From positions 1,395,001 through 1,459,000 of the forward strand of contig CP067346.1 of NCBI GenBank assembly GCA_021561035.1: DNA of 64,000 bases, given 5' to 3'. Under the pieces are notes generated by a model. It did not search any database. It saw nothing but the letters and a program-made list of their open reading frames with translations, and was not told where the DNA came from. The translations under genes and the position numbers were made by a program. This document shows, piece by piece, positions 1 through 64,000 of the stretch (position 1 is its first letter; each line of letters starts with the position of its first letter). Source of the DNA: Clostridioides sp. ES-S-0054-01 (lineage in GTDB: Bacteria > Bacillota > Clostridia > Peptostreptococcales > Peptostreptococcaceae).

Positions 1-2
1 CT

Positions 3-362
3 GAAGAAGTAGAAAAACAACTTAGAAACTTTGGAATCGACCCTTCTGCAGCAGGTTTTATGAGTAATAATACTTCCAGCAAAGTATCTACAGAAGATTT
101 AGAGTCATTTAAGAAGAGTGCAGGATTTTATGAGAAATATGGTGAAAAAATTCAGCCAAAGAGTTGCATAACAACATTCTTAAAAAATGATTTGAATGAT
201 ATTAATGTAATAATAGACCAAGAAAAGATAATGCTTTGTAGTGATAAAAAAATAAATCTTATGGACTCAGAACTAAATGAGTTTTTATTAGAATATAAGA
301 ATATGTTTAATAAAAAAATAAAGGTAGTAATGTGTGAAACTACAAATAAGTATGACTATTAA
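3..362 (+). CDS. C-terminal part of an unrecognised protein (5' truncated by window)
   Basis: The frame is open from the first bases (EEVEKQLRNFGIDPSAAGF, before the first ATG at 60), so the gene begins upstream and only about 119 C-terminal residues are seen. The visible part is charged and soluble, with no membrane segment or signal. I do not recognise a family. A rho-independent terminator follows about 55 bases after the stop, so this is the last gene of its transcript. An internal start at 60 is possible but no ribosome binding site precedes it. Confidence 0.7.
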   Translation, partial: EEVEKQLRNFGIDPSAAGFMSNNTSSKVSTEDLESFKKSAGFYEKYGEKIQPKSCITTFLKNDLNDINVIIDQEKIMLCSDKKINLMDSELNEFLLEYKNMFNKKIKVVMCETTNKYDY

Positions 363-414
363 AAAATATATTTAATTACTGAAGTAGTATCGATTAGTGG
401 TATTACTTAAAAAT

Positions 415-477
415 AAAAATCGCAATTTATTTTTCCTTACAAAAACATGTAAAGAATATCTAAACTGCGATTTTTTA
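415..477. terminator. Bidirectional rho-independent terminator
   Basis: Inverted arms AAAATCGCA (about 416-425) and TGCGATTTT (466-474) flank a roughly 40-base loop. A T run follows on the plus strand and a T-rich stretch on the minus strand. It lies between convergent genes. Confidence 0.7.
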
Positions 478-614
478 TATTATAAAGATTAGTTATAATA
501 AATAGTAGTTGTAAATTATAATATTTTAGTTAAAACTGTATTTTTCTATTAGACTTTTTATTAAAAATAGATTATTTGATAATTAGATTATATAGGATAT
601 AAAGTATTGGATTA

Positions 615-1250
615 TTAATGAATCTCTTTTAATACGTTAATTCCATTTTGAATCATACTGTTAAAGAATACTAAGTTTAAAATATCCGCAGGATGAACAT
701 TAGGTATATCATAAGTATCTACTAAATTCATAGGTACAACTATATTTTTTTCAACATTGTGTTGATTAAAATAGGATTTTAGAGTTATTGCAAATTGATA
801 TATACATATGTCTGTGCAATCACCAACTATAATTATATTGTCTATATCATCAAAATCCAAATTTTCTAATGCAAAAAATCCATTAGTAGAATTTTTAGGA
901 AGAATTTGTAGATTCTCTATTGATTTAAGCTCATCAACTAATTCACTTTCTACATCATTTTCCAAACAGTGAACAGGATAACTCAAAAGTTCTATAGACT
1001 TAGGAGTATGAGAATCAGTAAATGCTATTACTCTATTTAATTTATTTGATATTTTTTTTGTAAACATTTCGATTGGCTTTATTAAAGACTCTACTCTAGG
1101 AGAGTATAAAGCTCCTTGTCTTGCAAAACCATTATTAACATCAATTATAAACAAAGCAGTTTTATCCAAATCATAATTTTCTATTTTTTCTGTAGGTAGA
1201 TTATTTAAATTACTTTTTAAAGCTTCAAGTTCATTTAATAAGTTATCCAT
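615..1250 (-). CDS. Isochorismatase-family (nicotinamidase-like) cysteine hydrolase
   Basis: A 211-residue alpha/beta protein of the cysteine hydrolase family that includes nicotinamidase and isochorismatase. The expected triad is present: Asp37 in FIIDVNNGF, Lys119 in ILPKNS, and nucleophile Cys149 in GDCTDICI. The fold runs from about residue 30 to the end, preceded by a short helical N-terminus. Family members hydrolyse amides or vinyl ethers; the substrate cannot be read from sequence. Nicotinamidase is plausible because of the TDxC motif. The ribosome binding site is AGGTATAAC, weak. Convergent with the terminator at 415-477; the upstream GDPD gene on the same strand may be co-transcribed. 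Confidence 0.8.
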   Translation of the reverse strand: MDNLLNELEALKSNLNNLPTEKIENYDLDKTALFIIDVNNGFARQGALYSPRVESLIKPIEMFTKKISNKLNRVIAFTDSHTPKSIELLSYPVHCLENDVESELVDELKSIENLQILPKNSTNGFFALENLDFDDIDNIIIVGDCTDICIYQFAITLKSYFNQHNVEKNIVVPMNLVDTYDIPNVHPADILNLVFFNSMIQNGINVLKEIH

Positions 1251-1329
1251 AGTTATACCTCCAAGCTAAATTTAATAAAATTGTACATATTAATAATATA
1301 AAAGTCAAGGAGTACAAACTATTGTGTAG

Positions 1330-2061
1330 TTAGCTATATTGTTTGGATTGTAAAAAATTTGAAGCTATATCTGGATAGTTGGTAAAAATACCATCTACAT
1401 TGAGCTTTAGACAGTGTAGTATATCATCCTCTTCATTTACAGTATATACATTAACATCAAGTAGGTTTTTGTGACAAAGTTCAATTAGAGATTCATTTAC
1501 TAAAATTAGAGGTGGATGAAGATAACTATTACCTAGAAATTTAGCAAAATTAACTACATTGTTTATAGGTAAATAACACAATAATCCTGTTTTTACACTA
1601 GGGTCTAATTTATGAAAGTTTTTTAAACTATTGCTATTGAAACTAGATATAAGAACTCTATTTTTTACATTGTATTTTAAAATAAGTTCTAAAACATCTT
1701 TTTCTATATTAGGATAGTTTACTTTGTCAGTTTTTAGTTCTATATTCAAAACAAGGTCTGTAGGTAAGATTAAAGTTAATACTTCTTCTAGAGTTGGAAT
1801 TTTACATTCTTTATTATCTTGATATCCCTCAAAAGATGAATTTAAAGTCTTTAATTTTCTTAAAGTCAAGTCTTTTACAAATCCATGTCCATTAAAAGTT
1901 CTATCGATTTTTTCATCATGAATAACTACAATTTTTCCATCCTTAGTCCTGTGAACATCAAGTTCTATCCCATATATGTCCATATCTAAACATTTTTTAA
2001 AAGCTAGAATAGTGTTTTCTGGATATTTTCCACTAAAACCCCTATGAGCATAAATATTCAT
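1330..2061 (-). CDS. Glycerophosphodiester phosphodiesterase
   Basis: A cytoplasmic 243-residue GDPD-family TIM barrel without a signal peptide, like UgpQ. It is predicted to hydrolyse deacylated phospholipid head groups to sn-glycerol-3-phosphate plus an alcohol. Family catalytic and metal residues are visible near the N-terminus: His6-Arg7 in AHRGFSG, Glu33 and Asp35 in IELDVH, and His48 in VVIHD. Length is normal for bacterial single-domain forms. An AAGGAGCC ribosome binding site lies about 8 bases before the ATG. Confidence 0.88.
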   Translation of the reverse strand: MNIYAHRGFSGKYPENTILAFKKCLDMDIYGIELDVHRTKDGKIVVIHDEKIDRTFNGHGFVKDLTLRKLKTLNSSFEGYQDNKECKIPTLEEVLTLILPTDLVLNIELKTDKVNYPNIEKDVLELILKYNVKNRVLISSFNSNSLKNFHKLDPSVKTGLLCYLPINNVVNFAKFLGNSYLHPPLILVNESLIELCHKNLLDVNVYTVNEEDDILHCLKLNVDGIFTNYPDIASNFLQSKQYS

Positions 2062-2275
2062 TTATATGGCTCCTTTCTATAAATATAACTTATCTTATAA
2101 AATTTTAATCAATATAATATATCATATTCCAAAAGGTATTGTTATATATTAATTAAATAACTATTTGTAATTTATATATTATATAAATGTAGAAAAATAA
2201 AATCATATATGTGTTATAATATATTTTAAACATTGTAAATATTACGAATTTAATAGTAATAATAGATATAATTTT

Positions 2276-2304
2276 ATGCAAGCTCATGTTTTTAGAGCTT
2301 GCAT
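2276..2304 (+). promoter_or_regulatory. Leader hairpin upstream of the NRPS-like gene
   Basis: Perfect 10-bp inverted repeat ATGCAAGCTC / GAGCTTGCAT with a 9-base loop. It follows a TATAAT at 2215-2220 (possible promoter) and precedes the translation start at 2394. No T run follows on the plus strand, so it is not a plain terminator. It could be an operator or an mRNA structure. Confidence 0.4.
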
Positions 2305-2393
2305 ATGTATTATTAGTATATTTATATATTGCAAAAAATAAAATTCCAAAAGAATTTTTTTCTGTAGACTTAATAGTAAGGGGGAATTTTGAT

Positions 2394-4583
2394 ATGTATG
2401 AAGTTAATTTAGAACGAGCTATGAATTATTGGATGGATTTGTTAGATGATTATACGAATATAGCAAAAATTCCAAATGATTTTTTTTATAAAGATTGTTC
2501 TGATGAAGTAGTAGATGAAGTTTTTAAGATGAATATTGAGAAACATGAAAGATTGATTCAGTATTCTAAAATGAATAATATTAGCATAAACTCTATCATA
2601 GAAACTATATATGGTCTTATACTTCAAAAGTATATATATGAGGATGATGTGGTTTTTGGTAAGACAATGAATATAATTCCAATAAGAGTTAAGGTTAGAC
2701 AAAGTGAAAAATTTATAGATGTTGTAAGGAAGTTAAAAAGACAATGGAGTAGGTCTTTAGAATATGGATATTATTTGTTATCAGATATAGAGAATAAAAA
2801 CCATCTGAATACTAAACTTATAAATACAATATTTATAGCTAAAAGTTTTGATTTATCATATGACTATGACATAGAAAAAAAAGGTTATGATTTATCTGTA
2901 ATAGTATACACTAAAAGAGCACTTAAAATAAAAATAAAGTATAAGCCATCTATATACAAAAGAGAGACCATTAGAAGAATTCTAAATCAGTTTGACTATC
3001 TAATAGAGCAAATAATAAGAGATAACGATATTTTAATAGAAGATTTAGAATTTGTATGTAAGAAGGAAGAAAAAGTATTATTAGAAGATTTTAATGATAA
3101 TCAATATGAAGTGCCATATGACAAAAGTTATGTTGATTTATTTAGAAAACAAGCTAAGGTAACACCTAGTAATGTAGCTGCTAGAGATGAAAATAGAAAT
3201 TTAACATATAAAGAATTGGATGAGCTAACTGATAAACTTGCAGGTTATTTAAATCATATAGGAGTAGAAAGTGAAGATATAGTGGCTGTAATGTTACCAA
3301 GAGATATTAATATAATCATTACAGCTATAGGGATTATGAAATCAGGGGGAGCATTTTTTCCGATAGACACAAATAACCCAGAAGAAAGACTGAATTATCT
3401 TCTTGAAGATAGTAATGCAAAAGTAGTAATAACTACAGATGAACTTAGAAGTAAGGTTGTAAATGAGAACACAATAGTACTTGATATAAATAATGAAGAA
3501 ATGTTTAAGCTTGAATATGAATTAACTGAAAAAATAACATCATCAAATTGTGCATATACCATATCTACATCAGGGTCAACTGGTAGACCAAAGACTATAG
3601 CTATAGAGCATAAGAGTTTAGTAAATATGTGTTACTATAGCGTAAAATCTATAAATGCTACAGAAGAGGATATATGCGGTATATACTTAAGTTTCAGCTT
3701 TGACGCTGTGATGAAACAACTATTCCCTTATTTACTTATAGGTGCGTCAATAGATATTATGCCTGAAGAAGCTAAATTTGATGAGTATACAGTAAATGAA
3801 TATTGTGAGGAAAATGACATAACTATACTAGCATTACCAACAGCGTTTGCAAGGCTATTTATACAAAATTGTAACAATAGTTCGCTTAGAATTGTACAGA
3901 CTGGAGGAGAAAGATTAAAAGGATATAAAAAGCGTAATTATAAGCTATATAATGAGTATGGACCAACAGAATTTACTGTTGTATCGACTTCTTTTTATGT
4001 GGACAGAGAATATGGAAAAATACCAATAGGAAAACCTATATTTAATACTTATGCATATGTATTAGATAAAAAGAATAAACTATGTCCAATTGGAGTTCCA
4101 GGAGAGTTATGCTTATCAGGAATTCAAATATCAAGAGGATATTTAAATAAAAAAGGGCTAACAGAGCAAGTATTTGTAGATAATCCTTACAAAACTTGTG
4201 AACATAATAAATTAATGTATAGAACTGGTGATTTAGTAAGATGGCTAGATGATGGAAATTTAGATTATATTGGTAGGATGGATAATCAAGTAAAAATTGA
4301 TGAGTTTAGGATAGAGCTATATGAGATTGAAAATATAATAAACAATATTGCAGAAATTAAAAGTGTTGTTTGTATATCAAGAATAAATGATGATGGAGAT
4401 ATGTATATATGTGCATACTATGTGATTGATGAGGAGGATAACGATAAGATAAATGAAGGAACTATTAGAGAATATTTAAATGAGCATCTACCTCCATATA
4501 TGATTCCAACAATAATAATGAGGATAGATAAAATACCAGTTACACCAATCGGAAAAGTAAATAAAAAAGCACTACCAGAGTGA
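2394..4583 (+). CDS. NRPS-like protein: partial condensation domain plus adenylation domain, no carrier
   Basis: A 729-residue protein. Residues about 1-200 resemble the C-terminal lobe of a condensation domain, beginning at the YWMDLL segment; the HHxxxDG catalytic motif lies outside the reading frame and is absent. Residues about 210-729 are an amino-acid adenylation domain: MKSGGAFFPID (A2), STSGSTGRPK at 391-400 (A3), YNEYGPTEF (A5), GELCLSG (A6), YRTGDLVRW (A7), and catalytic Lys in PIGKVNKK (A10). The protein ends right after A10, with no thiolation or thioesterase domain. In A8 the usual Arg-Gly is replaced by Asp636-Glu637 (QVKIDEFRIEL). The start is set at 2394 by GGGGG at 2380-2384; the longer ORF start at 2286 lies in a hairpin loop. 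No other NRPS gene is nearby, so it is either a remnant or acts on a carrier in trans. Confidence 0.8.
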   Translation: MYEVNLERAMNYWMDLLDDYTNIAKIPNDFFYKDCSDEVVDEVFKMNIEKHERLIQYSKMNNISINSIIETIYGLILQKYIYEDDVVFGKTMNIIPIRVKVRQSEKFIDVVRKLKRQWSRSLEYGYYLLSDIENKNHLNTKLINTIFIAKSFDLSYDYDIEKKGYDLSVIVYTKRALKIKIKYKPSIYKRETIRRILNQFDYLIEQIIRDNDILIEDLEFVCKKEEKVLLEDFNDNQYEVPYDKSYVDLFRKQAKVTPSNVAARDENRNLTYKELDELTDKLAGYLNHIGVESEDIVAVMLPRDINIIITAIGIMKSGGAFFPIDTNNPEERLNYLLEDSNAKVVITTDELRSKVVNENTIVLDINNEEMFKLEYELTEKITSSNCAYTISTSGSTGRPKTIAIEHKSLVNMCYYSVKSINATEEDICGIYLSFSFDAVMKQLFPYLLIGASIDIMPEEAKFDEYTVNEYCEENDITILALPTAFARLFIQNCNNSSLRIVQTGGERLKGYKKRNYKLYNEYGPTEFTVVSTSFYVDREYGKIPIGKPIFNTYAYVLDKKNKLCPIGVPGELCLSGIQISRGYLNKKGLTEQVFVDNPYKTCEHNKLMYRTGDLVRWLDDGNLDYIGRMDNQVKIDEFRIELYEIENIINNIAEIKSVVCISRINDDGDMYICAYYVIDEEDNDKINEGTIREYLNEHLPPYMIPTIIMRIDKIPVTPIGKVNKKALPE

Positions 4584-4638
4584 TTTTTTATTATGACAGG
4601 TGTTGTAAAGTGATTTCAGATATTTCTTTATGACACTT

Positions 4639-4653
4639 ATTTTTCTGAAAAAA
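4639..4653. promoter_or_regulatory. Candidate CodY box
   Basis: ATTTTTCTGAAAAAA matches 12 of 15 positions of the CodY consensus AATTTTCWGAAAATT as I remember it. It lies between the NRPS-like gene and the OPT transporter, about 280 bases before the transporter's promoter. CodY commonly controls peptide uptake in low-GC Gram-positives. Distance to the promoter weakens the case. Confidence 0.35.
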
Positions 4654-4856
4654 TCAATTAACATAAAAAAAAGACTTTTCTGCATATATTTACTGTGATG
4701 AAAATTTATTTATAAGAATGATTATTGTATTTTTTATACTTTTCTGTGTTCTAAAGTGCTTTTTTAATAAAATTAATTTTACATTAAAAATTTTTTTTAT
4801 TTTATATCTTAATAATTTTTAGTACAATTGAAAAATAAAGAGAAAATTAGCATAAA

Positions 4857-4876
4857 AATTTCTAAAATTAGAAATT
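4857..4876. promoter_or_regulatory. Inverted repeat upstream of OPT transporter promoter
   Basis: Perfect 8-bp arms AATTTCTA / TAGAAATT separated by AAAT, about 60 bases upstream of the -35 element. This is a candidate operator; its centre resembles a degenerate CodY box. Confidence 0.4.
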
Positions 4877-4934
4877 AATAATATAGGGTTAAATTTTAGT
4901 AGTTTTAGCTCGCTATTTGTAAAATAATAAAAAG

Positions 4935-4963
4935 TTAAGTTTTATATGTATATATGTTATAAT
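4935..4963 (+). promoter_or_regulatory. SigA-type promoter of the OPT transporter
   Basis: TTAAGT, 17-base spacer, TATAAT (4958-4963). Initiation near 4970 excludes the upstream ATG at 4946 and supports the start at 4994. Confidence 0.55.
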
Positions 4964-4993
4964 ATATACAAATTGAAAAGGGGTGAAAATTTT

Positions 4994-6922
4994 ATGAACA
5001 AAAAATTACCTAAAGGTGCTTATGGTGAAGTTAGTGGAAAAGATTACGTTCCATACATCACAGATAAGTCCAGAACCGGTGGAAATGTAGCTGTGCTGAT
5101 TATAGGTATTATTTTAGCTGCAATTTTTGCCGCATCTACAACTTACTCTGGAATGAAAGCCGGTCTTACAGTTGCCGCGGGTATTCCAGGAGCTATAATA
5201 GGTTCTGCCTTTGTTGGAGCATTTGCTCGTCAAAAGGGTATTCTTGGGAAGAACTTAATCCAAGGTATGTCAAGTGGTGGAGAATCTGTTGCAAGTGGAT
5301 TTATTTTCGTATTACCAGCAGTTATATTGATAGGAAGCCAAATTACATTCTTAGAAGGCTTAGCTGTTGGAGTTGGTGGAGTTTTATTTGGTATAGGAAT
5401 TGCTTCTATAGTTCACAACTATCTAATAGTTGAAGAACATGGTAAACTTATGTACCCAGAATCAATGGCTATATCTGAGACACTTGTTGCTTCAGAGGCT
5501 GGTGGAGATTCAATTAAGTACATGGGAATTGGATTTATAATAAGTGGATTTATTACTGTATTAACTGGTTCATTCTTAAATGTAGCAAACAATGTAATGA
5601 GTCTTGTAGGAAGCAAATTCTACAAATGGAAATTTGATATTGAAGTAAATCCTCTACTTTTAGGAATTGGATTTATAGTAGGGATTGAAGTTTCTTTAAC
5701 AATGTTTGCAGGAAGTATTTTATCAAACTTTGGTATCGCTCCTTTAATAGGATATTTTACAGACATGGCTAAAGATGGAGCTATGGTATGGAATAACCCT
5801 GCAATGCCTCTTAACCAAATGGATGTTGGAGCTATATCTAGTAGTTATGTAAAATATATAGGTGCTGGTATGATGCTTTGTGGAGGTATCATTGGTGCAA
5901 TAAAACTTATACCAACTATAATCGCTTCTATAAAAGAAACACTTAAGGCTAAATCAAGTACTGGAGAAGGAGAAGAAGGTTCATCTATACAAATGATACT
6001 TTTATTAGGTGGAGTAGTAGTTGGATTTTTAGCAGCGTTTTTAATTTCTGGTAATATTGCTATGGCAATTATTGGAGCTATCATATCTCTTTTATTATCT
6101 TTATTATTTGTCATAGTAGCTGGTCGTTTAACAGGAACAATAGGAACATCAAATCTTCCAGTTTCTGGTATGACTATAGCTTCTCTAGTTATTGTAACAT
6201 TAGTATTTGTTATAATGGGTTGGACTGATTTAGAATCTAATAAATCATTGCTTTTATTTGGTTCATTTATAGTTGTTGCTATTGCTATAGCTGGAGGTTA
6301 TACTCAATCTCAAAAAGTAACTTACATCATTGGTGGTAGCAAAAATGAAATGCAACGTTACTTTACAATTGCAAGTATAGTTGGTGTTATAGTTGTTGTA
6401 GGAGTAATTTTATTACTTTCTGACCAACTTAGAGCAACTGGTGATAATGTACAATTTGCATTACCACAAGCAAACTTGATGTCAACATTAACTTCTGGTA
6501 TTATGTCAGGTAGTTTACCTTGGGTTATGATTATTGTTGGTGTATTTATGGCAATTGTTTTATATGCGTTAAAATTACCAATAATGACTATAGCTATAGG
6601 ATTCTATTTACCAATTGCAACTACTTCTATAATATTAGTTGGAGCATTAATTCGTTTATTTGTTGAATTAGCATCTAAAACTGAAAAAGAAAAAGAAGTT
6701 AAAGTTTCTAATGGTGTAAGTTTATCTTCTGGTCTTGTTGCTGGTGGTTCTATCATTGGTTTAATAGGTATAATATTACAAGTAACTAAAGTTATAACTC
6801 CAAAAGTACCAAGTGGATTTGCTGCAACAAATTCAATGGCAATTGCTTTACTATTAGTTTTAGTTATACTTACAATATTACCTATTATTTTATCTAAAGT
6901 AAAAAATAATGAGCAAGAGTAA
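4994..6922 (+). CDS. OPT-family oligopeptide transporter
   Basis: A 642-residue polytopic membrane protein with about 14-16 hydrophobic segments. The N-terminal signature of the oligopeptide transporter family is clear: TTYSGMKAGLTVAAGIPGA at about residues 47-65, followed by QGMSSGGESVASGFIF. The family imports peptides, or in some branches metal chelates, by proton symport. The start is chosen from AAAAGGGGTGA at 4977-4987 and the promoter at 4935. The gene overlaps the next gene, a PqqD-like protein, by 14 bases, implying translational coupling. Peptide uptake is a likely role. Confidence 0.88.
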   Translation: MNKKLPKGAYGEVSGKDYVPYITDKSRTGGNVAVLIIGIILAAIFAASTTYSGMKAGLTVAAGIPGAIIGSAFVGAFARQKGILGKNLIQGMSSGGESVASGFIFVLPAVILIGSQITFLEGLAVGVGGVLFGIGIASIVHNYLIVEEHGKLMYPESMAISETLVASEAGGDSIKYMGIGFIISGFITVLTGSFLNVANNVMSLVGSKFYKWKFDIEVNPLLLGIGFIVGIEVSLTMFAGSILSNFGIAPLIGYFTDMAKDGAMVWNNPAMPLNQMDVGAISSSYVKYIGAGMMLCGGIIGAIKLIPTIIASIKETLKAKSSTGEGEEGSSIQMILLLGGVVVGFLAAFLISGNIAMAIIGAIISLLLSLLFVIVAGRLTGTIGTSNLPVSGMTIASLVIVTLVFVIMGWTDLESNKSLLLFGSFIVVAIAIAGGYTQSQKVTYIIGGSKNEMQRYFTIASIVGVIVVVGVILLLSDQLRATGDNVQFALPQANLMSTLTSGIMSGSLPWVMIIVGVFMAIVLYALKLPIMTIAIGFYLPIATTSIILVGALIRLFVELASKTEKEKEVKVSNGVSLSSGLVAGGSIIGLIGIILQVTKVITPKVPSGFAATNSMAIALLLVLVILTILPIILSKVKNNEQE

Positions 6923-7256
6923 TGATGTTTTAGATATTGTATTTAAAATCACTAATGGACTTGAGTATGAAGTGGATGAAAATAGTGTTGTTACTATACT
7001 TGAAAAACAGGACCACAAGATTCAAAGGTTTTTTAGAAAGTTAAAAGCTAGAATACCTAAATATAAAAAAATAGAACTAGATGAATATTCTAGTTTCGTG
7101 TTTTTACAAATCGATGGTCAAAAGACTGTTAGAAAAATAGGTGAGAACTTAGAAGCTAAATACGGAGAAGAATCTCATCCACTTTATGAAAGATTGTTAG
7201 TTTTTTTAAATCATATTGAAGTTAATTGTCACTATATTGAAAGGCTGGATATATAG
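6909..7256 (+). CDS. PqqD-like (RRE-fold) protein coupled to OPT transporter
   Basis: A 115-residue protein whose C-terminal half (about 65-115) carries the PqqD pattern SSFVFLQIDGQKTVRKIGENL, a winged-helix peptide-recognition fold (RRE). PqqD-type domains bind peptide precursors and hand them to radical SAM enzymes. No such enzyme is adjacent, so the partner is unknown. The N-terminal half is basic and unrecognised. The ATG lies inside the transporter's last codons, so the two are one translation unit. Two hairpins follow. Confidence 0.7.
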   Translation: MSKSNDVLDIVFKITNGLEYEVDENSVVTILEKQDHKIQRFFRKLKARIPKYKKIELDEYSSFVFLQIDGQKTVRKIGENLEAKYGEESHPLYERLLVFLNHIEVNCHYIERLDI

Positions 7257-7312
7257 ATATAAGAAAAATTATTGTAAGATATCTCAGTACGTAAAAGTTA
7301 GAAGATAATTAT

Positions 7313-7351
7313 AAAAGAGGCTGTCTCAAAATAGAGAAAAGCCTCTTTTTG
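7313..7351 (+). terminator. Rho-independent terminator after the OPT operon
   Basis: AAAGAGGCT / AGCCTCTTT arms with TTTTTG tail. The loop contains the GTCTCAAAAT word that recurs in the next hairpin. Confidence 0.8.
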
Positions 7352-7385
7352 TTAAAATGATTAACATATATTTGATTTAATACAA

Positions 7386-7434
7386 AAAAGAGTGTCTCAT
7401 GAACTGAAAAAGTTCATTTTGAGACAATCTCTTT
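7386..7434. terminator. Long hairpin, likely terminator for the minus strand
   Basis: Interrupted arms AAGAG-GTCTCA-TGAACT / AGTTCA-TGAGAC-CTCTT around a GAAAA loop. On the minus strand the stem is followed by TTTTTTGT, which suits the 3' end of the ABC-F gene's transcript. Confidence 0.65.
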
Positions 7435-7494
7435 AAGATGTTTAGAATTTGTAGATTTAAAGTAAAAATTATTAAACTAAAGATTACGTTAATA

Positions 7495-9414
7495 TTATTT
7501 ATTATTAGCTATTTCATCAGCTAAGTTATTTAGATATTCCCATCTTTCATATTTATATTCAAGTTCTTTTTCTAGCTTCGATTTCTCATCCAAAATTTCT
7601 TGAAGTTTAGTAAAGTCGGTTGCAAATTTTGAAGTACTTTCCTCAAGTGTTGAAATTTTAGATTCAAGTTTTTCTATGTCGGAGTCAATATTCTCAAACT
7701 CTCTTTGTTCATTATATGAAAACTTAAGTTTTTTATCATTTTTAGGTTTTTCTTTTTTTGAGATAGTGGAGTCATATTTTTTAACTGATTCCTTTTTAGA
7801 TTCTTCAAACTCAATTCCTTGAACCTCTCTATAAATAAGATAATCACTGTAATTACCTGTATAGATATGAATTTTTCCATTGCCTTCATATGCAAATATT
7901 TTATTACAAATTCTATCTAAGAAATATCTATCATGTGATACTGTAACTACCACACCTCTAAATTCGTCGAGATATTCTTCTAATATTTTAAGCGTTTCAA
8001 TATCTAAATCATTTGTAGGCTCATCAAGAAGAAGTACATTAGGAGCCAGCATAAGGATTCTAAGAAGATGTAATCTTCTTCTTTCACCACCAGATAATTT
8101 TCCTATCAGAGTATACTGCATAGTACCATTAAAAAGAAATCTTTCACACATTTGAGAAGCTGTAATTCTAGTTCCATCTGATGTTTCTATATAGTCACTA
8201 GCTTCTTTTACATAGTCTATAGCTCTCATATTAATATCCATATGAGAGTCATCTTGGGAAAAACAACCTATTTTAACAGTTTCTCCAATTGAAATATATC
8301 CACTATCAGGTTCTATTTTTCCATCAATTATGTTTATAAGTGTTGATTTACCCATACCATTTTTACCTATTATACCAATTCTATCTGTACGAGCTAAGGT
8401 ATATTCTAAATTATCTATAACAGTATTTCCTTCAAATGATTTGGATACATTGTGTATTTCTATTATTTTATTTCCAAGTCTACTTGATGCAACGGATATA
8501 TCGAGATTTTCATTAGGTTTGAAAGCTTCTCTATTTATTAGTTCATCAAATCTTTGTAAACGAGCTTTTTGTTTTGTACTACGAGCTTGAGCTCCTCGTC
8601 TAACCCAAGCAAGTTCTGTTCTAATTAAGTTTTGTCGTTTATCTTCAATACTTGCTTCTAATGAAAGTCTTTCCATTTTCTTTTCTAAAAATATTGAATA
8701 ATTACCATCATAACTAAATAATCTGCCTTTATCCAGTTCAATAATTCTATTTGTAACACGGTCTAAAAAATATCTATCATGAGTTATCATAAGCAATGAA
8801 CCTTTTCTTGAATTAAGATATTCTTCAAGCCAATCTATAGTATCATTATCCAAGTGGTTTGTAGGTTCATCTAGTATTAAAAGCTCACAAGGTGTAATAA
8901 GAGCTGATGCTAAAGAAACTCTTTTTCTTTGTCCACCAGAAAGTTCTTCTATTTTTTGATTGAAGTCATTTATACCAAGCTTTGTAAGCACTGATTTAGC
9001 TTCACTTTCTAAATCCCAAAGGTTTAAGGCATCTATTCTTTCGTGTATTGATAATAATTTTTTATTTAATTCATCTGTAAAGTTTGAATTAAGTTTTTCT
9101 AGAATTTCTTGATATTCACCAAGTAGCTTTAATTCTTCTGAAGTCCCATTAAATACTTGTTCAAGTACAGTTGAATTTTCATTATAAGTTGGGTTTTGAG
9201 GTAGATATTCTATTCTAATACCATTAGTTTTTATTATATTACCAGTTTCGCTTTCCTCAACTCCTGCAATAATTTTAAGCAAAGTAGATTTACCAGTACC
9301 ATTTACACCAATAAGTCCTATTTTTTCACCTTCATTTATTCCAAGAGATATATTTTCAAGTAATTTTTTTTCAGAATAACTTTTACTTATGTTTTCCAAT
9401 GTCATTAAATTCAT
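7495..9414 (-). CDS. uup: ABC-F ATPase, Uup type
   Basis: A soluble 639-residue protein with two ABC domains and no membrane segments, the ABC-F architecture of ribosome-associated ATPases. Domain 1 has Walker A GVNGTGKST, signature LSGGQRKR and Walker B LLILDEPTNHLD. An interdomain charged linker follows. Domain 2 has GKNGMGKST, LSGGERRR and VLLLDEPTNDLD. The C-terminal 100 residues form a Lys/Glu-rich coiled coil typical of the Uup branch. Such proteins resolve stalled ribosomes. Resistance-type ABC-F proteins lack this coiled coil, so a housekeeping role is likelier. The start at 9414 has AAAGGTG 7 bases upstream; the longer ORF reaches 9483 without a ribosome binding site. It follows the M15 peptidase by 25 bases. 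Confidence 0.85.
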   Translation of the reverse strand: MNLMTLENISKSYSEKKLLENISLGINEGEKIGLIGVNGTGKSTLLKIIAGVEESETGNIIKTNGIRIEYLPQNPTYNENSTVLEQVFNGTSEELKLLGEYQEILEKLNSNFTDELNKKLLSIHERIDALNLWDLESEAKSVLTKLGINDFNQKIEELSGGQRKRVSLASALITPCELLILDEPTNHLDNDTIDWLEEYLNSRKGSLLMITHDRYFLDRVTNRIIELDKGRLFSYDGNYSIFLEKKMERLSLEASIEDKRQNLIRTELAWVRRGAQARSTKQKARLQRFDELINREAFKPNENLDISVASSRLGNKIIEIHNVSKSFEGNTVIDNLEYTLARTDRIGIIGKNGMGKSTLINIIDGKIEPDSGYISIGETVKIGCFSQDDSHMDINMRAIDYVKEASDYIETSDGTRITASQMCERFLFNGTMQYTLIGKLSGGERRRLHLLRILMLAPNVLLLDEPTNDLDIETLKILEEYLDEFRGVVVTVSHDRYFLDRICNKIFAYEGNGKIHIYTGNYSDYLIYREVQGIEFEESKKESVKKYDSTISKKEKPKNDKKLKFSYNEQREFENIDSDIEKLESKISTLEESTSKFATDFTKLQEILDEKSKLEKELEYKYERWEYLNNLADEIANNK

Positions 9415-9439
9415 ATAATTCACCTTTATTTCTAATCTA

Positions 9440-10222
9440 TTATTTTTCAAAATGTTGATAATCTGGGTTTTTCCAATATCCACCCCAACTCCAACCTCTG
9501 CCTACAAAAGCATTATAACAATCATCACCTTTTTTTATCATTCCAAATTTTACAGTAGACCTATCAGCATAGACTGTACTTACTTTAGGGCTAACATTAT
9601 CTCCAGAAACTTGAGGATTTTGTAATGGATTTATATCTATAGCACGTCCTTTACCATGATTTGAAACTACATTTGTACCAGCTATAGTTCTATAACAAAA
9701 TGATGAGGTATTATTATCAGACATAGATTTTTCATCTACAGCATCATAATCATCTATTAGCTTGATTTTTTCAATTGGATATTTTTTTTCGTATAATTCT
9801 TTAAAAATATCCACGACTTCTGGAGCCAGTTCACTGTCTACTATCATTTCTCCTTGATGAGTTTTTTCATCAAATCCATAGTATGTAAGTTTCAAATAAG
9901 ATAGACTATCAAAGCTTATAGGTTCATCAGAAGGCATAGATTTACCAATCATTTTATTTTTTATATTATCTGGTATTGAAGAATATGAAAAAGTTGGTTT
10001 AATATTGTTATCTTCCTGTTTTTTAATAGAGCTTTGATTATTTTTAGAATCATCTGTTGTATTATTTTTATTTTGCATAGTCTCTTGACTCTTTATATTA
10101 TCTTTTTTGTTGGAATTAGAGAAAAGTATCTCATATATAGATAATAAGGCAAGAAATAATACAGTTATTACAATTGTTAATTTTAATTTATTAATTTTTT
10201 TTCGTCTTGACTTTTTACTCAT
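9440..10222 (-). CDS. Membrane-anchored M15 (VanY/DAC-like) peptidase
   Basis: A 260-residue protein: basic N-terminus, one membrane segment at about 15-35, an Asn/Lys-rich linker, then a zinc peptidase domain. The M15 zinc signature is visible as SNHGKGRAIDIN (His and Asp ligands) and, at the C-terminus, GWSWGGYW with DYQHFEK (third ligand His). The family cleaves D-Ala-D-Ala or L-Ala-D-Glu bonds in peptidoglycan. The subfamily with the GGxW motif resembles M15C endolysin-like enzymes, so carboxypeptidase or endopeptidase activity is open. GGGGGAT precedes the chosen ATG. Probably co-transcribed with uup. Confidence 0.8.
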   Translation of the reverse strand: MSKKSRRKKINKLKLTIVITVLFLALLSIYEILFSNSNKKDNIKSQETMQNKNNTTDDSKNNQSSIKKQEDNNIKPTFSYSSIPDNIKNKMIGKSMPSDEPISFDSLSYLKLTYYGFDEKTHQGEMIVDSELAPEVVDIFKELYEKKYPIEKIKLIDDYDAVDEKSMSDNNTSSFCYRTIAGTNVVSNHGKGRAIDINPLQNPQVSGDNVSPKVSTVYADRSTVKFGMIKKGDDCYNAFVGRGWSWGGYWKNPDYQHFEK

Positions 10223-10280
10223 ATTATCCCCCAGTATTAGATTCATATAAACTATATATATTATACCTCATAAAAATAAA

Positions 10281-10308
10281 CTAGGCTAACAATATTTAGT
10301 TAACCTAG
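10281..10308 (-). terminator. Terminator of the ddl-mocR operon
   Basis: Stem CTAGGTTAAC / GTTAGCCTAG with one G-U pair on the minus strand, followed by TTTATTTTT. It overlaps the stop codon of the MocR gene. Confidence 0.75.
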
Positions 10309-11753
10309 AAGATTTCATTTATAGTTTCTCCAATTATTTTTATTCCATTTTCAATGTCTTCAAAAGATAACCTAGAAAATCCAAGTCTTAAAGTGTCAGA
10401 GCCAGAGTTATCTGTAAAAAATAAATCTCCAGGCATAAATATAACATTTTTTTCATAACATTTTTCTAATAGAGCTCTAGTATCTATATTTTTTAGTTTT
10501 ATAAATATATGCAAACCACCATCACCCAAGATGTATTCTGTTTTTATATATTTTTTTACACATTCATATGCAAAGTTGAATTTGTCTCCATAGAACTTAC
10601 GTATTTTTTTTACGTATTTTTCAAAACCACCATTACTCAAGTAATCAAATAGAATTCCCTGGTCCAAAAAGGATACATGTATGTTTCTACACCTTTTCAC
10701 ACTTTCCAATTTATCTATTACTTTTTTATCTGCAAATATCCATCCAATTCTCATTCCAGGAAATAAAATCTTTGAAAAACTACCGATATATACAACACCA
10801 TTATTCATATTATCAAGAGAACAGATAGGAAATATATGAGAACTATTGTAGAGTAATTCTTCATTAAATCCATCTTCTATAATTGCTATGTTATGTTTTT
10901 TCATAAGATTATAGAATTTGTATCTATTTTCAGGAGTCATTACGATACCTGTGGGATTGTGATAAGAGGGTGTAATATATGCAAACTTTATTTTATTTTT
11001 GTACTTAATTAAACGGTCTTCTAACATATTGAAATCCAAACCATCTTCATGTATATCTACACCTAAAATATTGAGATTATGTGATTTCATGATTTTTATA
11101 GCAGTATTATGAGTAGGATTTTCACATATTATGTAATCTTTTTCTTGGGTAAAAGACGACATAATAATATCAAAGCCTTCTGTAAATCCATTTGTTATTA
11201 GTATATCTTTATTACTTATATCAACACCCTTGTTTGTCATATATTCTAATAAATAATCAATAAGGGGCTTATAACCTTGTGCGTATCCATAGTTAAGTAA
11301 TTTATGACCTTCTAATGAGATTCTATTTAAAAAGGATTTTTTGAATTCTTCCATATCAAATAAATCTCCATCTGGAGAAATACTTTTAAAGGAAATTAAG
11401 TCAGAGCTCCAAGGGATTTCACTTTTTATAATATCTAATTCACTAGCTTTTTTAGAGTATGTATTCTCTAAATAATCCCAGTTTAATGACCATGTAGTAC
11501 TTGAAGGCTTATTATTTGATTTGACAAATGTACCTTTTCCTGAAATAGAGTAGATTAACCCTTCTGATTTTAATTCTTCATAAGTCAAAACTACAGAATT
11601 TCGGCTAACTTGTAAAAGCTGACTAAGCTCCCTTGTAGAAGGGAGCTTACTATTGTCTGAAACTAGTCCTTTTGATATCATATCACTTATATAATTTTTA
11701 ATTTGTATATAAATTGGTTCATTATCATTTAATTTTAGATTTGAAAATATCAA
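10305..11753 (-). CDS. MocR/GntR-family regulator with aminotransferase domain
   Basis: A 482-residue regulator of the MocR subfamily. Residues about 12-78 are a GntR winged helix-turn-helix (KLPSTRELSQLLQVSRNSVV). Residues about 115-482 are a fold-type I aminotransferase-like domain with Asn266-Pro, Asp293 and PLP lysine Lys328 in GSFSKILFPGMRIG. MocR proteins sense PLP adducts of amino acids. It lies 24 bases downstream of ddl on the same strand; DdlR-type MocR proteins in other Firmicutes respond to D-alanine and control ddl, so the same role is inferred here. The PLP lysine is intact, so PLP binding is expected. Confidence 0.85.
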   Translation of the reverse strand: MIFSNLKLNDNEPIYIQIKNYISDMISKGLVSDNSKLPSTRELSQLLQVSRNSVVLTYEELKSEGLIYSISGKGTFVKSNNKPSSTTWSLNWDYLENTYSKKASELDIIKSEIPWSSDLISFKSISPDGDLFDMEEFKKSFLNRISLEGHKLLNYGYAQGYKPLIDYLLEYMTNKGVDISNKDILITNGFTEGFDIIMSSFTQEKDYIICENPTHNTAIKIMKSHNLNILGVDIHEDGLDFNMLEDRLIKYKNKIKFAYITPSYHNPTGIVMTPENRYKFYNLMKKHNIAIIEDGFNEELLYNSSHIFPICSLDNMNNGVVYIGSFSKILFPGMRIGWIFADKKVIDKLESVKRCRNIHVSFLDQGILFDYLSNGGFEKYVKKIRKFYGDKFNFAYECVKKYIKTEYILGDGGLHIFIKLKNIDTRALLEKCYEKNVIFMPGDLFFTDNSGSDTLRLGFSRLSFEDIENGIKIIGETINEIF

Positions 11754-11776
11754 ATTACCACCTCAAATTATTTCAT

Positions 11777-12676
11777 CTAATTTAAAGAGTATTCTATAAG
11801 TTTATCTAATAGTTCACTGTACTTAATACCTCTAGCAGCAGCACTTCTAGGAATTAAACTAGTTTGAGTCATTCCCGGAAGAGTATTTAGTTCAAGAACA
11901 TATGGAATACCTTCACTTATAATCATATCAACTCTTACATATGCTTTGCAATTAAAAATTTTCCAACAAGTCTCAGAAATTTCATTTACTCTTTTTTGAA
12001 GTTCTTCATCTAAATAAACAACTTCTTCTTTTGCTCCTTTTTCAACAGAGTATTTAGCTTCATAATCAAAGAAACCTGAATCAGATTTTATAGATACTGT
12101 AGGGAATACTTCTCCATTTAGTATGAATGAAGTATATTCTCCACCTGGTATATATTTTTCAATCATTACAAATTCATCAACTTCCAGACCTTTGCGAACT
12201 GCTTTTTCAACTTCATCTTTAGAATGAATAAAAAATGTGGCTACACTTGAACCTCCTGAGTTTGGTTTTATAAATACTGGATATCCTATATTATCTATTT
12301 CATCATAGTCTATTTCATCAACTGATTTTACTAAAATCCATGGGGCAGTAGGTAAATTTGAATCTCTAAGCATTTTTTTAGTTATATTTTTATCCATACA
12401 CATTCCACTGCAAAGAGGTCCACATCCAGAATATGGTATATCCATAGTTTCAAGTATTGATTGTATACATCCATCTTCACCAAACTTTCCGTGTAAAGCA
12501 AGTATTGCAAAATCTACATCTTCTGGTATCTTTGTAAATATATCTTTTTTATCGTCTATTATTACTTTTACAACGTCATATTTATTTTTATCAAGATTGT
12601 TATATATCTCTTTTCCTGAATTTAAAGAAACTTCTCTTTCTGATGATATGCCACCCATTATAACTGCTATTTTCAT
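11777..12676 (-). CDS. ddl: D-alanine--D-alanine ligase
   Basis: A 299-residue ATP-grasp enzyme that joins two D-alanines for the peptidoglycan stem peptide. Visible motifs: IMGGISSEREVSLNSG at the N-terminus, LALHGKFGEDG (ligand Glu and His region), KPNSGGSSVATF (ATP-binding loop), and VLELNTLPGMTQTSLIPRSA at the C-terminus (metal and phosphate site). Length is normal for the short DdlB class. AGGAG lies 8 bases before the ATG at 12676; the GTG at 12685 abuts the ribosome binding site and is rejected. First gene of a two-gene operon with a MocR regulator. Confidence 0.92.
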   Translation of the reverse strand: MKIAVIMGGISSEREVSLNSGKEIYNNLDKNKYDVVKVIIDDKKDIFTKIPEDVDFAILALHGKFGEDGCIQSILETMDIPYSGCGPLCSGMCMDKNITKKMLRDSNLPTAPWILVKSVDEIDYDEIDNIGYPVFIKPNSGGSSVATFFIHSKDEVEKAVRKGLEVDEFVMIEKYIPGGEYTSFILNGEVFPTVSIKSDSGFFDYEAKYSVEKGAKEEVVYLDEELQKRVNEISETCWKIFNCKAYVRVDMIISEGIPYVLELNTLPGMTQTSLIPRSAAARGIKYSELLDKLIEYSLN

Positions 12677-12753
12677 ATTATACACTCCTATTTTGATTTT
12701 TATTATTTTAAAGTAAATTTTTTATTTATATATTTAATTATATGAATTAACAG

Positions 12754-12782
12754 TTGACGATGAAAGTACCACTATATATGAA
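12754..12782 (+). promoter_or_regulatory. Candidate SigA promoter in the ddl-cinA intergenic region
   Basis: TTGACG, 17-base spacer, TATGAA. It points toward cinA, about 145 bases before its start, implying a long leader. Confidence 0.45.
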
Positions 12783-12890
12783 GTTTATATTATGTGTGGT
12801 TTTAAAATCATAATCTAGTTTAAAGATATATTTAAATGATTTTTTAACTTTATTTATGTTATTATTTTTGCTAAAATTATTGTTATGAAC

Positions 12891-12906
12891 TTAAGACTAG
12901 TCTTAA
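12891..12906. promoter_or_regulatory. Perfect 16-bp palindrome before cinA
   Basis: TTAAGACTAGTCTTAA lies 13 bases before the cinA ribosome binding site. It is a candidate operator or a small mRNA hairpin next to the ribosome binding site. No matching copy was noticed elsewhere in the window. Confidence 0.4.
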
Positions 12907-12933
12907 TGGCTATAAATCAAGGAGTGATAAATT

Positions 12934-14190
12934 TTGAAAGCAGAAGTAATAAGTGTAGGAACAGAAATACTATTAGGAGATATAGTGAATACAAATTCTC
13001 AATTTTTAGCTAAGGAACTTGCATCATTGGGTATAGAAGTATACCATCAGAGTACAGTTGGAGATAATAAGCAAAGGCTTTTAGAATGTTTTGGTGAGAG
13101 TCTAAAGAGAAGTGATTTAGTCATTACTACAGGTGGTCTTGGGCCAACTGGTGATGATATAACAAAAGAAACTGCTGCAGAATACTTTGGTCAGGAATTA
13201 GAATTACATAAACCATCATTAGAAGTTTTGGAATCTTTCTTCGTTAAAACAGGAAAAAAAATGGCTGAAAACAATATGAAACAAGTATACTTTCCCAAAG
13301 ATGCTATAGTACTAAAAAACAATAATGGTACAGCTCCAGGAGCAATTTTAAAGAAGGATGATAAAAGTATAATAGTATTGCCTGGACCTCCAAGAGAAAT
13401 GAAGGCTATGTTTAATGAGAGTGTCAAACCTTACTTACAGCAATTCACAAATGAAATGCTAGTCTCTAAAACTTTAAGATTATATGGAATCGGGGAGTCA
13501 AATCTAGAATTAGAAATTCTCGATATAATTAATGAACAAACCAATCCAACAGTTGCTTTGTATGCAAAAGAATTAGAAGTTACAATAAGAATAACTGCAA
13601 AGGCTGAAACTGAAGAAGAGGCTTTTAAGTTAATAAAACCAGTAGAAGAAAAAATAAAAAGTAGAGTTGGCAAATATATATATACTGAAGGAGACATTTC
13701 AGTATCTGAAGGAGAGACTGCATTAGAAGATGCTGTTTCAAAGCTTCTCGTAGAAAAAAATCTAACAATAGCAGTAGCTGAATCTTGTACTGGTGGTTTG
13801 GTTTCTTCATCTCTTATAAACTACCCTGGAATATCTTCTGTATTTCTTGAAGGTTGTGTAACATATTCTAATGATTCTAAAATGAAAAGGTTAAGGGTAA
13901 AAAGAGAAACTTTAGAAGAGTTTGGAGCAGTAAGTGAACAAACTGCAATAGAAATGGCTGAGGGCGTTGCTAAAGGGCTTAAAACCAATATAGGTATATC
14001 TACAACTGGAGTAGCTGGACCTGGAGGAGGGACTGAGGAAAAGCCTGTGGGATTGGTTTATACTGCAATATATATAAATGGAAAAACAATAGTAAAGAAA
14101 AATATATTTAATGGAGATAGAAGAAAGATAAGATTAAGAGCTACTAGAGATTTACTTAATGAATTGAGAATACAATTAGAAAAGCTTTAA
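12934..14190 (+). CDS. cinA: CinA: nucleotide pyrophosphatase-like plus NMN amidohydrolase
   Basis: A 418-residue two-domain protein. The N-terminal MoaB/MogA-like domain (about 1-170) has GTEILLGDIVNTNSQFLA and TTGGLGPTGDD at 66-76; in CinA it acts on ADP-ribose. The C-terminal PncC-like domain (about 260-418) has AESCTGG with catalytic Ser284 and TGVAGPGGG, and deamidates nicotinamide mononucleotide in pyridine nucleotide recycling. A KOW-like linker joins them. The start codon is TTG with AAGGAG 9 bases upstream. Full length. Confidence 0.92.
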   Translation: MKAEVISVGTEILLGDIVNTNSQFLAKELASLGIEVYHQSTVGDNKQRLLECFGESLKRSDLVITTGGLGPTGDDITKETAAEYFGQELELHKPSLEVLESFFVKTGKKMAENNMKQVYFPKDAIVLKNNNGTAPGAILKKDDKSIIVLPGPPREMKAMFNESVKPYLQQFTNEMLVSKTLRLYGIGESNLELEILDIINEQTNPTVALYAKELEVTIRITAKAETEEEAFKLIKPVEEKIKSRVGKYIYTEGDISVSEGETALEDAVSKLLVEKNLTIAVAESCTGGLVSSSLINYPGISSVFLEGCVTYSNDSKMKRLRVKRETLEEFGAVSEQTAIEMAEGVAKGLKTNIGISTTGVAGPGGGTEEKPVGLVYTAIYINGKTIVKKNIFNGDRRKIRLRATRDLLNELRIQLEKL

Positions 14191-14261
14191 GTTATTATGA
14201 TATTAGTTATATTTAAAGCACTAGTGTAAATATAAAATTATTTTTGGAGGGCTTTTAATTT

Positions 14262-15041
14262 ATGATAAAACATATATTTTGTGATTTAGATGGAACTCTA
14301 TATGAAAATGGAACTATAACAAAAGAGGATATATCAGCAATTGAAGAAGTAGAAAAAAAGGGAGTGCAGTTTAATGTAGCTACAGGTAGAATCTTTAAAC
14401 AAGCTCGTAATATTATCAAAGACAATTTAGATATGAATGGATATTATATATGTGAAAATGGTTCATTTATACATGATAAAGATTATAATGTGATTTTTAA
14501 AAGAACGATAGATGATAGTTTAGTGAAAAAAGTAATTGATAGATTTGAGTCAAGTGATGCACAATTGTATTTTAAATATAAGGGTGATGTAATTGTGGGC
14601 AGTGATACAACTGCTTTTAGACACTATTCTAGTGATTTTATAGTTGACCCTGATTTTGAGAAAAGAAGTAGTTTTGATAATCTTATAGGAAATATAGGGG
14701 TATGTTCTGAAAATTTAGAGGAGTTATCTAGGATAGAACTTTATCTGAAAAGTGAGTTTAGTGAAGTATTAGAGATATATTTTTCTGGAACATATACTTT
14801 AAATATAGTTCCTAAAAGTGTGTCAAAGAGGGGAAGTATAGAACATGTAATAAAAACTTTAAATGTAAGTCCAGATGAAGTTGCTACTATTGGGGATTCT
14901 CCAAATGATATTTGTATGTTAGAAGGGTTTAAATACAGTTTTGCCATGTCTAAAGCAAGGGAAGATGTAAAGCAAAGTGCAAATTATATAGTAGATAGTG
15001 TAAAAAATGCTATAGATGTTATAATGGAGATAAATAATTAA
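14262..15041 (+). CDS. HAD-superfamily Cof-type phosphatase
   Basis: A 259-residue HAD hydrolase of the Cof (IIB cap) class. Motif I is FCDLDGTLY with nucleophile Asp8 and acid Asp10; motif III lysine is in PKSVSKRGSIEHV; motif IV is IGDSPNDICML. The C2-type cap lies between about residues 85 and 185. The family dephosphorylates sugar phosphates, flavin or PLP-type substrates; specificity is unknown. TGGAGGGC precedes the ATG. It ends before a strong bidirectional terminator. Confidence 0.85.
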   Translation: MIKHIFCDLDGTLYENGTITKEDISAIEEVEKKGVQFNVATGRIFKQARNIIKDNLDMNGYYICENGSFIHDKDYNVIFKRTIDDSLVKKVIDRFESSDAQLYFKYKGDVIVGSDTTAFRHYSSDFIVDPDFEKRSSFDNLIGNIGVCSENLEELSRIELYLKSEFSEVLEIYFSGTYTLNIVPKSVSKRGSIEHVIKTLNVSPDEVATIGDSPNDICMLEGFKYSFAMSKAREDVKQSANYIVDSVKNAIDVIMEINN

Positions 15042-15110
15042 ATATAAGATTTGTATGGTTAATTAAAATTTAATAGATTATATTTTCGTATAAATCTATT
15101 AATTAGTCAA

Positions 15111-15156
15111 TTTTATAATATTTTCTTTATTTATTTTATAATATTTTCTTTATTTA
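15111..15156. repeat. Tandem 23-bp duplication
   Basis: Two identical adjacent 23-bp units at 15111-15133 and 15134-15156, each starting TTTTATAATATTTTC. It looks like a slippage or small tandem duplication between convergent genes, immediately before the 29-bp inverted repeat. Confidence 0.85.
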
Positions 15157-15163
15157 ATATAAA

Positions 15164-15224
15164 AAAATGACTGTCTTAGAGAATTATAAAATTATATTTT
15201 ATAATTCTCTAAGACAGTCATTTT
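15164..15224. terminator. Perfect 29-bp inverted repeat, bidirectional terminator
   Basis: Arms 15164-15192 and 15196-15224 are exact inverted copies around a 3-base loop (TAT). Each strand ends its stem in TTTT. It separates two convergent genes, so it most likely ends both transcripts. The perfect 29-bp stem is unusually long for a terminator. Confidence 0.85.
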
Positions 15225-15259
15225 GATTATACTCAATTATAAGTTTGAAAATTCTTAAG

Positions 15260-15844
15260 TTAACCGCAATTTGCTATATGATATGATTTTATTGTATTAG
15301 ATAAAATAGAGTCAAGTATATAATTTATGACACTATTGCAAGTGTAAGCTGAAAATTTTAAATCATTCATATAATCAGTTTTCTTTTTATAATCACTATA
15401 AAGTTTAGTAAAAAACTTTTCAAAGCTATTATTTATAGTACCACGTTTAATTTTAGATAAATCAACATCCTTTGCAAATGCTCCAAGTTCCCTTTCATAA
15501 GTAACATGTTTATTTAGGCTATGCTTAAATTCCCAGCGTTCACTGTGAGCTACACAGAAAAAATCACATAAAAAATGGCATATGACTCCTAGTTCCTGAC
15601 TAAGTCTACTTACTGAAAAGTATTTAGAAAGACTATCTATATTAAGACTACATAGGTAGTTTATCTTAGAAACAATCATATTAAATGATTCATCCAAATA
15701 ATGTTTTTTTAATTTATATTTAGAAAAAGCATCTGGCTTTATATTACCATATATAAAATTTTTTTCGCTTATAAAGAATGTTTTATTTTCATCTATATTA
15801 TTAAGTATTGATTTTGCCATAATAAAATGGGTATTCATTAACAT
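15260..15844 (-). CDS. Zinc-dependent phospholipase C-like protein
   Basis: A 194-residue all-helical protein resembling the zinc-dependent phospholipase C family (alpha-toxin N-domain fold). Candidate metal ligands follow the family order: early His6 and His in NTHFIMA, GNIKPDAF, KKHYLDE, ICHFLCDFFC and HSERWEFKHSLNKH. There is no signal peptide, unlike secreted phospholipases, so an intracellular or non-toxin role is inferred. AGGTG lies 5 bases before the ATG. Confidence 0.65.
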   Translation of the reverse strand: MLMNTHFIMAKSILNNIDENKTFFISEKNFIYGNIKPDAFSKYKLKKHYLDESFNMIVSKINYLCSLNIDSLSKYFSVSRLSQELGVICHFLCDFFCVAHSERWEFKHSLNKHVTYERELGAFAKDVDLSKIKRGTINNSFEKFFTKLYSDYKKKTDYMNDLKFSAYTCNSVINYILDSILSNTIKSYHIANCG

Positions 15845-16043
15845 ATTTACACCTCGTATAGTTTGTTAGACTTATTAAATATATTATTATGATATGATAT
15901 TTATGATAAAAGTTTAATGGTAAATATATGAAATTAAGTCAATCATATTTATTTAAATAATTTCAACCATATTCATAATACCAGTAAATGTCCAAATTTA
16001 CAATATGTAAATAGTGTTAAGTTTTTATTTATCAAATTTAAAA

Positions 16044-17483
16044 TTAAGTATTAGTATACTTTCTAATTAACCTACTAGCCTTAGATTGTGAAATTTCAAG
16101 GTGTTTGGCTACTTTATAAGAACTGCCAAATTTTTCATAAGCATCCAAAATTATATTTTTTTTGTACTCCATAATTAAGGTATCAAAATTTTTATTTTTA
16201 TAATCAATAGATTTTGAGTCAGATATAGTAACTTTATTAATTTGGGATATATGTACTTTATTTCCATCATTGATATGTATATTTTTTGTAAGGATGTTTG
16301 GTAAATCATCTATTGTTATATGATTATTTGTGCAAGTAAGTAAGATTTTTTGAATTATATTCTGCAATTCTCTTATATTACCTGGAAATTCATAATTTGC
16401 AATAACATCCACAGCTTCTTTGGAAATAGTTTTATTTAGGTTGAAGTCACTTGAGTATATATTAAAATAATATTTTATAATATCTACTAGATTATCCCTT
16501 CTTTCTCTAAGAGGAGGCAATTTTATTTCTATAACATTTAATCTATAATATAAATCTTCTCTAAATTTTTTTTCTTTTACCTTTGAAACTAAATCAGAAT
16601 TTGTAGCAGATATAATCCTTATATCGACCTTTTTGTTTTTTAAGCTTCCAACTGGAGTAAAAGTTTTATCCTGTATTAATTGCAAAAATTTTGCTTGTAG
16701 ATTTTGTGGTATATCTCCTATTTCGTCTAGAAAAAGAGTTCCTCCATCAGCTAATTCTACAAGCCCAGCTTTACCTTTGGTATTTGCACCTGTAAAAGCA
16801 CCTGGAGTATATCCAAAAAGTTCAGATTCAAGGAGTTGTGGAGATATAGTTGCACAATTTATGGTTGTAAATGGACCATTGGCTCTATTACTGTTATGGT
16901 GTATATACCTAGCAAGTGAACTTTTTCCTGTTCCAGACTCTCCTAATAAAAGTACACTTACATCCGTTTTAGAAACATGATTTACTGTGTTTATGATTGG
17001 TCTCATTGCTATTCCGTCCATAATTACAGTATCTTCAATTCTAAGGGAAGTTCTGTATAGTGTTTCTACTTCGGATTTATATTTTTTTACTTGTTTTTTT
17101 GTATCTTCAAGTTTATTTTTTATATTATTAAGCTCAGTTATATCTCTACAATTTTCAACAATGAATTCTAAATTTCCATTTTCATCAAATACAGGAGTAG
17201 CAGTTATGATGAGTTTTTTTCCTGTTTGAGTATCTTGTTCTAGTGAAAATTTAGACTTTGTTTTTAATACGGATGGTATGGGACTTTTTGTTGAATATCC
17301 AGATTCCTCTAAGAAAGAAACATTTTTTCCTAAAATATCTTCTTTTTTTAGACCATAATTTTCTTCAAATGCTTTATTACAATATATTATTATTCCTTTA
17401 TTATCAGATACACATATTTCGTCATGAGAGGCTTCTAATATCTTTTGATAAAACTCCAAATCTAATTTTAAATTCAAATCCAT
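16044..17483 (-). CDS. Sigma-54-dependent transcriptional activator (PAS-AAA+-Fis HTH)
   Basis: A 479-residue enhancer-binding protein. It has a PAS sensor (about 10-115), a short coiled coil, a sigma-54 activation AAA+ domain (Walker A GESGTGKS 181-188, sigma-54 contact loop GAFTGA 228-233, Walker B TLFLDEIGD about 249-257), and a C-terminal Fis-type helix-turn-helix (SYKVAKHLEISQSKASRLIR). It remodels sigma-54 polymerase at GG-N10-GC promoters. Such a promoter lies divergently at 17740 with a palindrome at 17600, so that is its likely target. The PAS ligand is unknown. AGGAGG precedes the ATG by 11 bases. Confidence 0.9.
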   Translation of the reverse strand: MDLNLKLDLEFYQKILEASHDEICVSDNKGIIIYCNKAFEENYGLKKEDILGKNVSFLEESGYSTKSPIPSVLKTKSKFSLEQDTQTGKKLIITATPVFDENGNLEFIVENCRDITELNNIKNKLEDTKKQVKKYKSEVETLYRTSLRIEDTVIMDGIAMRPIINTVNHVSKTDVSVLLLGESGTGKSSLARYIHHNSNRANGPFTTINCATISPQLLESELFGYTPGAFTGANTKGKAGLVELADGGTLFLDEIGDIPQNLQAKFLQLIQDKTFTPVGSLKNKKVDIRIISATNSDLVSKVKEKKFREDLYYRLNVIEIKLPPLRERRDNLVDIIKYYFNIYSSDFNLNKTISKEAVDVIANYEFPGNIRELQNIIQKILLTCTNNHITIDDLPNILTKNIHINDGNKVHISQINKVTISDSKSIDYKNKNFDTLIMEYKKNIILDAYEKFGSSYKVAKHLEISQSKASRLIRKYTNT

Positions 17484-17599
17484 TTTTCTGTTTTCCTCCT
17501 AAATTTTTAATGATATGTTAACATAGGTTTAATTTATTAAATACAATTAAAGTTTAATATTTATATATAATACATAAGTTTTAGTCTATTTTAAACTTG

Positions 17600-17621
17600 A
17601 ATAAGTTATATATAACTTATT
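17600..17621. promoter_or_regulatory. 22-bp palindrome, probable enhancer site of the sigma-54 activator
   Basis: Perfect palindrome with half-site AATAAGTTATA, centred about 130 bases upstream of the -24/-12 promoter. This is the usual place for an activator binding site, and it also lies upstream of the activator gene itself. Confidence 0.6.
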
Positions 17622-17739
17622 TTACAATTAAAACAAGTCTAAATCAACTTGAAGTATGTATGAGATAAGTATGAAAAAATTGAAATTTATTAGTACTGTT
17701 GAAAATACTTTTTTTGTGTCGATATATATTGTATTAAAG

Positions 17740-17755
17740 TGGCGTAATTTTTGCT
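17740..17755 (+). promoter_or_regulatory. Sigma-54 (-24/-12) promoter
   Basis: TGGCGTAATTTTTGCT fits the consensus TGGCAC-N5-TTGCW with invariant GG-N10-GC spacing. It lies divergent from a sigma-54 activator gene and upstream of a decayed gene. Confidence 0.75.
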
Positions 17756-17805
17756 CAACAAAAACGATGTGTATTGACTTAAATAAAATTAGAGGGGAAT
17801 TTAAA

Positions 17806-17979
17806 ATAGGGGAAAAAATAAAGGGTATGTATTTGTCACAACAGCAGGAATACTAAGGGTTACACTTGGATTATTTGGAAAGTTTTTCTTTGGGGAAGCT
17901 ATTTGGGGTGATGTTAATACCATCAGTAGTAGCATTTAATCTTTCTTATGATGGAATAAGAATGTTTTATAAATACTAA
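17806..17979 (+). pseudogene. Frameshifted small membrane-protein gene downstream of the sigma-54 promoter
   Basis: After AGAGGGG, a 58-codon stretch would encode a hydrophobic peptide if read in two frames: (M)GEKIKG in frame 1, VFVTTAGILRVTLGLFGKFF in frame 2, then LIPSVVAFNLSYDGIRMFYKY back in frame 1. The expected start codon is ATA. Shifts lie near 17825-17830 and 17905-17912. First and last segments share a frame, so the two indels cancel. The original family is not recognised. A strong terminator follows directly. Confidence 0.6.
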
Positions 17980-18033
17980 ATAACTATAGAGAGAACTATA
18001 TTTATATAATTCTTTCTATAGTTATTATTTTTT
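17980..18033. terminator. Terminator after the broken sigma-54 target
   Basis: Near-perfect stem AATAACTATAGA-AGAA / TTCT-TCTATAGTTATT followed by ATTTTTT. It can also serve the radical SAM gene converging from the right. Confidence 0.8.
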
Positions 18034-18065
18034 GAGATTATTTTATTTGTAATAAATATGCATTA

Positions 18066-19001
18066 TTAAACAAACTTACAACCTTGATAAGAATTTCGAA
18101 CCTTCAAAGTATCATCAATTTGATTTAAAATCTCCCATTTTTTTAGACTCCACAAAGGACCAACTAGTTCATCTCTTTTGCCATCACCAGTAAGTCTATG
18201 GATTATCATAGTTTCAGGAAGTATTTCTAATTGGTCACAGACGAGATTGATATATTCATCTTGTTTCATAAGAGTTAACATGCCATTTTGTAGCATCTTT
18301 TCCATAGGAGTGTCTTTTATGACATGTAATAAATGAATTTTTATGCCATCTACCCCCATTTTACCAACTGCTTTTGCAGTTTCCATCATCATATTATAAT
18401 CTTCACCAGGAAGACCATTTATAATGTGTACAACAACCTTTATATTTTTAGCCTTTAATTTTTCAACAGCTTCAACAAATGTTTTATAATCATGTCCTCT
18501 ATTTATAATTTTAGATGTAGAATCATGAATTGTTTGAAGTCCAAGTTCAACCCATAAGTTAGTTCTTTTATTTAGTTCAGATAAGTATTCTACAACATCA
18601 TCTGGTAAACAGTCAGGTCTTGTTGATATTGAAAGACCTATGACATCATCAAGTTCTAATATAGTCTCATACTTTTCTTTTAAAACCTCAAGAGGAGCAT
18701 ACGTATTTGTATAAGCTTGAAAATAACCAATATATTTTGCATGAGGCCATTTTTTTAACATCATTTCTCTTATATTATAAAATTGACTAATAAGATTATC
18801 TTTAGGGTTACCAGCAAAGTCACCAGAACCTTCCTTGCTACAATAGGTACATCCGCCATAGCCAATACTTCCATCAATATTTGGGCAAGTAAATCCTGCG
18901 TTTATCGATACCTTAAAAACTTTTTCTCCAAAAGTATTTCTAAGATAATAATTCCAAGTATGATATCTTTTATTATCAAAAGCATATTTAAATTTATCCA
19001 A
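18066..19001 (-). CDS. Radical SAM protein, YhcC/YtqA-like (TIGR01212 type)
   Basis: A protein of about 311 residues. The Fe-S cluster cysteines are in CPNIDGSIGYGGCTYC near residues 25-42 (CxxxxxxxxxxxxCxxC spacing typical of this subfamily). SAM-binding features follow: YFQAYTNTYAPL, ISTRPDCL, WVELGLQTIHD, and VVHIINGLPGED. This is the Elp3/MiaB-like radical SAM branch; the reaction of YhcC/YtqA proteins is not established to my knowledge. The TTG start at 19001 has AGGTG 6 bases upstream; the ORF's GTG at 19010 lies inside that ribosome binding site. Confidence 0.85.
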   Translation of the reverse strand: MDKFKYAFDNKRYHTWNYYLRNTFGEKVFKVSINAGFTCPNIDGSIGYGGCTYCSKEGSGDFAGNPKDNLISQFYNIREMMLKKWPHAKYIGYFQAYTNTYAPLEVLKEKYETILELDDVIGLSISTRPDCLPDDVVEYLSELNKRTNLWVELGLQTIHDSTSKIINRGHDYKTFVEAVEKLKAKNIKVVVHIINGLPGEDYNMMMETAKAVGKMGVDGIKIHLLHVIKDTPMEKMLQNGMLTLMKQDEYINLVCDQLEILPETMIIHRLTGDGKRDELVGPLWSLKKWEILNQIDDTLKVRNSYQGCKFV

Positions 19002-19101
19002 AGTAATCACCTATTTCTAATAAAATTGTACACTCAATTTGTACAAAAAACATATTACCATAAATATATGACTTAAACAAATTCTATTTTAAGTAATATA
19101 A

Positions 19102-19142
19102 AAATAATGCAAGAAAATAATTAATATTTTCTTGCATTATTT
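19102..19142 (-). terminator. Terminator with perfect 17-bp stem
   Basis: Arms 19102-19118 and 19126-19142 around a 7-base loop. On the minus strand it is followed by TTATATTA. It overlaps the end of the membrane-protein gene. Confidence 0.75.
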
Positions 19143-19669
19143 CCAGAGAAAAATAGAACCAATCCAAATAATATTATGAAAAAGGACATTATCGATACTA
19201 TAAACCTAGATAGAAAAAGTGGAGATAATATAAGGCATATACCGAATAGAATCTTAATTATATTCCAAGTTGTAAATTTAGAATAAGGATTGTTCTTGCT
19301 ATTTACAAGTGCTACTAGTTGATTAAATATTAAATAAAATCCTAAAAACAATGAAAATATACTTTGTATTTTTTGAGGAAATACAAAAAGTAATATACAT
19401 GCAATTATTAGAATCCATTGGACATTAGTAGAGGGTTTAATTTCTTCTTTAGTAGCATATCTTTTTAGTTCGTTAATATTTTTCAGATTTAAATATGCAA
19501 AGAATAAAAGTGCAATACCAAAAGTCCAAGAAATTAATTTTATACCTAGTGCCTTAAATGTAAGACACAATAATCCTAATATAACGAGTAATACTCCCAT
19601 TAACATAAATTTAGTAGAATTTTCTTTTTTATTGAAGTTATTAAAATCAATATTAAAATTTGTGTACAT
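19121..19669 (-). CDS. DUF308/HdeD-like small integral membrane protein
   Basis: A 183-residue protein with six hydrophobic segments arranged as paired helices, each pair with a Gly-rich turn (GVLLVILGLLCL, ILFGICLILSPLFLSR, FFIILFGLVLFFSG). The pattern resembles the HdeD/DUF308 family, whose function is unclear. The N-terminal 30 residues are polar and Asn-rich. GGAGGTGA precedes the ATG at 19669; the ORF's extra 17 residues upstream lack a ribosome binding site. Confidence 0.65.
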   Translation of the reverse strand: MYTNFNIDFNNFNKKENSTKFMLMGVLLVILGLLCLTFKALGIKLISWTFGIALLFFAYLNLKNINELKRYATKEEIKPSTNVQWILIIACILLFVFPQKIQSIFSLFLGFYLIFNQLVALVNSKNNPYSKFTTWNIIKILFGICLILSPLFLSRFIVSIMSFFIILFGLVLFFSGNNARKY

Positions 19670-19820
19670 AAAATCACCTCCAAAATTAATAGAACAATTA
19701 TAATAGAAATTTATAGCCAAATAAAGTCTAGTGTATAAAAATTAAACCATACTTAGTAATTAATTAACAGGTTGTATCATAAACTTCTATTAATAGAATT
19801 ATATAGAAGGGGGTTTGTCC

Positions 19821-20249
19821 ATGACAAAATTATGGGCAATAATATTTGCATTATTAGCAGGTGGTTCTACTGCTCTTGAAGCTTTTATAAATGGAGAGCT
19901 AGGAAAAAGTACAACGGCACTAGTAGCCACCTTTATAAGCTTAACTGTAGGAGCAATATTTTTTTTGGCAAGTATAATAGTTACAGGCGATTTAAAATAT
20001 CTAATATCTATAAATGGTTTTAACTATAAACTATTATTAGGAGGAGTATTTGGAGGTCTAATAATATATTTTACAGTGAAGGCAATTCCCAATTTAGGAG
20101 TATCAAATACACTTATATTGACACTTGTATCTCAAGTTCTAGTTGGATTTTTTATTGATAGCGTGATTTTGGGACAAGAAACAATGCATTTATACAAATA
20201 CATAGGGGTTATACTTTTAATATTAGGGACATTTTTTATAGTGAATTAA
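19821..20249 (+). CDS. DMT-superfamily membrane protein, YdcZ type
   Basis: A 142-residue protein with five hydrophobic segments covering nearly the whole length. AGGSTALEAFINGELGKSTTA and the closing helix GVILLILGTFFIVN match the DUF606/YdcZ family of half-size drug/metabolite transporters, which normally pair as dimers. Substrate unknown. AAGGGGG precedes the ATG at 19821. Confidence 0.75.
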   Translation: MTKLWAIIFALLAGGSTALEAFINGELGKSTTALVATFISLTVGAIFFLASIIVTGDLKYLISINGFNYKLLLGGVFGGLIIYFTVKAIPNLGVSNTLILTLVSQVLVGFFIDSVILGQETMHLYKYIGVILLILGTFFIVN

Positions 20250-20340
20250 CAATTTAAAGTAGTATATAATTTGCTAAGCAACTCAAAAATTTGGTATAAT
20301 TATAATAATGAAACAAAGTTAGATGAAAGAGGTGTTAAGA

Positions 20341-20991
20341 TTGGCTGATGAAAAATTTGTAATGTCATTTAGTGGTGGTAAGGATAGTATATTGGCATTA
20401 AATCGAATGTTGAAAAAAGGATATAAGCCTGTGGCACTCTTGACAACTGTAAGTGAAGAACATGGAAAATCATGGACACATAATTTAGAATATAATATGC
20501 TTAAACAAGTAAGTAGCAATATAGGATTACCTTTATTAGTTGCTGAGTGTGGAGTAGAAGGATACGAAGAGAGTTTTGAGAGAGCTTTAATAAAAGCTAA
20601 AAATATGGGAGCAACAATATGTGCGTATGGAGATATAGACATAGAAAGTCATAGAAAATGGGATTCTGATAGATGTGATGCAGTTGGTATGAAAGTAAAT
20701 TTACCGTTATGGAAAGAGAGTAGAGAAAGCTTAGTATATGAATTTATAGACAGTGGGTTTTGTAGTATTGTAACAAAAGTAAATTTAAAGTATCTAGGAG
20801 AGGAATTCTTAGGAGAAAAATTGACTAGAGAACTCGTTAAAAAGATAAAAGATGCAGGTGCAGACCCATGTGGAGAACATGGAGAATATCATACGTTTGT
20901 AGTAGATGGTCCAATATTTGAAAAAACTGTAGAATATGAAGTAAAAGGAACTTTAATAAAAGATGGTTATGGATATTTAGAAATAAAATAA
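20341..20991 (+). CDS. Dph6-like ATP pyrophosphatase (adenine nucleotide alpha hydrolase)
   Basis: A 216-residue protein of the PP-loop ATP pyrophosphatase superfamily. The nucleotide loop is MSFSGGKDSILAL near the N-terminus. The C-terminal signature DPCGEHGEYHTFV is characteristic of the diphthine-ammonia-ligase-like group. Bacteria lack diphthamide, so the true substrate is unknown; ATP-dependent amide formation is the family expectation. The start is TTG at 20341 with AGAGGTG before it; the upstream ATG at 20323 has no ribosome binding site. Confidence 0.8.
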   Translation: MADEKFVMSFSGGKDSILALNRMLKKGYKPVALLTTVSEEHGKSWTHNLEYNMLKQVSSNIGLPLLVAECGVEGYEESFERALIKAKNMGATICAYGDIDIESHRKWDSDRCDAVGMKVNLPLWKESRESLVYEFIDSGFCSIVTKVNLKYLGEEFLGEKLTRELVKKIKDAGADPCGEHGEYHTFVVDGPIFEKTVEYEVKGTLIKDGYGYLEIK

Positions 20992-21002
20992 TTACATAAA
21001 TA

Positions 21003-21075
21003 AAATACCTATTATATAATCCTAGTTTTTGCAAAGGTTTAATATTTGCAAGATTGTATAATAGGTATTTTTTAT
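21003..21075. terminator. Bidirectional terminator between convergent genes
   Basis: AAAATACCTATTATA / TATAATAGGTATTTT, a 15-bp perfect stem, with a T-rich tail on both strands. Confidence 0.8.
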
Positions 21076-21100
21076 TTTATATATTTTTAAATAGTATTGT

Positions 21101-22456
21101 TTAAGCAACCTTATTTAGATTAGAGTCTAATGTAGAAAAATTCTTTTTTAGGAAAACTATTGATAAAATAAGGCATATAAATTCGGAAACAATAGTAGTC
21201 ATCCATATTCCTTTACCACCAAATATTAGTATCATTGAAACTAGACTTAAAACAACTATTACAAGCCCTCTACCAAGGGATATAACAGTAGAAATTGATG
21301 GTTTTTCTACTGAAACAAAGAATCCAGAAATTATTACATTAATTCCCACTAATAAGAAGGATATAGAGAATATTTTAAATACACGAATTCCTTCATTAAA
21401 TAGTATTGTTTCTTCTGGGTGTATAAATAAAGAGACTATTGTTCCTGAAAAAGCCATACAAATTGCAAATACAGCAATTGATGCTATTACTGTGGATTTT
21501 ATCCCCATTTTTAATAATTTTTTTACATTATCTATGTTTCCTGCACCATAATAAAAACTAGTAAGTGGTTGCATACCTTGAGTTATACCCATCATAGTCA
21601 TAAGTACTAGTGTATTTATATAATTTATAACACTATAATAAATAAGAGCATTTTCTCCAATATATTTAGTAAGACTCAAATTAAAAAGTAAGACAACTAT
21701 ACCACAACTTAACTCAGTAGTTGAATCAGGAAAACCTATAAATACAATTTTTCTAAGTGTCTTAAAATCAACTCTAAATTTTGAAAAATTCAAAGTAGAG
21801 TTTTTTCTTAAAAAGTGTACTAAGAAAAAAATAGTAGAAAAGACTTGAGACAAACCTGTTGCAATACCAGCACCTTTTACACCCCATCCAAATTTAATTA
21901 CAAATAGGTAATCAAGTATGATGTTTGTAATAGCAGATATTATTACACCAACAGTAGCTAATATTGGGAATCCATCAGTTTTTATTATAACCTCTAAAGA
22001 GTAAGATACTATAAAGAATCCGTTAAAAAATATTATTATTCCTAAATAATCTTTAACCATGCCAATTGTAGATTCTGTAGCTCCTAAAAATAGTGCTAAT
22101 CTGTCTAAATTAAAAAAAGTTATAGCTAATATAATTATAGATAGTATAATTATTGATACTAAGTTAAATGAAAAGACTTCATTTGCAGACTTAATGTCTT
22201 TTTTACCTAGATAAATTGCAATTATAGTGGATGCACCAGTTGAAAATAACAGAGAAACTGCAAATATAAAATTAATAAAAGGCATTGATATATTGACAGC
22301 AGCCAAAGCTAATTCTCCAACTCCCTTACTTACAAATATTCCATCAACCATTGTGTATAGTGAGAAAACCCACATTGCAACTACAGATGGTGCTAGGTAT
22401 TTAAAAAACCTTTTACCTAGACTCATGTTTTCGTTTATAGATATTTTTGTATCCAT
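21101..22456 (-). CDS. MATE-family multidrug/metabolite exporter
   Basis: A 451-residue protein with twelve hydrophobic segments and internal two-fold similarity typical of the MatE family. The N-terminal half has YTMVDGIFVSKGVGELALAA, and the second half has QGMQPLTSFYYGAG, a hallmark of bacterial MATE exporters of the DinF/MepA branch. It exports organic cations by Na+ or H+ antiport; the substrate is not readable. AAGGAGTGG precedes the ATG. It ends at a shared terminator. Confidence 0.88.
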   Translation of the reverse strand: MDTKISINENMSLGKRFFKYLAPSVVAMWVFSLYTMVDGIFVSKGVGELALAAVNISMPFINFIFAVSLLFSTGASTIIAIYLGKKDIKSANEVFSFNLVSIIILSIIILAITFFNLDRLALFLGATESTIGMVKDYLGIIIFFNGFFIVSYSLEVIIKTDGFPILATVGVIISAITNIILDYLFVIKFGWGVKGAGIATGLSQVFSTIFFLVHFLRKNSTLNFSKFRVDFKTLRKIVFIGFPDSTTELSCGIVVLLFNLSLTKYIGENALIYYSVINYINTLVLMTMMGITQGMQPLTSFYYGAGNIDNVKKLLKMGIKSTVIASIAVFAICMAFSGTIVSLFIHPEETILFNEGIRVFKIFSISFLLVGINVIISGFFVSVEKPSISTVISLGRGLVIVVLSLVSMILIFGGKGIWMTTIVSEFICLILSIVFLKKNFSTLDSNLNKVA

Positions 22457-22791
22457 TTATTACCACTCCTTGTAAATCTATTATAAAATTACGAAACTAT
22501 TAATTAATAATTTTATTTCTAATATAAATGATAAACTATGGTATAATACCAATGTCAATAACTTATTATTGTTTACAGTGGACTTTATTTCAATTAAATG
22601 TTTTTCAGCATCCTTTTTCTTTTCATATCTCCCATAATTTTTTTGTTTCTTTTGCCAATTGTTTCTTCTATATACTCCACATATACATAGAATTTTTCCG
22701 CTCTTTTTCTTATAAAGCTGATTTGATGTTCATATATGTACACTTCCTTTATAAGTTTTTATATAAAAGAGCAGTTATACTGCTCTAATAT
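22457..22791. other. Intergenic, leader of the MATE gene and terminator of hicB
   Basis: No convincing gene. An 86-codon open frame at 22528-22788 (+) is Phe/Tyr-rich, lacks a ribosome binding site and reads opposite the neighbours, so I treat it as chance. Confidence 0.5.
22755..22786 (-). terminator. Terminator of the HicB-like gene
   Basis: Stem AGAGCAG / CTGCTCT with a 5-base loop; on the minus strand TTTTATATAAAA follows. Confidence 0.7.
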
Positions 22792-23193
22792 CTAATGAAT
22801 ATTAAGATGATTTTTTAAAGCTTCTTGAAGTATCTGAGAAAAATTAACCTTATGTTTCTCAGCTTCTCTATTAAGCCATTGAGGTATAGTAAGTGTCTTT
22901 TTAACAGAGTAATTTTCTATAGCTTTGCGGTGAATAGGCATATATATTTCTATTAAAGTAGGTATTTGATTTTTCTCTAAATTTAGTTTATCTATAGTAG
23001 TTGCAGGAGGGATTATGTCATTGTCTTCTTCTATCCCATACAGATGTAGCCCTAGAGCATCTTTTGCCATTTTTAAGGCTTCTTCTGTTGTATCTGCACA
23101 TGTAAGGCAACCTGGCAAATCAGGAAATTCTACAGAGATACCATCTTCATCATAGCTTAGTATAGCAGGATATACATATATATCTTTTTTCAC
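22792..23193 (-). CDS. HicB-family antitoxin-like protein, no adjacent HicA
   Basis: A 133-residue protein. The N-terminal HicB fold (about 1-62) has YPAILSYDEDGISVEFPDLPGCLTCADTTEEA. The C-terminal DNA-binding part (about 95-133) has KTLTIPQWLNREAEKHKVNFSQILQEAL, a ribbon-helix-helix or CopG-like pattern. HicB normally neutralises the RNase HicA. No HicA frame with a dsRNA-binding fold is seen on either side, so it is an orphan that may act as a DNA-binding regulator. GTG start with AAGGAG 8 bases upstream. Confidence 0.85.
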   Translation of the reverse strand: MKKDIYVYPAILSYDEDGISVEFPDLPGCLTCADTTEEALKMAKDALGLHLYGIEEDNDIIPPATTIDKLNLEKNQIPTLIEIYMPIHRKAIENYSVKKTLTIPQWLNREAEKHKVNFSQILQEALKNHLNIH

Positions 23194-23215
23194 TATATCA
23201 ACTCCTTATAATTAT

Positions 23216-23244
23216 ATTATAAAACGTACTTATACACGTGTAAA
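23216..23244 (-). promoter_or_regulatory. SigA promoter of hicB with embedded palindrome
   Basis: On the minus strand: TTTACA, 17-base spacer, TATAAT. The spacer overlaps the 10-bp palindrome TACACGTGTA at 23233-23242, a likely autoregulatory operator for the ribbon-helix-helix domain. Confidence 0.65.
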
Positions 23245-23288
23245 CAAGAAGAATAAACTAAAATAGAAATTTAAATGTAATATATAGG

Positions 23289-23317
23289 TAAAATATGTAA
23301 GAATTATATGTTATAAT
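23289..23317 (+). promoter_or_regulatory. Probable promoter of the type I toxin mRNA
   Basis: TATAAT at 23312-23317 with a weak -35 (TAAAAT about 23288-23293). A start near 23324 gives a leader of about 84 bases before the toxin. Confidence 0.5.
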
Positions 23318-23352
23318 AATTTTAGCAAGGATAATAATCGAAAGTGCGAAGG

Positions 23353-23542
23353 GTGATTATTTTCATATTAAACGCCAAATTCCAAATAAGGAAGGAGGTG
23401 AAATTATATGATAGGTTTTTTATTAAGCATACTAGCTGGTGTTATATCAGCTTATATTTATGACAAAATAAAAAATCACCCAAACGCCAATAAGGGTGAT
23501 TTAAAAAAATAATATTTTCACTTAACAATTGAAAATAATCAC
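23353..23542. promoter_or_regulatory. Long-range inverted repeat bracketing the toxin ORF
   Basis: GTGATTATTTTCA (23353-23365, toxin mRNA leader) is the exact reverse complement of TGAAAATAATCAC (23530-23542, 3' region). In the toxin mRNA these could pair, holding leader and tail together. The downstream arm is also covered by the antisense RNA. The role is inferred. Confidence 0.5.
23408..23512 (+). CDS. Small hydrophobic type I toxin
   Basis: A 34-residue peptide too short for most gene callers: a hydrophobic helix (MIGFLLSILAGVISAYIYD) and a basic, polar tail with KIKNHPNANKGDLKK. This matches the plan of membrane-acting toxins of C. difficile type I toxin-antitoxin modules (Fst/TxpA-like). 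The ribosome binding site AAGGAGGTGA is near perfect at 7 bases, typical for such toxins. The 3' third of the ORF is covered by a convergent antisense RNA whose terminator hairpin lies inside the coding sequence. I believe it belongs to the described C. difficile family. Confidence 0.85.
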   Translation: MIGFLLSILAGVISAYIYDKIKNHPNANKGDLKK

Positions 23543-23568
23543 TCTTTGTAGGAGTAAATTATTTCCTT
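23465..23568 (-). ncRNA. Antisense antitoxin RNA of the type I module
   Basis: A predicted RNA of about 104 bases, starting near 23568 from the promoter at 23575-23604 and ending at a hairpin with arms AAATCACCC / GGGTGATTT (23473-23481, 23494-23502) followed on the minus strand by TTTTTATTTT. It is complementary to the last part of the toxin ORF and its 3' untranslated region, the expected layout of an RCd-type antitoxin. Ends are predicted, not mapped. Confidence 0.75.
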
Positions 23569-23574
23569 GCTTTT

Positions 23575-23604
23575 ATTATACCACAAATTGGTACAGATAT
23601 TCAA
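23575..23604 (-). promoter_or_regulatory. Promoter of the antisense RNA
   Basis: On the minus strand: TTGAAT, 18-base spacer, TATAAT. It is a better match than the toxin's own promoter, consistent with antitoxin excess. Confidence 0.7.
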
Positions 23605-23644
23605 AAATAATATTTTTATTGTATAGTAAAAATATAGAAGTATT

Positions 23645-23827
23645 GTGGTATTTCAGTTTCGAGTAAAATGTCTAAAATGTTATAGACAGTTTTATATTAA
23701 CTATATAGTATTTTTATCTTTAATTGAGTTGAAAATAAAGGATGAAGAAGATTATGAACTCTTTGCAAAAATGATTAAAGAAATTTATGAAAAAAATATA
23801 AGAGATGAAGGTATACATATTTATTAA
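23645..23827 (+). other. Open frame ending in a charged helix, possible gene remnant
   Basis: The last 35 codons read like a real protein tail (KIKDEEDYELFAKMIKEIYE), but the first part is translated CRISPR-repeat-like and intergenic DNA without a ribosome binding site. It is best seen as the 3' end of a lost gene joined to unrelated sequence, stopping just before a strong terminator. Confidence 0.3.
23689..23717. repeat. Single CRISPR-repeat-like relic
   Basis: The 18 bases GTTTTATATTAACTATAT are, as I remember it, identical to the first 18 of the 29-base repeat of C. difficile type I-B CRISPR arrays; the remaining 11 bases have diverged. There is no second copy or spacer ladder nearby. It lies 85 bases beyond the antitoxin promoter; type I modules of this species are known to sit beside CRISPR arrays. 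Confidence 0.55.
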
Positions 23828-23871
23828 ACATAAAAAATACATTGACTTTATGCCAATGTATTTTTTATGTT
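23827..23871. terminator. Bidirectional terminator with perfect 18-bp stem
   Basis: Arms 23827-23844 and 23854-23871 (AACATAAAAAATACATTG and its complement) around a 9-base loop. It overlaps the stop region of the membrane-protein gene on the minus strand. Confidence 0.85.
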
Positions 23872-24229
23872 ATGCATTATTTAATGCTATTATTTGTTTT
23901 AACTTAGCAAATCCAACAAAGCTTAAAACTAAAGATGGAACAACAAACATTAAATATAATGGGAATACTACACCAGCTACTGTATATAGTATAGCTCCAG
24001 TTAAAGCAAACCCTCTTTTGTTGCCAAAGTAGCCAAGCCAATTAAAAATAGTTGCTAATACTACTAGAATCATATGTGGCATTACTAATGCAGTAGCTAT
24101 AGCTCCACCTATTGCTGTGGCAGCATCACCTTCTCCGCCAATACCAGCAAAGTAGGTAACAATATAAATAGAGTATAATGTACCTATAATTGCAGAAATT
24201 AATAGAAGTTTAGAACGTTTTGGTTTCAT
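23870..24229 (-). CDS. Hypothetical four-helix membrane protein
   Basis: A 119-residue protein with a basic N-terminus (MKPKRSK) and four hydrophobic segments (about 8-28, 40-62, 68-85, 90-112). A Gly-rich acidic loop, GIGGEGDAATAIGGA, lies between the first two. No family recognised. The start at 24229 is fixed by AGAGGGGGAT; the longer ORF from 24253 runs over the ribosome binding site. Confidence 0.7.
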   Translation of the reverse strand: MKPKRSKLLLISAIIGTLYSIYIVTYFAGIGGEGDAATAIGGAIATALVMPHMILVVLATIFNWLGYFGNKRGFALTGAILYTVAGVVFPLYLMFVVPSLVLSFVGFAKLKQIIALNNA

Positions 24230-24325
24230 AATTTTATCCCCCTCTTTACCCATATCTATCTAAAATATTCTTTTAATATATTTATTTCTACAGTTATTTC
24301 TATTTTCCTTCTTATTTTTCATATA

Positions 24326-24374
24326 AAATAGCAAAAAAATATTGATTAGTTATATCAATGTTTTTTTGCTATTT
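24326..24374. terminator. Terminator downstream of the broken XRE gene
   Basis: AAATAGCAAAAAAA / TTTTTTTGCTATTT with inner ATTGAT / ATCAAT; bidirectional. It overlaps the final stop of the XRE pseudogene on the minus strand. Confidence 0.8.
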
Positions 24375-24650
24375 ATATTTACTTATTAGAGAATCAAGTA
24401 TCTTTAATACTGCATCTCTATCTTCCTTATCTAATTTATATATGATGTCAACTAATTCTTTTACTTCCTCATCTTCTTCATCTTAAAATTTTTTGTTTCT
24501 ACCTAATAAGTAGTCTGTAGATACATCAAAAAAATCAGCTATTTTATTTAGTATTACTTTATCAGGAAATCTATTATTAGTTTTATATTTTGATAATGCT
24601 GAATAACTGATATTTATTTTATTTGAAAGCTCTTCTCTGCTCAAATTCAT
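24369..24650 (-). pseudogene. XRE-family regulator interrupted by an in-frame stop and lacking its first helix
   Basis: From ATG 24650 the frame gives 55 residues with a clear Cro/CI helix-turn-helix and tail: LSREELSNKINISYSALSKY, then NRFPDKVILNKIADFFDVST, YLLGRNKKF. A TAA at 24483-24485 interrupts it, and the same frame continues with DEEDEEVKELVDIIYKLDKE to a TAG at 24369-24371. The first 10-15 residues of a normal XRE domain are missing, and no ribosome binding site precedes 24650. This is a two-hit relic of a phage-type repressor. Confidence 0.7.
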
Positions 24651-24714
24651 ATATATACATATCTACAGCTTTTAATTTTAATTCTTTACTATATTTATTA
24701 TTTTTTTTACACAT
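24619..24714 (-). pseudogene. N-terminal fragment of an IS3-like OrfA transposase
   Basis: A good ribosome binding site (AAGGGGGT) and ATG at 24714 start a 31-codon frame beginning MCKKNNKYSKELKLKAVDMY, the usual opening of IS3-family OrfA helix-turn-helix proteins. After about 20 residues it diverges, running out of frame into the XRE relic. Identification is from pattern memory. Confidence 0.45.
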
Positions 24715-25650
24715 AGAAAAACCCCCTTATAATCTTCACCTTTAGCATCATTGTGCTTTTTTAAAAGTGTCTACTATAAAGGGATTATACTAAATTTGGG
24801 TGCTTTTTTTAGGAGTATGCTCATGATATTCCTCATTTCTTTTTATTATTATATCTTAATTATATTATACATTAATATATTTAAATTAAAAAACTTTGTT
24901 GAACTTTGATGTTTTTACTAAATAAGATAATTTTAACTAAAAAGCACTGAAACAATAAATGTTTAAGTGTTTAATAACGATATTTTGTATTAGGTTTTTA
25001 TTAAATTTTTTATTTTATCTATATACATACCTTGTGCAATATACTTTCATCAATTGCAGAAAGGTTACATTATGTATATATTGGTATATAAATTCCCTAT
25101 TTAGTATTTTAGAAAAAATCTATTTCACTTGTGACTTTTAATTTAAAATGTTTATATAATCATGATTTTACATGGTATTCCATCAAAAAATACTTTAAAC
25201 TTTGATTAGATACACAATTATTTTATTCATAATTAATTTTTTATATAATTTAATCCTACATTAATAATTTTATATAATTAATTTCATTTATTAAAATTAA
25301 GTTTAGTTTTGTATTTTTTGCCAAAGATTATAATAAATACTCATTTATTAAATTAATAAACTATTAATCTATAAAGGAACATCTTAATATGAAAAGTATT
25401 ATATAAAGATAGATATAATAGCTGTAAATATAAAACTATATAAAACTAAAGTATCTTTATAAAAAGTTGAAATTAGAAATATTATATTTAACATTATAAT
25501 ATAAAAATATTTTAATGATTAATTGTAGAATGTTTATTTTAGTATCCTTGTTTTAGAGGGTTTTTTAGTATATTCTAATACTATAGTTATAGAGAGGAAC
25601 AATGTTGATTTTAAAATAAAAATAGGATTATGGAGGATTTTATTATATAA
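24715..25650. other. Long AT-rich region without a supported gene
   Basis: About 930 bases of very AT-rich sequence with stops in all frames. The only open frame of note (24959-25141, +) is 60 codons of Phe/Tyr/Ile with no ribosome binding site. I see no tRNA, array or known riboswitch. Probably eroded DNA between remnants on the left and the MerR gene on the right. Confidence 0.6.
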
Positions 25651-26460
25651 ATGAAAGATTACTATAAAATAGGAGAAATATCTAAAATATATGGAATAGG
25701 TAGAGATTCATTAATGTATTATGAGGAAATAGGCATTCTAAGACCAGTTAGAGATATAAATGGATACAGAATGTATAATATATCAGACATATGGAAATTA
25801 AATTTAATAAAAGAGTTTAGAAGTTTGAACTTTCCAATGAAAAAAATAAAAGAATACTTAGATGACAGAAGTATAGAGTCTACTAAAAATATTCTAAATG
25901 AGGAACTTGATTTAATTGATAAAAAAATAGCTGAATTTATAAGCCATAAGGAAAATATTATAAAAAGATTAAGTTCGATTGAAAGTGTAATTCAAAATAC
26001 AAAAATAGATGAGATAGAGGTTGTATATATAGAAAAAAGAAAAGCTTTAGAATTAAATGCTGATATAAAAAGGGATGAAGACTTTGATTTTTTAATTCAA
26101 AAACTTCAGAAAGAATATGAAGATAGATTTAATATACTTGGAAACAACAATATTGGTTCTGCATTTTCTACTGAAGCAATTAATAAAGGTATATTTAATG
26201 AGTTTAAATCTGTATTTTGCTTTCTGGAAAGTAATGAGAAAGTATACAATATAGTTTTTGATGAAGGATATTATGTAACTTTAAATTACACTGGAAGTAA
26301 TTCTAATAATAAGGTATATATGGAGAAGGTATTTAAATTTATAGAAGAAAATAAATATAGAATAGTTGCTGACCCTATAGAAATATACAAGATAGATATA
26401 CATGAGACTGGAATTGTAGAGGAGTTTGTAACTGAAATTCAAGTTCCTATAACTAAATAG
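25651..26460 (+). CDS. MerR-family regulator with GyrI-like effector domain
   Basis: A 269-residue protein, BmrR-like in layout. The N-terminal winged helix (about 3-72) has YKIGEISKIYGIGRDSLMYY and VRDINGYRMYN. A dimerisation coiled coil follows at about 80-125. The C-terminal GyrI-like domain (about 130-269) ends in YRIVADPIEIYKIDIHETG and EFVTEIQVPI, the ligand-binding pattern of multidrug sensors. No exporter gene is adjacent, so the target is unknown. GGAGG is 14 bases before the ATG, an unusually long gap, and a TAA directly precedes the ATG. Confidence 0.85.
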   Translation: MKDYYKIGEISKIYGIGRDSLMYYEEIGILRPVRDINGYRMYNISDIWKLNLIKEFRSLNFPMKKIKEYLDDRSIESTKNILNEELDLIDKKIAEFISHKENIIKRLSSIESVIQNTKIDEIEVVYIEKRKALELNADIKRDEDFDFLIQKLQKEYEDRFNILGNNNIGSAFSTEAINKGIFNEFKSVFCFLESNEKVYNIVFDEGYYVTLNYTGSNSNNKVYMEKVFKFIEENKYRIVADPIEIYKIDIHETGIVEEFVTEIQVPITK

Positions 26461-26510
26461 CTAAATTTCAACAAATTAGATGATAAATAGTATAAAAAAA
26501 CGTGAGTTTG

Positions 26511-26544
26511 CCACCGATTTGACGCCGTATTATAAAATCGGTGG
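26511..26544. other. Hairpin of unusual base composition
   Basis: Perfect 10-bp stem CCACCGATTT / AAATCGGTGG around a 14-base loop containing GACGCCG. It is GC-rich compared with its surroundings and lacks a clear T tail. It could be a terminator of the MerR gene or an inserted repeat. Confidence 0.45.
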
Positions 26545-26731
26545 TAAATTATATTCTAAGACCTTCTAAAATATTTACTGTTTAATTTTCCATATTTACT
26601 ATTGCCATATCAATATCACTATGAGTTACAAAAGAAGCACATAAAAAGATTAAAGAACTAATAGAAATGATTTAAACTAATATTAGAACCTTTTGACTAA
26701 GAATTAGCTTTATTATTTATTATATGGTATA

Positions 26732-26896
26732 ATGTATAGTATAGATGAGGAAGTGATTAGTATAGGAATATTAAAAAGTGCTGAATTAGTTAGAAAAATA
26801 GCACAAAGAATTGCTAGAGAAAAAGGAATAAGAGAGCAAGAGGCATGAAATGATGCTGTTACAGAGTATAAACAAAAACATAGATACTTAGTTTAA
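26732..26896 (+). pseudogene. Stop-containing copy of the 44-residue protein encoded at 29372
   Basis: The frame reads AELVRKIAQRIAREKGIREQ-EA-stop-NDAVTEYKQK. It aligns with the intact small protein at 29372 (IELAQRIANKKGISVEEAWNEAIKEYKN), and the TGA here falls exactly at that protein's Trp codon (TGG to TGA). TATAAT lies at 26728-26733. The reading start is uncertain (ATG 26732 or GTG 26753). Confidence 0.65.
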
Positions 26897-27019
26897 AGAA
26901 TCATCTTAATAGATGGTATTTTTTTATATAATAAGTTCGTGTAATAAATCAAAAATACATGTATAAAATATTATGTAATTATAATAAGCTAAAAGTAATG
27001 TTTTTAAGGAGAAAAAGAT

Positions 27020-27583
27020 ATGCTCAATCAGTTTAATGAATCTCTTGGTAACTATGTAAATATAATTTCTGTAATTGCATCATTTGCAGCAATAGCAGCC
27101 TTGATTATATCGATTATAGCTTTTATGGAATCTAATAAAAAAGCTAAATTGATATTAAAATATAGAAGAAATAATAAGAATAATGTGGCCGGTGATTATT
27201 ATGAAAATGGCAATGGATACATTAGAATTGATTTAAACATCATAGATAATAAATCTGATATTTATGCTAAAATTCATAGTAATAACTTAGTTGATTTTGT
27301 AATAGAAAATAAAAGTACGATTGTTGCCAAAAGCCCTATATTAAGTTTAAAATTTATTAATATGGAAGTGGATATTGGAGAGAATAATAACTTTGAACAA
27401 ATAAATAGTGAGCTTAGATGGCACCCAAAAGATAATACTACAATTCATAGAGGAATAAATTTTAGAATAGAGCAATTTAATTTTAAAAATTGTATTGTGC
27501 TTAAAAAAGAAGCTTATATAGAGGTAGTATTATCAGCTGATAATATGGAAACAAAAGAATTTAGAATACCAATAATATATTAA
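27020..27583 (+). CDS. Hypothetical membrane-anchored protein
   Basis: A 187-residue protein. One hydrophobic segment at about 13-35 (IISVIASFAAIAALIISIIA) is followed by a short basic stretch, then about 140 residues rich in beta-strand pattern, with NGYIRIDLNIIDNKS and AYIEVVLSADNMETKEFRIP. That suggests an Ig-like or beta-sandwich domain. Orientation of the soluble part is not certain. No family recognised. AAGGAG precedes the ATG by 8 bases. It stands alone among remnants. Confidence 0.7.
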   Translation: MLNQFNESLGNYVNIISVIASFAAIAALIISIIAFMESNKKAKLILKYRRNNKNNVAGDYYENGNGYIRIDLNIIDNKSDIYAKIHSNNLVDFVIENKSTIVAKSPILSLKFINMEVDIGENNNFEQINSELRWHPKDNTTIHRGINFRIEQFNFKNCIVLKKEAYIEVVLSADNMETKEFRIPIIY

Positions 27584-27640
27584 AGGTCGCTAGAAAGTGC
27601 TCTTTTTTTATTTAAAAAACAAATAAAATTAGGGGATGAT

Positions 27641-27700
27641 ATGGCAAAATATGAGTATTGGATAATAGAAGAAGTATTGTTTATGGTCAATTTTAATTAG
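27641..27700 (+). pseudogene. Possible remnant of a phage-type small helix-turn-helix protein
   Basis: TTAGGGGAT and ATG begin a 19-codon frame, MAKYEYWIIEEVLFMVNFN. The first residues resemble the opening of clostridial phage terminase-small-subunit-like proteins (MAKYxxWI), then the frame is cut. Weak, from memory. Confidence 0.25.
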
Positions 27701-27748
27701 ACAGACAAAATTATTTATTTCATCAATAGTTATCTTATATATTGACAA

Positions 27749-27776
27749 TAAAAAAAGACTCTAGTAAAGAGTCTTT
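27749..27776 (-). terminator. Terminator of the cold-shock gene
   Basis: AAAGACTC / GAGTCTTT stem; on the minus strand TTTTTTATTG follows. Confidence 0.8.
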
Positions 27777-27793
27777 CCCGAAAAATCTATATA

Positions 27794-27994
27794 TTATAAT
27801 ATAATTATATTTTCTGCTTGAAGACCTCTAGTACCTTTAACTATATCAAAGCTTACTTCTTGACCTTCTTCTAATGATTTAAATCCTGAAGTTTGTATAG
27901 CTGAGAAATGAGCAAATACATCATCTCTACCTTCCATTGATATAAAACCAAATCCTTTTTCACTATTAAACCATTTAACTATTCCATTATTCAT
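27794..27994 (-). CDS. Cold-shock-domain protein (Csp)
   Basis: A single OB-fold cold-shock domain of 66 residues, an RNA chaperone binding single-stranded RNA and DNA. RNP1 is KGFGFI and RNP2 is [19 protein letters not shown] is the family opening. TAGGAG lies about 9 bases before the ATG. It has its own SigA promoter, a leader of about 60 bases with an inverted repeat (ATCAAG / CTTGAT near 28018-28034) and its own terminator, so it is monocistronic. Confidence 0.95.
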
Positions 27995-28059
27995 TAAAAA
28001 TACTCCTATTAACCTATATCAAGATATACTTGATTTACTCGTGTATTACCACAAATACT

Positions 28060-28088
28060 ATTATATCGTAGATTAATAAAAATGTCTA
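28060..28088 (-). promoter_or_regulatory. SigA promoter of the cold-shock gene
   Basis: On the minus strand: TAGACA, 17-base spacer, TATAAT. Confidence 0.65.
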
Positions 28089-28184
28089 CTTAATTATATT
28101 TTTTAGTTAACATTTTTTGTTACTCTTAATCTTGAAAATGTATCTAAGAAATAGATAACAAAAAGTTAAATGAATTAGAAGAAT

Positions 28185-28301
28185 ATGATTAAATCCGAAC
28201 AACCAAAATATATCGAAAAATATATATGTGAATGGCGAAAAACAAGGGATGAGTTTTATATAGACTCATCCCTTGATTATTTATATCTTGACTTTGATTA
28301 A
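28185..28301 (+). other. Possible small ORF or gene remnant
   Basis: 38 codons beginning MIKSEQPKYIEKYICEWRKT, with protein-like composition. An open stretch in another frame just upstream (EIDNKKLNELEEYD) could be its earlier part, suggesting a frameshifted gene end. No good ribosome binding site, and it overlaps a terminator stem. Confidence 0.25.
28243..28275 (-). terminator. Terminator of the MgtC gene
   Basis: Perfect 12-bp stem CAAGGGATGAGT / ACTCATCCCTTG; on the minus strand TTTTTCG follows. It lies 60 bases after the mgtC stop. Confidence 0.75.
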
Positions 28302-28335
28302 ATATATTATTATCTTGAAGGTTCCATTTTTTATG

Positions 28336-29010
28336 TTATATTTCTAAAGTTTCTATAAGAGGATTATCGCTAAATAATTTTAATAAATTTGTTTTTTTAT
28401 ATCCTTTAGGTAACTTAGTATATATAACTACTTCTAACCAATCCCCATCAAGACGTTTAATATTCATGTTTATAATTTCAATGTTAGATTGCTTAAATTT
28501 ACCTTCAATATATTCTATGGAATCAGTGCTGTTAGAAATTTTAAGAGAAACTTGCTCTGCTGTAGGGAGTTTCATCCATTTTCTATCCCTATGAAGTAAT
28601 ATCTGTACAATAACAATAATGATACTTGAAACAATACCAAGTAAGTATAGTCCAGAGCCAATGGCAAGACCTGTACCAGCTGTTGCCCATATGCCAGCAG
28701 CTGTAGTAAGCCCACTTACTGATTGATTTCTAATAAATATTAGTCCAGCACCTAAAAAACCTATTCCACTGACAACCTGTGCCGCAACACGTGCTGGGTC
28801 TAGACCAATACCCGGAGTACCAACTATATCATTAAATCCATACTTGGAAACAATGATTATAAGTGCTGAAGCTAATGCCACTATAAAATGAGTGCGTATT
28901 CCAGCTTCTTTTAGTCTATTCTTTCTTTCATATCCAACTAAAGCTCCACAGAAACCAGCAGTAATGATTCTTGCTATGTATTCAAATTGAATCAGTATAT
29001 GATTGTTCAT
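28336..29010 (-). CDS. MgtC/SapB-family membrane protein
   Basis: A 224-residue protein. The N-terminal part (about 1-140) has four to five membrane helices with the family pattern GALVGYERKN, AGIRTHFIVALASALI, RVAAQVVSGIGFLGAGLIF and GLTTAAGIWATAGTGLAIGSG. The C-terminal 75 residues are a soluble ACT-like domain. MgtC proteins are linked to Mg2+ limitation and to inhibition of the F-type ATPase in pathogens; the general family role is less certain. AAGGGGGTG precedes the ATG. Confidence 0.88.
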   Translation of the reverse strand: MNNHILIQFEYIARIITAGFCGALVGYERKNRLKEAGIRTHFIVALASALIIIVSKYGFNDIVGTPGIGLDPARVAAQVVSGIGFLGAGLIFIRNQSVSGLTTAAGIWATAGTGLAIGSGLYLLGIVSSIIIVIVQILLHRDRKWMKLPTAEQVSLKISNSTDSIEYIEGKFKQSNIEIINMNIKRLDGDWLEVVIYTKLPKGYKKTNLLKLFSDNPLIETLEI

Positions 29011-29371
29011 TTATTTAGCACCCCCTTATATATAATATTATATATACTATAATACTACATTTTTTATGTGAATATAGTAAAGTTTAAAATTTATATAATA
29101 GTTATATATGAGTATAAAATAGATAAAAGTATATTATGTTCATAATTATAACTCCTGTAAAATGATAATAGATTATATCTTTTGTCTTGTATTATAACAA
29201 ATATATGTGAACTGTATATAAAGTGTGTGTTTTATTAAGTTCTAAATTTCTTCTAGTTTAATTCACATTCAGTACACAAATAATTAGTAAGATATAAGTA
29301 AATAAAGATATAACATGACTATAGAAATTTAACTTTAAAATAATTTATGATAATTTAGAGGAGGAAAATTT
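29011..29371. other. Leader region of MgtC and of the small ORF
   Basis: AT-rich intergenic sequence. A TATAAT-like element near 29045-29055 (minus) may start mgtC. I looked for a Mg2+ riboswitch (M-box) and saw none of its conserved blocks. Confidence 0.5.
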
Positions 29372-29506
29372 ATGAATATATCAAGAAAAGCTATGAAAAT
29401 AATAGAATTAGCACAAAGAATTGCAAATAAAAAAGGTATCTCAGTAGAAGAAGCTTGGAATGAAGCAATAAAAGAATATAAAAATAAATATGAACATATT
29501 GCATAG
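29372..29506 (+). CDS. Small conserved-looking 44-residue protein
   Basis: Starts after a strong GAGGAGG ribosome binding site, 7 bases before the ATG. It encodes a highly charged helical peptide, MNISRKAMKIIELAQRIA then NKKGISVEEAWNEAIKEYKN. The GISVEEAWNEAIKEY part resembles a helical DNA-binding or antitoxin-like segment but is not assigned. A second, broken copy lies at 26732-26896, which supports this being a real gene. Confidence 0.65.
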   Translation: MNISRKAMKIIELAQRIANKKGISVEEAWNEAIKEYKNKYEHIA

Positions 29507-29700
29507 ACATTTAAGTATATAGTTTATTTAAAGTATAAAATGATATACAACATTTAACTGTATAACTTTAATATAAATCGATTAATTTAAAATCTTAAAT
29601 TATTTAAAAAAATTAAGAATATTTGGTAGAATATAATGGTTTTAAATGATACTATAAACTATAAGGTATATCATTATTAACGCAAAAGGAGGATATATGC

Positions 29701-30486
29701 TTGATTGTAAAAATAGATAATACTTTAGAAAAGGAATTTTGGCAATATGTATCACATGAAGAAAGTTTAAACTTATTCATAATTGGATATGTTGAAAACT
29801 ATGGATTTAGTTCTCACTCTCAAGATATATGGTTTCAGTTAAAAGACGGAAATATAACTTCTATAATATTAAAGAATAAGTCAACACTTATAATTTATAG
29901 TCTAAAAAATAATTTTGATATAGGAGAGATGAAGAATCATATAAAAGGTTTGGATGTAGAAAGTATAAGTGGGAAAAAGTGTGTAATAGATAGATTGATA
30001 CGTGAATACAAAGATTTTTATGAAAAACTAGATAATAAATTTTGTATATTAAAAGAAATAAAAGAAATTGATTTCTCTAACATGAAGGAGTATAAAATAG
30101 AAAAAGCTCAGGAAAAAGATGTTGATGAAATAGGTAAACTTTTAAATAAGTCAGACTATAAAATAAGTCAAAATTACATAGAAGATAGAAAAGAACATTT
30201 AAAAGAAGGAAATGTAAGAGCATATTTTATTAAAAACAATGATACTATGATTAGTACTGTTTCAACTGGAATGGAAACTAGTTTTTTGGCAATGGTAGTA
30301 TCTGTAAGCACCGATAAAGAATATAGAAGAAGAGGATTTGCAAGTTATATAGTTTACAATTTAAGTAAAGAATTATTGTTGGAAGGAAAGGTTCCATGTC
30401 TTTTTTATAATGATGATATAGCAGGAAAAATATATCACAATATAGGGTACAAAGAGATAAATGAATGGACAATTCTTTTTAAATAA
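29701..30486 (+). CDS. GNAT-family N-acetyltransferase
   Basis: A 261-residue protein. The N-terminal half (about 1-125) is an alpha/beta region of the kind found before a GNAT fold in GNAT_acetyltransf_2-like proteins. The C-terminal half (about 127-261) is a GNAT domain with the acetyl-CoA loop VSVSTDKEYRRRGFASYIVYN and closing AGKIYHNIGYKEINEW. Substrate unknown. The start is TTG at 29701 with AAAGGAGG 8 bases upstream; the ATG at 29697 is out of frame. Confidence 0.82.
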   Translation: MIVKIDNTLEKEFWQYVSHEESLNLFIIGYVENYGFSSHSQDIWFQLKDGNITSIILKNKSTLIIYSLKNNFDIGEMKNHIKGLDVESISGKKCVIDRLIREYKDFYEKLDNKFCILKEIKEIDFSNMKEYKIEKAQEKDVDEIGKLLNKSDYKISQNYIEDRKEHLKEGNVRAYFIKNNDTMISTVSTGMETSFLAMVVSVSTDKEYRRRGFASYIVYNLSKELLLEGKVPCLFYNDDIAGKIYHNIGYKEINEWTILFK

Positions 30487-30827
30487 CTATAAAAATAACA
30501 AATTTTCGTATCATTCTTAACGTGTCTTATACAATGGCTTAAACACTGGAAAGGCGTTTCTTTGATAGGTTTGTTGGTATTTATATCCTCTCTATTTAAG
30601 CGTAGTTTTCTTTGGGAATCTGTGAATTTATGACATAAGAAAGGCCCAGCTACATTGAGTAACTGGGTCCATTATCATATATATGTCGTGTGATTACATA
30701 ATATAATTCATTTCTATAACCGTAGTATTTCGCAAGTGTAAACCAATTTTTTTGACAAATGATTATTTGAACAAAGCAATAAGTACATGGTAACAAATGG
30801 GATTTTGTATGATTCTAAAATCAACAT
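30487..30827. other. Intergenic, foreign-looking DNA left of the hydrolase
   Basis: About 340 bases richer in G and C than most of the window (for example GGAAAGGCGTTTC, GGCCCAGC). No gene is supported. A stem GGACCCAG / CTGGGCC at about 30646-30673 may end the hydrolase transcript. Probably the left edge of a transferred segment. Confidence 0.5.
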
Positions 30828-32006
30828 TTAAACTCTATCAGGTCTTTTCATCATCATAATCCAATTTGAAATTGTATCTAAAACCAGTTTGCTATTTCCA
30901 CAGTTACAGTGGTTACTAGCTTGTTCTGCCTCTGTCATAAGACGGAATGTAAGAGAACGGACGTTGGTAAGTAAATCAATCTCTTTATCAACAGTTCTAT
31001 AATCAATGAAATGATCTTCTGTTGCACCTAAGATTAAAATGTCCTGTGTTATCTTTTTTGCAATAGGTTCTATCTGGTAATTATTGATTTTTTGAAAATA
31101 CTCATAGGGTGTAGTAGCTTCATATGCGTACATTCCATGCTTTAAACCCCATACCACTAGACTATCGCCACGCTTCATTTTTTGCTTTACGATGAAATTG
31201 ACTAGTCCTTTTATTTTGAATTTTAGCAGTAAGCGAAGTAGCTTTTGCATTTTTATTGGTTGCGAGCCAATTATTACGTCTAAGAAATTTGGGAATACAG
31301 ACCAAGCCACCACGCGCTCAATTCGTTTTTCAAAGGCTGCTGCTCGTGGAGCAAGAAAACCTCCTAAGGAAGCACCTACAATAGTTATATTATCTAAATG
31401 AAAATAGTCTAAAATTGCTTTCACTGGACGTTCCCATTTATAAGTAAAGTGCTTTCCCTGCAAACGCATCACACCACCTTGACCAGGTCCCTCAAAAAGA
31501 TAAACGTCAAATCCATGTTTCGCAAGATAAAGCATTGGAAAAAAGAATTCTTCAAAGTAAGAGTCATTTCCACCGTGAAGCAATATAGTGTCCTTTTTCT
31601 CTCCCTGCGCTTTTGCAAACATCACAGGTAGAGTGATATTTTCATATGGCACATGAAAAGTTTGTACGGCTCCATTTGAGAAATATTCAGAGTAATAGTC
31701 GTAAAATAGATTAGTCGCTTTTGTGTAGATTTCTATTTTATCAGAGTCGCCATCATACATAAAAAATTCACTCATACGATAGTAAGCAATTGCATTTTCT
31801 ATGCGTCCATCTTGTTCAGCTTCTTGTGCCAGACATATAAGTTGTGTTTTCCAACTTTCACTATCGACAATTTTAGAGGCGGCTTTTTGTATATCTTCCA
31901 AGCGACCTCCATCCCACATAATAATTCTGTTTAACTGAAAATTAAAATTTGCGTTTGAATGAAAGCAATATAGACCTTTATTAAAAGAAATTTTATTTGT
32001 TTTCAA
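30828..32006 (-). CDS. Alpha/beta hydrolase
   Basis: A protein of about 392 residues. An N-terminal helical segment (about 30-110, TPR-like pairing: AISYYRMSEFF-type) precedes an alpha/beta hydrolase domain with ILLHGGNDS (oxyanion region), nucleophile Ser in IVGASLGGF, acid in LGATEDHFID and catalytic His in EQASNHC. The layout resembles the FrsA/DUF1100-like branch with a helical lid before the core. Substrate unknown. The TTG start at 32006 has AGGAG 8 bases upstream; the ATG at 32012 is only 2 bases from it. Base composition differs from neighbours. The adjacent AraC gene on the same strand probably regulates it. Confidence 0.8.
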   Translation of the reverse strand: MKTNKISFNKGLYCFHSNANFNFQLNRIIMWDGGRLEDIQKAASKIVDSESWKTQLICLAQEAEQDGRIENAIAYYRMSEFFMYDGDSDKIEIYTKATNLFYDYYSEYFSNGAVQTFHVPYENITLPVMFAKAQGEKKDTILLHGGNDSYFEEFFFPMLYLAKHGFDVYLFEGPGQGGVMRLQGKHFTYKWERPVKAILDYFHLDNITIVGASLGGFLAPRAAAFEKRIERVVAWSVFPNFLDVIIGSQPIKMQKLLRLLLKFKIKGLVNFIVKQKMKRGDSLVVWGLKHGMYAYEATTPYEYFQKINNYQIEPIAKKITQDILILGATEDHFIDYRTVDKEIDLLTNVRSLTFRLMTEAEQASNHCNCGNSKLVLDTISNWIMMMKRPDRV

Positions 32007-32111
32007 TGTCATCACTCCTAAAAAGATAATGCATAGCAATAAAGAATAATCTTTATCGCTATGCATTTATTATAACAAACATTAGATATATTAACTTTCA
32101 AATAGACGCTA

Positions 32112-32873
32112 CTAATGAATAAAATATATTCTGCATTTCCCTGTAAGCTCACTTGCAGCGATACCAAGATATTTTTTGCTGGAAGCTGAAAAATGAGAGG
32201 GTGAACTAAATCCTGCATCCATAGCAGCTGAGGTAATATCCCCACTTTTTAACAATAACTCATAAGCCTTGCGAAGTTTTGATAAAGCCAAATAGCTATT
32301 TAGTGATATTCCCATTTGTTCTTTGAAAAGATGAGAAAACCGACTTTTTGACAATTTTACTTTGGTACATATCTCGAGAAAGATTTCATTGTCAATGTGT
32401 GTGGACTTTAGAATATGATTCAACGCCCATTGTATTCTACTGTCCGTAATAGACGAAATGTGACAACTTAAATTTAATATACGGAAAACTTGCTTTGAAA
32501 AATCAATGTAACTTTGGGGCAACCCTTTTGCATGACAAGTGGTGTAAACCTCTTGTATTTGTTCAACTGCGAGGTTATCCATAACGAAAAAAGAGTCCTC
32601 TAGTAATTGACGTTGACTAAGAGTTTTGGCAAGTACGCTTGTATCATCTATTAAGAAAATCAACATTTTGTTTTCTTCACTTGCCACCGTATGTGCTACA
32701 TTGGAATCAATAATAATGCCCTTACATTCTAATGTCTCTCCCTCATCAAACATTACAGACAAGTTCCCAGATTGTGATATAATAATATGTTTTGCAAGAT
32801 GCTGATGAATATTCGGTTGTCTATATTCTGTATCTAAAAATATATGGTCAATCATTACACAAATAGTAGTCAT
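32112..32873 (-). CDS. AraC-family transcriptional regulator
   Basis: A 253-residue protein. The N-terminal cupin-like sensor (about 10-90) has HQHLAKHIIISQSGNLSVMF. The C-terminal AraC double helix-turn-helix (about 150-253) has CTKVKLSKSRFSHLFKEQMG and GDITSAAMDAGFSSPSHFSA, with the second half well conserved. It lies upstream of and on the same strand as the hydrolase, which is its likely target. AGGAG is 9 bases before the ATG. Its composition, like the hydrolase's, is richer in G and C. Confidence 0.87.
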   Translation of the reverse strand: MTTICVMIDHIFLDTEYRQPNIHQHLAKHIIISQSGNLSVMFDEGETLECKGIIIDSNVAHTVASEENKMLIFLIDDTSVLAKTLSQRQLLEDSFFVMDNLAVEQIQEVYTTCHAKGLPQSYIDFSKQVFRILNLSCHISSITDSRIQWALNHILKSTHIDNEIFLEICTKVKLSKSRFSHLFKEQMGISLNSYLALSKLRKAYELLLKSGDITSAAMDAGFSSPSHFSASSKKYLGIAASELTGKCRIYFIH

Positions 32874-33182
32874 AGCTGTCAACTCCTTGCTTATAGCTTA
32901 GCATAGTATACACTTTTTAACAAGAAAGTCTAGTAATTGCAAGGATTTTTTGACGCTGTAAATTATTCCACAATCTTATTAAGAGAATGTAAATGGATGA
33001 TGTCAAAATGGTGCGAAACTTATTTCAAATACGATACAAGGAGGAATGACACGATTTTAGAGGATATACGAAAAGTCTTATTTCAGTCAATAAAAAATAA
33101 AAAACTCCGTTAAGAATTAAAGTACTTATAAATAGTTTTATTTTTACTATAATTCATTCTGGAGTTTTTTTTAATTAAAATA
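32874..33182. other. Intergenic with a small ORF-like relic
   Basis: Holds the AraC gene's leader. At 32993-33046 is a short frame MDDVKMVRNLFQIRYKEE ending before an AAGGAGG-like site, followed by a second short frame. These look like gene fragments at the right edge of the foreign segment, not genes. Confidence 0.4.
33101..33172. terminator. Bidirectional terminator
   Basis: AAAAACTCC / GGAGTTTTT outer stem with inner GAATT / AATTC pairing. It ends the pdaA transcript on the minus strand. Confidence 0.7.
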
Positions 33183-34007
33183 TTATTTTTTATTACTTAG
33201 ATAATCAAGCGTTTTAAGTTTATAACCTTCTTTTTCCCAATGTGTAAGAACTTCATCCAGTATTTCAGTATTTGTTGATGAATTTGGATGTAATAGCACT
33301 ATTGCACCAGGATGTGTTCTTGAATAAATTTTGTTTTTTGCAAATTCATGAGTAGGTTGTTTCTTTTCATACCAATCTACATAAGCAAAACTCCAAAATA
33401 TAGATTTATAACCTAAGTCTTTTGTATATTTCAAAGATTGTTCACTAAACTTACCCATTGGTGGTCTAAAATATTTAGGCATTTCTTTTCCAGTAACATC
33501 TTTATATGCTTTTTCTACACTTGTAATTTCTTCTTTAAATTTTTCAAAGTCTGTAATTCCTGCCATTGATGGATGGCTTTTTGAATGATTACAAACTAAA
33601 TGTCCTTCTTTTTCCATACGTTTTATTAAGTCTGGATTACTTTTTATATAACTTTCAACTACGAAAAACTGTGCTTTAGCATTGTGTTTTTTAAGTGTAT
33701 CTAATAATTTTGGAGTGTTTCCGCTTTCGTATCCAGCATCAAATGACAGATATATAACTTTTTCATTGGGGTTTCCTACATAATAGGAATCATATTTCTT
33801 AAAAAAATCTGCTTCTTTTATAGGAGAGGGTTGTTTACCATCTTCTCTAGGGTTAAAATACCAATCATACTCATGTGTATCGAGTGTTGGGTTAGAAATC
33901 TGAGTTTTTGTCTTATCTAATGATTTAAAGTTTATACTAGCAATTCCAAAAAGTATTAGAGCAAATGTTCCTATCATAATATATTTTTTTAGGTTATCTT
34001 TTTTCAC
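33183..34007 (-). CDS. pdaA: PdaA-type polysaccharide deacetylase (muramic-delta-lactam synthesis)
   Basis: A 274-residue membrane-anchored protein: hydrophobic segment at about 8-26, then a NodB-fold deacetylase. The PdaA-type motif 1 is YLSFDAGYESG (instead of TFDDG in chitin-type enzymes), motif 2 is HSKSHPSM, motif 3 is YFRPPMGKFSE. PdaA removes the N-acetyl group from muramic acid so that spore cortex delta-lactam can form, needed for germination hydrolysis. It acts outside the cell or in the forespore membrane space. By content and order I believe it is the gene called pdaA1 in C. difficile. Monocistronic. Confidence 0.88.
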   Translation of the reverse strand: MKKDNLKKYIMIGTFALILFGIASINFKSLDKTKTQISNPTLDTHEYDWYFNPREDGKQPSPIKEADFFKKYDSYYVGNPNEKVIYLSFDAGYESGNTPKLLDTLKKHNAKAQFFVVESYIKSNPDLIKRMEKEGHLVCNHSKSHPSMAGITDFEKFKEEITSVEKAYKDVTGKEMPKYFRPPMGKFSEQSLKYTKDLGYKSIFWSFAYVDWYEKKQPTHEFAKNKIYSRTHPGAIVLLHPNSSTNTEILDEVLTHWEKEGYKLKTLDYLSNKK

Positions 34008-34230
34008 AATTTCACCTCTTATTTAAAATTTCAAGTGTATTTCTTACAATATAGTTTTAATATTTATAGTTAAAAATATTCATATATACAGATAATAAAT
34101 TGAATAAGTTTATTGTAATATATATAAAATTAATATTAATTGTCTTAAATAAAGTATATATAAATGATAAAATATAAAGAGAAATCATTGTAGATAAGTT
34201 AGACTGATTTAACTTGAAGGGATATTAAAG

Positions 34231-37200
34231 ATGGATAATATAAGAAGTTTATTAAATGATGTTGTTTTTTTAGATATAGAAGTTAGTGGATTAGATTATT
34301 TAAATTCAGAAATTTTAGAAGTTGGTGTTGTTAAGGTTAAAGATTGGAAAATAGAGACCTATCAATCATTAATAAAAAATAAATACAATATACCTATAGA
34401 AGTATTTTCACTATTTAGTAATTTAGAAAAAAATGATTTAGAGACAGCTTATGAGATAGAAAAAGTAGAAGATGAACTTATAAATTTTGTAGAAGATAGT
34501 GTGATTATATGTCATGATTTAAGTTTGAAAAAAAAGTTTTTTGAGTATCATATGCCAAAGTTAAAAAACAGATTTGTCGATTTAATTGAGTTAGCAGTTA
34601 TTTTAGAGCCATATCATAAAGAGTATAGTTTAGAGTATTTAAAAAATAATGTAACCAATTGTAATTCTAAAGTGAAAAATAGAGCTTTATCAGATGCTAT
34701 TGATATCATAAATATTGTAAATTGCCTTCTCGTAAGATTTAGCAGTTACGAAAAAACTACTTTAGAGCCATTGAGTTTTAAAATAAATTCGTATTTTAAT
34801 AAGTTTAATCTTTCAACATGGGAATGGAGTAAATTTTTAGAAGAGGCAAACTATGATTTATCAAACAATATAAATATCAAAAAAGAATATAAGAGATTTA
34901 ATTCAAAAGAAGAAAATAAAAAAGAAAAAGAAACATTAAAAATTTTAAATAAAGAAGAAAAAAATTATGAAGAATTATTAAAGTACAAAGCCATCTGGGA
35001 GAATAAAGAAGGATTTACATATGAGTATAGACCTGGTCAATATGAGCTTACTAAAACAATACGGGAGTTGTTTAGAAATAGTGAATACGAAGAAAAAATT
35101 GCATGTATAGAAGCACCAACTGGTATAGGTAAAAGTGTAGGATATTTATTGCCTGCAATACTAGAAGCTAGAATTAATAAAAAAAGATTGTTAATTTCTA
35201 CTGATACAAAGGAATTGCAGATACAATTAATAAATAAAGATATTCCAAATGTGTTAGATTCTTTGGGTCTAAATGGAAAAGTAAGTTATGGATATATAAA
35301 GGGAAAAAATAACTATATCTGTATAGATAGACTGGAATCATATATAACAGATTATGAATCTCAAAACCCTACTAAAGGAGAAATATTATCTTTAATATTT
35401 TTAGAGAGGTTAGTTGAAGGTGGTAAGTATGGAGATATAGAAGAAATAAATTATTGGGTGTTGGATAATTTCAATGAAATAAGCATTCACTTAAGAAATA
35501 TAAGTTGTGACTCAAATATGTGCAGACCTAAAAAATGTAAAAAGGATTGTTTATATAAAAATAGAATAGAAGAATTGAAAGAAGAACATATAACGGTAGT
35601 AAATCATTCACTATTAGCTAAATGGCCATATAAGGATGAAAAACCTTTAGAAAATATAATAGTAGATGAGGCACATAATTTGACTGAAAAAGGATATGAT
35701 TTTTTTTCAAGTATTATAAATTCAAAGTCCTTAAGGTATCTATTGCAAGAAATTTATCCTTACGAGTTTATTCAAAATAGTAGCTTTATATATAAAAAAT
35801 ATAGTAGAAATATGAGGAAAATAAAGGCTTTTGATAAATTTTATAATGTACTAAAAATTGAAAGAGAAGATAAACAAAAAATTGCTAGAAGTATAAATCT
35901 AATTCTTGAAGAGGTAGATTCAATATTAAACTTTGGTAGTGGTAGTGAATATAATAGTGTAAGTAATTATAATTTAAGATGGGAACTGAATTTGCAAATA
36001 GATGAAATCGTGGGAAAGCTAAATAAGGATGGCGTAGATACTGAAATAAGCTATAGAGCTTATAGTGAAAAGATAAAGTTAAGTTGTGAAAAAATAATAA
36101 GAAATTTAGTTTCAATAATAATAATAATTTATAGGAATATTGATGATGATAGTATAGATAAAGAAGCAGATATATATAAATTTGGAAAGGCAAAGACAAG
36201 AGATTTAGAGGATATAAAGATTATCTTTGAAATCTTTTTAGAGTATGATGAAAAGGATGATTATGCAAGGATAGTTGAAGTTGATAAGAATTATAATGAT
36301 TTTGAATTTCGAGTAGTGCCGTTAAAAATAGCGGATTTGTTTGAAGAAAATATTTTATCTCAATTAGAGAAAGGAATATTTTTATCTGCAACTTTGAGTT
36401 TATCTGAAAGTATGTCTTATTTTAAAAATACATTAGGAATAGACAGAGTTAAGAATGTAGAAAAGATTATAGAACCAATTTTTGATTATAAAAATAGAGT
36501 TTCTGTAGTTGCATTTTCTGATATCTGTGAGTACAGAAACTCTGAATTTCCAAATGAAATGAGTAAAATTATATCTAATATATCACAGATTACAGAAGGA
36601 CATACATTGGCTCTTTTTAATAGTAAAGATAGACAAGAAAAGACTTATGAAATATTGAAAAAATACTTACATAGTTTTAACTTAGAAATTTATGCTGATA
36701 AAAAGGGTATAAGGCATCTTAATGACTTAAATAGAAAGTGTGTAGTACTTGGCTCAAAAGGATGTTTTGAAGGGGTAGATATTCCAGGAGATGGTTTGGT
36801 TTGTGTAACTTTAGACAAGCTTCCAAATCTAAACCCAAAAGACCCTTTGTACTTTACTATAATGAAGAAGTACGATATAGATTACTATACTATAAATTAT
36901 CCTCAAATGACCATAAAGGTAAAGCAAGCCATGGGGAGAATTTTAAGAAGTAAATATGACTATGGATGTTTTGTGGTTTTTGATGTAGGAACTAATATAA
37001 GTGTACTAAAAAGACTAGAGAAAGACTTACATGGTTGTAAAATTTCAAAGATGAATAGCAATGAGTTTTATACTTATATAAAGCAACATTTAAATAAATC
37101 TAGAGGTTTAATACTAAAATCGGTTATATTTGATACTATAAAAGCGTTGAATGTTGATTCTAAAATAGACAACAATGATGTTGATAAGGATATTATAAGA

Positions 37201-37350
37201 AAAGCTATGAATGAAAATATAAGACAAAGAGCTATAAAAGGAGAAGTGTATTATATTGATATTGTAAATAAAGATATGAAAGTAAAGTATTTTGATAGAA
37301 AATATATGATAAATTTAGATATATTTATGAGAGAAGAACATAAAAACTAA
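34231..37350 (+). CDS. dinG: DinG-like Fe-S helicase with degenerate exonuclease domain
   Basis: A 1039-residue two-part protein. Residues about 10-160 resemble a DEDDh exonuclease: motif I FLDIEVSG (Asp15, Glu17) and last Asp155 are kept, but the motif II Asp is Lys100 (HDLSLKKKFF) and the motif III His is Asn150 (KNRALSDA). The helicase (about 260-1039) is XPD/DinG-type: EAPTGIGKS (Walker A), a four-Cys cluster starting in YICIDRL and continuing CDSNMC, KKC, KDC, then VDEAHNL (DEAH box), GSKGCFEGVDIPG and QAMGRILRS. It unwinds DNA 5'-3'. AAGGGAT precedes the ATG. RNase H follows 18 bases on. Confidence 0.9.
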   Translation: MDNIRSLLNDVVFLDIEVSGLDYLNSEILEVGVVKVKDWKIETYQSLIKNKYNIPIEVFSLFSNLEKNDLETAYEIEKVEDELINFVEDSVIICHDLSLKKKFFEYHMPKLKNRFVDLIELAVILEPYHKEYSLEYLKNNVTNCNSKVKNRALSDAIDIINIVNCLLVRFSSYEKTTLEPLSFKINSYFNKFNLSTWEWSKFLEEANYDLSNNINIKKEYKRFNSKEENKKEKETLKILNKEEKNYEELLKYKAIWENKEGFTYEYRPGQYELTKTIRELFRNSEYEEKIACIEAPTGIGKSVGYLLPAILEARINKKRLLISTDTKELQIQLINKDIPNVLDSLGLNGKVSYGYIKGKNNYICIDRLESYITDYESQNPTKGEILSLIFLERLVEGGKYGDIEEINYWVLDNFNEISIHLRNISCDSNMCRPKKCKKDCLYKNRIEELKEEHITVVNHSLLAKWPYKDEKPLENIIVDEAHNLTEKGYDFFSSIINSKSLRYLLQEIYPYEFIQNSSFIYKKYSRNMRKIKAFDKFYNVLKIEREDKQKIARSINLILEEVDSILNFGSGSEYNSVSNYNLRWELNLQIDEIVGKLNKDGVDTEISYRAYSEKIKLSCEKIIRNLVSIIIIIYRNIDDDSIDKEADIYKFGKAKTRDLEDIKIIFEIFLEYDEKDDYARIVEVDKNYNDFEFRVVPLKIADLFEENILSQLEKGIFLSATLSLSESMSYFKNTLGIDRVKNVEKIIEPIFDYKNRVSVVAFSDICEYRNSEFPNEMSKIISNISQITEGHTLALFNSKDRQEKTYEILKKYLHSFNLEIYADKKGIRHLNDLNRKCVVLGSKGCFEGVDIPGDGLVCVTLDKLPNLNPKDPLYFTIMKKYDIDYYTINYPQMTIKVKQAMGRILRSKYDYGCFVVFDVGTNISVLKRLEKDLHGCKISKMNSNEFYTYIKQHLNKSRGLILKSVIFDTIKALNVDSKIDNNDVDKDIIRKAMNENIRQRAIKGEVYYIDIVNKDMKVKYFDRKYMINLDIFMREEHKN

Positions 37351-37367
37351 GAGTGGGAGTGATATAT

Positions 37368-37967
37368 TTGGCAAAACAAAAGTTTTATGCTGTAAAAAAG
37401 GGTAGAAGTATAGGTGTGTATAATACATGGGATGAGTGCAAAAAACAAGTAAATGGATTTTCAGGAGCTAAATATAAAAGTTTTCCTACTTTACAAGAAG
37501 CAAAAGAGTATATTTATGGGCCAGAAAAATTGAGCTTTAAAGAAGATGAGGAGTTTATAGAAGCATATGTAGATGGAAGTTATGAACATTCAATAAAGAT
37601 GTATGGTTCAGGTGTTGTGATTCTAAAAAATAATGAAGTTATAAAAACTTATAGTGAAAAAGGAAAAGAGAAAACTCTAGTAGGGATGAGAAATGTAGCT
37701 GGAGAGATAGAAGCTTCTAAAATTGCAATGAAGTACTGTATTGACAATAATATTCAAAACTTGATTTTATATTTTGACTATGAAGGTATTGAAAAGTGGT
37801 GTACTGGAGTTTGGAAAACAAATAAAGAAGGAACTATATCATATAAAAATTTCTATGACAGCATTAAGAATAAACTGAATGTAAAATTTACAAAGGTTAA
37901 AGCACATTCTGGAAATAAGTATAATGAGGAAGCTGATAAATTAGCTAAAAAAGCTATTGGTGTATAA
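37368..37967 (+). CDS. rnhA: Ribonuclease H with N-terminal viroplasmin domain
   Basis: A 199-residue protein. The N-terminal caulimovirus-type domain (about 2-48) has KFYAVKKGRSIGVYNTWDEC, which binds RNA-DNA hybrids. The RNase H1 domain (about 60-199) has the carboxylates Asp (AYVDGSY), Glu (AGEIEASKIA), Asp (YFDYEG) and Asp (NEEADKLAKKA). It removes RNA from hybrids and R-loops, fitting with the helicase gene 18 bases upstream. The TTG start at 37368 is placed by GGGAGTG; a GTG at 37353 lies too far upstream. Confidence 0.88.
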   Translation: MAKQKFYAVKKGRSIGVYNTWDECKKQVNGFSGAKYKSFPTLQEAKEYIYGPEKLSFKEDEEFIEAYVDGSYEHSIKMYGSGVVILKNNEVIKTYSEKGKEKTLVGMRNVAGEIEASKIAMKYCIDNNIQNLILYFDYEGIEKWCTGVWKTNKEGTISYKNFYDSIKNKLNVKFTKVKAHSGNKYNEEADKLAKKAIGV

Positions 37968-38060
37968 TGAAAAAATATTTATATATAGTGAGATGCTATA
38001 AGAGTATATTTAAACTCTTAATTTATAATTAAATAACTTATAATTAAATAAATTTTGATT

Positions 38061-38166
38061 AAAAAAGCAGATTGTATTATGAGAAAATAAGTATCTAATT
38101 TATAAATAATTAGTAGTATTAATTAGACATCGCTTATTTAATATAATAAAATCTGCATTTTTTATA
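38061..38166. terminator. Bidirectional terminator
   Basis: AAAAAAGCAGATT / AATCTGCATTTTTT outer stem with imperfect inner pairing, between rnhA and cotE, which converge. Confidence 0.75.
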
Positions 38167-38192
38167 TACTTATAAAATTTTCCTACATTCTA

Positions 38193-40322
38193 TTAGAATT
38201 GCCCATAAATCCCCTCAAGTTCTTCTTTTAATACCTCAGGGTCATTTATACCAATAGACATGGTTCTAGCCAATATATTTGCTTGGTCGTAAGTTGATGT
38301 CCATGAGAATACACCACCTAGACAATTTCTAAGAACATATTGAGTTTTTAAGAATATTGATAAAGCATCATCATATGACATTGCAAAATCTCCATCTTTA
38401 ACTAAAAATGGGACTTGAGCAACATTATCAAATCTATATTCATATCCATTTTTATTTATATAATCCCTTCTAAGTTCATCGTAAGTTCTTGTTATAGTAG
38501 CACCTAATCTTCCGTAAAATGGTATACCAAGAAGGATTTTTTCAGAAGGCATTCCAGCATTTTCAAGATTTCTTACCATTGCATCAACACTATATCCTGG
38601 TAAAGATAAGTCAGAATCAAAAAGGTTTGCTTGATGTTTTCTAGCATTTGGTCCTGTTTCACCTGCTGTAAAATCATAACTCATAAGATTAAAATAATCT
38701 ATTATAGGAGCTATTTTATCTATTTCAGCACTTGAATTTATATATCCTCTATCTCCTGTTCCAGCTACACTAAGCCATTTGTCATCCCCTATAACGTCTC
38801 TTATGGCAGTTAGTAGTAGTGTAAAGTTTTCTCTATCTTGAGGTCTTGATTTTATTCCAGATGCACTACTTCCAGGGTATTCCCAGTCTATATCTACTCC
38901 ATTTAAAGCATATTCATTTATCATTTGATTAACCTGTCTTGCAAAATTATATCTAGATGTAGGAGTTAATGCTGCATCAGAGAAGCCTTCAGCCCCCCAA
39001 CCTCCAATAGCTACAATTACTTGTAAGCTAGGTTTTTCAGCTTTAAGAGCAAGTAATTGATTTAAAAATCTAGGATAAGGAATAAACAAATTGCCAGACT
39101 GGTCTATCTCTGCAAAAGCAAAGATAACAGCATCCAATAATTCAGCATCTACATTAGTTGGGTTACCAAGAACGTATTCTGCCACAATTGGATTTATATC
39201 TGGACAGTTTATATTTTCAACTATTGGATTGTATGGATCTGTTATTTGTGGTCTAGCTAGTTTTTTTGAATCTTTTAAAGTCTTCATAGCTATTTTTTTA
39301 GTGTTTTTTTCACTAGTATAATCGTAGTTTTTATAATTGTGTTTGTAGAAATCTTCATAACTACTATCTTCTTTACCGTAGTTAGAATTTATTTTGTCAC
39401 AAGATTTGTCTTTATCATAGTTAGAATCTATTTCATTGCAAGATTTATCTTTAAACTTATCTTGCTTGGAATTGTGAACCTTGTTAGTATTTTTATTATA
39501 TTTTTTGTCATGGTTGTAATTATCTTTAATATCAGCCTTGTGTTCTTGTTTACAGTCAAAATCTTTGTTCATGTAGTCATGATGTTCATGTTCACAATTA
39601 CATTCCTTTTCAATGTTTTTAGTATGTTCTGTTTTCCAACTACTAGTAGTATCAATTTTTTTGTTCAATTCTTCATCATTATAATTATCTGGTACAAAAC
39701 ATAAGTACCAGTCCATACAGGAATATTTCTTATTACAGCTATTAACTCTATTTTTTAATTCTTTATAGTTTTTAGGATATGGTAAAATCACTGGCATTCC
39801 AGGGAACCAGTTTGCAGGAGTAACTATATTATCTCTATCACTAGTTTGAAGTGCATCTACTATTCTAAGTATTTCTGGAATATTTCTTCCTGTAGTTAGT
39901 GGATAATAAAGAATCGTTCTTAAAATTTGATTATTATCTATAATAAATACAGATCGAACAGTTGATGTATCGCTCATTGGTTTTGATATCATGCCATATA
40001 ATTTGGCAATTCTCATATCTCTATCTTCTATAATAGGAAATGGTATTTCTACACCTGTAAGTAAAGACATATTGTACATCCAAGCTAAATGTGAGCTGTT
40101 GCTATCAACACTTAGACCAATTAGTTCCGTATTTCTTTTTTTAAATTCGTCATAATATTTAGCAAAACATAAAAATTCTGTAGTACAAACTGGTGTAAAA
40201 TCACCAGGATGTGAAAATAAAACAATCCAATTACCTTTATAATCAGAGAGTCTAATAGGGCCGTTTGTTGTATTGGCTTTAAAATCAGGAGCCTTTGATC
40301 CTAAACTTGGCAAATTTGGCAT
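38193..40322 (-). CDS. cotE: CotE: spore coat peroxiredoxin-chitinase fusion
   Basis: A 709-residue protein. The N-terminal 1-Cys peroxiredoxin (about 1-200) has peroxidatic Cys46 in PVCTTEF. A low-complexity linker (about 215-360) is rich in Asp, Lys, Asn, Cys and Tyr and holds a tandem 13-residue repeat (DKSCNEIDSNYDK, DKSCDKINSNYGK). The C-terminal GH18 domain (about 370-709) has catalytic GVDIDWEYPG (Asp477, Asp479, Glu481). This fusion is the known C. difficile spore coat protein CotE, linked to mucin binding and gut colonisation. GGGGTGAT precedes the ATG at 40322. Expression is expected from mother-cell sigma factors; I could not place a convincing SigK promoter. Confidence 0.95.
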   Translation of the reverse strand: MPNLPSLGSKAPDFKANTTNGPIRLSDYKGNWIVLFSHPGDFTPVCTTEFLCFAKYYDEFKKRNTELIGLSVDSNSSHLAWMYNMSLLTGVEIPFPIIEDRDMRIAKLYGMISKPMSDTSTVRSVFIIDNNQILRTILYYPLTTGRNIPEILRIVDALQTSDRDNIVTPANWFPGMPVILPYPKNYKELKNRVNSCNKKYSCMDWYLCFVPDNYNDEELNKKIDTTSSWKTEHTKNIEKECNCEHEHHDYMNKDFDCKQEHKADIKDNYNHDKKYNKNTNKVHNSKQDKFKDKSCNEIDSNYDKDKSCDKINSNYGKEDSSYEDFYKHNYKNYDYTSEKNTKKIAMKTLKDSKKLARPQITDPYNPIVENINCPDINPIVAEYVLGNPTNVDAELLDAVIFAFAEIDQSGNLFIPYPRFLNQLLALKAEKPSLQVIVAIGGWGAEGFSDAALTPTSRYNFARQVNQMINEYALNGVDIDWEYPGSSASGIKSRPQDRENFTLLLTAIRDVIGDDKWLSVAGTGDRGYINSSAEIDKIAPIIDYFNLMSYDFTAGETGPNARKHQANLFDSDLSLPGYSVDAMVRNLENAGMPSEKILLGIPFYGRLGATITRTYDELRRDYINKNGYEYRFDNVAQVPFLVKDGDFAMSYDDALSIFLKTQYVLRNCLGGVFSWTSTYDQANILARTMSIGINDPEVLKEELEGIYGQF

Positions 40323-40476
40323 GTAAATCACCCCTCAATAAATTATCATTTATTTTATTCTATTAATTAGTACATATTAGTGTTACTACTTTATTAAAAA
40401 TTAAGTAACCCTTATGTCAAAAAAAGATATTTATTAAAAAGATTTAATATTTTCCTAATATAAATGACAATAGTAA

Positions 40477-40505
40477 TTGCTATTTTTTTACTAATTTGGT
40501 ATAGT
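40477..40505 (+). promoter_or_regulatory. SigA-type promoter of the small membrane protein
   Basis: TTGCTA, 17-base spacer, TATAGT; about 50 bases before the start at 40555. Confidence 0.55.
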
Positions 40506-40554
40506 AATGGATAAGGGTTAGTGTCAATTTTAGTGATTATACGAGGTGAGTGGA

Positions 40555-40836
40555 TTGAAAAAAATTCTAAGAATTTTAATTATCTCCATGATGATATGTT
40601 TTGCAATGACTTTTGCATTAGTATTAATAAATTCAGTTATGGGAGTGCATATAGGATTGGATTATTACTTTTTGATGGGAAGCATACTTACAGTTTGTTT
40701 AACAATTGGAATTGTTTTATGCAATGCTAGAAAAATATTTGATAGCAAAACTATACATAAAACAAGAATGAAAAATGTCAGTGCTGATAAAAAACAAAAG
40801 AGTCATTCTAGGGATATAAAAAGAAAGATATCATAG
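40555..40836 (+). CDS. Hypothetical two-helix membrane protein
   Basis: A 93-residue protein with hydrophobic segments at about 5-25 (ILIISMMICFAMTFALVLI) and 35-58 (DYYFLMGSILTVCLTIGIVL), then a basic tail of 35 residues (KNVSADKKQKSHSRDIKRK). The tail is probably cytoplasmic by the positive-inside rule. No family recognised. The TTG start at 40555 has GAGGTGA 6 bases upstream; the frame extends to a GTG at 40546 within that site. Ends before a terminator, so it is monocistronic. Confidence 0.65.
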   Translation: MKKILRILIISMMICFAMTFALVLINSVMGVHIGLDYYFLMGSILTVCLTIGIVLCNARKIFDSKTIHKTRMKNVSADKKQKSHSRDIKRKIS

Positions 40837-40885
40837 TTTATGTAGAGGAAATATTTATGTATAAAATAATGATTGATAGGTAAAA

Positions 40886-40920
40886 TAAAAACACGATTTA
40901 AGTTGTGTTTTTATTTTTTT
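40886..40920 (+). terminator. Terminator after the small membrane protein
   Basis: AAAAACAC / GTGTTTTT stem with ATTTTTTT tail. Confidence 0.8.
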
Positions 40921-41001
40921 TCAGGAATTATGATATAATAACCAATAAGAAATTTAGTTTACCATAAAATATAAAGATTGCTAAATGGAGAGGGAATTAT
41001 A

Positions 41002-42393
41002 ATGAATTTTAGAGATTTATTTGAGAAATCTGTAGATTTTATTGATGAAAAAAGAAAATCTATAGTTACAATTTCATTATCAGCACTAGGTGTAATTGTT
41101 TTAATGATAATATTTTTCTTAAGTAGTAATGAGTTTAGTGTAGGAAATGAAGCTAATGAGTTGTTAAAAATTATAGAGAAAAGACAATATTCTATAGCTG
41201 TTGATTATTATGCAAGTATAGAAAAAAAGTTTTCTGATTCAAAAATGGAAAGGTTTAATAAATCTGTTTCTAAAAAAATAAACAAATTGCTATTAAATAG
41301 TGGTGATAAATACTTGGATGGAGATATAAGTCAAGAAAGTTTTATTGGATTAATAAATACAGTGAAAGAGCTAAACAAAATAAGTATAGATGTTGAGGAT
41401 TTATTAGTTCAAGCTGATAGAGTTAGAGAAATGTATAAAGAAGAAAATACTACTTATGATATTGCCATTAACTATATAAACACTATTTCAATATTGAATG
41501 GTATAGGTAGTAACTTAGATGTATACAAACAGAATATAGAAACAATCAAAGAGTCCAGAGATGTTTATGATTCAGCAGTAAAAGACCAAAAAGTATATAA
41601 GTATTATGAAGCTATTGAAAAGTATAATAAGGTATTAAAAGAAGATGAAAAGTATTACGATATGGCTCAAAATGGGAAAGAACAATGTATTGAAGAAATG
41701 TATGATTACTATATAAGTAGAGCTGAAGAGGCAAATACTTCTGGAGATTATGAAAGAGCATTACAGTATATAGAATATCTAAAAGAAGATTATTCAGATG
41801 ATGAAAAGGTACAGAGTTTAGAAAAAAAATATAAAAAGAATCTATCATTGTATACTTTAACGTCTGATGACATTATAAATATAATATCCAAAAAAAGTGG
41901 GAAAGACAAGGCAAATCTATCTATAAACTCACTTCCACAAATGATAAAAAATAATAAATACTATTATGCTGAAGTATATGAGTATGACAAATTAATAAAT
42001 GAGGTCTTGGTAAGTGCAAAAACTAAAGATTTATATTCCTATAAAGATGGTAAAAAAGATTACAAAGTAGATTATGGTGATGGATACTTTAGAATATTAG
42101 AAGATGGAAGCTATCAATTTGGTATTACAAAAGATAAAGCTAAATTTGTATTAACTAATACTCTTGATGAAAAAGAAAATAAGTATAAAAAGATTGAGAT
42201 ATTAGACATAGAAAAAGCTGACAGATATGTAAAAAGTAAAAAGAGTTTAGAGGAATTATTTGGGAAATATAAAAATATTTATTATTATGCTGTAGTAAAC
42301 AAAGGTTTTTTTAGAGGTAAAGAGGTTTATGCCATTAATATTTACAATGAAAAAATATATACCATATCAGAAAATGGGTTAAATGAATATTAA
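41002..42393 (+). CDS. Hypothetical membrane-anchored protein with helical repeats
   Basis: A 463-residue protein. Short cytoplasmic N-terminus, one hydrophobic segment at about 18-42 (SLSALGVIVLMIIFFLSS), then about 240 residues of paired helices in TPR-like spacing (EANTSGDYERALQYIEYLKE). The C-terminal 150 residues are beta-rich (KYYYAEVYEYDKLINEVLV, YAVVNKGFFRGKEVYAINI). The outer part is probably extracytoplasmic. No named family recognised. The start at 41002 is set by GGAGAGGGA. Next gene: VanW protein, 120 bases on. Confidence 0.7.
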   Translation: MNFRDLFEKSVDFIDEKRKSIVTISLSALGVIVLMIIFFLSSNEFSVGNEANELLKIIEKRQYSIAVDYYASIEKKFSDSKMERFNKSVSKKINKLLLNSGDKYLDGDISQESFIGLINTVKELNKISIDVEDLLVQADRVREMYKEENTTYDIAINYINTISILNGIGSNLDVYKQNIETIKESRDVYDSAVKDQKVYKYYEAIEKYNKVLKEDEKYYDMAQNGKEQCIEEMYDYYISRAEEANTSGDYERALQYIEYLKEDYSDDEKVQSLEKKYKKNLSLYTLTSDDIINIISKKSGKDKANLSINSLPQMIKNNKYYYAEVYEYDKLINEVLVSAKTKDLYSYKDGKKDYKVDYGDGYFRILEDGSYQFGITKDKAKFVLTNTLDEKENKYKKIEILDIEKADRYVKSKKSLEELFGKYKNIYYYAVVNKGFFRGKEVYAINIYNEKIYTISENGLNEY

Positions 42394-42516
42394 TTAATTA
42401 TATTAATAATGTTAAATTATTATGTAATTAAAAAGTTTTTGATTTTTTAAGGCATATTATGTAGTAATATAATAGTAGGTGTATATAAATAATTTTATTG
42501 TAAGGAGAAGTATGGG

Positions 42517-43986
42517 ATGATTAGTGTGAACAAAAAGCTAGTTATAGCTATTGGAGCTGTAGCATTAGTAGTAATAATTTTTATAGGCATAATGTTTATG
42601 CAATTTAAAGGGGAGAAAATAGCAAAAAACACATATGTTAATGGAGTAAATATTGGAAAATTAACTAAACCACAAGCAAAACAGGAGTTAGCTAAAAAAT
42701 ACAAATTAGAGAATGTTGAGTTTAGTTATAATGGTAAAAGTTGGAAAGTAAAAAGCGAAGATTTAAATTTATCTACTGACTTGGATAAAACAGTAGAAAA
42801 TGCATATAATTTAAATAGAAAGAGTGGTTTCTTTGAGAATTTATCAAAAACTATTTCAGCAAATTTTGGGAAAAAGAGCAACTTAGTAGTAGTGATAAAT
42901 TATGATAAAAATAAATTAAAAGCAGAAATGGAAAAAATAGCTAAAGAAATAGATGTAGATGTAAAAGATGCAACTCTTGATATAAGTGGTGAAAAAGTAA
43001 AGGTTGTACCAGATTCTGATGGTCTTAAAATGGATGTTTCTAAGAGTATGGAGAATTTTGATAATCAAACTAAAAAAGGTAAGTATAAAAATGAGTTAGT
43101 GGTAAAATCTACTCCAGCAAAAGTAAAAAAAGAGCAACTTGCTAATATAGATACAAATTTAGGTAAGTATTCAACAACGTTTAAAACTTCCCAAATAAAT
43201 AGAAGTATAAACATAAAATTAGCAACAGATAATATAAGTAATATATTACTTATGCCAGGAGAAACTTTCTCATTTAATAAACATACAGGTAAAAGAAGCA
43301 AGGAAAATGGATATAAGAGTGCACCTGTAATAATGGAAGGTGAGATGGAAGAAGACTATGGTGGAGGAGTTTGTCAAGTTTCATCTACATTATACAATTC
43401 TGTGTTATACGCAGGTCTAGAAATTGTTAATGTAAAAAATCATACAATACCATCAAGCTATGTTCCAAAAGGAAGAGATGCAACTGTTGCAGATAGTGGA
43501 ATAGATTTCTTATTTAAAAATAATCTAAAGCATCCAATTTACATAAAAAATTACGTTTCAGGGAATCAAATTGTTTGCAACATATATGGAAGTGCAGAAG
43601 ATAAACAAAACATAACAATATCAACAAAACTAGATGGTGTTTCACAGAATACAATGAAAAGGGTTAATGACCCTACAATGCCTAAAGGTAAAGAAAAAGT
43701 AGATAAGAGTGGAAGAAATGCATATTCTGTATCAACATATAGAACATTTAATGATGCAAATGGTAAGAAAATAAAAACTGAAAAAATAGCTAATTCATAT
43801 TATCCTAAGAAGGAAGGTATTATATTAGTTGGAACTATGGAACCAAAACCAGAGGAAAAACCGAATACAGATGAAAATAAAAATAATCAGAACACAAATA
43901 ATCAAAATCCGGATAATAAACCAAAACCAGAAACACCACCAACTGATAATAAGCCTAATGAGACACAACCACAACCGCAAGCTTAA
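42517..43986 (+). CDS. VanW-family cell-wall protein with G5-like tail
   Basis: A 489-residue protein: N-terminal anchor (about 8-28), a peptidoglycan-binding-4-like domain (about 35-200), a VanW domain (about 225-345) with GETFSFNKHTGKRSKENGY and the strictly conserved YGGGVCQVSSTLYN, and a further beta domain (about 350-430, ITISTKLDGVS-type). It ends in a Pro/Asn/Gln-rich low-complexity tail (about 440-489). VanW proteins occur with vancomycin-resistance loci and widely in clostridia; the biochemical role is unknown, but they are exported wall-associated proteins. AAGGAG precedes the ATG. Not near vanG-type genes here. Confidence 0.85.
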   Translation: MISVNKKLVIAIGAVALVVIIFIGIMFMQFKGEKIAKNTYVNGVNIGKLTKPQAKQELAKKYKLENVEFSYNGKSWKVKSEDLNLSTDLDKTVENAYNLNRKSGFFENLSKTISANFGKKSNLVVVINYDKNKLKAEMEKIAKEIDVDVKDATLDISGEKVKVVPDSDGLKMDVSKSMENFDNQTKKGKYKNELVVKSTPAKVKKEQLANIDTNLGKYSTTFKTSQINRSINIKLATDNISNILLMPGETFSFNKHTGKRSKENGYKSAPVIMEGEMEEDYGGGVCQVSSTLYNSVLYAGLEIVNVKNHTIPSSYVPKGRDATVADSGIDFLFKNNLKHPIYIKNYVSGNQIVCNIYGSAEDKQNITISTKLDGVSQNTMKRVNDPTMPKGKEKVDKSGRNAYSVSTYRTFNDANGKKIKTEKIANSYYPKKEGIILVGTMEPKPEEKPNTDENKNNQNTNNQNPDNKPKPETPPTDNKPNETQPQPQA

Positions 43987-44050
43987 AGTTCTCAAGAATA
44001 GGATTTATGTAGAGTATTAAAAAATATAAATCTAAATAGGAGGGATTACT

Positions 44051-44644
44051 TTGAATTTAAATAATATAACGAATTACGTTCAAAGTATTTGCGAGAATAT
44101 TTCTAATGTGTTGGATGTAGATGTTACCTTAGTTACAAAAGATTTAACTAGGATAGCAGGTACAGGAATATTCAGAGGTAAAATAGGAGAGACAATATCA
44201 GAGAAATCTGTATACTCTCTTGTTTTAAAAGATGGAAAATCCTATGTTATAAATAAGGAGATAGAAGAGAACTGTAATAAATGTGCAAATAGAGAAAATT
44301 GTAAAGAGTTAGCTGATATATGTACTCCCGTTAAAATGGGAGAGCATATACTTGGAATCTTGGGTATAGCTGCATTTAATGAAGAGCAAAAAGAAAAGAT
44401 ACTTTCAAAAGATAAGGAGTTAACTGCTTTTGTAAGGAGTATGTCTGACTTAATATCTTTTAAATTAGATGAATTGTATAAACAAGAAGTTAAGACTATA
44501 GATGACCTTGAAAGGGAAGCTATAGAAAATGCCATAAAAAAATATGGAAGCAACACAGAAGGTATGAAAAAAGTAGCTGAGGCACTAAATATAGGTATAG
44601 CCACACTCTATAGAAAAGTAAAAAAATTCAACATTAAAAGTTAA
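44051..44644 (+). CDS. Regulator with GAF-like sensor, Cys cluster and Fis-type HTH
   Basis: A 197-residue protein. Residues about 1-140 form a GAF/PocR-like sensor, with a Cys-rich patch ENCNKCANRENCKELADIC (spacing C-x2-C-x5-C-x5-C) near 75-95 that could bind a metal or Fe-S cluster. Residues about 150-197 form a Fis-type helix-turn-helix with MKKVAEALNIGIATLYRKVK, as in sigma-54 activators. The AAA+ domain is missing, so it cannot remodel sigma-54 itself. TTG start with AGGAGG 8 bases upstream. A terminator follows directly. Confidence 0.75.
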   Translation: MNLNNITNYVQSICENISNVLDVDVTLVTKDLTRIAGTGIFRGKIGETISEKSVYSLVLKDGKSYVINKEIEENCNKCANRENCKELADICTPVKMGEHILGILGIAAFNEEQKEKILSKDKELTAFVRSMSDLISFKLDELYKQEVKTIDDLEREAIENAIKKYGSNTEGMKKVAEALNIGIATLYRKVKKFNIKS

Positions 44645-44651
44645 TAGTATT

Positions 44652-44699
44652 GAAAAAGAGGTAGCCTTTTCATAAAAAGAAGAGGATTACCTTTTTTAT
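44652..44699 (+). terminator. Terminator after the GAF-Fis regulator
   Basis: AAAGAGGTAGCC / GGATTACCTTTTTT imperfect stem ending in a T run. Confidence 0.65.
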
Positions 44700-44774
44700 T
44701 ATGAGGATAATGGCAAAATATGTATAGTTTTGACTTGACATATTAAATATGTTATCTTAAATATATATTTTAGA

Positions 44775-46172
44775 GTGGAGGTGAATATTATTTTAGTTAA
44801 AGATATAAAACAAGATATAGAAAACATGCCTAGAAAAATTTTAGATATATCTTTGATAGAAGATAATAAAAGTGATTTGACTTTTTTTAATATAGAAGAA
44901 GAAGACGGTGACGAAACATTAAAAACATTAAAACAGAGTTATGTGACTACAAATTATAAAGAAGAAACACTATTGAACTTACAAGGAGCTTTAAATTCAA
45001 AGTCAGACACAACATCAAAGGAGTTAAAATTAGAATCATATAAAAGATATAATAATGCATTGGATTTAGCATATAAAAATTATATAACTAGTGCTATTAA
45101 TATGGTCAATAAAGCTTTAGAGATAAATCCTAAAGACATCGATATACTAAATCTTAGAGGGCTTTTGAAGTTATTAAAATGTGATTTTGCTAAAGCCTTT
45201 GAGAGTTTTTATACTGCTTTATGTTATGAAAATAATCATATATCTAGAAAATATGTAAATCTAATTTCATCTGAAGATTTTAAAACTTTTTTAGGAAGAT
45301 ACAATCATTCTATAAGATTTATAAATGAAGAATTAAATTATGAGTCAATACATATTCTAGAAAACATAGTTGAAGAAGAACCTGAGCTAATAGAGCCATA
45401 TGTAATTTTATCTTTGTTGTATGATAAACTAGGCAATATAAAAAAGAGAGAGGGATACTTAGACAAACTTAAAGAGTTAGATAAAGATAATCCAATATTT
45501 GAAAAAGGTGAAGAAGAAAAAAAAGATACAAGTAAAAAGGAAGAAGTAAAAAAAGTAAAAAGAAAGAAAAATATTTTACCATACATTATAGTTGGTTGTG
45601 TTTTAGTAGGCATGGGTCTATATTTGATTCAAAACAAAAAAAGAATAGAAAATTTAAATAACCAAATAAGTAGTAAAGAGGAAAAGCTAAATGAAACTGA
45701 TAAAAAGCTAGGAGAAACGAGTAAAAAATTAGAAAAAACGAATGAGGAATTAAATGAGGTTAAAAATAAAGAACCAGAAAGAGAGATAACTATAGCTGAT
45801 GAGGAAGATTTATATTATCAAGCTCTAGATTTAAAGAAAAATAAAGAATATAAAAAAGCTATAGATAATTTTAAAAGTGTAGTTTCTTCTGGAAAAACTA
45901 AAAAATATATTTCTGAATCAATATATCAATTAGCAATAACAAATAAGTTGATAGGAAATAAGGATGAAGCCATAAAATATTACAAAAAGTATATAAATAC
46001 TTATACTAAACATGACCAGTATTATGATGACTCATATTACGAGTTGGGTATGCTTTATTATGATAATGGTGATTTAAAAAATGCACAACAAATTTTTTAT
46101 AGTTTAAGAAGTGAAGTTCCCGATAGTATGTATAATAATTCAAAAATAAAAGAAATTTTAAGTGAAAAATAG
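44775..46172 (+). CDS. TPR-repeat membrane protein
   Basis: Up to 465 residues. The N-terminal cytoplasmic TPR region (about 90-230) has ALDLAYKNYITSAINMVNKA and AFESFYTALCY. A single membrane segment follows at about 272-290 (ILPYIIVGCVLVGMGLYLI), then a Lys/Glu coiled coil (about 295-335) and a C-terminal TPR/YbgF-like part (about 350-465) with KKAIDNFKSVV and DEAIKYYKKYI. It is a scaffold-type protein; partner unknown. The start is uncertain: GGAGGTG at 44777-44783 sits on both GTG codons, so the real start may be ATT at 44787 or 44790. Confidence 0.75.
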   Translation: MEVNIILVKDIKQDIENMPRKILDISLIEDNKSDLTFFNIEEEDGDETLKTLKQSYVTTNYKEETLLNLQGALNSKSDTTSKELKLESYKRYNNALDLAYKNYITSAINMVNKALEINPKDIDILNLRGLLKLLKCDFAKAFESFYTALCYENNHISRKYVNLISSEDFKTFLGRYNHSIRFINEELNYESIHILENIVEEEPELIEPYVILSLLYDKLGNIKKREGYLDKLKELDKDNPIFEKGEEEKKDTSKKEEVKKVKRKKNILPYIIVGCVLVGMGLYLIQNKKRIENLNNQISSKEEKLNETDKKLGETSKKLEKTNEELNEVKNKEPEREITIADEEDLYYQALDLKKNKEYKKAIDNFKSVVSSGKTKKYISESIYQLAITNKLIGNKDEAIKYYKKYINTYTKHDQYYDDSYYELGMLYYDNGDLKNAQQIFYSLRSEVPDSMYNNSKIKEILSEK

Positions 46173-46238
46173 GTTTATATAGTTAAGTTTTTTGAAACAA
46201 CCAAATATGTATTTTATTAAATTAAAATAAAAATAAAT

Positions 46239-46341
46239 TTAAAAAGAGATTGTATCAAATTATAACTTTCTATTTCAAGAAAGATATTTGCTTGTTGATA
46301 AAACTACAAATATATGATTTGAAGCAATCTCTTTAGTTTTT
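46239..46341. terminator. Hairpin between the TPR gene and lrgA
   Basis: AAAGAGATTG-TCAAAT / ATTTGA-CAATCTCTTT outer stem with TTTTTGG after it on the plus strand. Its ends resemble the hairpin at 7386-7434 (CAATCTCTTT is shared). Confidence 0.65.
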
Positions 46342-46352
46342 GGAGGTGGAAA

Positions 46353-46724
46353 ATGAAAGTTTTCAATCAATTAGTAATAATTTTATGTATATGGGTATTA
46401 GGAGAGTACATAAGTTCCTTTATGCAGGGAGTCATACTTATTCCTGGGAGTATAGTTGGTATGCTATTATTATTCCTACTACTACAATTTAAAGTTTTAG
46501 ATTTGAGTAGTATAGAAAATGTAAGTGGATTTTTCCTTGATAATATGGCTATATTTTTTATACCAGCAGGTGTATCACTTATAAAGTCATTAGACCTAAT
46601 AAAGGAAAATGTATTAGTGCTTTTATTAGTTATATGTTTAAGTACACTAATAGTAATGTATGCTACTGGAATCATAGTAGAAAAGATGATAAAAAAGAAG
46701 GAAGAAGGGCAAAAAAATGTATAA
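46353..46724 (+). CDS. lrgA: LrgA/CidA-family holin-like protein
   Basis: A 123-residue protein with four hydrophobic segments. LILWVLGEYIS-type opening, IPGSIVGMLLLFLLL and FLDNMAIFFIPAGVSLIKSL match the LrgA/CidA family. With LrgB it forms a membrane system linked to murein hydrolase control, cell death or small-acid (pyruvate, acetate) export. TGGAGGTGG precedes the ATG. Its last 8 bases overlap lrgB, indicating coupled translation. Confidence 0.9.
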   Translation: MKVFNQLVIILCIWVLGEYISSFMQGVILIPGSIVGMLLLFLLLQFKVLDLSSIENVSGFFLDNMAIFFIPAGVSLIKSLDLIKENVLVLLLVICLSTLIVMYATGIIVEKMIKKKEEGQKNV

Positions 46725-47406
46725 TGTATTACAGACGCCAGTATTTGGCATAATAGTAACAATAGTATTTTTTAATTTAGGGAGATATATTCAGAGAAAA
46801 ACAAATAACCCCATATGTAATCCCATGTTAATTGCAATTATTGGAATAATATTATTTTTAAGCATAACCCAAATTCCCTATGAGAATTATAAGATAGGAG
46901 CTGATAATATAAATTTCTTTTTAGGTCCTGTTACAGTAGTGCTTGCGGTTCCACTGTACAAGCAATTTGAATTATTTAAAAAGCATATGCTTGAGATTCT
47001 TATTGGTATAAGTTGTGGTATATTGACTTCTCTTCTATCTGTGCTGATAATTGGTAAAATAGCTAATTCAGAAATAAGTATAATAAATTCACTTATTCCA
47101 AAATCTATAACAACACCAATGGGAATATCTTTGGCAAATTCTTTAAATGGTGTAGAATCAATAACAGTTGTAGCCATAATTTTTACAGGTATTTTTGGTG
47201 GTATGGTTGCTTCTACAGTATTCAAACTTGGAAATATAAATCATCCAGTTGCTAAAGGAATTGCTCTTGGAACTTCTGCACATGCTCTAGGAACTACAAA
47301 AGCTTTTGAACTTGGGGAAGTAGAAGGGGCTATGAGTGGCGTTTCTATTGGAGTTTCTGGTACAATTACAGTAATACTAATCCCAATTATAATGAATTTT
47401 ATATAA
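46717..47406 (+). CDS. lrgB: LrgB/CidB-family membrane protein
   Basis: A 229-residue protein with six to seven hydrophobic segments and the LrgB signatures PLYKQFELFKKH, SLIPKSITTPMGISLA and the final GTSAHALGTTKAFELGEVEG. Partner of the upstream LrgA protein. Its start lies inside lrgA. No LytR/S-type regulator is nearby, unlike in staphylococci. The operon ends into a long AT-rich gap with no clear terminator. Confidence 0.9.
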   Translation: MYNVLQTPVFGIIVTIVFFNLGRYIQRKTNNPICNPMLIAIIGIILFLSITQIPYENYKIGADNINFFLGPVTVVLAVPLYKQFELFKKHMLEILIGISCGILTSLLSVLIIGKIANSEISIINSLIPKSITTPMGISLANSLNGVESITVVAIIFTGIFGGMVASTVFKLGNINHPVAKGIALGTSAHALGTTKAFELGEVEGAMSGVSIGVSGTITVILIPIIMNFI

Positions 47407-47925
47407 AAATAAAATTAAAACCAGTATCTTGAATACTTAAAACAAAATAAAATAAAAAAAATTTAAAATAAAAACTGAATGAAAAAAATGCAAATAATGA
47501 AATAAAAAAATCATGTACTGAAATTATAAAAACAAAAATTTCATTTAAGAATTAATTATGAACAGATAATTATTAAATTTAGGTTTGCTAAAATAAAATA
47601 AATTGCTGTTTAAATGGATATTTAGAAAAAAATACTATAAATTTACTATATTGCAAGTTAAATAATAAGTAGTATCATATTATGCTAGAAAGAGTTTCAT
47701 TTAAAGCATAAATGAGATGATTTGAACGTTTTTAAAGATTAGAATATAAAATATTGCACTAGACATATATGAAAAAGCTACTATAATAGATGATGTAATA
47801 GATGACAGTTCAAGACATTATATACAAAAATTTATTTGAAATATTATCTATTGCATCAGGAATAATATGTGTAAAAGTGAGTTTTTAAAATTCTAAAGAT
47901 TTAGAAAGATTGAAGGGAGAAAGAA
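47407..47925. other. AT-rich gap with a possible gene fragment
   Basis: About 520 bases. The first 230 are A-rich and repetitive in feel. At about 47768-47841 a short frame reads IYEKATIIDDVIDDSSRHYI before a stop, protein-like but without start or ribosome binding site; possibly a relic. The yitT leader lies at the right end. No RNA gene seen. Confidence 0.45.
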
Positions 47926-48792
47926 ATGAGTGAAGTTAAGAATACCCTACAAAAACATCCAGTTTTAAGATATTCAACGATGTTATTTGGGATGTTGATG
48001 ACATCTATAGGAATAAATGGGTTCTTAAGACCAGCACATCTACTTAGTGGAGGTGCTACAGGTATAGCAACATCCATCAACTATTTGACAAATATAAATG
48101 TGGGTTTATTAACATTTTTAATCAATATTCCAATATTTATCTTAGGGTTTATATACCTTGAAAAAGAGTTTTGTATTTCAAGTTTAGTAAATATGATTGT
48201 ATTTTCATTATTATTAGGTGCAACTCAAGAAATAAGTAAGATTATACCTATACATGATATATTGCTTCAAAGTGTATATGGTGGTATATTATCTGGTTTG
48301 GGTGTTGGGATTGTATTTAGAACTAGGTCTTCCCAAGGTGGTACAGATATAATAGCTGCAATACTAAAAATTAAGAAGAATATAGAACTGAAAGATACTG
48401 CTTTAGCAATAAATGGCTTGATAGTACTTACAGGAAGCTTTTTATTTGGATTAGATTTAGCATTGTACACTCTTATAGGTCTATTTTTAAATGCGTATTC
48501 AATGAGTTTTATTAAAGATGCAATGAATTATCAAAAATCTGTTATGGTAATGTCAAATGAAGTCGATTTAATAGCAGAAGATATAATGAAGAGTTTAGTT
48601 AGGGGTGTAACTTTTTTAGATGCAGAAGGTGCATACACTCATCAAAAAAAGAAGATTATATATACAATAGTATCATCAAATGAGATACCAAAAATAAAAG
48701 ATATAGCTTTGAAGCATGATAAAAAAGCATTTATATCTGTAAATGATGTTACAGAGGTAAAAGGAAGAGGGTTCAAAGCAAAGGATTTATAG
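47926..48792 (+). CDS. YitT-family membrane protein
   Basis: A 288-residue protein. Five to six membrane helices (about 15-195) with GINGFLRPAHLLSGGATGIA and GVGIVFRTRSSQGGTDIIAA match YitT/DUF161. The C-terminal DUF2179 domain (about 205-285) has ITRGVTFLDAEGAYTHQKKK-type residues and ISVNDVTEVKGRGF. Function of the family is unknown. AAGGGAGAAAG precedes the ATG. Confidence 0.88.
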   Translation: MSEVKNTLQKHPVLRYSTMLFGMLMTSIGINGFLRPAHLLSGGATGIATSINYLTNINVGLLTFLINIPIFILGFIYLEKEFCISSLVNMIVFSLLLGATQEISKIIPIHDILLQSVYGGILSGLGVGIVFRTRSSQGGTDIIAAILKIKKNIELKDTALAINGLIVLTGSFLFGLDLALYTLIGLFLNAYSMSFIKDAMNYQKSVMVMSNEVDLIAEDIMKSLVRGVTFLDAEGAYTHQKKKIIYTIVSSNEIPKIKDIALKHDKKAFISVNDVTEVKGRGFKAKDL

Positions 48793-48793
48793 A

Positions 48794-48858
48794 AAATTTT
48801 ACAAGCTGGGAGTTTATAATATGAATTCGTATATTATAGCTCTCGGCTTGTTTAAATT
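48794..48858 (+). terminator. Imperfect terminator hairpin after yitT
   Basis: ACAAGC-GGAG-TATAATAT / ATATTATA-CTC-GCTTGT pairing with internal mismatches; only a short T tail. Confidence 0.55.
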
Positions 48859-49033
48859 TAGTATAAGCAAATAAAGGTTTTATTAATAATTTGTGTATCA
48901 CTTTAAAAAATATCATTTTAAAATTAAAATTGAAAAAATTACTCAATATGTAGAAAACATGACCACTATTAGGATATAATAAATTTAATAGATTTAGTAA
49001 AATATCTAGGAATAACGTTGGAGGAATGGCATT

Positions 49034-49843
49034 ATGAATTTATCTAAAGAATATGTTAATTTGTATGATAATTATTTAAAATATATAAATGAAGTAAACA
49101 AAGAGATTAGAAGTATAAAGAACATGAAGAAGCGTGTTTTAAAAAAGGGCTATTTTGCTCCAGAAAATGAAATACTAGAATTAGAAGGAAAAACGATACG
49201 TGATATAGATGATGTTGAAACAAAAAAACCAAAAAATAAAATATATAAGTTTTCAAATGGGGATATATATGTAGGAAAATTTCTAGATGGAAAAATGGAA
49301 GGTCAAGGGTCATATACTTTTTTTGTTGATGAAGGGACGGCTATGGAGTACATAGGAGAGTTTAAAGAAGATAAAAAAAATGGAAAAGGAAACTTTGTAT
49401 TTTCAAATGGAAATGAATATATAGGTCATTTTGAAGAAGATATGATGAATGGTGTTGGAAATATGCTCTATAATAGTAAAGATGAGTACATTGGAACTTG
49501 GAAAAATGGCAAGAAGGATGGAAAAGGTATTTATAAGTGGAGTGATGGATGTATATATGCAGGCGAATTTAAAGGTGGAAAGATGGAAGGGTATGGTATT
49601 TGCTATGATAGTAAGGGTGAAATACTTTATGAAGGAGAATGGAAGAACAATTTGATTCATGGTAAGGGGATTTATATATGGGAAAAAGGTAAAAAATATG
49701 TAGGCGAATTTATGCATGGTAAAAAACATGGGCAAGGAACTTTTTATCTAAATAATGAATTGGTTTATGAAGGGACTTGGAAATTCGATAAGCCGTCCAT
49801 CTTTGACAGAACATTAGATGAAATATTTTCTTTGAGACTGTAG
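49034..49843 (+). CDS. MORN-repeat protein
   Basis: A 269-residue protein. Residues 1-65 are helical and charged. From about 70 to 260 there are seven to eight MORN repeats of about 23 residues (GDIYVGKFLDGKMEGQGSY, EYIGEFKEDKKNGKGNF, EYIGTWKNGKKDGKGIYKW, KYVGEFMHGKKHGQGTF). No signal peptide or membrane segment, so it is probably cytosolic or at the inner face of the membrane. MORN arrays form extended beta ribbons for lipid or protein contact; no enzyme domain is attached. GGAGGAATG-type site before the ATG. Flanked by terminators, so monocistronic. Confidence 0.88.
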   Translation: MNLSKEYVNLYDNYLKYINEVNKEIRSIKNMKKRVLKKGYFAPENEILELEGKTIRDIDDVETKKPKNKIYKFSNGDIYVGKFLDGKMEGQGSYTFFVDEGTAMEYIGEFKEDKKNGKGNFVFSNGNEYIGHFEEDMMNGVGNMLYNSKDEYIGTWKNGKKDGKGIYKWSDGCIYAGEFKGGKMEGYGICYDSKGEILYEGEWKNNLIHGKGIYIWEKGKKYVGEFMHGKKHGQGTFYLNNELVYEGTWKFDKPSIFDRTLDEIFSLRL

Positions 49844-49873
49844 CTTTATCTATTAGTAGATAAAGCTTTTTTC
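49842..49873 (+). terminator. Terminator after the MORN gene
   Basis: Perfect 10-bp stem AGCTTTATCT / AGATAAAGCT with TTTTT tail, beginning at the stop codon. Confidence 0.85.
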
Positions 49874-49986
49874 TAATACTTTACTGTAAATAGGTATGAA
49901 TGATACTGATTAGTATACACTATCAATATTAACGCAATAAATGTAATATTAAAAAATTTTGATTGATTTTAAGAAGGAGGAATATA

Positions 49987-51051
49987 TTGAAGAGATTAAT
50001 TGCTTTAGTGTTAGTAATACTTATTGTTTTATTTTATAGTCCTGAATTTTTAGAAGAAGGATATGATTTAAAAGAAAAGTTTTTTCAAAGTGAAATATGG
50101 AATGAATTTTTAGACAAGATAAATATAAATAATAATTTTAATAAAGATAAAAAAGAAAAAAATCAAAATTTACAATCAAATAATACTGAAGGGGAAAATT
50201 TAGGAAAATCAGATATAAAGAACTTTGAAAAAATAAGTTTAGGAGACAATTTAAGTCAAGTTTTATCAAGTATTGGAAAACCCGGTAGAATTGATACTAG
50301 TGAATATGGTTTTGATTGGTATGTATATAATCAATATGGAAAAGAATTTGCTATGATTGGGCTTGAAAATAATGAAGTAGTGGGACTTTACAGTAACTCT
50401 ATGAATTCATGTGAAAATCAAGATATAAAAATAAATCAAGATAGACAGACAGTGAGAACTAAGATTACACCATTAAAGTATAAGAGAAAAGGAAATACCA
50501 GATATATAATAAACTCAGAAAATCAATATGATATAATAAGTAAAGAAGGTAAGTATATTACAATTTTCTACGATATTCATGAAGAAAATAGAGTTTGTTC
50601 ATATTTAATAATTGATAAAAGTACTGAAGATAGGTTTAAAAAATTGTATCCAGATGATAGAGAAGAAATTAAAAAATGTTTTGAACTTGAAGTTATAGAC
50701 CTTGTAAATAGTGTTAGAAATCAAAGAGGATTAAACTCGCTGAGATACAGTGAACAGGCAACTTTGAGCTCAAGAAAACATAGTGAAGATATGAGAGATA
50801 ATAATTTTTTTGACCATATAAATAAGAATAATGAAACTCCATTTGATAGAATGAAAAGAGAAGGGATAGTATATACTTCAGCTGGAGAAAACATAGCAGC
50901 AGGACAGATTAATGCAATATATGCACATGAAGCTTGGATGAATTCTGAAGGACATAGAAAAAATATTTTGGGGAATTATAATAATATTGGAGTTGGAGTA
51001 ATATTTGGAGGAAGCTATAAAACATATTACACTCAAAACTTTTATAAATAA
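49987..51051 (+). CDS. CAP (SCP/PR-1) domain extracellular protein
   Basis: A 354-residue protein. N-terminal signal anchor (about 3-18, LIALVLVILIVLFYS), a charged Asn-rich linker, a CAP-associated N-terminal domain (about 85-220) with ISLGDNLSQVLSSIGKP, then a CAP domain (about 228-354). It has the usual pattern LNSLRYSEQATLSSRKHSED, FFDHINKNNETPFDRM, TSAGENIAAG, HRKNILGNYNNIGVGV; the CAP His and Glu are present. It is exported; bacterial CAP proteins are often wall-associated, with unknown activity. TTG start at 49987 with AAGGAGG 6 bases upstream. The deacetylase follows 27 bases on. Confidence 0.85.
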   Translation: MKRLIALVLVILIVLFYSPEFLEEGYDLKEKFFQSEIWNEFLDKININNNFNKDKKEKNQNLQSNNTEGENLGKSDIKNFEKISLGDNLSQVLSSIGKPGRIDTSEYGFDWYVYNQYGKEFAMIGLENNEVVGLYSNSMNSCENQDIKINQDRQTVRTKITPLKYKRKGNTRYIINSENQYDIISKEGKYITIFYDIHEENRVCSYLIIDKSTEDRFKKLYPDDREEIKKCFELEVIDLVNSVRNQRGLNSLRYSEQATLSSRKHSEDMRDNNFFDHINKNNETPFDRMKREGIVYTSAGENIAAGQINAIYAHEAWMNSEGHRKNILGNYNNIGVGVIFGGSYKTYYTQNFYK

Positions 51052-51078
51052 CTAAAATATTTGAAAGGAAGTTTGAAA

Positions 51079-51798
51079 ATGACATCATGGAAAAAAAAGA
51101 CAGTATATAAGTGTTTAATAGCAGTAGTTTTGTTTTGCGGAATAATGTTAATATCTAATTTTAGTAAAGTTTCTGCTTTGATGACGGATACCAATGGAAA
51201 TGTTTTGATTAAACATGGCTCAAGGGAAAAAAAGCTAATAGCAATTACCTTTGATGATGGACCTCATCCTAAAGAAACTAGTCAAGTTTTAGATGTGTTA
51301 AAAAAATACAATGTAAAAGCTACCTTTTTTATAGCAGGAAAGCATGCAAAATGGTATAAAGAGCCATTAGTAAGAGCAAGTAAGGAAGGTCACGAGATAG
51401 GAAATCATACTTTTAATCATCCTGATATAAGCAACTTAAGTTCTAATCAAATAGAAGAGGAGATTGTTAAGTGTGAAGATATCTTAAAGGAAGTAACTGG
51501 AAAAAAACCTACATTATTTAGACCACCATTTGGAAGTTATAGAGAAAAAGACCTAATTGAAATTGCAAAGAAGCATGACTATAAAGTTGTTTTATGGACA
51601 GGTGTAGATGTGAAAGATTGGAAAAATCCAGGAGCTAATAGTATTGCAGATAAAATAATTAATAAAGTACAAAATGGAGATATAATACTTTTACATGATT
51701 ATGCAACTAATGATACAGTTGAAGCTTTAGATATGTTTATCCCAAAAATGATTGAAAAAGGTTTTAAATTCGTAACGGTTTCTGAGTTAATAAAATAA
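51079..51798 (+). CDS. Polysaccharide deacetylase (NodB fold)
   Basis: A 239-residue exported enzyme: signal or anchor at about 9-30 (CLIAVVLFCGIMLISNF), then the NodB domain with motif 1 ITFDDGPHP (Asp pair), motif 2 HTFNHPDIS (metal His), motif 3 RPPFGSYREK, motif 4 TGVDVKDW, and motif 5 ILLHDYA. It removes N-acetyl groups from peptidoglycan glycans or another polymer. The ATG at 51079 is served by AAAGGAAG. It lies 22 bases before pabA, so it may be read through into the folate operon. Confidence 0.87.
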   Translation: MTSWKKKTVYKCLIAVVLFCGIMLISNFSKVSALMTDTNGNVLIKHGSREKKLIAITFDDGPHPKETSQVLDVLKKYNVKATFFIAGKHAKWYKEPLVRASKEGHEIGNHTFNHPDISNLSSNQIEEEIVKCEDILKEVTGKKPTLFRPPFGSYREKDLIEIAKKHDYKVVLWTGVDVKDWKNPGANSIADKIINKVQNGDIILLHDYATNDTVEALDMFIPKMIEKGFKFVTVSELIK

Positions 51799-51820
51799 TT
51801 TTTAGAGGGAGATTTATAGT

Positions 51821-52405
51821 ATGATTCTAATGATAGACAATTATGATTCTTTTGTATATAACCTAGTACAATATATAGAAGAATTAGGGGAAACAGTCGT
51901 AGTAAAAAGAAATAATGAAATCAAAATAAGGGACATTGAGGAACTAAATCCAGAGGTAATTGTGTTATCTCCAGGACCATGTTCTCCAAAAGAAGCTGGC
52001 ATTTGTATAGATATTGTTGAGTTTTTTAAAGGGAAAAAACCTATACTAGGAATTTGTTTGGGTCACCAAACTATTGGTCATGTTTTTGGAGGAGATATTA
52101 TAAAAGCTCAACAGCCTGTACATGGAAAAGTATACAGTATAAACCATATTAATGAGGGCGTTTTTAGGGGGCTTAAAAATCCTTTAAATGTCACTAGGTA
52201 TCATTCACTAATAATTGATTCTAATACAGTTCCTAAAGAACTAGAAGTTACAGCAACCACTGATAAAGGAGAAATAATGGGAATTAGACATAAGAAATAC
52301 TTAATAGAAGGAGTACAGTTCCATCCAGAAGCTATTTTATCAGAGTATGGGCATGAAATGCTGAAAAACTTTATAACAGAAGCTAGAGAAAGGATACATA
52401 TGTAA
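51821..52405 (+). CDS. pabA: Aminodeoxychorismate synthase, glutamine amidotransferase subunit
   Basis: A 194-residue class I glutamine amidotransferase that supplies ammonia to PabB. The nucleophile Cys is in GICLGHQTIGHVFGG; the catalytic His-Glu is in GVQFHPEAILSEYG; LSPGPCSPKEAG is the family oxyanion region. TrpG would be near-identical, but the context (pabB, pabC, fol genes) identifies it as PabA. First gene of the folate operon, one base before pabB. Confidence 0.92.
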   Translation: MILMIDNYDSFVYNLVQYIEELGETVVVKRNNEIKIRDIEELNPEVIVLSPGPCSPKEAGICIDIVEFFKGKKPILGICLGHQTIGHVFGGDIIKAQQPVHGKVYSINHINEGVFRGLKNPLNVTRYHSLIIDSNTVPKELEVTATTDKGEIMGIRHKKYLIEGVQFHPEAILSEYGHEMLKNFITEARERIHM

Positions 52406-52406
52406 T

Positions 52407-53756
52407 ATGATAAGAGAGATAAATACTAAACTGAATTCTTTTGAAATATTTACTATTTTTAGAAATGAACATGATAGTTTTATATTAGATAGTGCTATGG
52501 ATAAAAAAAAATTGGGGAGATATTCTTTTATAAGTAGCCAACCATTCAAGGTATTAAAATATAAGAATACTGATGAAAATCCTTTAGAAGTTTTAAAAGA
52601 AGAACTACATAAATATAGAGTTGTAAATGATACTAATCTTCCGTTTGTAGGAGGGGCTGTAGGATATTTATCTTATGATTTAGGTAATTACATAGAAAAA
52701 TTACCTAGAACTGCTATAGATGATATTGACATGCCTGATATGTATTTTGGATTTTATAATCATGTAATAGTTATAGACCATCTTGTGGAAAAAACTTACA
52801 TAGCTACTCCAAACATAGATATAAAATTAGAAGAAAAGATAATGGATGATATAGAACAAAAAATATTAAAAGAAGAGAAAAAAGGTATAGATAGCATATG
52901 TTATCAAGAAAAAGAAGTAAAACCTATAAGACTTAAATCTAACTTTACAAAAGAAGAATTTAAAAATGCAGTTCAAAGTGTTAGAGAGTACATAAGACAG
53001 GGAGATATATACCAAGCTAATTTAACACAAAGGTTCAGTGGAGAAACAGAACTTACCAGTTTTGAATTGTATAGAGACTTGAGAAGATTTAGTCCAGCGC
53101 CATTCGGAGCATTTTTAAACTTTGAAGGTACACATATATTATCAAATTCTCCAGAACGATTTATAAGATGTGTCGATAAGAAAATAGAAACTAGACCAAT
53201 AAAAGGTACTCGTCCAAGAGGTAAAGATAAAGAAGAGGACTTAAAACTTCAACAAGAACTTAAAAGTAGTGAAAAAGACAGAGCTGAACTACTTATGATA
53301 GTAGATTTAGAAAGAAATGATATTGGCAGAATATCTAAAACTGGAAGTGTAAAAGTTCCAGAACTATTTGTAATTGAACCATATGCAAATGTAAATCACT
53401 TAGTTTCAACAGTTGTAGGTGAGCTAAAAGATGATAAAGATGCTACTGATGTAATAAAAGCAACTTTTCCAGGGGGGTCTATAACAGGAGCACCTAAGAT
53501 TAGAGCAATGGAAATTATAGATGAGCTGGAGCCAACGCAAAGAAATGTATATACTGGTTCAATAGGTTATATAGGTTTTAATGGTGATATGGATTTTAAT
53601 ATAGCGATTAGAACAATAATTAAAAATGATAAAAAAGTTTATTTTCAAGTTGGAGGAGGAATGACTTGGGATTCTGACCCAGATGAAGAATATCAAGAGA
53701 CACTTGATAAAGCAAAATCTATAATGAAGGCTTTGAGGGGATATTATGAAGAATAA
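52407..53756 (+). CDS. pabB: Aminodeoxychorismate synthase, component I
   Basis: A 449-residue chorismate-binding enzyme. The C-terminal domain (about 190-445) has IRQGDIYQANLTQRF, RPIKGTRPRG (Lys of the PIKGT motif, typical of PabB), ELLMIVDLERNDIGRI, and FPGGSITGAPKIRAME. It converts chorismate with ammonia from PabA to 4-amino-4-deoxychorismate. The N-terminal domain is the normal regulatory-like half. Overlaps pabC by 11 bases. Confidence 0.93.
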   Translation: MIREINTKLNSFEIFTIFRNEHDSFILDSAMDKKKLGRYSFISSQPFKVLKYKNTDENPLEVLKEELHKYRVVNDTNLPFVGGAVGYLSYDLGNYIEKLPRTAIDDIDMPDMYFGFYNHVIVIDHLVEKTYIATPNIDIKLEEKIMDDIEQKILKEEKKGIDSICYQEKEVKPIRLKSNFTKEEFKNAVQSVREYIRQGDIYQANLTQRFSGETELTSFELYRDLRRFSPAPFGAFLNFEGTHILSNSPERFIRCVDKKIETRPIKGTRPRGKDKEEDLKLQQELKSSEKDRAELLMIVDLERNDIGRISKTGSVKVPELFVIEPYANVNHLVSTVVGELKDDKDATDVIKATFPGGSITGAPKIRAMEIIDELEPTQRNVYTGSIGYIGFNGDMDFNIAIRTIIKNDKKVYFQVGGGMTWDSDPDEEYQETLDKAKSIMKALRGYYEE

Positions 53757-54489
53757 TGTAGGTTTTGATAGTAGTTTAAGTAGATTTGGAATTGGTTTGT
53801 TTGAAACTATTAAAGTTAAAAATGGCATACCAATAGATTTAAATATCCATATAGAAAGAATGCTAAGTTCAATAAAATGTTTAGATTTAGATATAAACTA
53901 TAAAAAAGATTTCTTAATAAATGAAATTATTACATATATAAAAAAAGAAAATGTTGTTGATAAAGCACTTAGAATTACCGTTTTTGATGAAGGTTATAAT
54001 ATATCCATTAGGGATATTCCATATAATCAAGATACATATGAGAAGGGATTTAGATTGACTATATCGCCAATAGTTAGGGGGAATAGTTTAATTCATAGAC
54101 ATAAGACTACTAATTATTTTGAAAATATATATACCAAAAATGTCGCAAATAAGGGTGGTTATAATGATGGTATATTTTTAAATTCAGAAGGTGTAATATT
54201 AGAATGTTCTATGAGCAATATATTTTTCATAAAAGAAGAAAGAGTGTATACTCCTAGTGGTAAATTGCCAATATTAAATGGAATAATAAAAAAAAGGATT
54301 ATAGAGATTTGTGACGAATTAGATATAGAGTTGGTAGAAAATGAAATTAATATATCAGAAATTAGTAGTTTTGATTTTGTTTTTGTCACAAATAGTCTTA
54401 TGGGCATTATGAAAGTTACAGAAATTGACAAAATAAAATTTAATAAAGAAAATGCTGTTTTTAATAATATATTAGAATTATTAGAATAA
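53746..54489 (+). CDS. pabC: 4-amino-4-deoxychorismate lyase
   Basis: A 247-residue fold-type IV PLP enzyme. SRFGIGLFETIKVKNG near the N-terminus, active-site Lys within HRHKTTNYFENIY (Lys about 118), and GVILECSMSNIFFIKE in the C-terminal part match PabC. It cleaves aminodeoxychorismate to p-aminobenzoate and pyruvate. It shares fold with branched-chain aminotransferases, but the operon makes the lyase call firm. GAGGGGATATT precedes the ATG, inside the end of pabB. Confidence 0.9.
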   Translation: MKNNVGFDSSLSRFGIGLFETIKVKNGIPIDLNIHIERMLSSIKCLDLDINYKKDFLINEIITYIKKENVVDKALRITVFDEGYNISIRDIPYNQDTYEKGFRLTISPIVRGNSLIHRHKTTNYFENIYTKNVANKGGYNDGIFLNSEGVILECSMSNIFFIKEERVYTPSGKLPILNGIIKKRIIEICDELDIELVENEINISEISSFDFVFVTNSLMGIMKVTEIDKIKFNKENAVFNNILELLE

Positions 54490-54522
54490 ATTAAAATATT
54501 AACAATTTATTGGAGACAAAGA

Positions 54523-55224
54523 ATGATAGGTTGCATTTATGAAGTATATAATGAAGAGATAACTAAAATAATAGAAAACCAAAACACTTTGGCCGTATAT
54601 TTGGTGGGCTCTAGTAAAAATGTAGATTTTACTCTTTATGATGTAGAAATAAACGATATTGATGTATTCGTTTTTGTAAAAGAAGGGGAAAAACAGAAGA
54701 GAATACTATTTGAAAAAAAGGGAATAGAATTTGATATAAATTACTTTTCAAAAGATGGTGTAAAAAATTTATTATCAAATAGGGAATATTTCTTTGTGAA
54801 AGAAATGAAAGATGCTAAAGTACTGTTTGATAGAGAGAATATATCACATACTATAAAAGATATAAGTAGAGATATTTACTTAGAAGGACCTAGTAAAATA
54901 TCATTAGAAGAAAAGTCTTTTTTAAAGCAAGATATTGGAGCAAAAATATCAAATTTAAAAAATAAAGAAAAATTTGATGTTTTTGAATATCATTTTTTGA
55001 CGAATTTATATTTAAAAGATATAATAATTGGGTACTTTAATATAAATGATAAATGGGTACCAAAGGATAAAAAATTGCTAAAAGTTTTAAAAAAAGAAAA
55101 TAATGAGCTTTTTGAACTAGCATCAAGAGTAAGTGAAAATTATGACTATCAAAGACTTTTAGATGTTTATAATTATATTTTTAAAGAAATTGAGACAAAA
55201 GAAGTTATAAAACTAATCTTCTAG
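54523..55224 (+). CDS. Unassigned nucleotidyltransferase-fold protein in the folate operon
   Basis: A 233-residue soluble protein. Residues about 18-75 look like a minimal nucleotidyltransferase fold: LAVYLVGSSKNVDF, then NDIDVFVFV and FDINYF, giving GSS and Asp-x-Asp elements in the right order. The rest (about 100-233) is helical with many Lys/Glu. No family name recognised. It lies between pabC and folE with gaps of 33 and 25 bases and the same strand, so it is co-transcribed; the link to folate synthesis is unknown. Confidence 0.65.
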   Translation: MIGCIYEVYNEEITKIIENQNTLAVYLVGSSKNVDFTLYDVEINDIDVFVFVKEGEKQKRILFEKKGIEFDINYFSKDGVKNLLSNREYFFVKEMKDAKVLFDRENISHTIKDISRDIYLEGPSKISLEEKSFLKQDIGAKISNLKNKEKFDVFEYHFLTNLYLKDIIIGYFNINDKWVPKDKKLLKVLKKENNELFELASRVSENYDYQRLLDVYNYIFKEIETKEVIKLIF

Positions 55225-55249
55225 TCACAAATCAATGGGGGGAGTTTAA

Positions 55250-55822
55250 ATGAATAAAGTTGATAAAGAAAAGATACAACATGCAGTAAGAGAAATATTA
55301 GAGGCAATTGGGGAAGACCCAGATAGAGAAGGTTTAGTCGAGACTCCAAATAGAGTTGCTAGGATGTATGAAGAGATATTCTCTGGTCTTAGTGAAGAAC
55401 CAAGAGACCACTTAAAAGTTCTTTTTGCAGATGAAAAACATGAAGAATTAGTATTGGTAAAAGATATTCCATTTTATTCATGCTGTGAGCATCATCTAGT
55501 TCCTTTCTTTGGAAAAGCTCATATTGCTTATTTACCAAAAGGAGGAAGACTTACAGGTCTTTCTAAACTTGCTAGAGTAATAGATACATTGGCAAAGAGA
55601 CCACAATTACAAGAACGAATCACTAAAAATGCCGCAGATATAATAATGGAAGAATTACAACCTTATGGTGTCTTAGTAGTAGTAGAAGCTGAACATATGT
55701 GTATGACAATGAGAGGTGTAAAAAAACCAGGTTCAAAAACTGTTACATCAGCAGTGAGAGGGATATTTGAAAAGGATATTGCATCTAGGGCTGAGGCCAT
55801 GAGTTTGATTACTATGAAGTAG
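55250..55822 (+). CDS. folE: GTP cyclohydrolase I
   Basis: A 190-residue enzyme of the FolE type. Zinc ligands Cys-x2-His in [10 protein letters not shown] and later Cys in [29 protein letters not shown] and [12 protein letters not shown] are family blocks. It opens the GTP imidazole ring to give dihydroneopterin triphosphate, the first pterin step. GGGGGGAG precedes the ATG. Confidence 0.95.
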
Positions 55823-55892
55823 CAATTTATTATAGAATAGATATAATAATTTATTGAGATATAAAATTTAATTTAAGGGAGTGTCATTAATT

Positions 55893-56684
55893 GTGTTTGA
55901 TTATGGTAAAAGGACTTATATAATGGGAATATTAAATGTAACTCCAGATAGTTTTTCTGATGGAGGAGATTTTAATAACTTAGACATAGCAATACAACAC
56001 GCAAAAGATATGGTTGAACAAGGTGCTGATATAATAGACCTAGGAGGAGAATCTACACGCCCAGGTCATAGCTATGTAGACTCAGATGAAGAACTAAGAA
56101 GAGTAATTCCTGTAATAAAAAAACTTAAACGAGAATTAGATATACCAATATCAATAGACACTTATAAGGCAGATGTCGCAGAAGAAGCCTTAAAATTAGG
56201 TGTTACTATGGTAAATGATGTTTGGGGTCTTAGAAAAGATAAAAAAATGGCTTCTGTAATAGGAAAATATGATGCAGAAGTATGTATAATGCATAATCAA
56301 GATGGGACAAACTATGATAAAGATATAATGGAGTCAATAAAAGACTTTCTTAAGGAAAGTATAGATATGGCAATAAGATGTGGAGTAAAAAAAGAAAAAA
56401 TAGTACTTGACCCAGGAATAGGATTTGGGAAGGATTTTGAACAAAATATTGAAGTATTAAGAAGATTAAATGAATTAAAAGACTTAGGTTATCCTATTTT
56501 GCTTGGGACATCTAGAAAATCAGTAATAGGAAAAGTACTTCCAGTTGAACCCAAAAAAAGATTGGAAGGTACAATAGCTACTACTGTCCTTGGTATAAGA
56601 GATGGCGTAGATATAGTTAGAGTGCATGATGTTTATGAAAACTTAATGGCAGCTAGAATGACTGATGCAATATATAGAAAGTAG
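55893..56684 (+). CDS. folP: Dihydropteroate synthase
   Basis: A TIM-barrel enzyme of about 263 residues joining p-aminobenzoate to hydroxymethyldihydropterin pyrophosphate; the target of sulfonamides. Visible: IMGILNVTPDSFSDGG (pterin/phosphate loop), DIIDLGGESTRPGH, ISIDTYKA, DPGIGFGKDFEQN, LLGTSRKSVIG. The start is uncertain: AAGGGAG is 11 bases before the GTG at 55893, and abuts a GTG at 55881. Confidence 0.93.
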   Translation: MFDYGKRTYIMGILNVTPDSFSDGGDFNNLDIAIQHAKDMVEQGADIIDLGGESTRPGHSYVDSDEELRRVIPVIKKLKRELDIPISIDTYKADVAEEALKLGVTMVNDVWGLRKDKKMASVIGKYDAEVCIMHNQDGTNYDKDIMESIKDFLKESIDMAIRCGVKKEKIVLDPGIGFGKDFEQNIEVLRRLNELKDLGYPILLGTSRKSVIGKVLPVEPKKRLEGTIATTVLGIRDGVDIVRVHDVYENLMAARMTDAIYRK

Positions 56685-56694
56685 GTATAATATA

Positions 56695-57060
56695 ATGGAT
56701 AAAATATTACTTAGTAATCTAGGATTCTATGGATATCATGGTGTTCTTAAAGAAGAAAATTTTCTAGGTCAGAAATTCTTTGTTGACATGGAGCTTTATA
56801 TTGATTCAAGAGAAGCAGGGCTTAGTGATGATATAAATAAATCTGTAAGCTATGCTGAAGTTTACAATGTTGTTAAAGATATTACTGAAAATAAACGATT
56901 TAATCTTTTGGAGGCTTTGGCAGAAAATATTGCTGAAGAAGTCTTAAATAAATTTATACTTATAAATGGAGTTATGGTTAGAGTTAGAAAGCCTGAAGCT
57001 CCTGTAAATGGTATTTATGACTATTTTGGTGTTGAGATAAGGAGAACAAGAGATGAATAA
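56695..57060 (+). CDS. folB: Dihydroneopterin aldolase
   Basis: A 121-residue enzyme with LSNLGFYGYHGVLKEE at the start, KSVSYAEVYNVV, and VRVRKPEAPVNGIYDYFGVE at the end, all FolB family blocks. It splits dihydroneopterin to hydroxymethyldihydropterin and glycolaldehyde. The start at 56695 lies 10 bases after folP. Overlaps folK by 8 bases. Confidence 0.92.
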   Translation: MDKILLSNLGFYGYHGVLKEENFLGQKFFVDMELYIDSREAGLSDDINKSVSYAEVYNVVKDITENKRFNLLEALAENIAEEVLNKFILINGVMVRVRKPEAPVNGIYDYFGVEIRRTRDE

Positions 57061-57559
57061 GGCTTATTTGGGAATAGGTACTAATATGGGTGATAGATTT
57101 GATAATTTATCAAAAGCATGCGAACTTTTAAAAAATAGTGATTCTATATATAAAGTCAAAGAATCAAGGTTATACGAAACAAAACCATGGGGCTATACAG
57201 AACAAGCAGATTTTCTAAATATGTGTGTAGAAATAGAAACAGAGTTTGAACCTTATGAGTTGTTAGAATATTGTCAAGAAATAGAGAAAGAACTACACAG
57301 AGAGAGAATAGTGCATTGGGGACCAAGAACTATAGATGTAGATATACTATTTTTTAATGATATAGTTTCTAATGATGAAAGATTAATAATACCTCATCCA
57401 AGGATTCAAGACAGAGCTTTCGTTTTGATACCACTTATGGATTTAAATGAAGAACTTCTAATAAATGAAAAATCAATAAGAGAACATTTAAACATCCTAT
57501 CTGCTGAAGAAAGAGAAGAAGTAAAGGAGCTTGTAGGTTATGAAAGAAAACCTATTTAA
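57053..57559 (+). CDS. folK: Hydroxymethyldihydropterin pyrophosphokinase
   Basis: A 168-residue enzyme. YLGIGTNMGDRFDNL (pterin and N-terminal motif), SRLYETKPWGYTEQADFLN, HWGPRTIDVDILFF (ATP/Mg2+ site with Asp-x-Asp) and LIIPHPRIQDRAFVLIPL are diagnostic. It phosphorylates the pterin with ATP to the FolP substrate. Its 3' end overlaps the DAHP synthase gene by 20 bases. Confidence 0.94.
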   Translation: MNKAYLGIGTNMGDRFDNLSKACELLKNSDSIYKVKESRLYETKPWGYTEQADFLNMCVEIETEFEPYELLEYCQEIEKELHRERIVHWGPRTIDVDILFFNDIVSNDERLIIPHPRIQDRAFVLIPLMDLNEELLINEKSIREHLNILSAEEREEVKELVGYERKPI

Positions 57560-58325
57560 TGATAATTCAAAGATAGAGATAAATACAAATAATAAAAAGA
57601 TAGTTGTAAAAAAGGACAAACTTATAATAGCTGGTCCATGTGCAATAGAGAGTTATGAGCAACTTTTAGAGACTGCTAAATTTGTGAAAAGTCATGGTGC
57701 AAATATTTTAAGAGGTGGAGCATATAAGCCGAGAACATCGCCAAACTCATTTCAAGGATTAAAAAAAGAAGGTCTTGAAATATTAAAAGCAGTTAAAGAA
57801 GAGGTTGGTATAGCTGTTATTACAGAACTTATGGATGTAAGAGATATGGATGAACTGTATAGCATAAGTGATATAATTCAAATTGGCTCAAGAAATATGC
57901 AAAACTTTACTCTTTTAAGTGAAGTAGGAAAACAAAAAAAACCTGTTATGTTAAAAAGAGGAATAGCATCAACAATTACTGAATGGATAGGTGCTTCTGA
58001 ATATATATCAATAGAAGGAAATAGTAATATTATAATGTGTGAGAGAGGTATAAGAACATACAATGATTATACGAGAAATACATTAGATTTAGCTGCAGTA
58101 CCGATTATTCAAAAGGAAACAGGTTTTCCTGTGGTGGTAGACCCAAGTCATGCTACTGGAGTTAGATACTTGGTAAAACCTATGTCACTGGCGTCCTTTG
58201 CATGTGGAGCAGATGGAATAATGGTAGAAGTGCATCCTGACCCAGAACATGCTTTGTCAGATGGTGCTCAATCTCTTTGCTTTAATGAATTTGAAGATTT
58301 AATGAAATCAATTAATAATTATTAA
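57540..58325 (+). CDS. aroF: 3-deoxy-7-phosphoheptulonate (DAHP) synthase
   Basis: A 261-residue DAHP synthase of the small type I-beta/KDO8P-like class. IIAGPCAIESYEQ, RGGAYKPRTSPNSFQG, GSRNMQNFTLL, LKRGIASTITEWIG, VVDPSHATGVR and DGIMVEVHPDPEHALSDG show the metal and substrate loops. There is no chorismate mutase or ACT domain, so no obvious feedback domain. It makes the first shikimate-pathway compound, leading to chorismate used by PabA/B in the same operon. AAGGAG is 10 bases before the ATG inside folK. Confidence 0.9.
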   Translation: MKENLFNDNSKIEINTNNKKIVVKKDKLIIAGPCAIESYEQLLETAKFVKSHGANILRGGAYKPRTSPNSFQGLKKEGLEILKAVKEEVGIAVITELMDVRDMDELYSISDIIQIGSRNMQNFTLLSEVGKQKKPVMLKRGIASTITEWIGASEYISIEGNSNIIMCERGIRTYNDYTRNTLDLAAVPIIQKETGFPVVVDPSHATGVRYLVKPMSLASFACGADGIMVEVHPDPEHALSDGAQSLCFNEFEDLMKSINNY

Positions 58326-58348
58326 AAGAGGCAAGAGCCTCTTTTTTA
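58325..58348 (+). terminator. Terminator of the folate operon
   Basis: AAAGAGGC / GCCTCTTT stem, 4-base loop, TTTTT tail, immediately after the aroF stop. Confidence 0.85.
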
Positions 58349-58513
58349 TTAGTAATTGTTATTAAGACGAATTTATAAGTTATATAATTTGATAATTAAA
58401 CTATTTAATATAAATAAAGATTTAATATTGATATAATTAATATAAAAAATAAAAATTTTTTGTTTAATAAGAAGGATATCAATAAAAAAAGTCGAATTCT
58501 GTATATTGAGTGA

Positions 58514-58541
58514 TTGACAAATTTAGAATATAGTGTAGAAT
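58514..58541 (+). promoter_or_regulatory. SigA promoter of dnaG-rpoD
   Basis: TTGACA, 16-base spacer, TAGAAT. Initiation near 58548 excludes the upstream ATG at 58546. Confidence 0.7.
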
Positions 58542-58581
58542 AGAAATGTTAACACAAAAAATTACACCAGAAGGTGATAAT

Positions 58582-60372
58582 ATGAATGATATAAAAGACA
58601 TTATTGAAGAAATAAAAGCTAGATGTGATATAGCAAGTATAATATCTGAATATATGAATATAAAACAATCTGGAGCTAATTACAAAGGATTATGTCCATT
58701 TCATGGAGAAAAGACACCATCTTTTTATATAAATACATCAAAACAGATTTATAAGTGTTTCGGTTGTGGTGAAGGTGGAGACGTAATAAATTTTGTCATG
58801 AAAATGGAAAATTTAGATTTTATGGATGCTGTAAAAATTTTAGCAAATAAATGCGGTATAGAAATTAACACTAACATGAATGAAGAAACTAGAATTAAAA
58901 TAGAAAAATCTAAGAAATTTCAAGATATTCACACAGAAGCAGCTAGATTTTATCTCTCAAATTTATTGGGAAGCAAAAATCTTGGGTATGAATATTTAAG
59001 AATAAGAGGACTAGATGATAAAATTATTAAGAAATTTGGTTTAGGATTTTCTTTGGATTCATGGAATTCGCTTATGAATACTCTAATCAGTAAAGGATAT
59101 AAAAAACAAGATTTATTGGAGTGCGGTCTAATAGCAAAAAATAGAGATGAAACTAATTGCTATGATAAATTTAGAAATAGAGTTATGTTTCCTATATTCG
59201 ACTATAGAGGAAACATAATAGGATTTGGGGGGAGAGTATTAGACGATTCTTTGCCAAAATACTTAAATTCTCCAGACACATTAATTTTTAATAAAAAACA
59301 GAACTTATATGGATTAAATTTTGCTAGAAAAAATTTAGAGAGTAAAACTATAGTCTTAGTTGAAGGATATATGGATTTAATTTCTCTTTATCAGTATGGT
59401 ATAAGAAATGTAGTAGCAACCCTTGGAACAGCCTTGACTGAACAACAAGGCATTTTAATAAAGAGATATGCGGACACTGCTATTATATCTTATGATTCTG
59501 ATGAAGCAGGAATAAAGGCGACTTTAAGAGCTATAGATATACTTACTAAATTCGGTATCAATGTAAAAGTGTTGGACTTAAAAGATGCTAAAGACCCAGA
59601 TGAATTTGTAAGAAAATACGGACTTAGTGATTATAAAAAAGCTATGGATGTTTCTACTCACTACATAAAATATAAAATAGATCATCTTAAAAAAGGATTT
59701 AACATTCAAAAAGATGAAGAACGAGTGAAGTTCGCAAAAGAAGCTTCTAAAATTATAAAACAATTGACAAGTCCTGTTGAAATTGATTTTTATACAAAGT
59801 ATTTAAGCAATCAAATAGATATTAATGTCGAGTCTATAAAGAGAGAAGTTTATGGTAAGAATTATAATAAGCCATATAATAACAAAAATCAAAAGAAAGT
59901 AGAAGAAAAAATAATTGAAAAAGTCGAAGTCAGACAAGACGGAAAACAATTAGTTGAAGAGACTCTAATAAAAATAATGTTAGAAGATAAAAAAATTAGA
60001 GAAATAGCGTTACTTAAAATAGAAGAAAGTGATTTTTTATTGAAAGAAAGTAAAGAAATTTTAAATTACATGATTAAAAATCAAGAATTGGACAAAATAA
60101 CTATTGACAAATTGAAAAGTTTAAACATATCCGAAGAATACTTAAAAGAATTAAATTCGATTTCTTTGAATAGTATAAACTTAGAGAACATAAAAGAAAT
60201 AGAAGAAATAATAACAAATATCAGAAAAAACTCATTAGAAGAGCAAATTAATAGCTTGTTGAGAGAACAACAAGAATTAGAAAATAATAATGATATGAAA
60301 GAGGTAGATGGTAGAGTTATGGAAATTGCTTTAAAAATAGTTGAGATAAATAAAATTTTAAAGAGCTTGTAG
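58582..60372 (+). CDS. dnaG: DNA primase
   Basis: A 596-residue primase. CHC2 zinc finger (about 40-63: [12 protein letters not shown] and [10 protein letters not shown]), the catalytic core with TOPRIM domain ([18 protein letters not shown]), and a C-terminal helical DnaB-binding region. It makes RNA primers for replication. The ATG at 58582 has AAGGTG 5 bases upstream and fits the promoter. rpoD follows within 20 bases, the conserved macromolecular-synthesis operon arrangement (rpsU is absent). Confidence 0.95.
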
Positions 60373-60389
60373 AGAAAGGAGGTTTGAGT

Positions 60390-61556
60390 GTGGAAAATAA
60401 ATCGAATAAAAAAGAGTTAAAAAAGGTTACTGCTAAGACATTAATAGAAAAAGGAAAAAAGCAAGGTTCTCTGACACTTGCAGAGATAATGGAAGCTTTT
60501 TCGGAGACTGAACTTGATAAGGATCAAGTAGAGAATCTTTATGAGACTTTAGGAAATTTGGGAATAGAAATAACAGAAACAAAAAATTATAAAGCTGATA
60601 TAGATTTTTCGGTTGCTGATGACGATTTAAGTATAAGCCACTTAGATGAAGATGCAGAAGCAATTTCACATGACGACTCTTCTGCAATAGAAATAGAAAC
60701 TGTGGATTTATCTTTACCCAAAGGAATAAGTATAGATGACCCTGTCAGAATGTACTTAAAAGAAATAGGAAAAATTCCTCTACTTAAACCACATGAAGAA
60801 GTAGAATTTGCTAGAAGAATGCACGAAGGTGATGAAATAGCAAAACAAAGGTTAGTTGAAGCTAACTTAAGACTAGTTGTAAGTATAGCAAAAAGATATG
60901 TAGGAAGAGGTATGCTTTTCTTGGATTTAATACAAGAGGGAAATTTAGGTCTTATAAAAGCAGTCGAAAAATTTGACTATACAAAAGGATATAAGTTTAG
61001 TACTTACGCAACATGGTGGATAAGACAAGCTATAACACGTGCTATTGCAGACCAAGCTAGAACTATAAGAATACCAGTTCATATGGTAGAGACTATAAAT
61101 AAGCTAATAAGAGTATCAAGACAACTACTTCAAGAACTTGGAAGAGATCCAAAACCAGAAGAAATTGCAAAAGAAATGGAAATGACAGAAGATAAAGTAA
61201 GAGAAATAATGAAAATAGCTCAAGACCCTGTATCTTTAGAAACACCAATAGGAGAAGAAGAAGATAGCCATTTAGGTGATTTTATTCCAGATGATGATGC
61301 TCCAGCCCCAGCAGAGGCAGCAGCATATTCTTTATTAAAAGAACAAATAGAAGATGTACTTGGCTCATTAAATGATAGAGAGCAAAAAGTATTAAAACTT
61401 AGATTTGGTCTTGAGGATGGTAGAGCTAGAACTCTTGAGGAAGTTGGAAAAGAGTTCGATGTAACTAGGGAAAGAATAAGACAAATAGAAGCAAAAGCAC
61501 TAAGAAAACTAAGACATCCAAGTAGATCAAAAAAACTTAGAGATTATTTAGATTAA
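60390..61556 (+). CDS. rpoD: Primary RNA polymerase sigma factor (SigA/RpoD)
   Basis: A 388-residue housekeeping sigma factor. Region 1.1 is acidic (about 1-110); region 1.2 has [16 protein letters not shown]; region 2 has [21 protein letters not shown] and [19 protein letters not shown]; region 3 has [20 protein letters not shown]; region 4.2 has [22 protein letters not shown] start at 60390 with AAAGGAGG 7 bases upstream; TTG 60384 is too close. Co-transcribed with dnaG. Confidence 0.96.
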
Positions 61557-61588
61557 AAAGATACATCATTAATGTTTTTGTGATAAAG

Positions 61589-61620
61589 GCCATGAGATAA
61601 GTGATATCTCATGGCTATTT
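61589..61620 (+). terminator. Terminator of dnaG-rpoD
   Basis: Perfect 11-bp stem GCCATGAGATA / TATCTCATGGC with tail TATTTTG. Confidence 0.75.
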
Positions 61621-61719
61621 TGTAGTAAAGATTTAATTTTATTTTTGTAGTTATTTTAGTTTAACATTTATAACTTGGACTAAAGTCTACAAATAAAGGA
61701 ATTGAAAGGAGATTTATAT

Positions 61720-62409
61720 TTGAAATTAACAGATAGATTATTGAAAATAGCATCATTAGTGTCAGATGGTAAAAAAATAGCTGACATAGGAACAGACCAT
61801 GGATACATACCAGTATATTTGTTAAAAAAGGGAAGAGTACCATTTGCAGTGTTGGCTGATGTTAATAAAGGACCTCTTGACAATGCACGTAAAGAAGTCA
61901 TACAGAACAATCTTTTAGATAAAGTTGATTTACGATTGGGTTCTGGTATAGAGATTCTTGAAATAGGGGAAGTAGAAGAAGTAATAATTGCTGGTATGGG
62001 TGGAATCTTGATAAGTGAGCTTCTTGAAGCTAAAAAAGAAGTAGCACATAGTATAGAAAAATTAATACTACAGCCGATGCAAGCACAAGAGGAACTTAGA
62101 CGTTACCTTTTAAACAACGGTTATGAAATTTTCAAAGAAGTTTTAGTGAGAGAAGATTTTAGAATATATGAAATAATAGTTGCCAAATATACAGGTAAAA
62201 ATACTATAATAGAAGATGAGATATATTATGAGGTTGGAATAAAACTTTTAGAAAATAAGGGCTCTCTTTTTAATGATTTTATAGAAAAAAAGATAAAAAC
62301 ATATAGTTCTATAGTTAGTAATTTAGAAGGAAAAAATGGAGAAACTATAGATAAGAAGAGAGAAGAAAGTGAAGTTGCAATAAAAAAACTTGAAAATTTA
62401 ATAAAATAA
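61720..62409 (+). CDS. trmK: tRNA (adenine22-N1)-methyltransferase TrmK
   Basis: A 229-residue SAM-dependent methyltransferase. KIADIGTDHGYIPVYL (SAM loop), VLADVNKGPLDNAR, LRLGSGIEIL, VIIAGMGGILISELL (active site) and LILQPMQAQEELRRYL are the TrmK/YqfN family pattern. It methylates adenine 22 of certain tRNAs. C-terminal coiled coil (about 170-229). The start is TTG at 61720 with AAAGGAG 8 bases upstream. It neighbours rpoD and the NIF3-family gene, as in B. subtilis (sigA-yqfN-yqfO). Confidence 0.92.
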   Translation: MKLTDRLLKIASLVSDGKKIADIGTDHGYIPVYLLKKGRVPFAVLADVNKGPLDNARKEVIQNNLLDKVDLRLGSGIEILEIGEVEEVIIAGMGGILISELLEAKKEVAHSIEKLILQPMQAQEELRRYLLNNGYEIFKEVLVREDFRIYEIIVAKYTGKNTIIEDEIYYEVGIKLLENKGSLFNDFIEKKIKTYSSIVSNLEGKNGETIDKKREESEVAIKKLENLIK

Positions 62410-62422
62410 ATTGGAGGTATAT

Positions 62423-63520
62423 ATGCTATTAAAGAGTCTAACTAGAAAAATTGAAAAAAAGTACCCTCTAAACTTAGCGGAGGATTGGGACAATGTAGGT
62501 CTTATAGTTGGAGATTTTGATATGGATGTAAAAAGGGTATTAGTATCTTTAGAAGCTAATGAAGATGTTATTGATGAAGCTATATCCAAAAATATAGATT
62601 TAATTGTGACACATCATCCTTTTATATTTGGAAAAATTAATAAGATTAATAGTGCAGATTTAAAAGGTAGACTTATCCAAAAACTTATTAAAAATGATAT
62701 ATCACTTTACTCTATGCATACTAATTTTGATATAGCATTTGATGGTCTAAATGACTATTTTATGGAAATTATGGAATTTAGTAACTCAAAAGTTTTAGAT
62801 GTAACGGAAAGCGAGAATTTATACAAACTAGCAGTATATGTTCCATGTAACTATTCAGATGAAATTAGAAAGGTTTTAAGTAATTCAGGAGCAGGTAATA
62901 TAGGCAATTATAGTGATTGTACGTTTTCAATAGAAGGTGAAGGACAATTTAAGCCATTAGAAGGCTCTAATCCGTTTCTTGGAAGTGTAAATGGTATAGA
63001 AACTGTAAATGAAGTTAAAATTGAAACTGTAGTGCCACAGAAGCTTTTAGGAGGGGTAATAAGTTCTATGTTGGATGCACATCCTTATGAAGAAGTTGCA
63101 TATGATTTGTACAAGCTAGAAAATAAAGGCAAGACATTTGGCCTAGGTAGAGTAAGTAGACTTGATGAAAGTATGACATTGGAAAACCTTTCAAATAAAA
63201 TAAAAGAGAAATTAAATATGAAACATATCAGAGTGGTGGGAAATCTTAGTACAAATATAACGAAAGTAGCAGTTGTAACAGGGGCTGGTTCAGAGTTTGT
63301 AAAAAAGGCTAAGAGACAAGGAGCAGAAGTCTTAATAACTGGAGATGTAAAGTATCATGAGGCACAAGATGCCCTTGATATTGGAATGTGTATAGTGGAT
63401 TGTGGTCATTTTGATACAGAAGATATATTCAAAAACGTTATGAAGAGATTTTTGGATGAATTTAGTGAAATTGAAGTAATAAAAAGTGATGTATATTTGA
63501 ATCCATTTAGTATCATTTAG
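62423..63520 (+). CDS. NIF3-family (DUF34, YqfO-like) metal-binding protein
   Basis: A 365-residue protein. DUF34 halves (about 1-125 and 265-365) bring metal ligands VTHHPFIFGKI, SMHTNFD, and GDVKYHEAQDA with VDCGHFDTED. An inserted PII/CutA-like domain lies between (about 130-230). The same three-part form is B. subtilis YqfO. Often annotated as GTP cyclohydrolase type 2 or a YbgI hydrolase; the true activity is unclear. TTGGAGG precedes the ATG at 62423. 13 bases after trmK. Confidence 0.9.
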   Translation: MLLKSLTRKIEKKYPLNLAEDWDNVGLIVGDFDMDVKRVLVSLEANEDVIDEAISKNIDLIVTHHPFIFGKINKINSADLKGRLIQKLIKNDISLYSMHTNFDIAFDGLNDYFMEIMEFSNSKVLDVTESENLYKLAVYVPCNYSDEIRKVLSNSGAGNIGNYSDCTFSIEGEGQFKPLEGSNPFLGSVNGIETVNEVKIETVVPQKLLGGVISSMLDAHPYEEVAYDLYKLENKGKTFGLGRVSRLDESMTLENLSNKIKEKLNMKHIRVVGNLSTNITKVAVVTGAGSEFVKKAKRQGAEVLITGDVKYHEAQDALDIGMCIVDCGHFDTEDIFKNVMKRFLDEFSEIEVIKSDVYLNPFSII

Positions 63521-63635
63521 CAGTATTTGATTATTCAAAATTCTATGAAGCAGAAACCCTGTTACTTTAGTCATAGGGGGTTCAGTATAAAATACTATAT
63601 AAAAAATAAATTTGAGTTTAATTAGGGGGATAAGG

Positions 63636-64000
63636 ATGAAAGCAGCAGTAATTTTTCATAGTGTTTGTGGGAGTACATATTTATTAGCTAGAGAGTATAA
63701 AGAGGTTCTTGAAGAAATGAATATCGAGGTAGATATATTTAAAGTAAGTGATGAAGTTGCAAAAACACTTCCTCAATATTATTTGATAAATTCTAAAGAG
63801 TATAAAGATGAATTTGAAAGTATAAACGTAATTAAATCTGGAAAAGAACTACTAGATTATGATGTTGTATTTATGGGGTCACCAACTTATTATGGAAATG
63901 TATCTGGTCAAATGAAGATGTTTATGGATAGTTTTTCTGATATTTGGGTAGGAGCATCTTTAAGCGGGAAAACATTTGGTTGTTTTGCTACAGCAGGTTC
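63636..64000 (+). CDS. Flavodoxin-family protein (3' truncated by window)
   Basis: At least 121 residues. VIFHSVCGSTYLLAREY is the FMN phosphate loop (T/SxxGxT-like), MGSPTYYGNVSGQMKMFMDS is the second FMN-binding loop of the WrbA/NADPH-dependent FMN reductase-like branch, and GKTFGCFATAG precedes the third. It likely binds FMN for electron transfer. The end is outside the window. AGGGGGATAAGG precedes the ATG. Confidence 0.85.
   Translation, partial: MKAAVIFHSVCGSTYLLAREYKEVLEEMNIEVDIFKVSDEVAKTLPQYYLINSKEYKDEFESINVIKSGKELLDYDVVFMGSPTYYGNVSGQMKMFMDSFSDIWVGASLSGKTFGCFATAG

Follow-up and report, generated by a model that had tools for sequence, protein, structure and literature searches.

The question raised by this locus is what a sigma-54 activator gene is kept for when the target gene beside it is dead. 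The window, meaning the whole 64,000-nt stretch of DNA that was analysed, corresponds to positions 1395001-1459000 of the single contig of a 3.93-Mb genome (G000:C1), and was compared with seven other Clostridioides genomes (G001-G007, referred to as sisters), which together with G000 make up the genus comparison set. The features of the locus, in window coordinates, are:

16044-17483, minus strand: predicted xhaQ, a PAS-AAA+ sigma-54 activator gene, named from its domains, its position and the rhaT promoter
17600-17621, no strand: perfect 22-bp palindrome, whose core at 17603-17618, AAGTTATATATAACTT, is upstream site 1 and matches AAGTY-N6-RACTT
17635-17650 (G000:C1:1412635-1412650), no strand: upstream site 2, AAGTCTAAATCAACTT, matching the same motif
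17740-17756, plus strand: drifted -24/-12 (SigL) promoter of rhaT, TGGCGTAATTTTTGCTC, departing at 17744 and 17756
17806-17887, plus strand: N-terminal scrap of rhaT, with ATA at the start-codon position and one base missing
17878-17887, plus strand: GAAAGTTTTT, the junction of a 728-bp deletion; in the sisters its copies are at offsets 73 and 801 of the gene
17888-17979, plus strand: C-terminal scrap of rhaT, 82% identical to residues 268-302 of the intact protein
17963-17974, plus strand: TGTTTTATAAAT, the junction of a second deletion, of 184-242 bp by sister spacing
17979-18027, plus strand: terminator hairpin, also found 3' of rhaT in the sisters

An earlier note on this DNA, made from its letters and open reading frames, had described a divergent PAS-AAA+ activator gene, and this gene is real. 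Its product carries PAS and sigma-54 AAA+ domains (PF00158, E 3.4e-67), with an HTH_50 match at E 6e-5 that falls under the Pfam cut-off, and from its position and the rhaT promoter it is the predicted orthologue of CD1412/XhaQ. XhaQ and rhaT were listed under "Transporter" for Clostridioides by Nie et al. 2019 (PMC6615313), and Soutourina et al. 2020 (PMC7438776) gave CD1413/rhaT a mapped start and CD1412/XhaQ as its regulator, with a fold change in sigL::erm of 0.31, and 0.19 by qRT-PCR. The rhaT promoter of G001 is the published CD1413 promoter of C. difficile 630 letter for letter, and G001 is therefore taken to be C. difficile proper and G000 a sister species. The window has in common with the published regulon (PMC6615313, PMC7438776) an XhaQ-type activator, a divergent gene and a divergent -24/-12 promoter, here with upstream sites; it differs in that its target is a relic rather than an intact rhaT, and its promoter has drifted. 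The window pair is thus, as far as sequence can identify it, the predicted XhaQ-rhaT (CD1412-CD1413) SigL regulon with its target gene destroyed. One review calls CD1412 a putative c-di-GMP phosphodiesterase (PMC8428550), a label that conflicts with the activator domains found here and with PMC7438776. CodY boxes have also been given for the CD1412 orthologue of one strain, with a table value of 0.29 (PMC12772354), and these would fit a nutritional role.

The "small membrane protein" that the earlier note placed downstream of the promoter is no gene at all; it is made of N- and C-terminal scraps of a 314-codon EamA/RhaT transporter. Comparison with other strains, which that note had proposed, shows rhaT intact at the same place in all seven sisters, and a search of the genus with 17484-18060 gave a match in 8/8 genomes, fragmented in the sisters. 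The G001 product matches the EamA transporter family (PF00892, E 1.3e-37), while the nearest NCBIfam models (amino-acid/amine transporter, YddG) stay under their cut-offs. In the window the start codon is replaced by ATA (17806-17808), as had been observed, and a single base is lost shortly after it. A further 728 bp (sister length) are lost between 10-bp repeats, GAAAGTTTTT, both copies of which are exact in four of the seven sisters. The second deletion lies between 12-bp repeats, TGTTTTATAAAT, and removes the gene end and 3' flank; both copies are present with at most one mismatch each in four sisters and not so in the other three. Another 6 bp are missing within the C-terminal scrap. Slippage between short repeats would be the natural cause of both deletions. 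Since the 1-bp and 728-bp losses together preserve the frame, they had been taken for two compensating frameshifts; the frame is indeed kept, but only one of the two is a loss of a single base and the other is the large deletion.

The loss of a single base can be a sequencing or assembly error, and the whole broken frame might be put down to this. This reading is hardly credible, as there are several independent lesions: two deletions with repeats at their junctions, about 0.7 and 0.2 kb long, the 6-bp loss and substitutions, in an assembly that is one contig and 99.48% complete. The suggestion that the activator has lost its local target therefore stands. When a substitute for RhaT was sought in G000, only one match was found outside the relic, a protein of 27% identity. 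Taken by itself, then, the window finding is an ordinary pseudogene in a published regulon.

The regulatory DNA in front of the relic has fared differently in its parts. The perfect 22-bp palindrome noted upstream was confirmed; of the perfect palindromes listed for the window it is the longest, and across the eight genus genomes it is perfect in five and one base off in three. A -24/-12 element is found at the rhaT position in 8/8 genomes, and this joint conservation shows that the two are not there by chance. The promoter had been called a canonical GG-N10-GC element at 17740; its GG (17741-17742) and GC (17753-17754) are present, but the coordinate was one base off and the element is not fully canonical. 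Where all seven sisters have TGGCA...TTGCTT, the window reads TGGCG...TTGCTC, departing at two of the 15 sister-invariant positions, whereas sites 1 and 2 do not depart from sister-invariant positions at all. At the position equivalent to 17744, G in the window, all 30 published SigL promoters have A (PMC7438776, Table 4).

These observations bear on the proposal that the region now makes a short terminated RNA, which in its fuller form would be an XhaQ-controlled regulatory RNA of about 260 nt that starts near 17766 and ends at the terminator. The upstream sites, the leader and the terminator do survive, in agreement with it. The promoter, however, is off at two sister-invariant positions, one of them the A common to all 30 published SigL promoters (PMC7438776), and no Rfam family matches the rhaT locus at gathering score; we regard such an RNA as very improbable. 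A mir-556 match over the rhaT terminator, at 25 bits against a gathering score of 84, was dismissed.

Searching the genome for the palindrome, as the earlier note had also suggested, turned up another promoter, this one intact, with sites of the same type. The 22-bp palindrome itself, with up to three mismatches, occurs at three other places in G000 against three in the reversed control, and none of them has a -24/-12 within 450 bp. The 16-bp core, when up to two mismatches are allowed, occurs at 34 places against 29 in the control, so that single sites mean little; among the 15 of these 34 that were examined, only rhaT and 3486156 had a -24/-12 within 450 bp. The putative XhaQ site was worded as clustered AAGTY-N6-RACTT, a wording chosen after both Clostridioides loci had been seen, which makes the co-occurrence of sites there partly circular. 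Singly the motif is not enriched in G000 (40 matches against 73 in the control), and only two places, the rhaT locus and the end of the proline reductase (prd) operon, have matches clustered within less than 200 bp. The features at the second of these, outside the window and in G000:C1 coordinates, are:

3486446 (L140:10247), antisense to the TSUP gene: SigL promoter TTGGCATGTTAATTGCTTT, a strict -24/-12
3486156, 3486240 and 3486271: three XhaQ-type sites, all exact motif matches

These sites and the promoter are flanked by genes for a single-stranded-DNA-binding protein on one side and a TSUP/TauE permease (PF01925) on the other; the permease gene, the last of the operon, comes after the proline racemase gene prdF. 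The promoter is aimed, antisense, at the 3' end of the permease gene 126 bp away. G000 has 42 strict -24/-12 promoters and the reversed control has none; drift keeps the rhaT promoter out of this set. One of the 42, that at the prd end, has exact sites in the 400 bp upstream of it, three in number, and two others have a single one-mismatch site each. The 42 exceed the 30 listed for C. difficile 630, and several of them are internal to ORFs or lack an 80-aa ORF that begins within 450 bp.

The prd-end sites and promoter are present in all eight Clostridioides genomes with distances constant within 2 bp. The exact sites number 3, 2, 1, 3, 2, 0, 3 and 1 in G000 to G007 and the remainder have one mismatch, so that G005 has one-mismatch sites only. 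No Rfam match was obtained for the prd end. Small ORFs beyond the antisense promoter are only short frames antisense to the conserved TSUP gene, the first at least 195 bases downstream, and on the antisense strand of L140 10000-11255 there is no sigma-70-like match, the nearest being at 11510, inside prdF. The start of the predicted antisense RNA folds into a hairpin, the best structure of which is not the same in all eight genomes.

The recurrence of the site can also be followed beyond the genus. An XhaQ-like protein (E <= 1e-120) is encoded in 21 of the 71 genomes of the family. The 22 xhaQ-like loci comprise 20 with a divergent rhaT (counting the relic in the window), 19 with exact site(s) and 21 with a -24/-12. 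Exact XhaQ-type sites at xhaQ loci are spread over six genera, and the pair thus reaches five more genera than were described for the published XhaQ-rhaT regulon (PMC6615313, PMC7438776), where a second, antisense target is likewise not described in the parts consulted. The loci lacking an exact site are L214, with one one-mismatch site, L218, which also lacks rhaT and the promoter, and L219 (G003:C157), a second activator-rhaT pair without XhaQ sites whose activator is 57% identical to XhaQ; L211 has sites but no rhaT. In Romboutsia weinsteinii only two of the 48 motif matches are less than 200 bp apart, and both are in the xhaQ-rhaT gap. Two sites with 10-40 bp between them occur in 21/71 genomes, 18 of them XhaQ bearers, against 1/71 in the reversed control, and the XhaQ bearers without this pattern are G028, G032 and G063.

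The gene order in another lineage links the activator gene to the prd-end promoter as well. In one genome of genus g10, G033, xhaQ itself stands at the end of the prd locus (L245:5598-9600) among three TSUP/TauE genes, in the order prdF, TSUP, antisense -24/-12 with two exact sites, xhaQ, two TSUP genes, a methyltransferase gene and a sigma-54 activator gene. The order in G000 is prdF, TSUP, antisense -24/-12 with three sites, SSB, methyltransferase and sigma-54 activator, the last of which we call CdsR from the gene order and the cdsB promoter in PMC7438776. The rhaT gene of G033 is at another place, where it has a -24/-12 of its own, two sites (one exact, one with a single mismatch) and no xhaQ, and it adjoins a zinc-dependent phospholipase gene as in the window. 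The activator gene therefore adjoins one or other of the two promoters in different lineages, and, on one reading, the prd end formerly carried a copy of xhaQ, of which the promoter is a remnant. The second target is not general, as a survey of 30 TSUP loci, one per genome in 30 of the 49 genomes that gave a match, shows: an antisense promoter with exact or one-mismatch sites is found at nine (the eight Clostridioides and G033) and is absent from 21, of which 12 are in XhaQ-bearing genomes and five lack a flanking prdF and may represent different TSUP genes. Leaving aside G033, none of the 12 XhaQ-bearing genomes examined outside Clostridioides has a promoter of the prd-end type at its TSUP locus.

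The prd-end promoter could be real and yet answer to another activator, such as PrdR or the nearby CdsR-like protein. The genes for both are within about 9 kb, and SigL promoters usually adjoin their activator gene (PMC7438776). PrdR acts at prdA with the same sigma factor in the same operon (PMC7438776, Table 4), where it drives the sense transcript. The 400 bp upstream of the prdA and cdsB promoters (L190, L189), however, have no AAGTY-N6-RACTT site with up to one mismatch, unlike the prd-end promoter; the PrdR motif consists of TGT/ACA repeats according to Nie et al. (PMC6615313); and in G033 it is xhaQ that neighbours the equivalent promoter. Control by another activator is, in our judgement, quite unlikely.

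A transcript that may correspond to the predicted one has been reported. An RNA antisense to CD630_32360, taken from a list of new transcripts in the context of Hfq RIP-seq, is repressed in infection, whereas prd is induced; the prd operon and the antisense RNA overlapping its 3' end are regulated inversely (PMC11651100). As described, this RNA lies where the transcript predicted for the SigL promoter would lie, and on its strand, and it would then start at that promoter. CD630_32360 is called prdF in PMC11651100, while CD32360 is a TSUP transporter gene, down 554-fold along with the prd genes in an rpoN mutant, in PMC12069270, and prdF is CD630_32370 in PMC6311696. The text examined of PMC11651100 names no promoter, sigma factor or activator for the antisense RNA, and a literature search, mostly of papers outside subscription, found no stated link between it and SigL or XhaQ.

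There is also the reading in which the whole unit is decaying, XhaQ included: rhaT would have gone first, the activator would be drifting, and the prd-end promoter would be a leftover of a former xhaQ copy. The drift of the rhaT promoter and the place of xhaQ at the prd end in G033 agree with this, as does a mild excess of amino-acid changes in the XhaQ of the window lineage. Codon changes in xhaQ private to that lineage are seven nonsynonymous and seven synonymous (7/14), against 11 and 58 summed over the seven sisters (11/69; Fisher p 0.0099, exploratory), an excess that suits decay as well. The xhaQ frame is nevertheless open, with Walker A, GAFTGA and LFLDEI all kept. Window XhaQ is 87-94% identical to the genus copies, and its dN/dS of 0.105-0.137 against the sisters is near the 0.082-0.130 found among them. 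At the prd end, G000 has the promoter and all three sites free of damage, the genus has retained them, and for C. difficile an antisense RNA has been reported from this place (PMC11651100). Decay of the whole unit is rather unlikely on this balance.

We therefore consider it likely that this is an XhaQ-rhaT regulon whose target has been destroyed and whose activator is kept most likely for a second SigL target at the prd end. Beyond the relic, the recurring site and the conserved second promoter, which can be read directly from the genomes, XhaQ would bind at both promoters and the antisense RNA would lower prd or TSUP expression. The PAS domain of XhaQ would sense a signal and XhaQ, at clustered AAGTY-N6-RACTT sites, would act on SigL polymerase at the rhaT and prd-end promoters; these steps are modelled on known sigma-54 activators in addition to the site evidence. 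The antisense RNA would pair with the end of the prd/TSUP message and lower its level, as the published inverse pattern suggests. In the window species the rhaT arm would be gone and the antisense arm the only one left, so that XhaQ probably drives the prd antisense RNA as its only evident remaining target. More tentatively, and with somewhat less than even confidence, XhaQ may be a switch between transport and fermentation in Clostridioides, turning on both RhaT and the prd/TSUP antisense RNA and working against PrdR, whose sense transcript is likewise made with SigL; the window species would keep the antisense arm only.

Sigma-54-dependent regulatory RNAs are known elsewhere, among them Qrr, CrcZ and GlmY. 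In these an activator and sigma-54 drive a non-coding RNA, as is proposed for the prd end, although they act in trans and the prd-end RNA would be antisense to the end of an operon. Proline reduction is one of the main routes by which C. difficile gains energy in the gut. What is of interest here is the second XhaQ-type promoter, which points antisense into the proline reductase operon. As a conserved SigL promoter with XhaQ-type sites, it offers a candidate controller for the prd antisense RNA. It also illustrates that an activator is not necessarily orphaned when the gene next to it has died, and that a search for its site can bring to light unannotated targets overlooked by scans confined to start codons; the promoter search in PMC7438776 covered 200 bp upstream of start codons.

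Two minor observations may be added. Three genomes of genus g13 (G042, G044 and G046; L234, L235 and L236), which have no XhaQ-like protein at E <= 1e-120, carry two-site clusters upstream of a gene for a membrane-like protein of 163-168 aa, and another activator may share the motif. Within the window, a 20-pair inverted repeat at 15171-15217, with T-runs on both sides and thus terminator-like on either strand, sits between a HAD hydrolase gene and a phospholipase gene.
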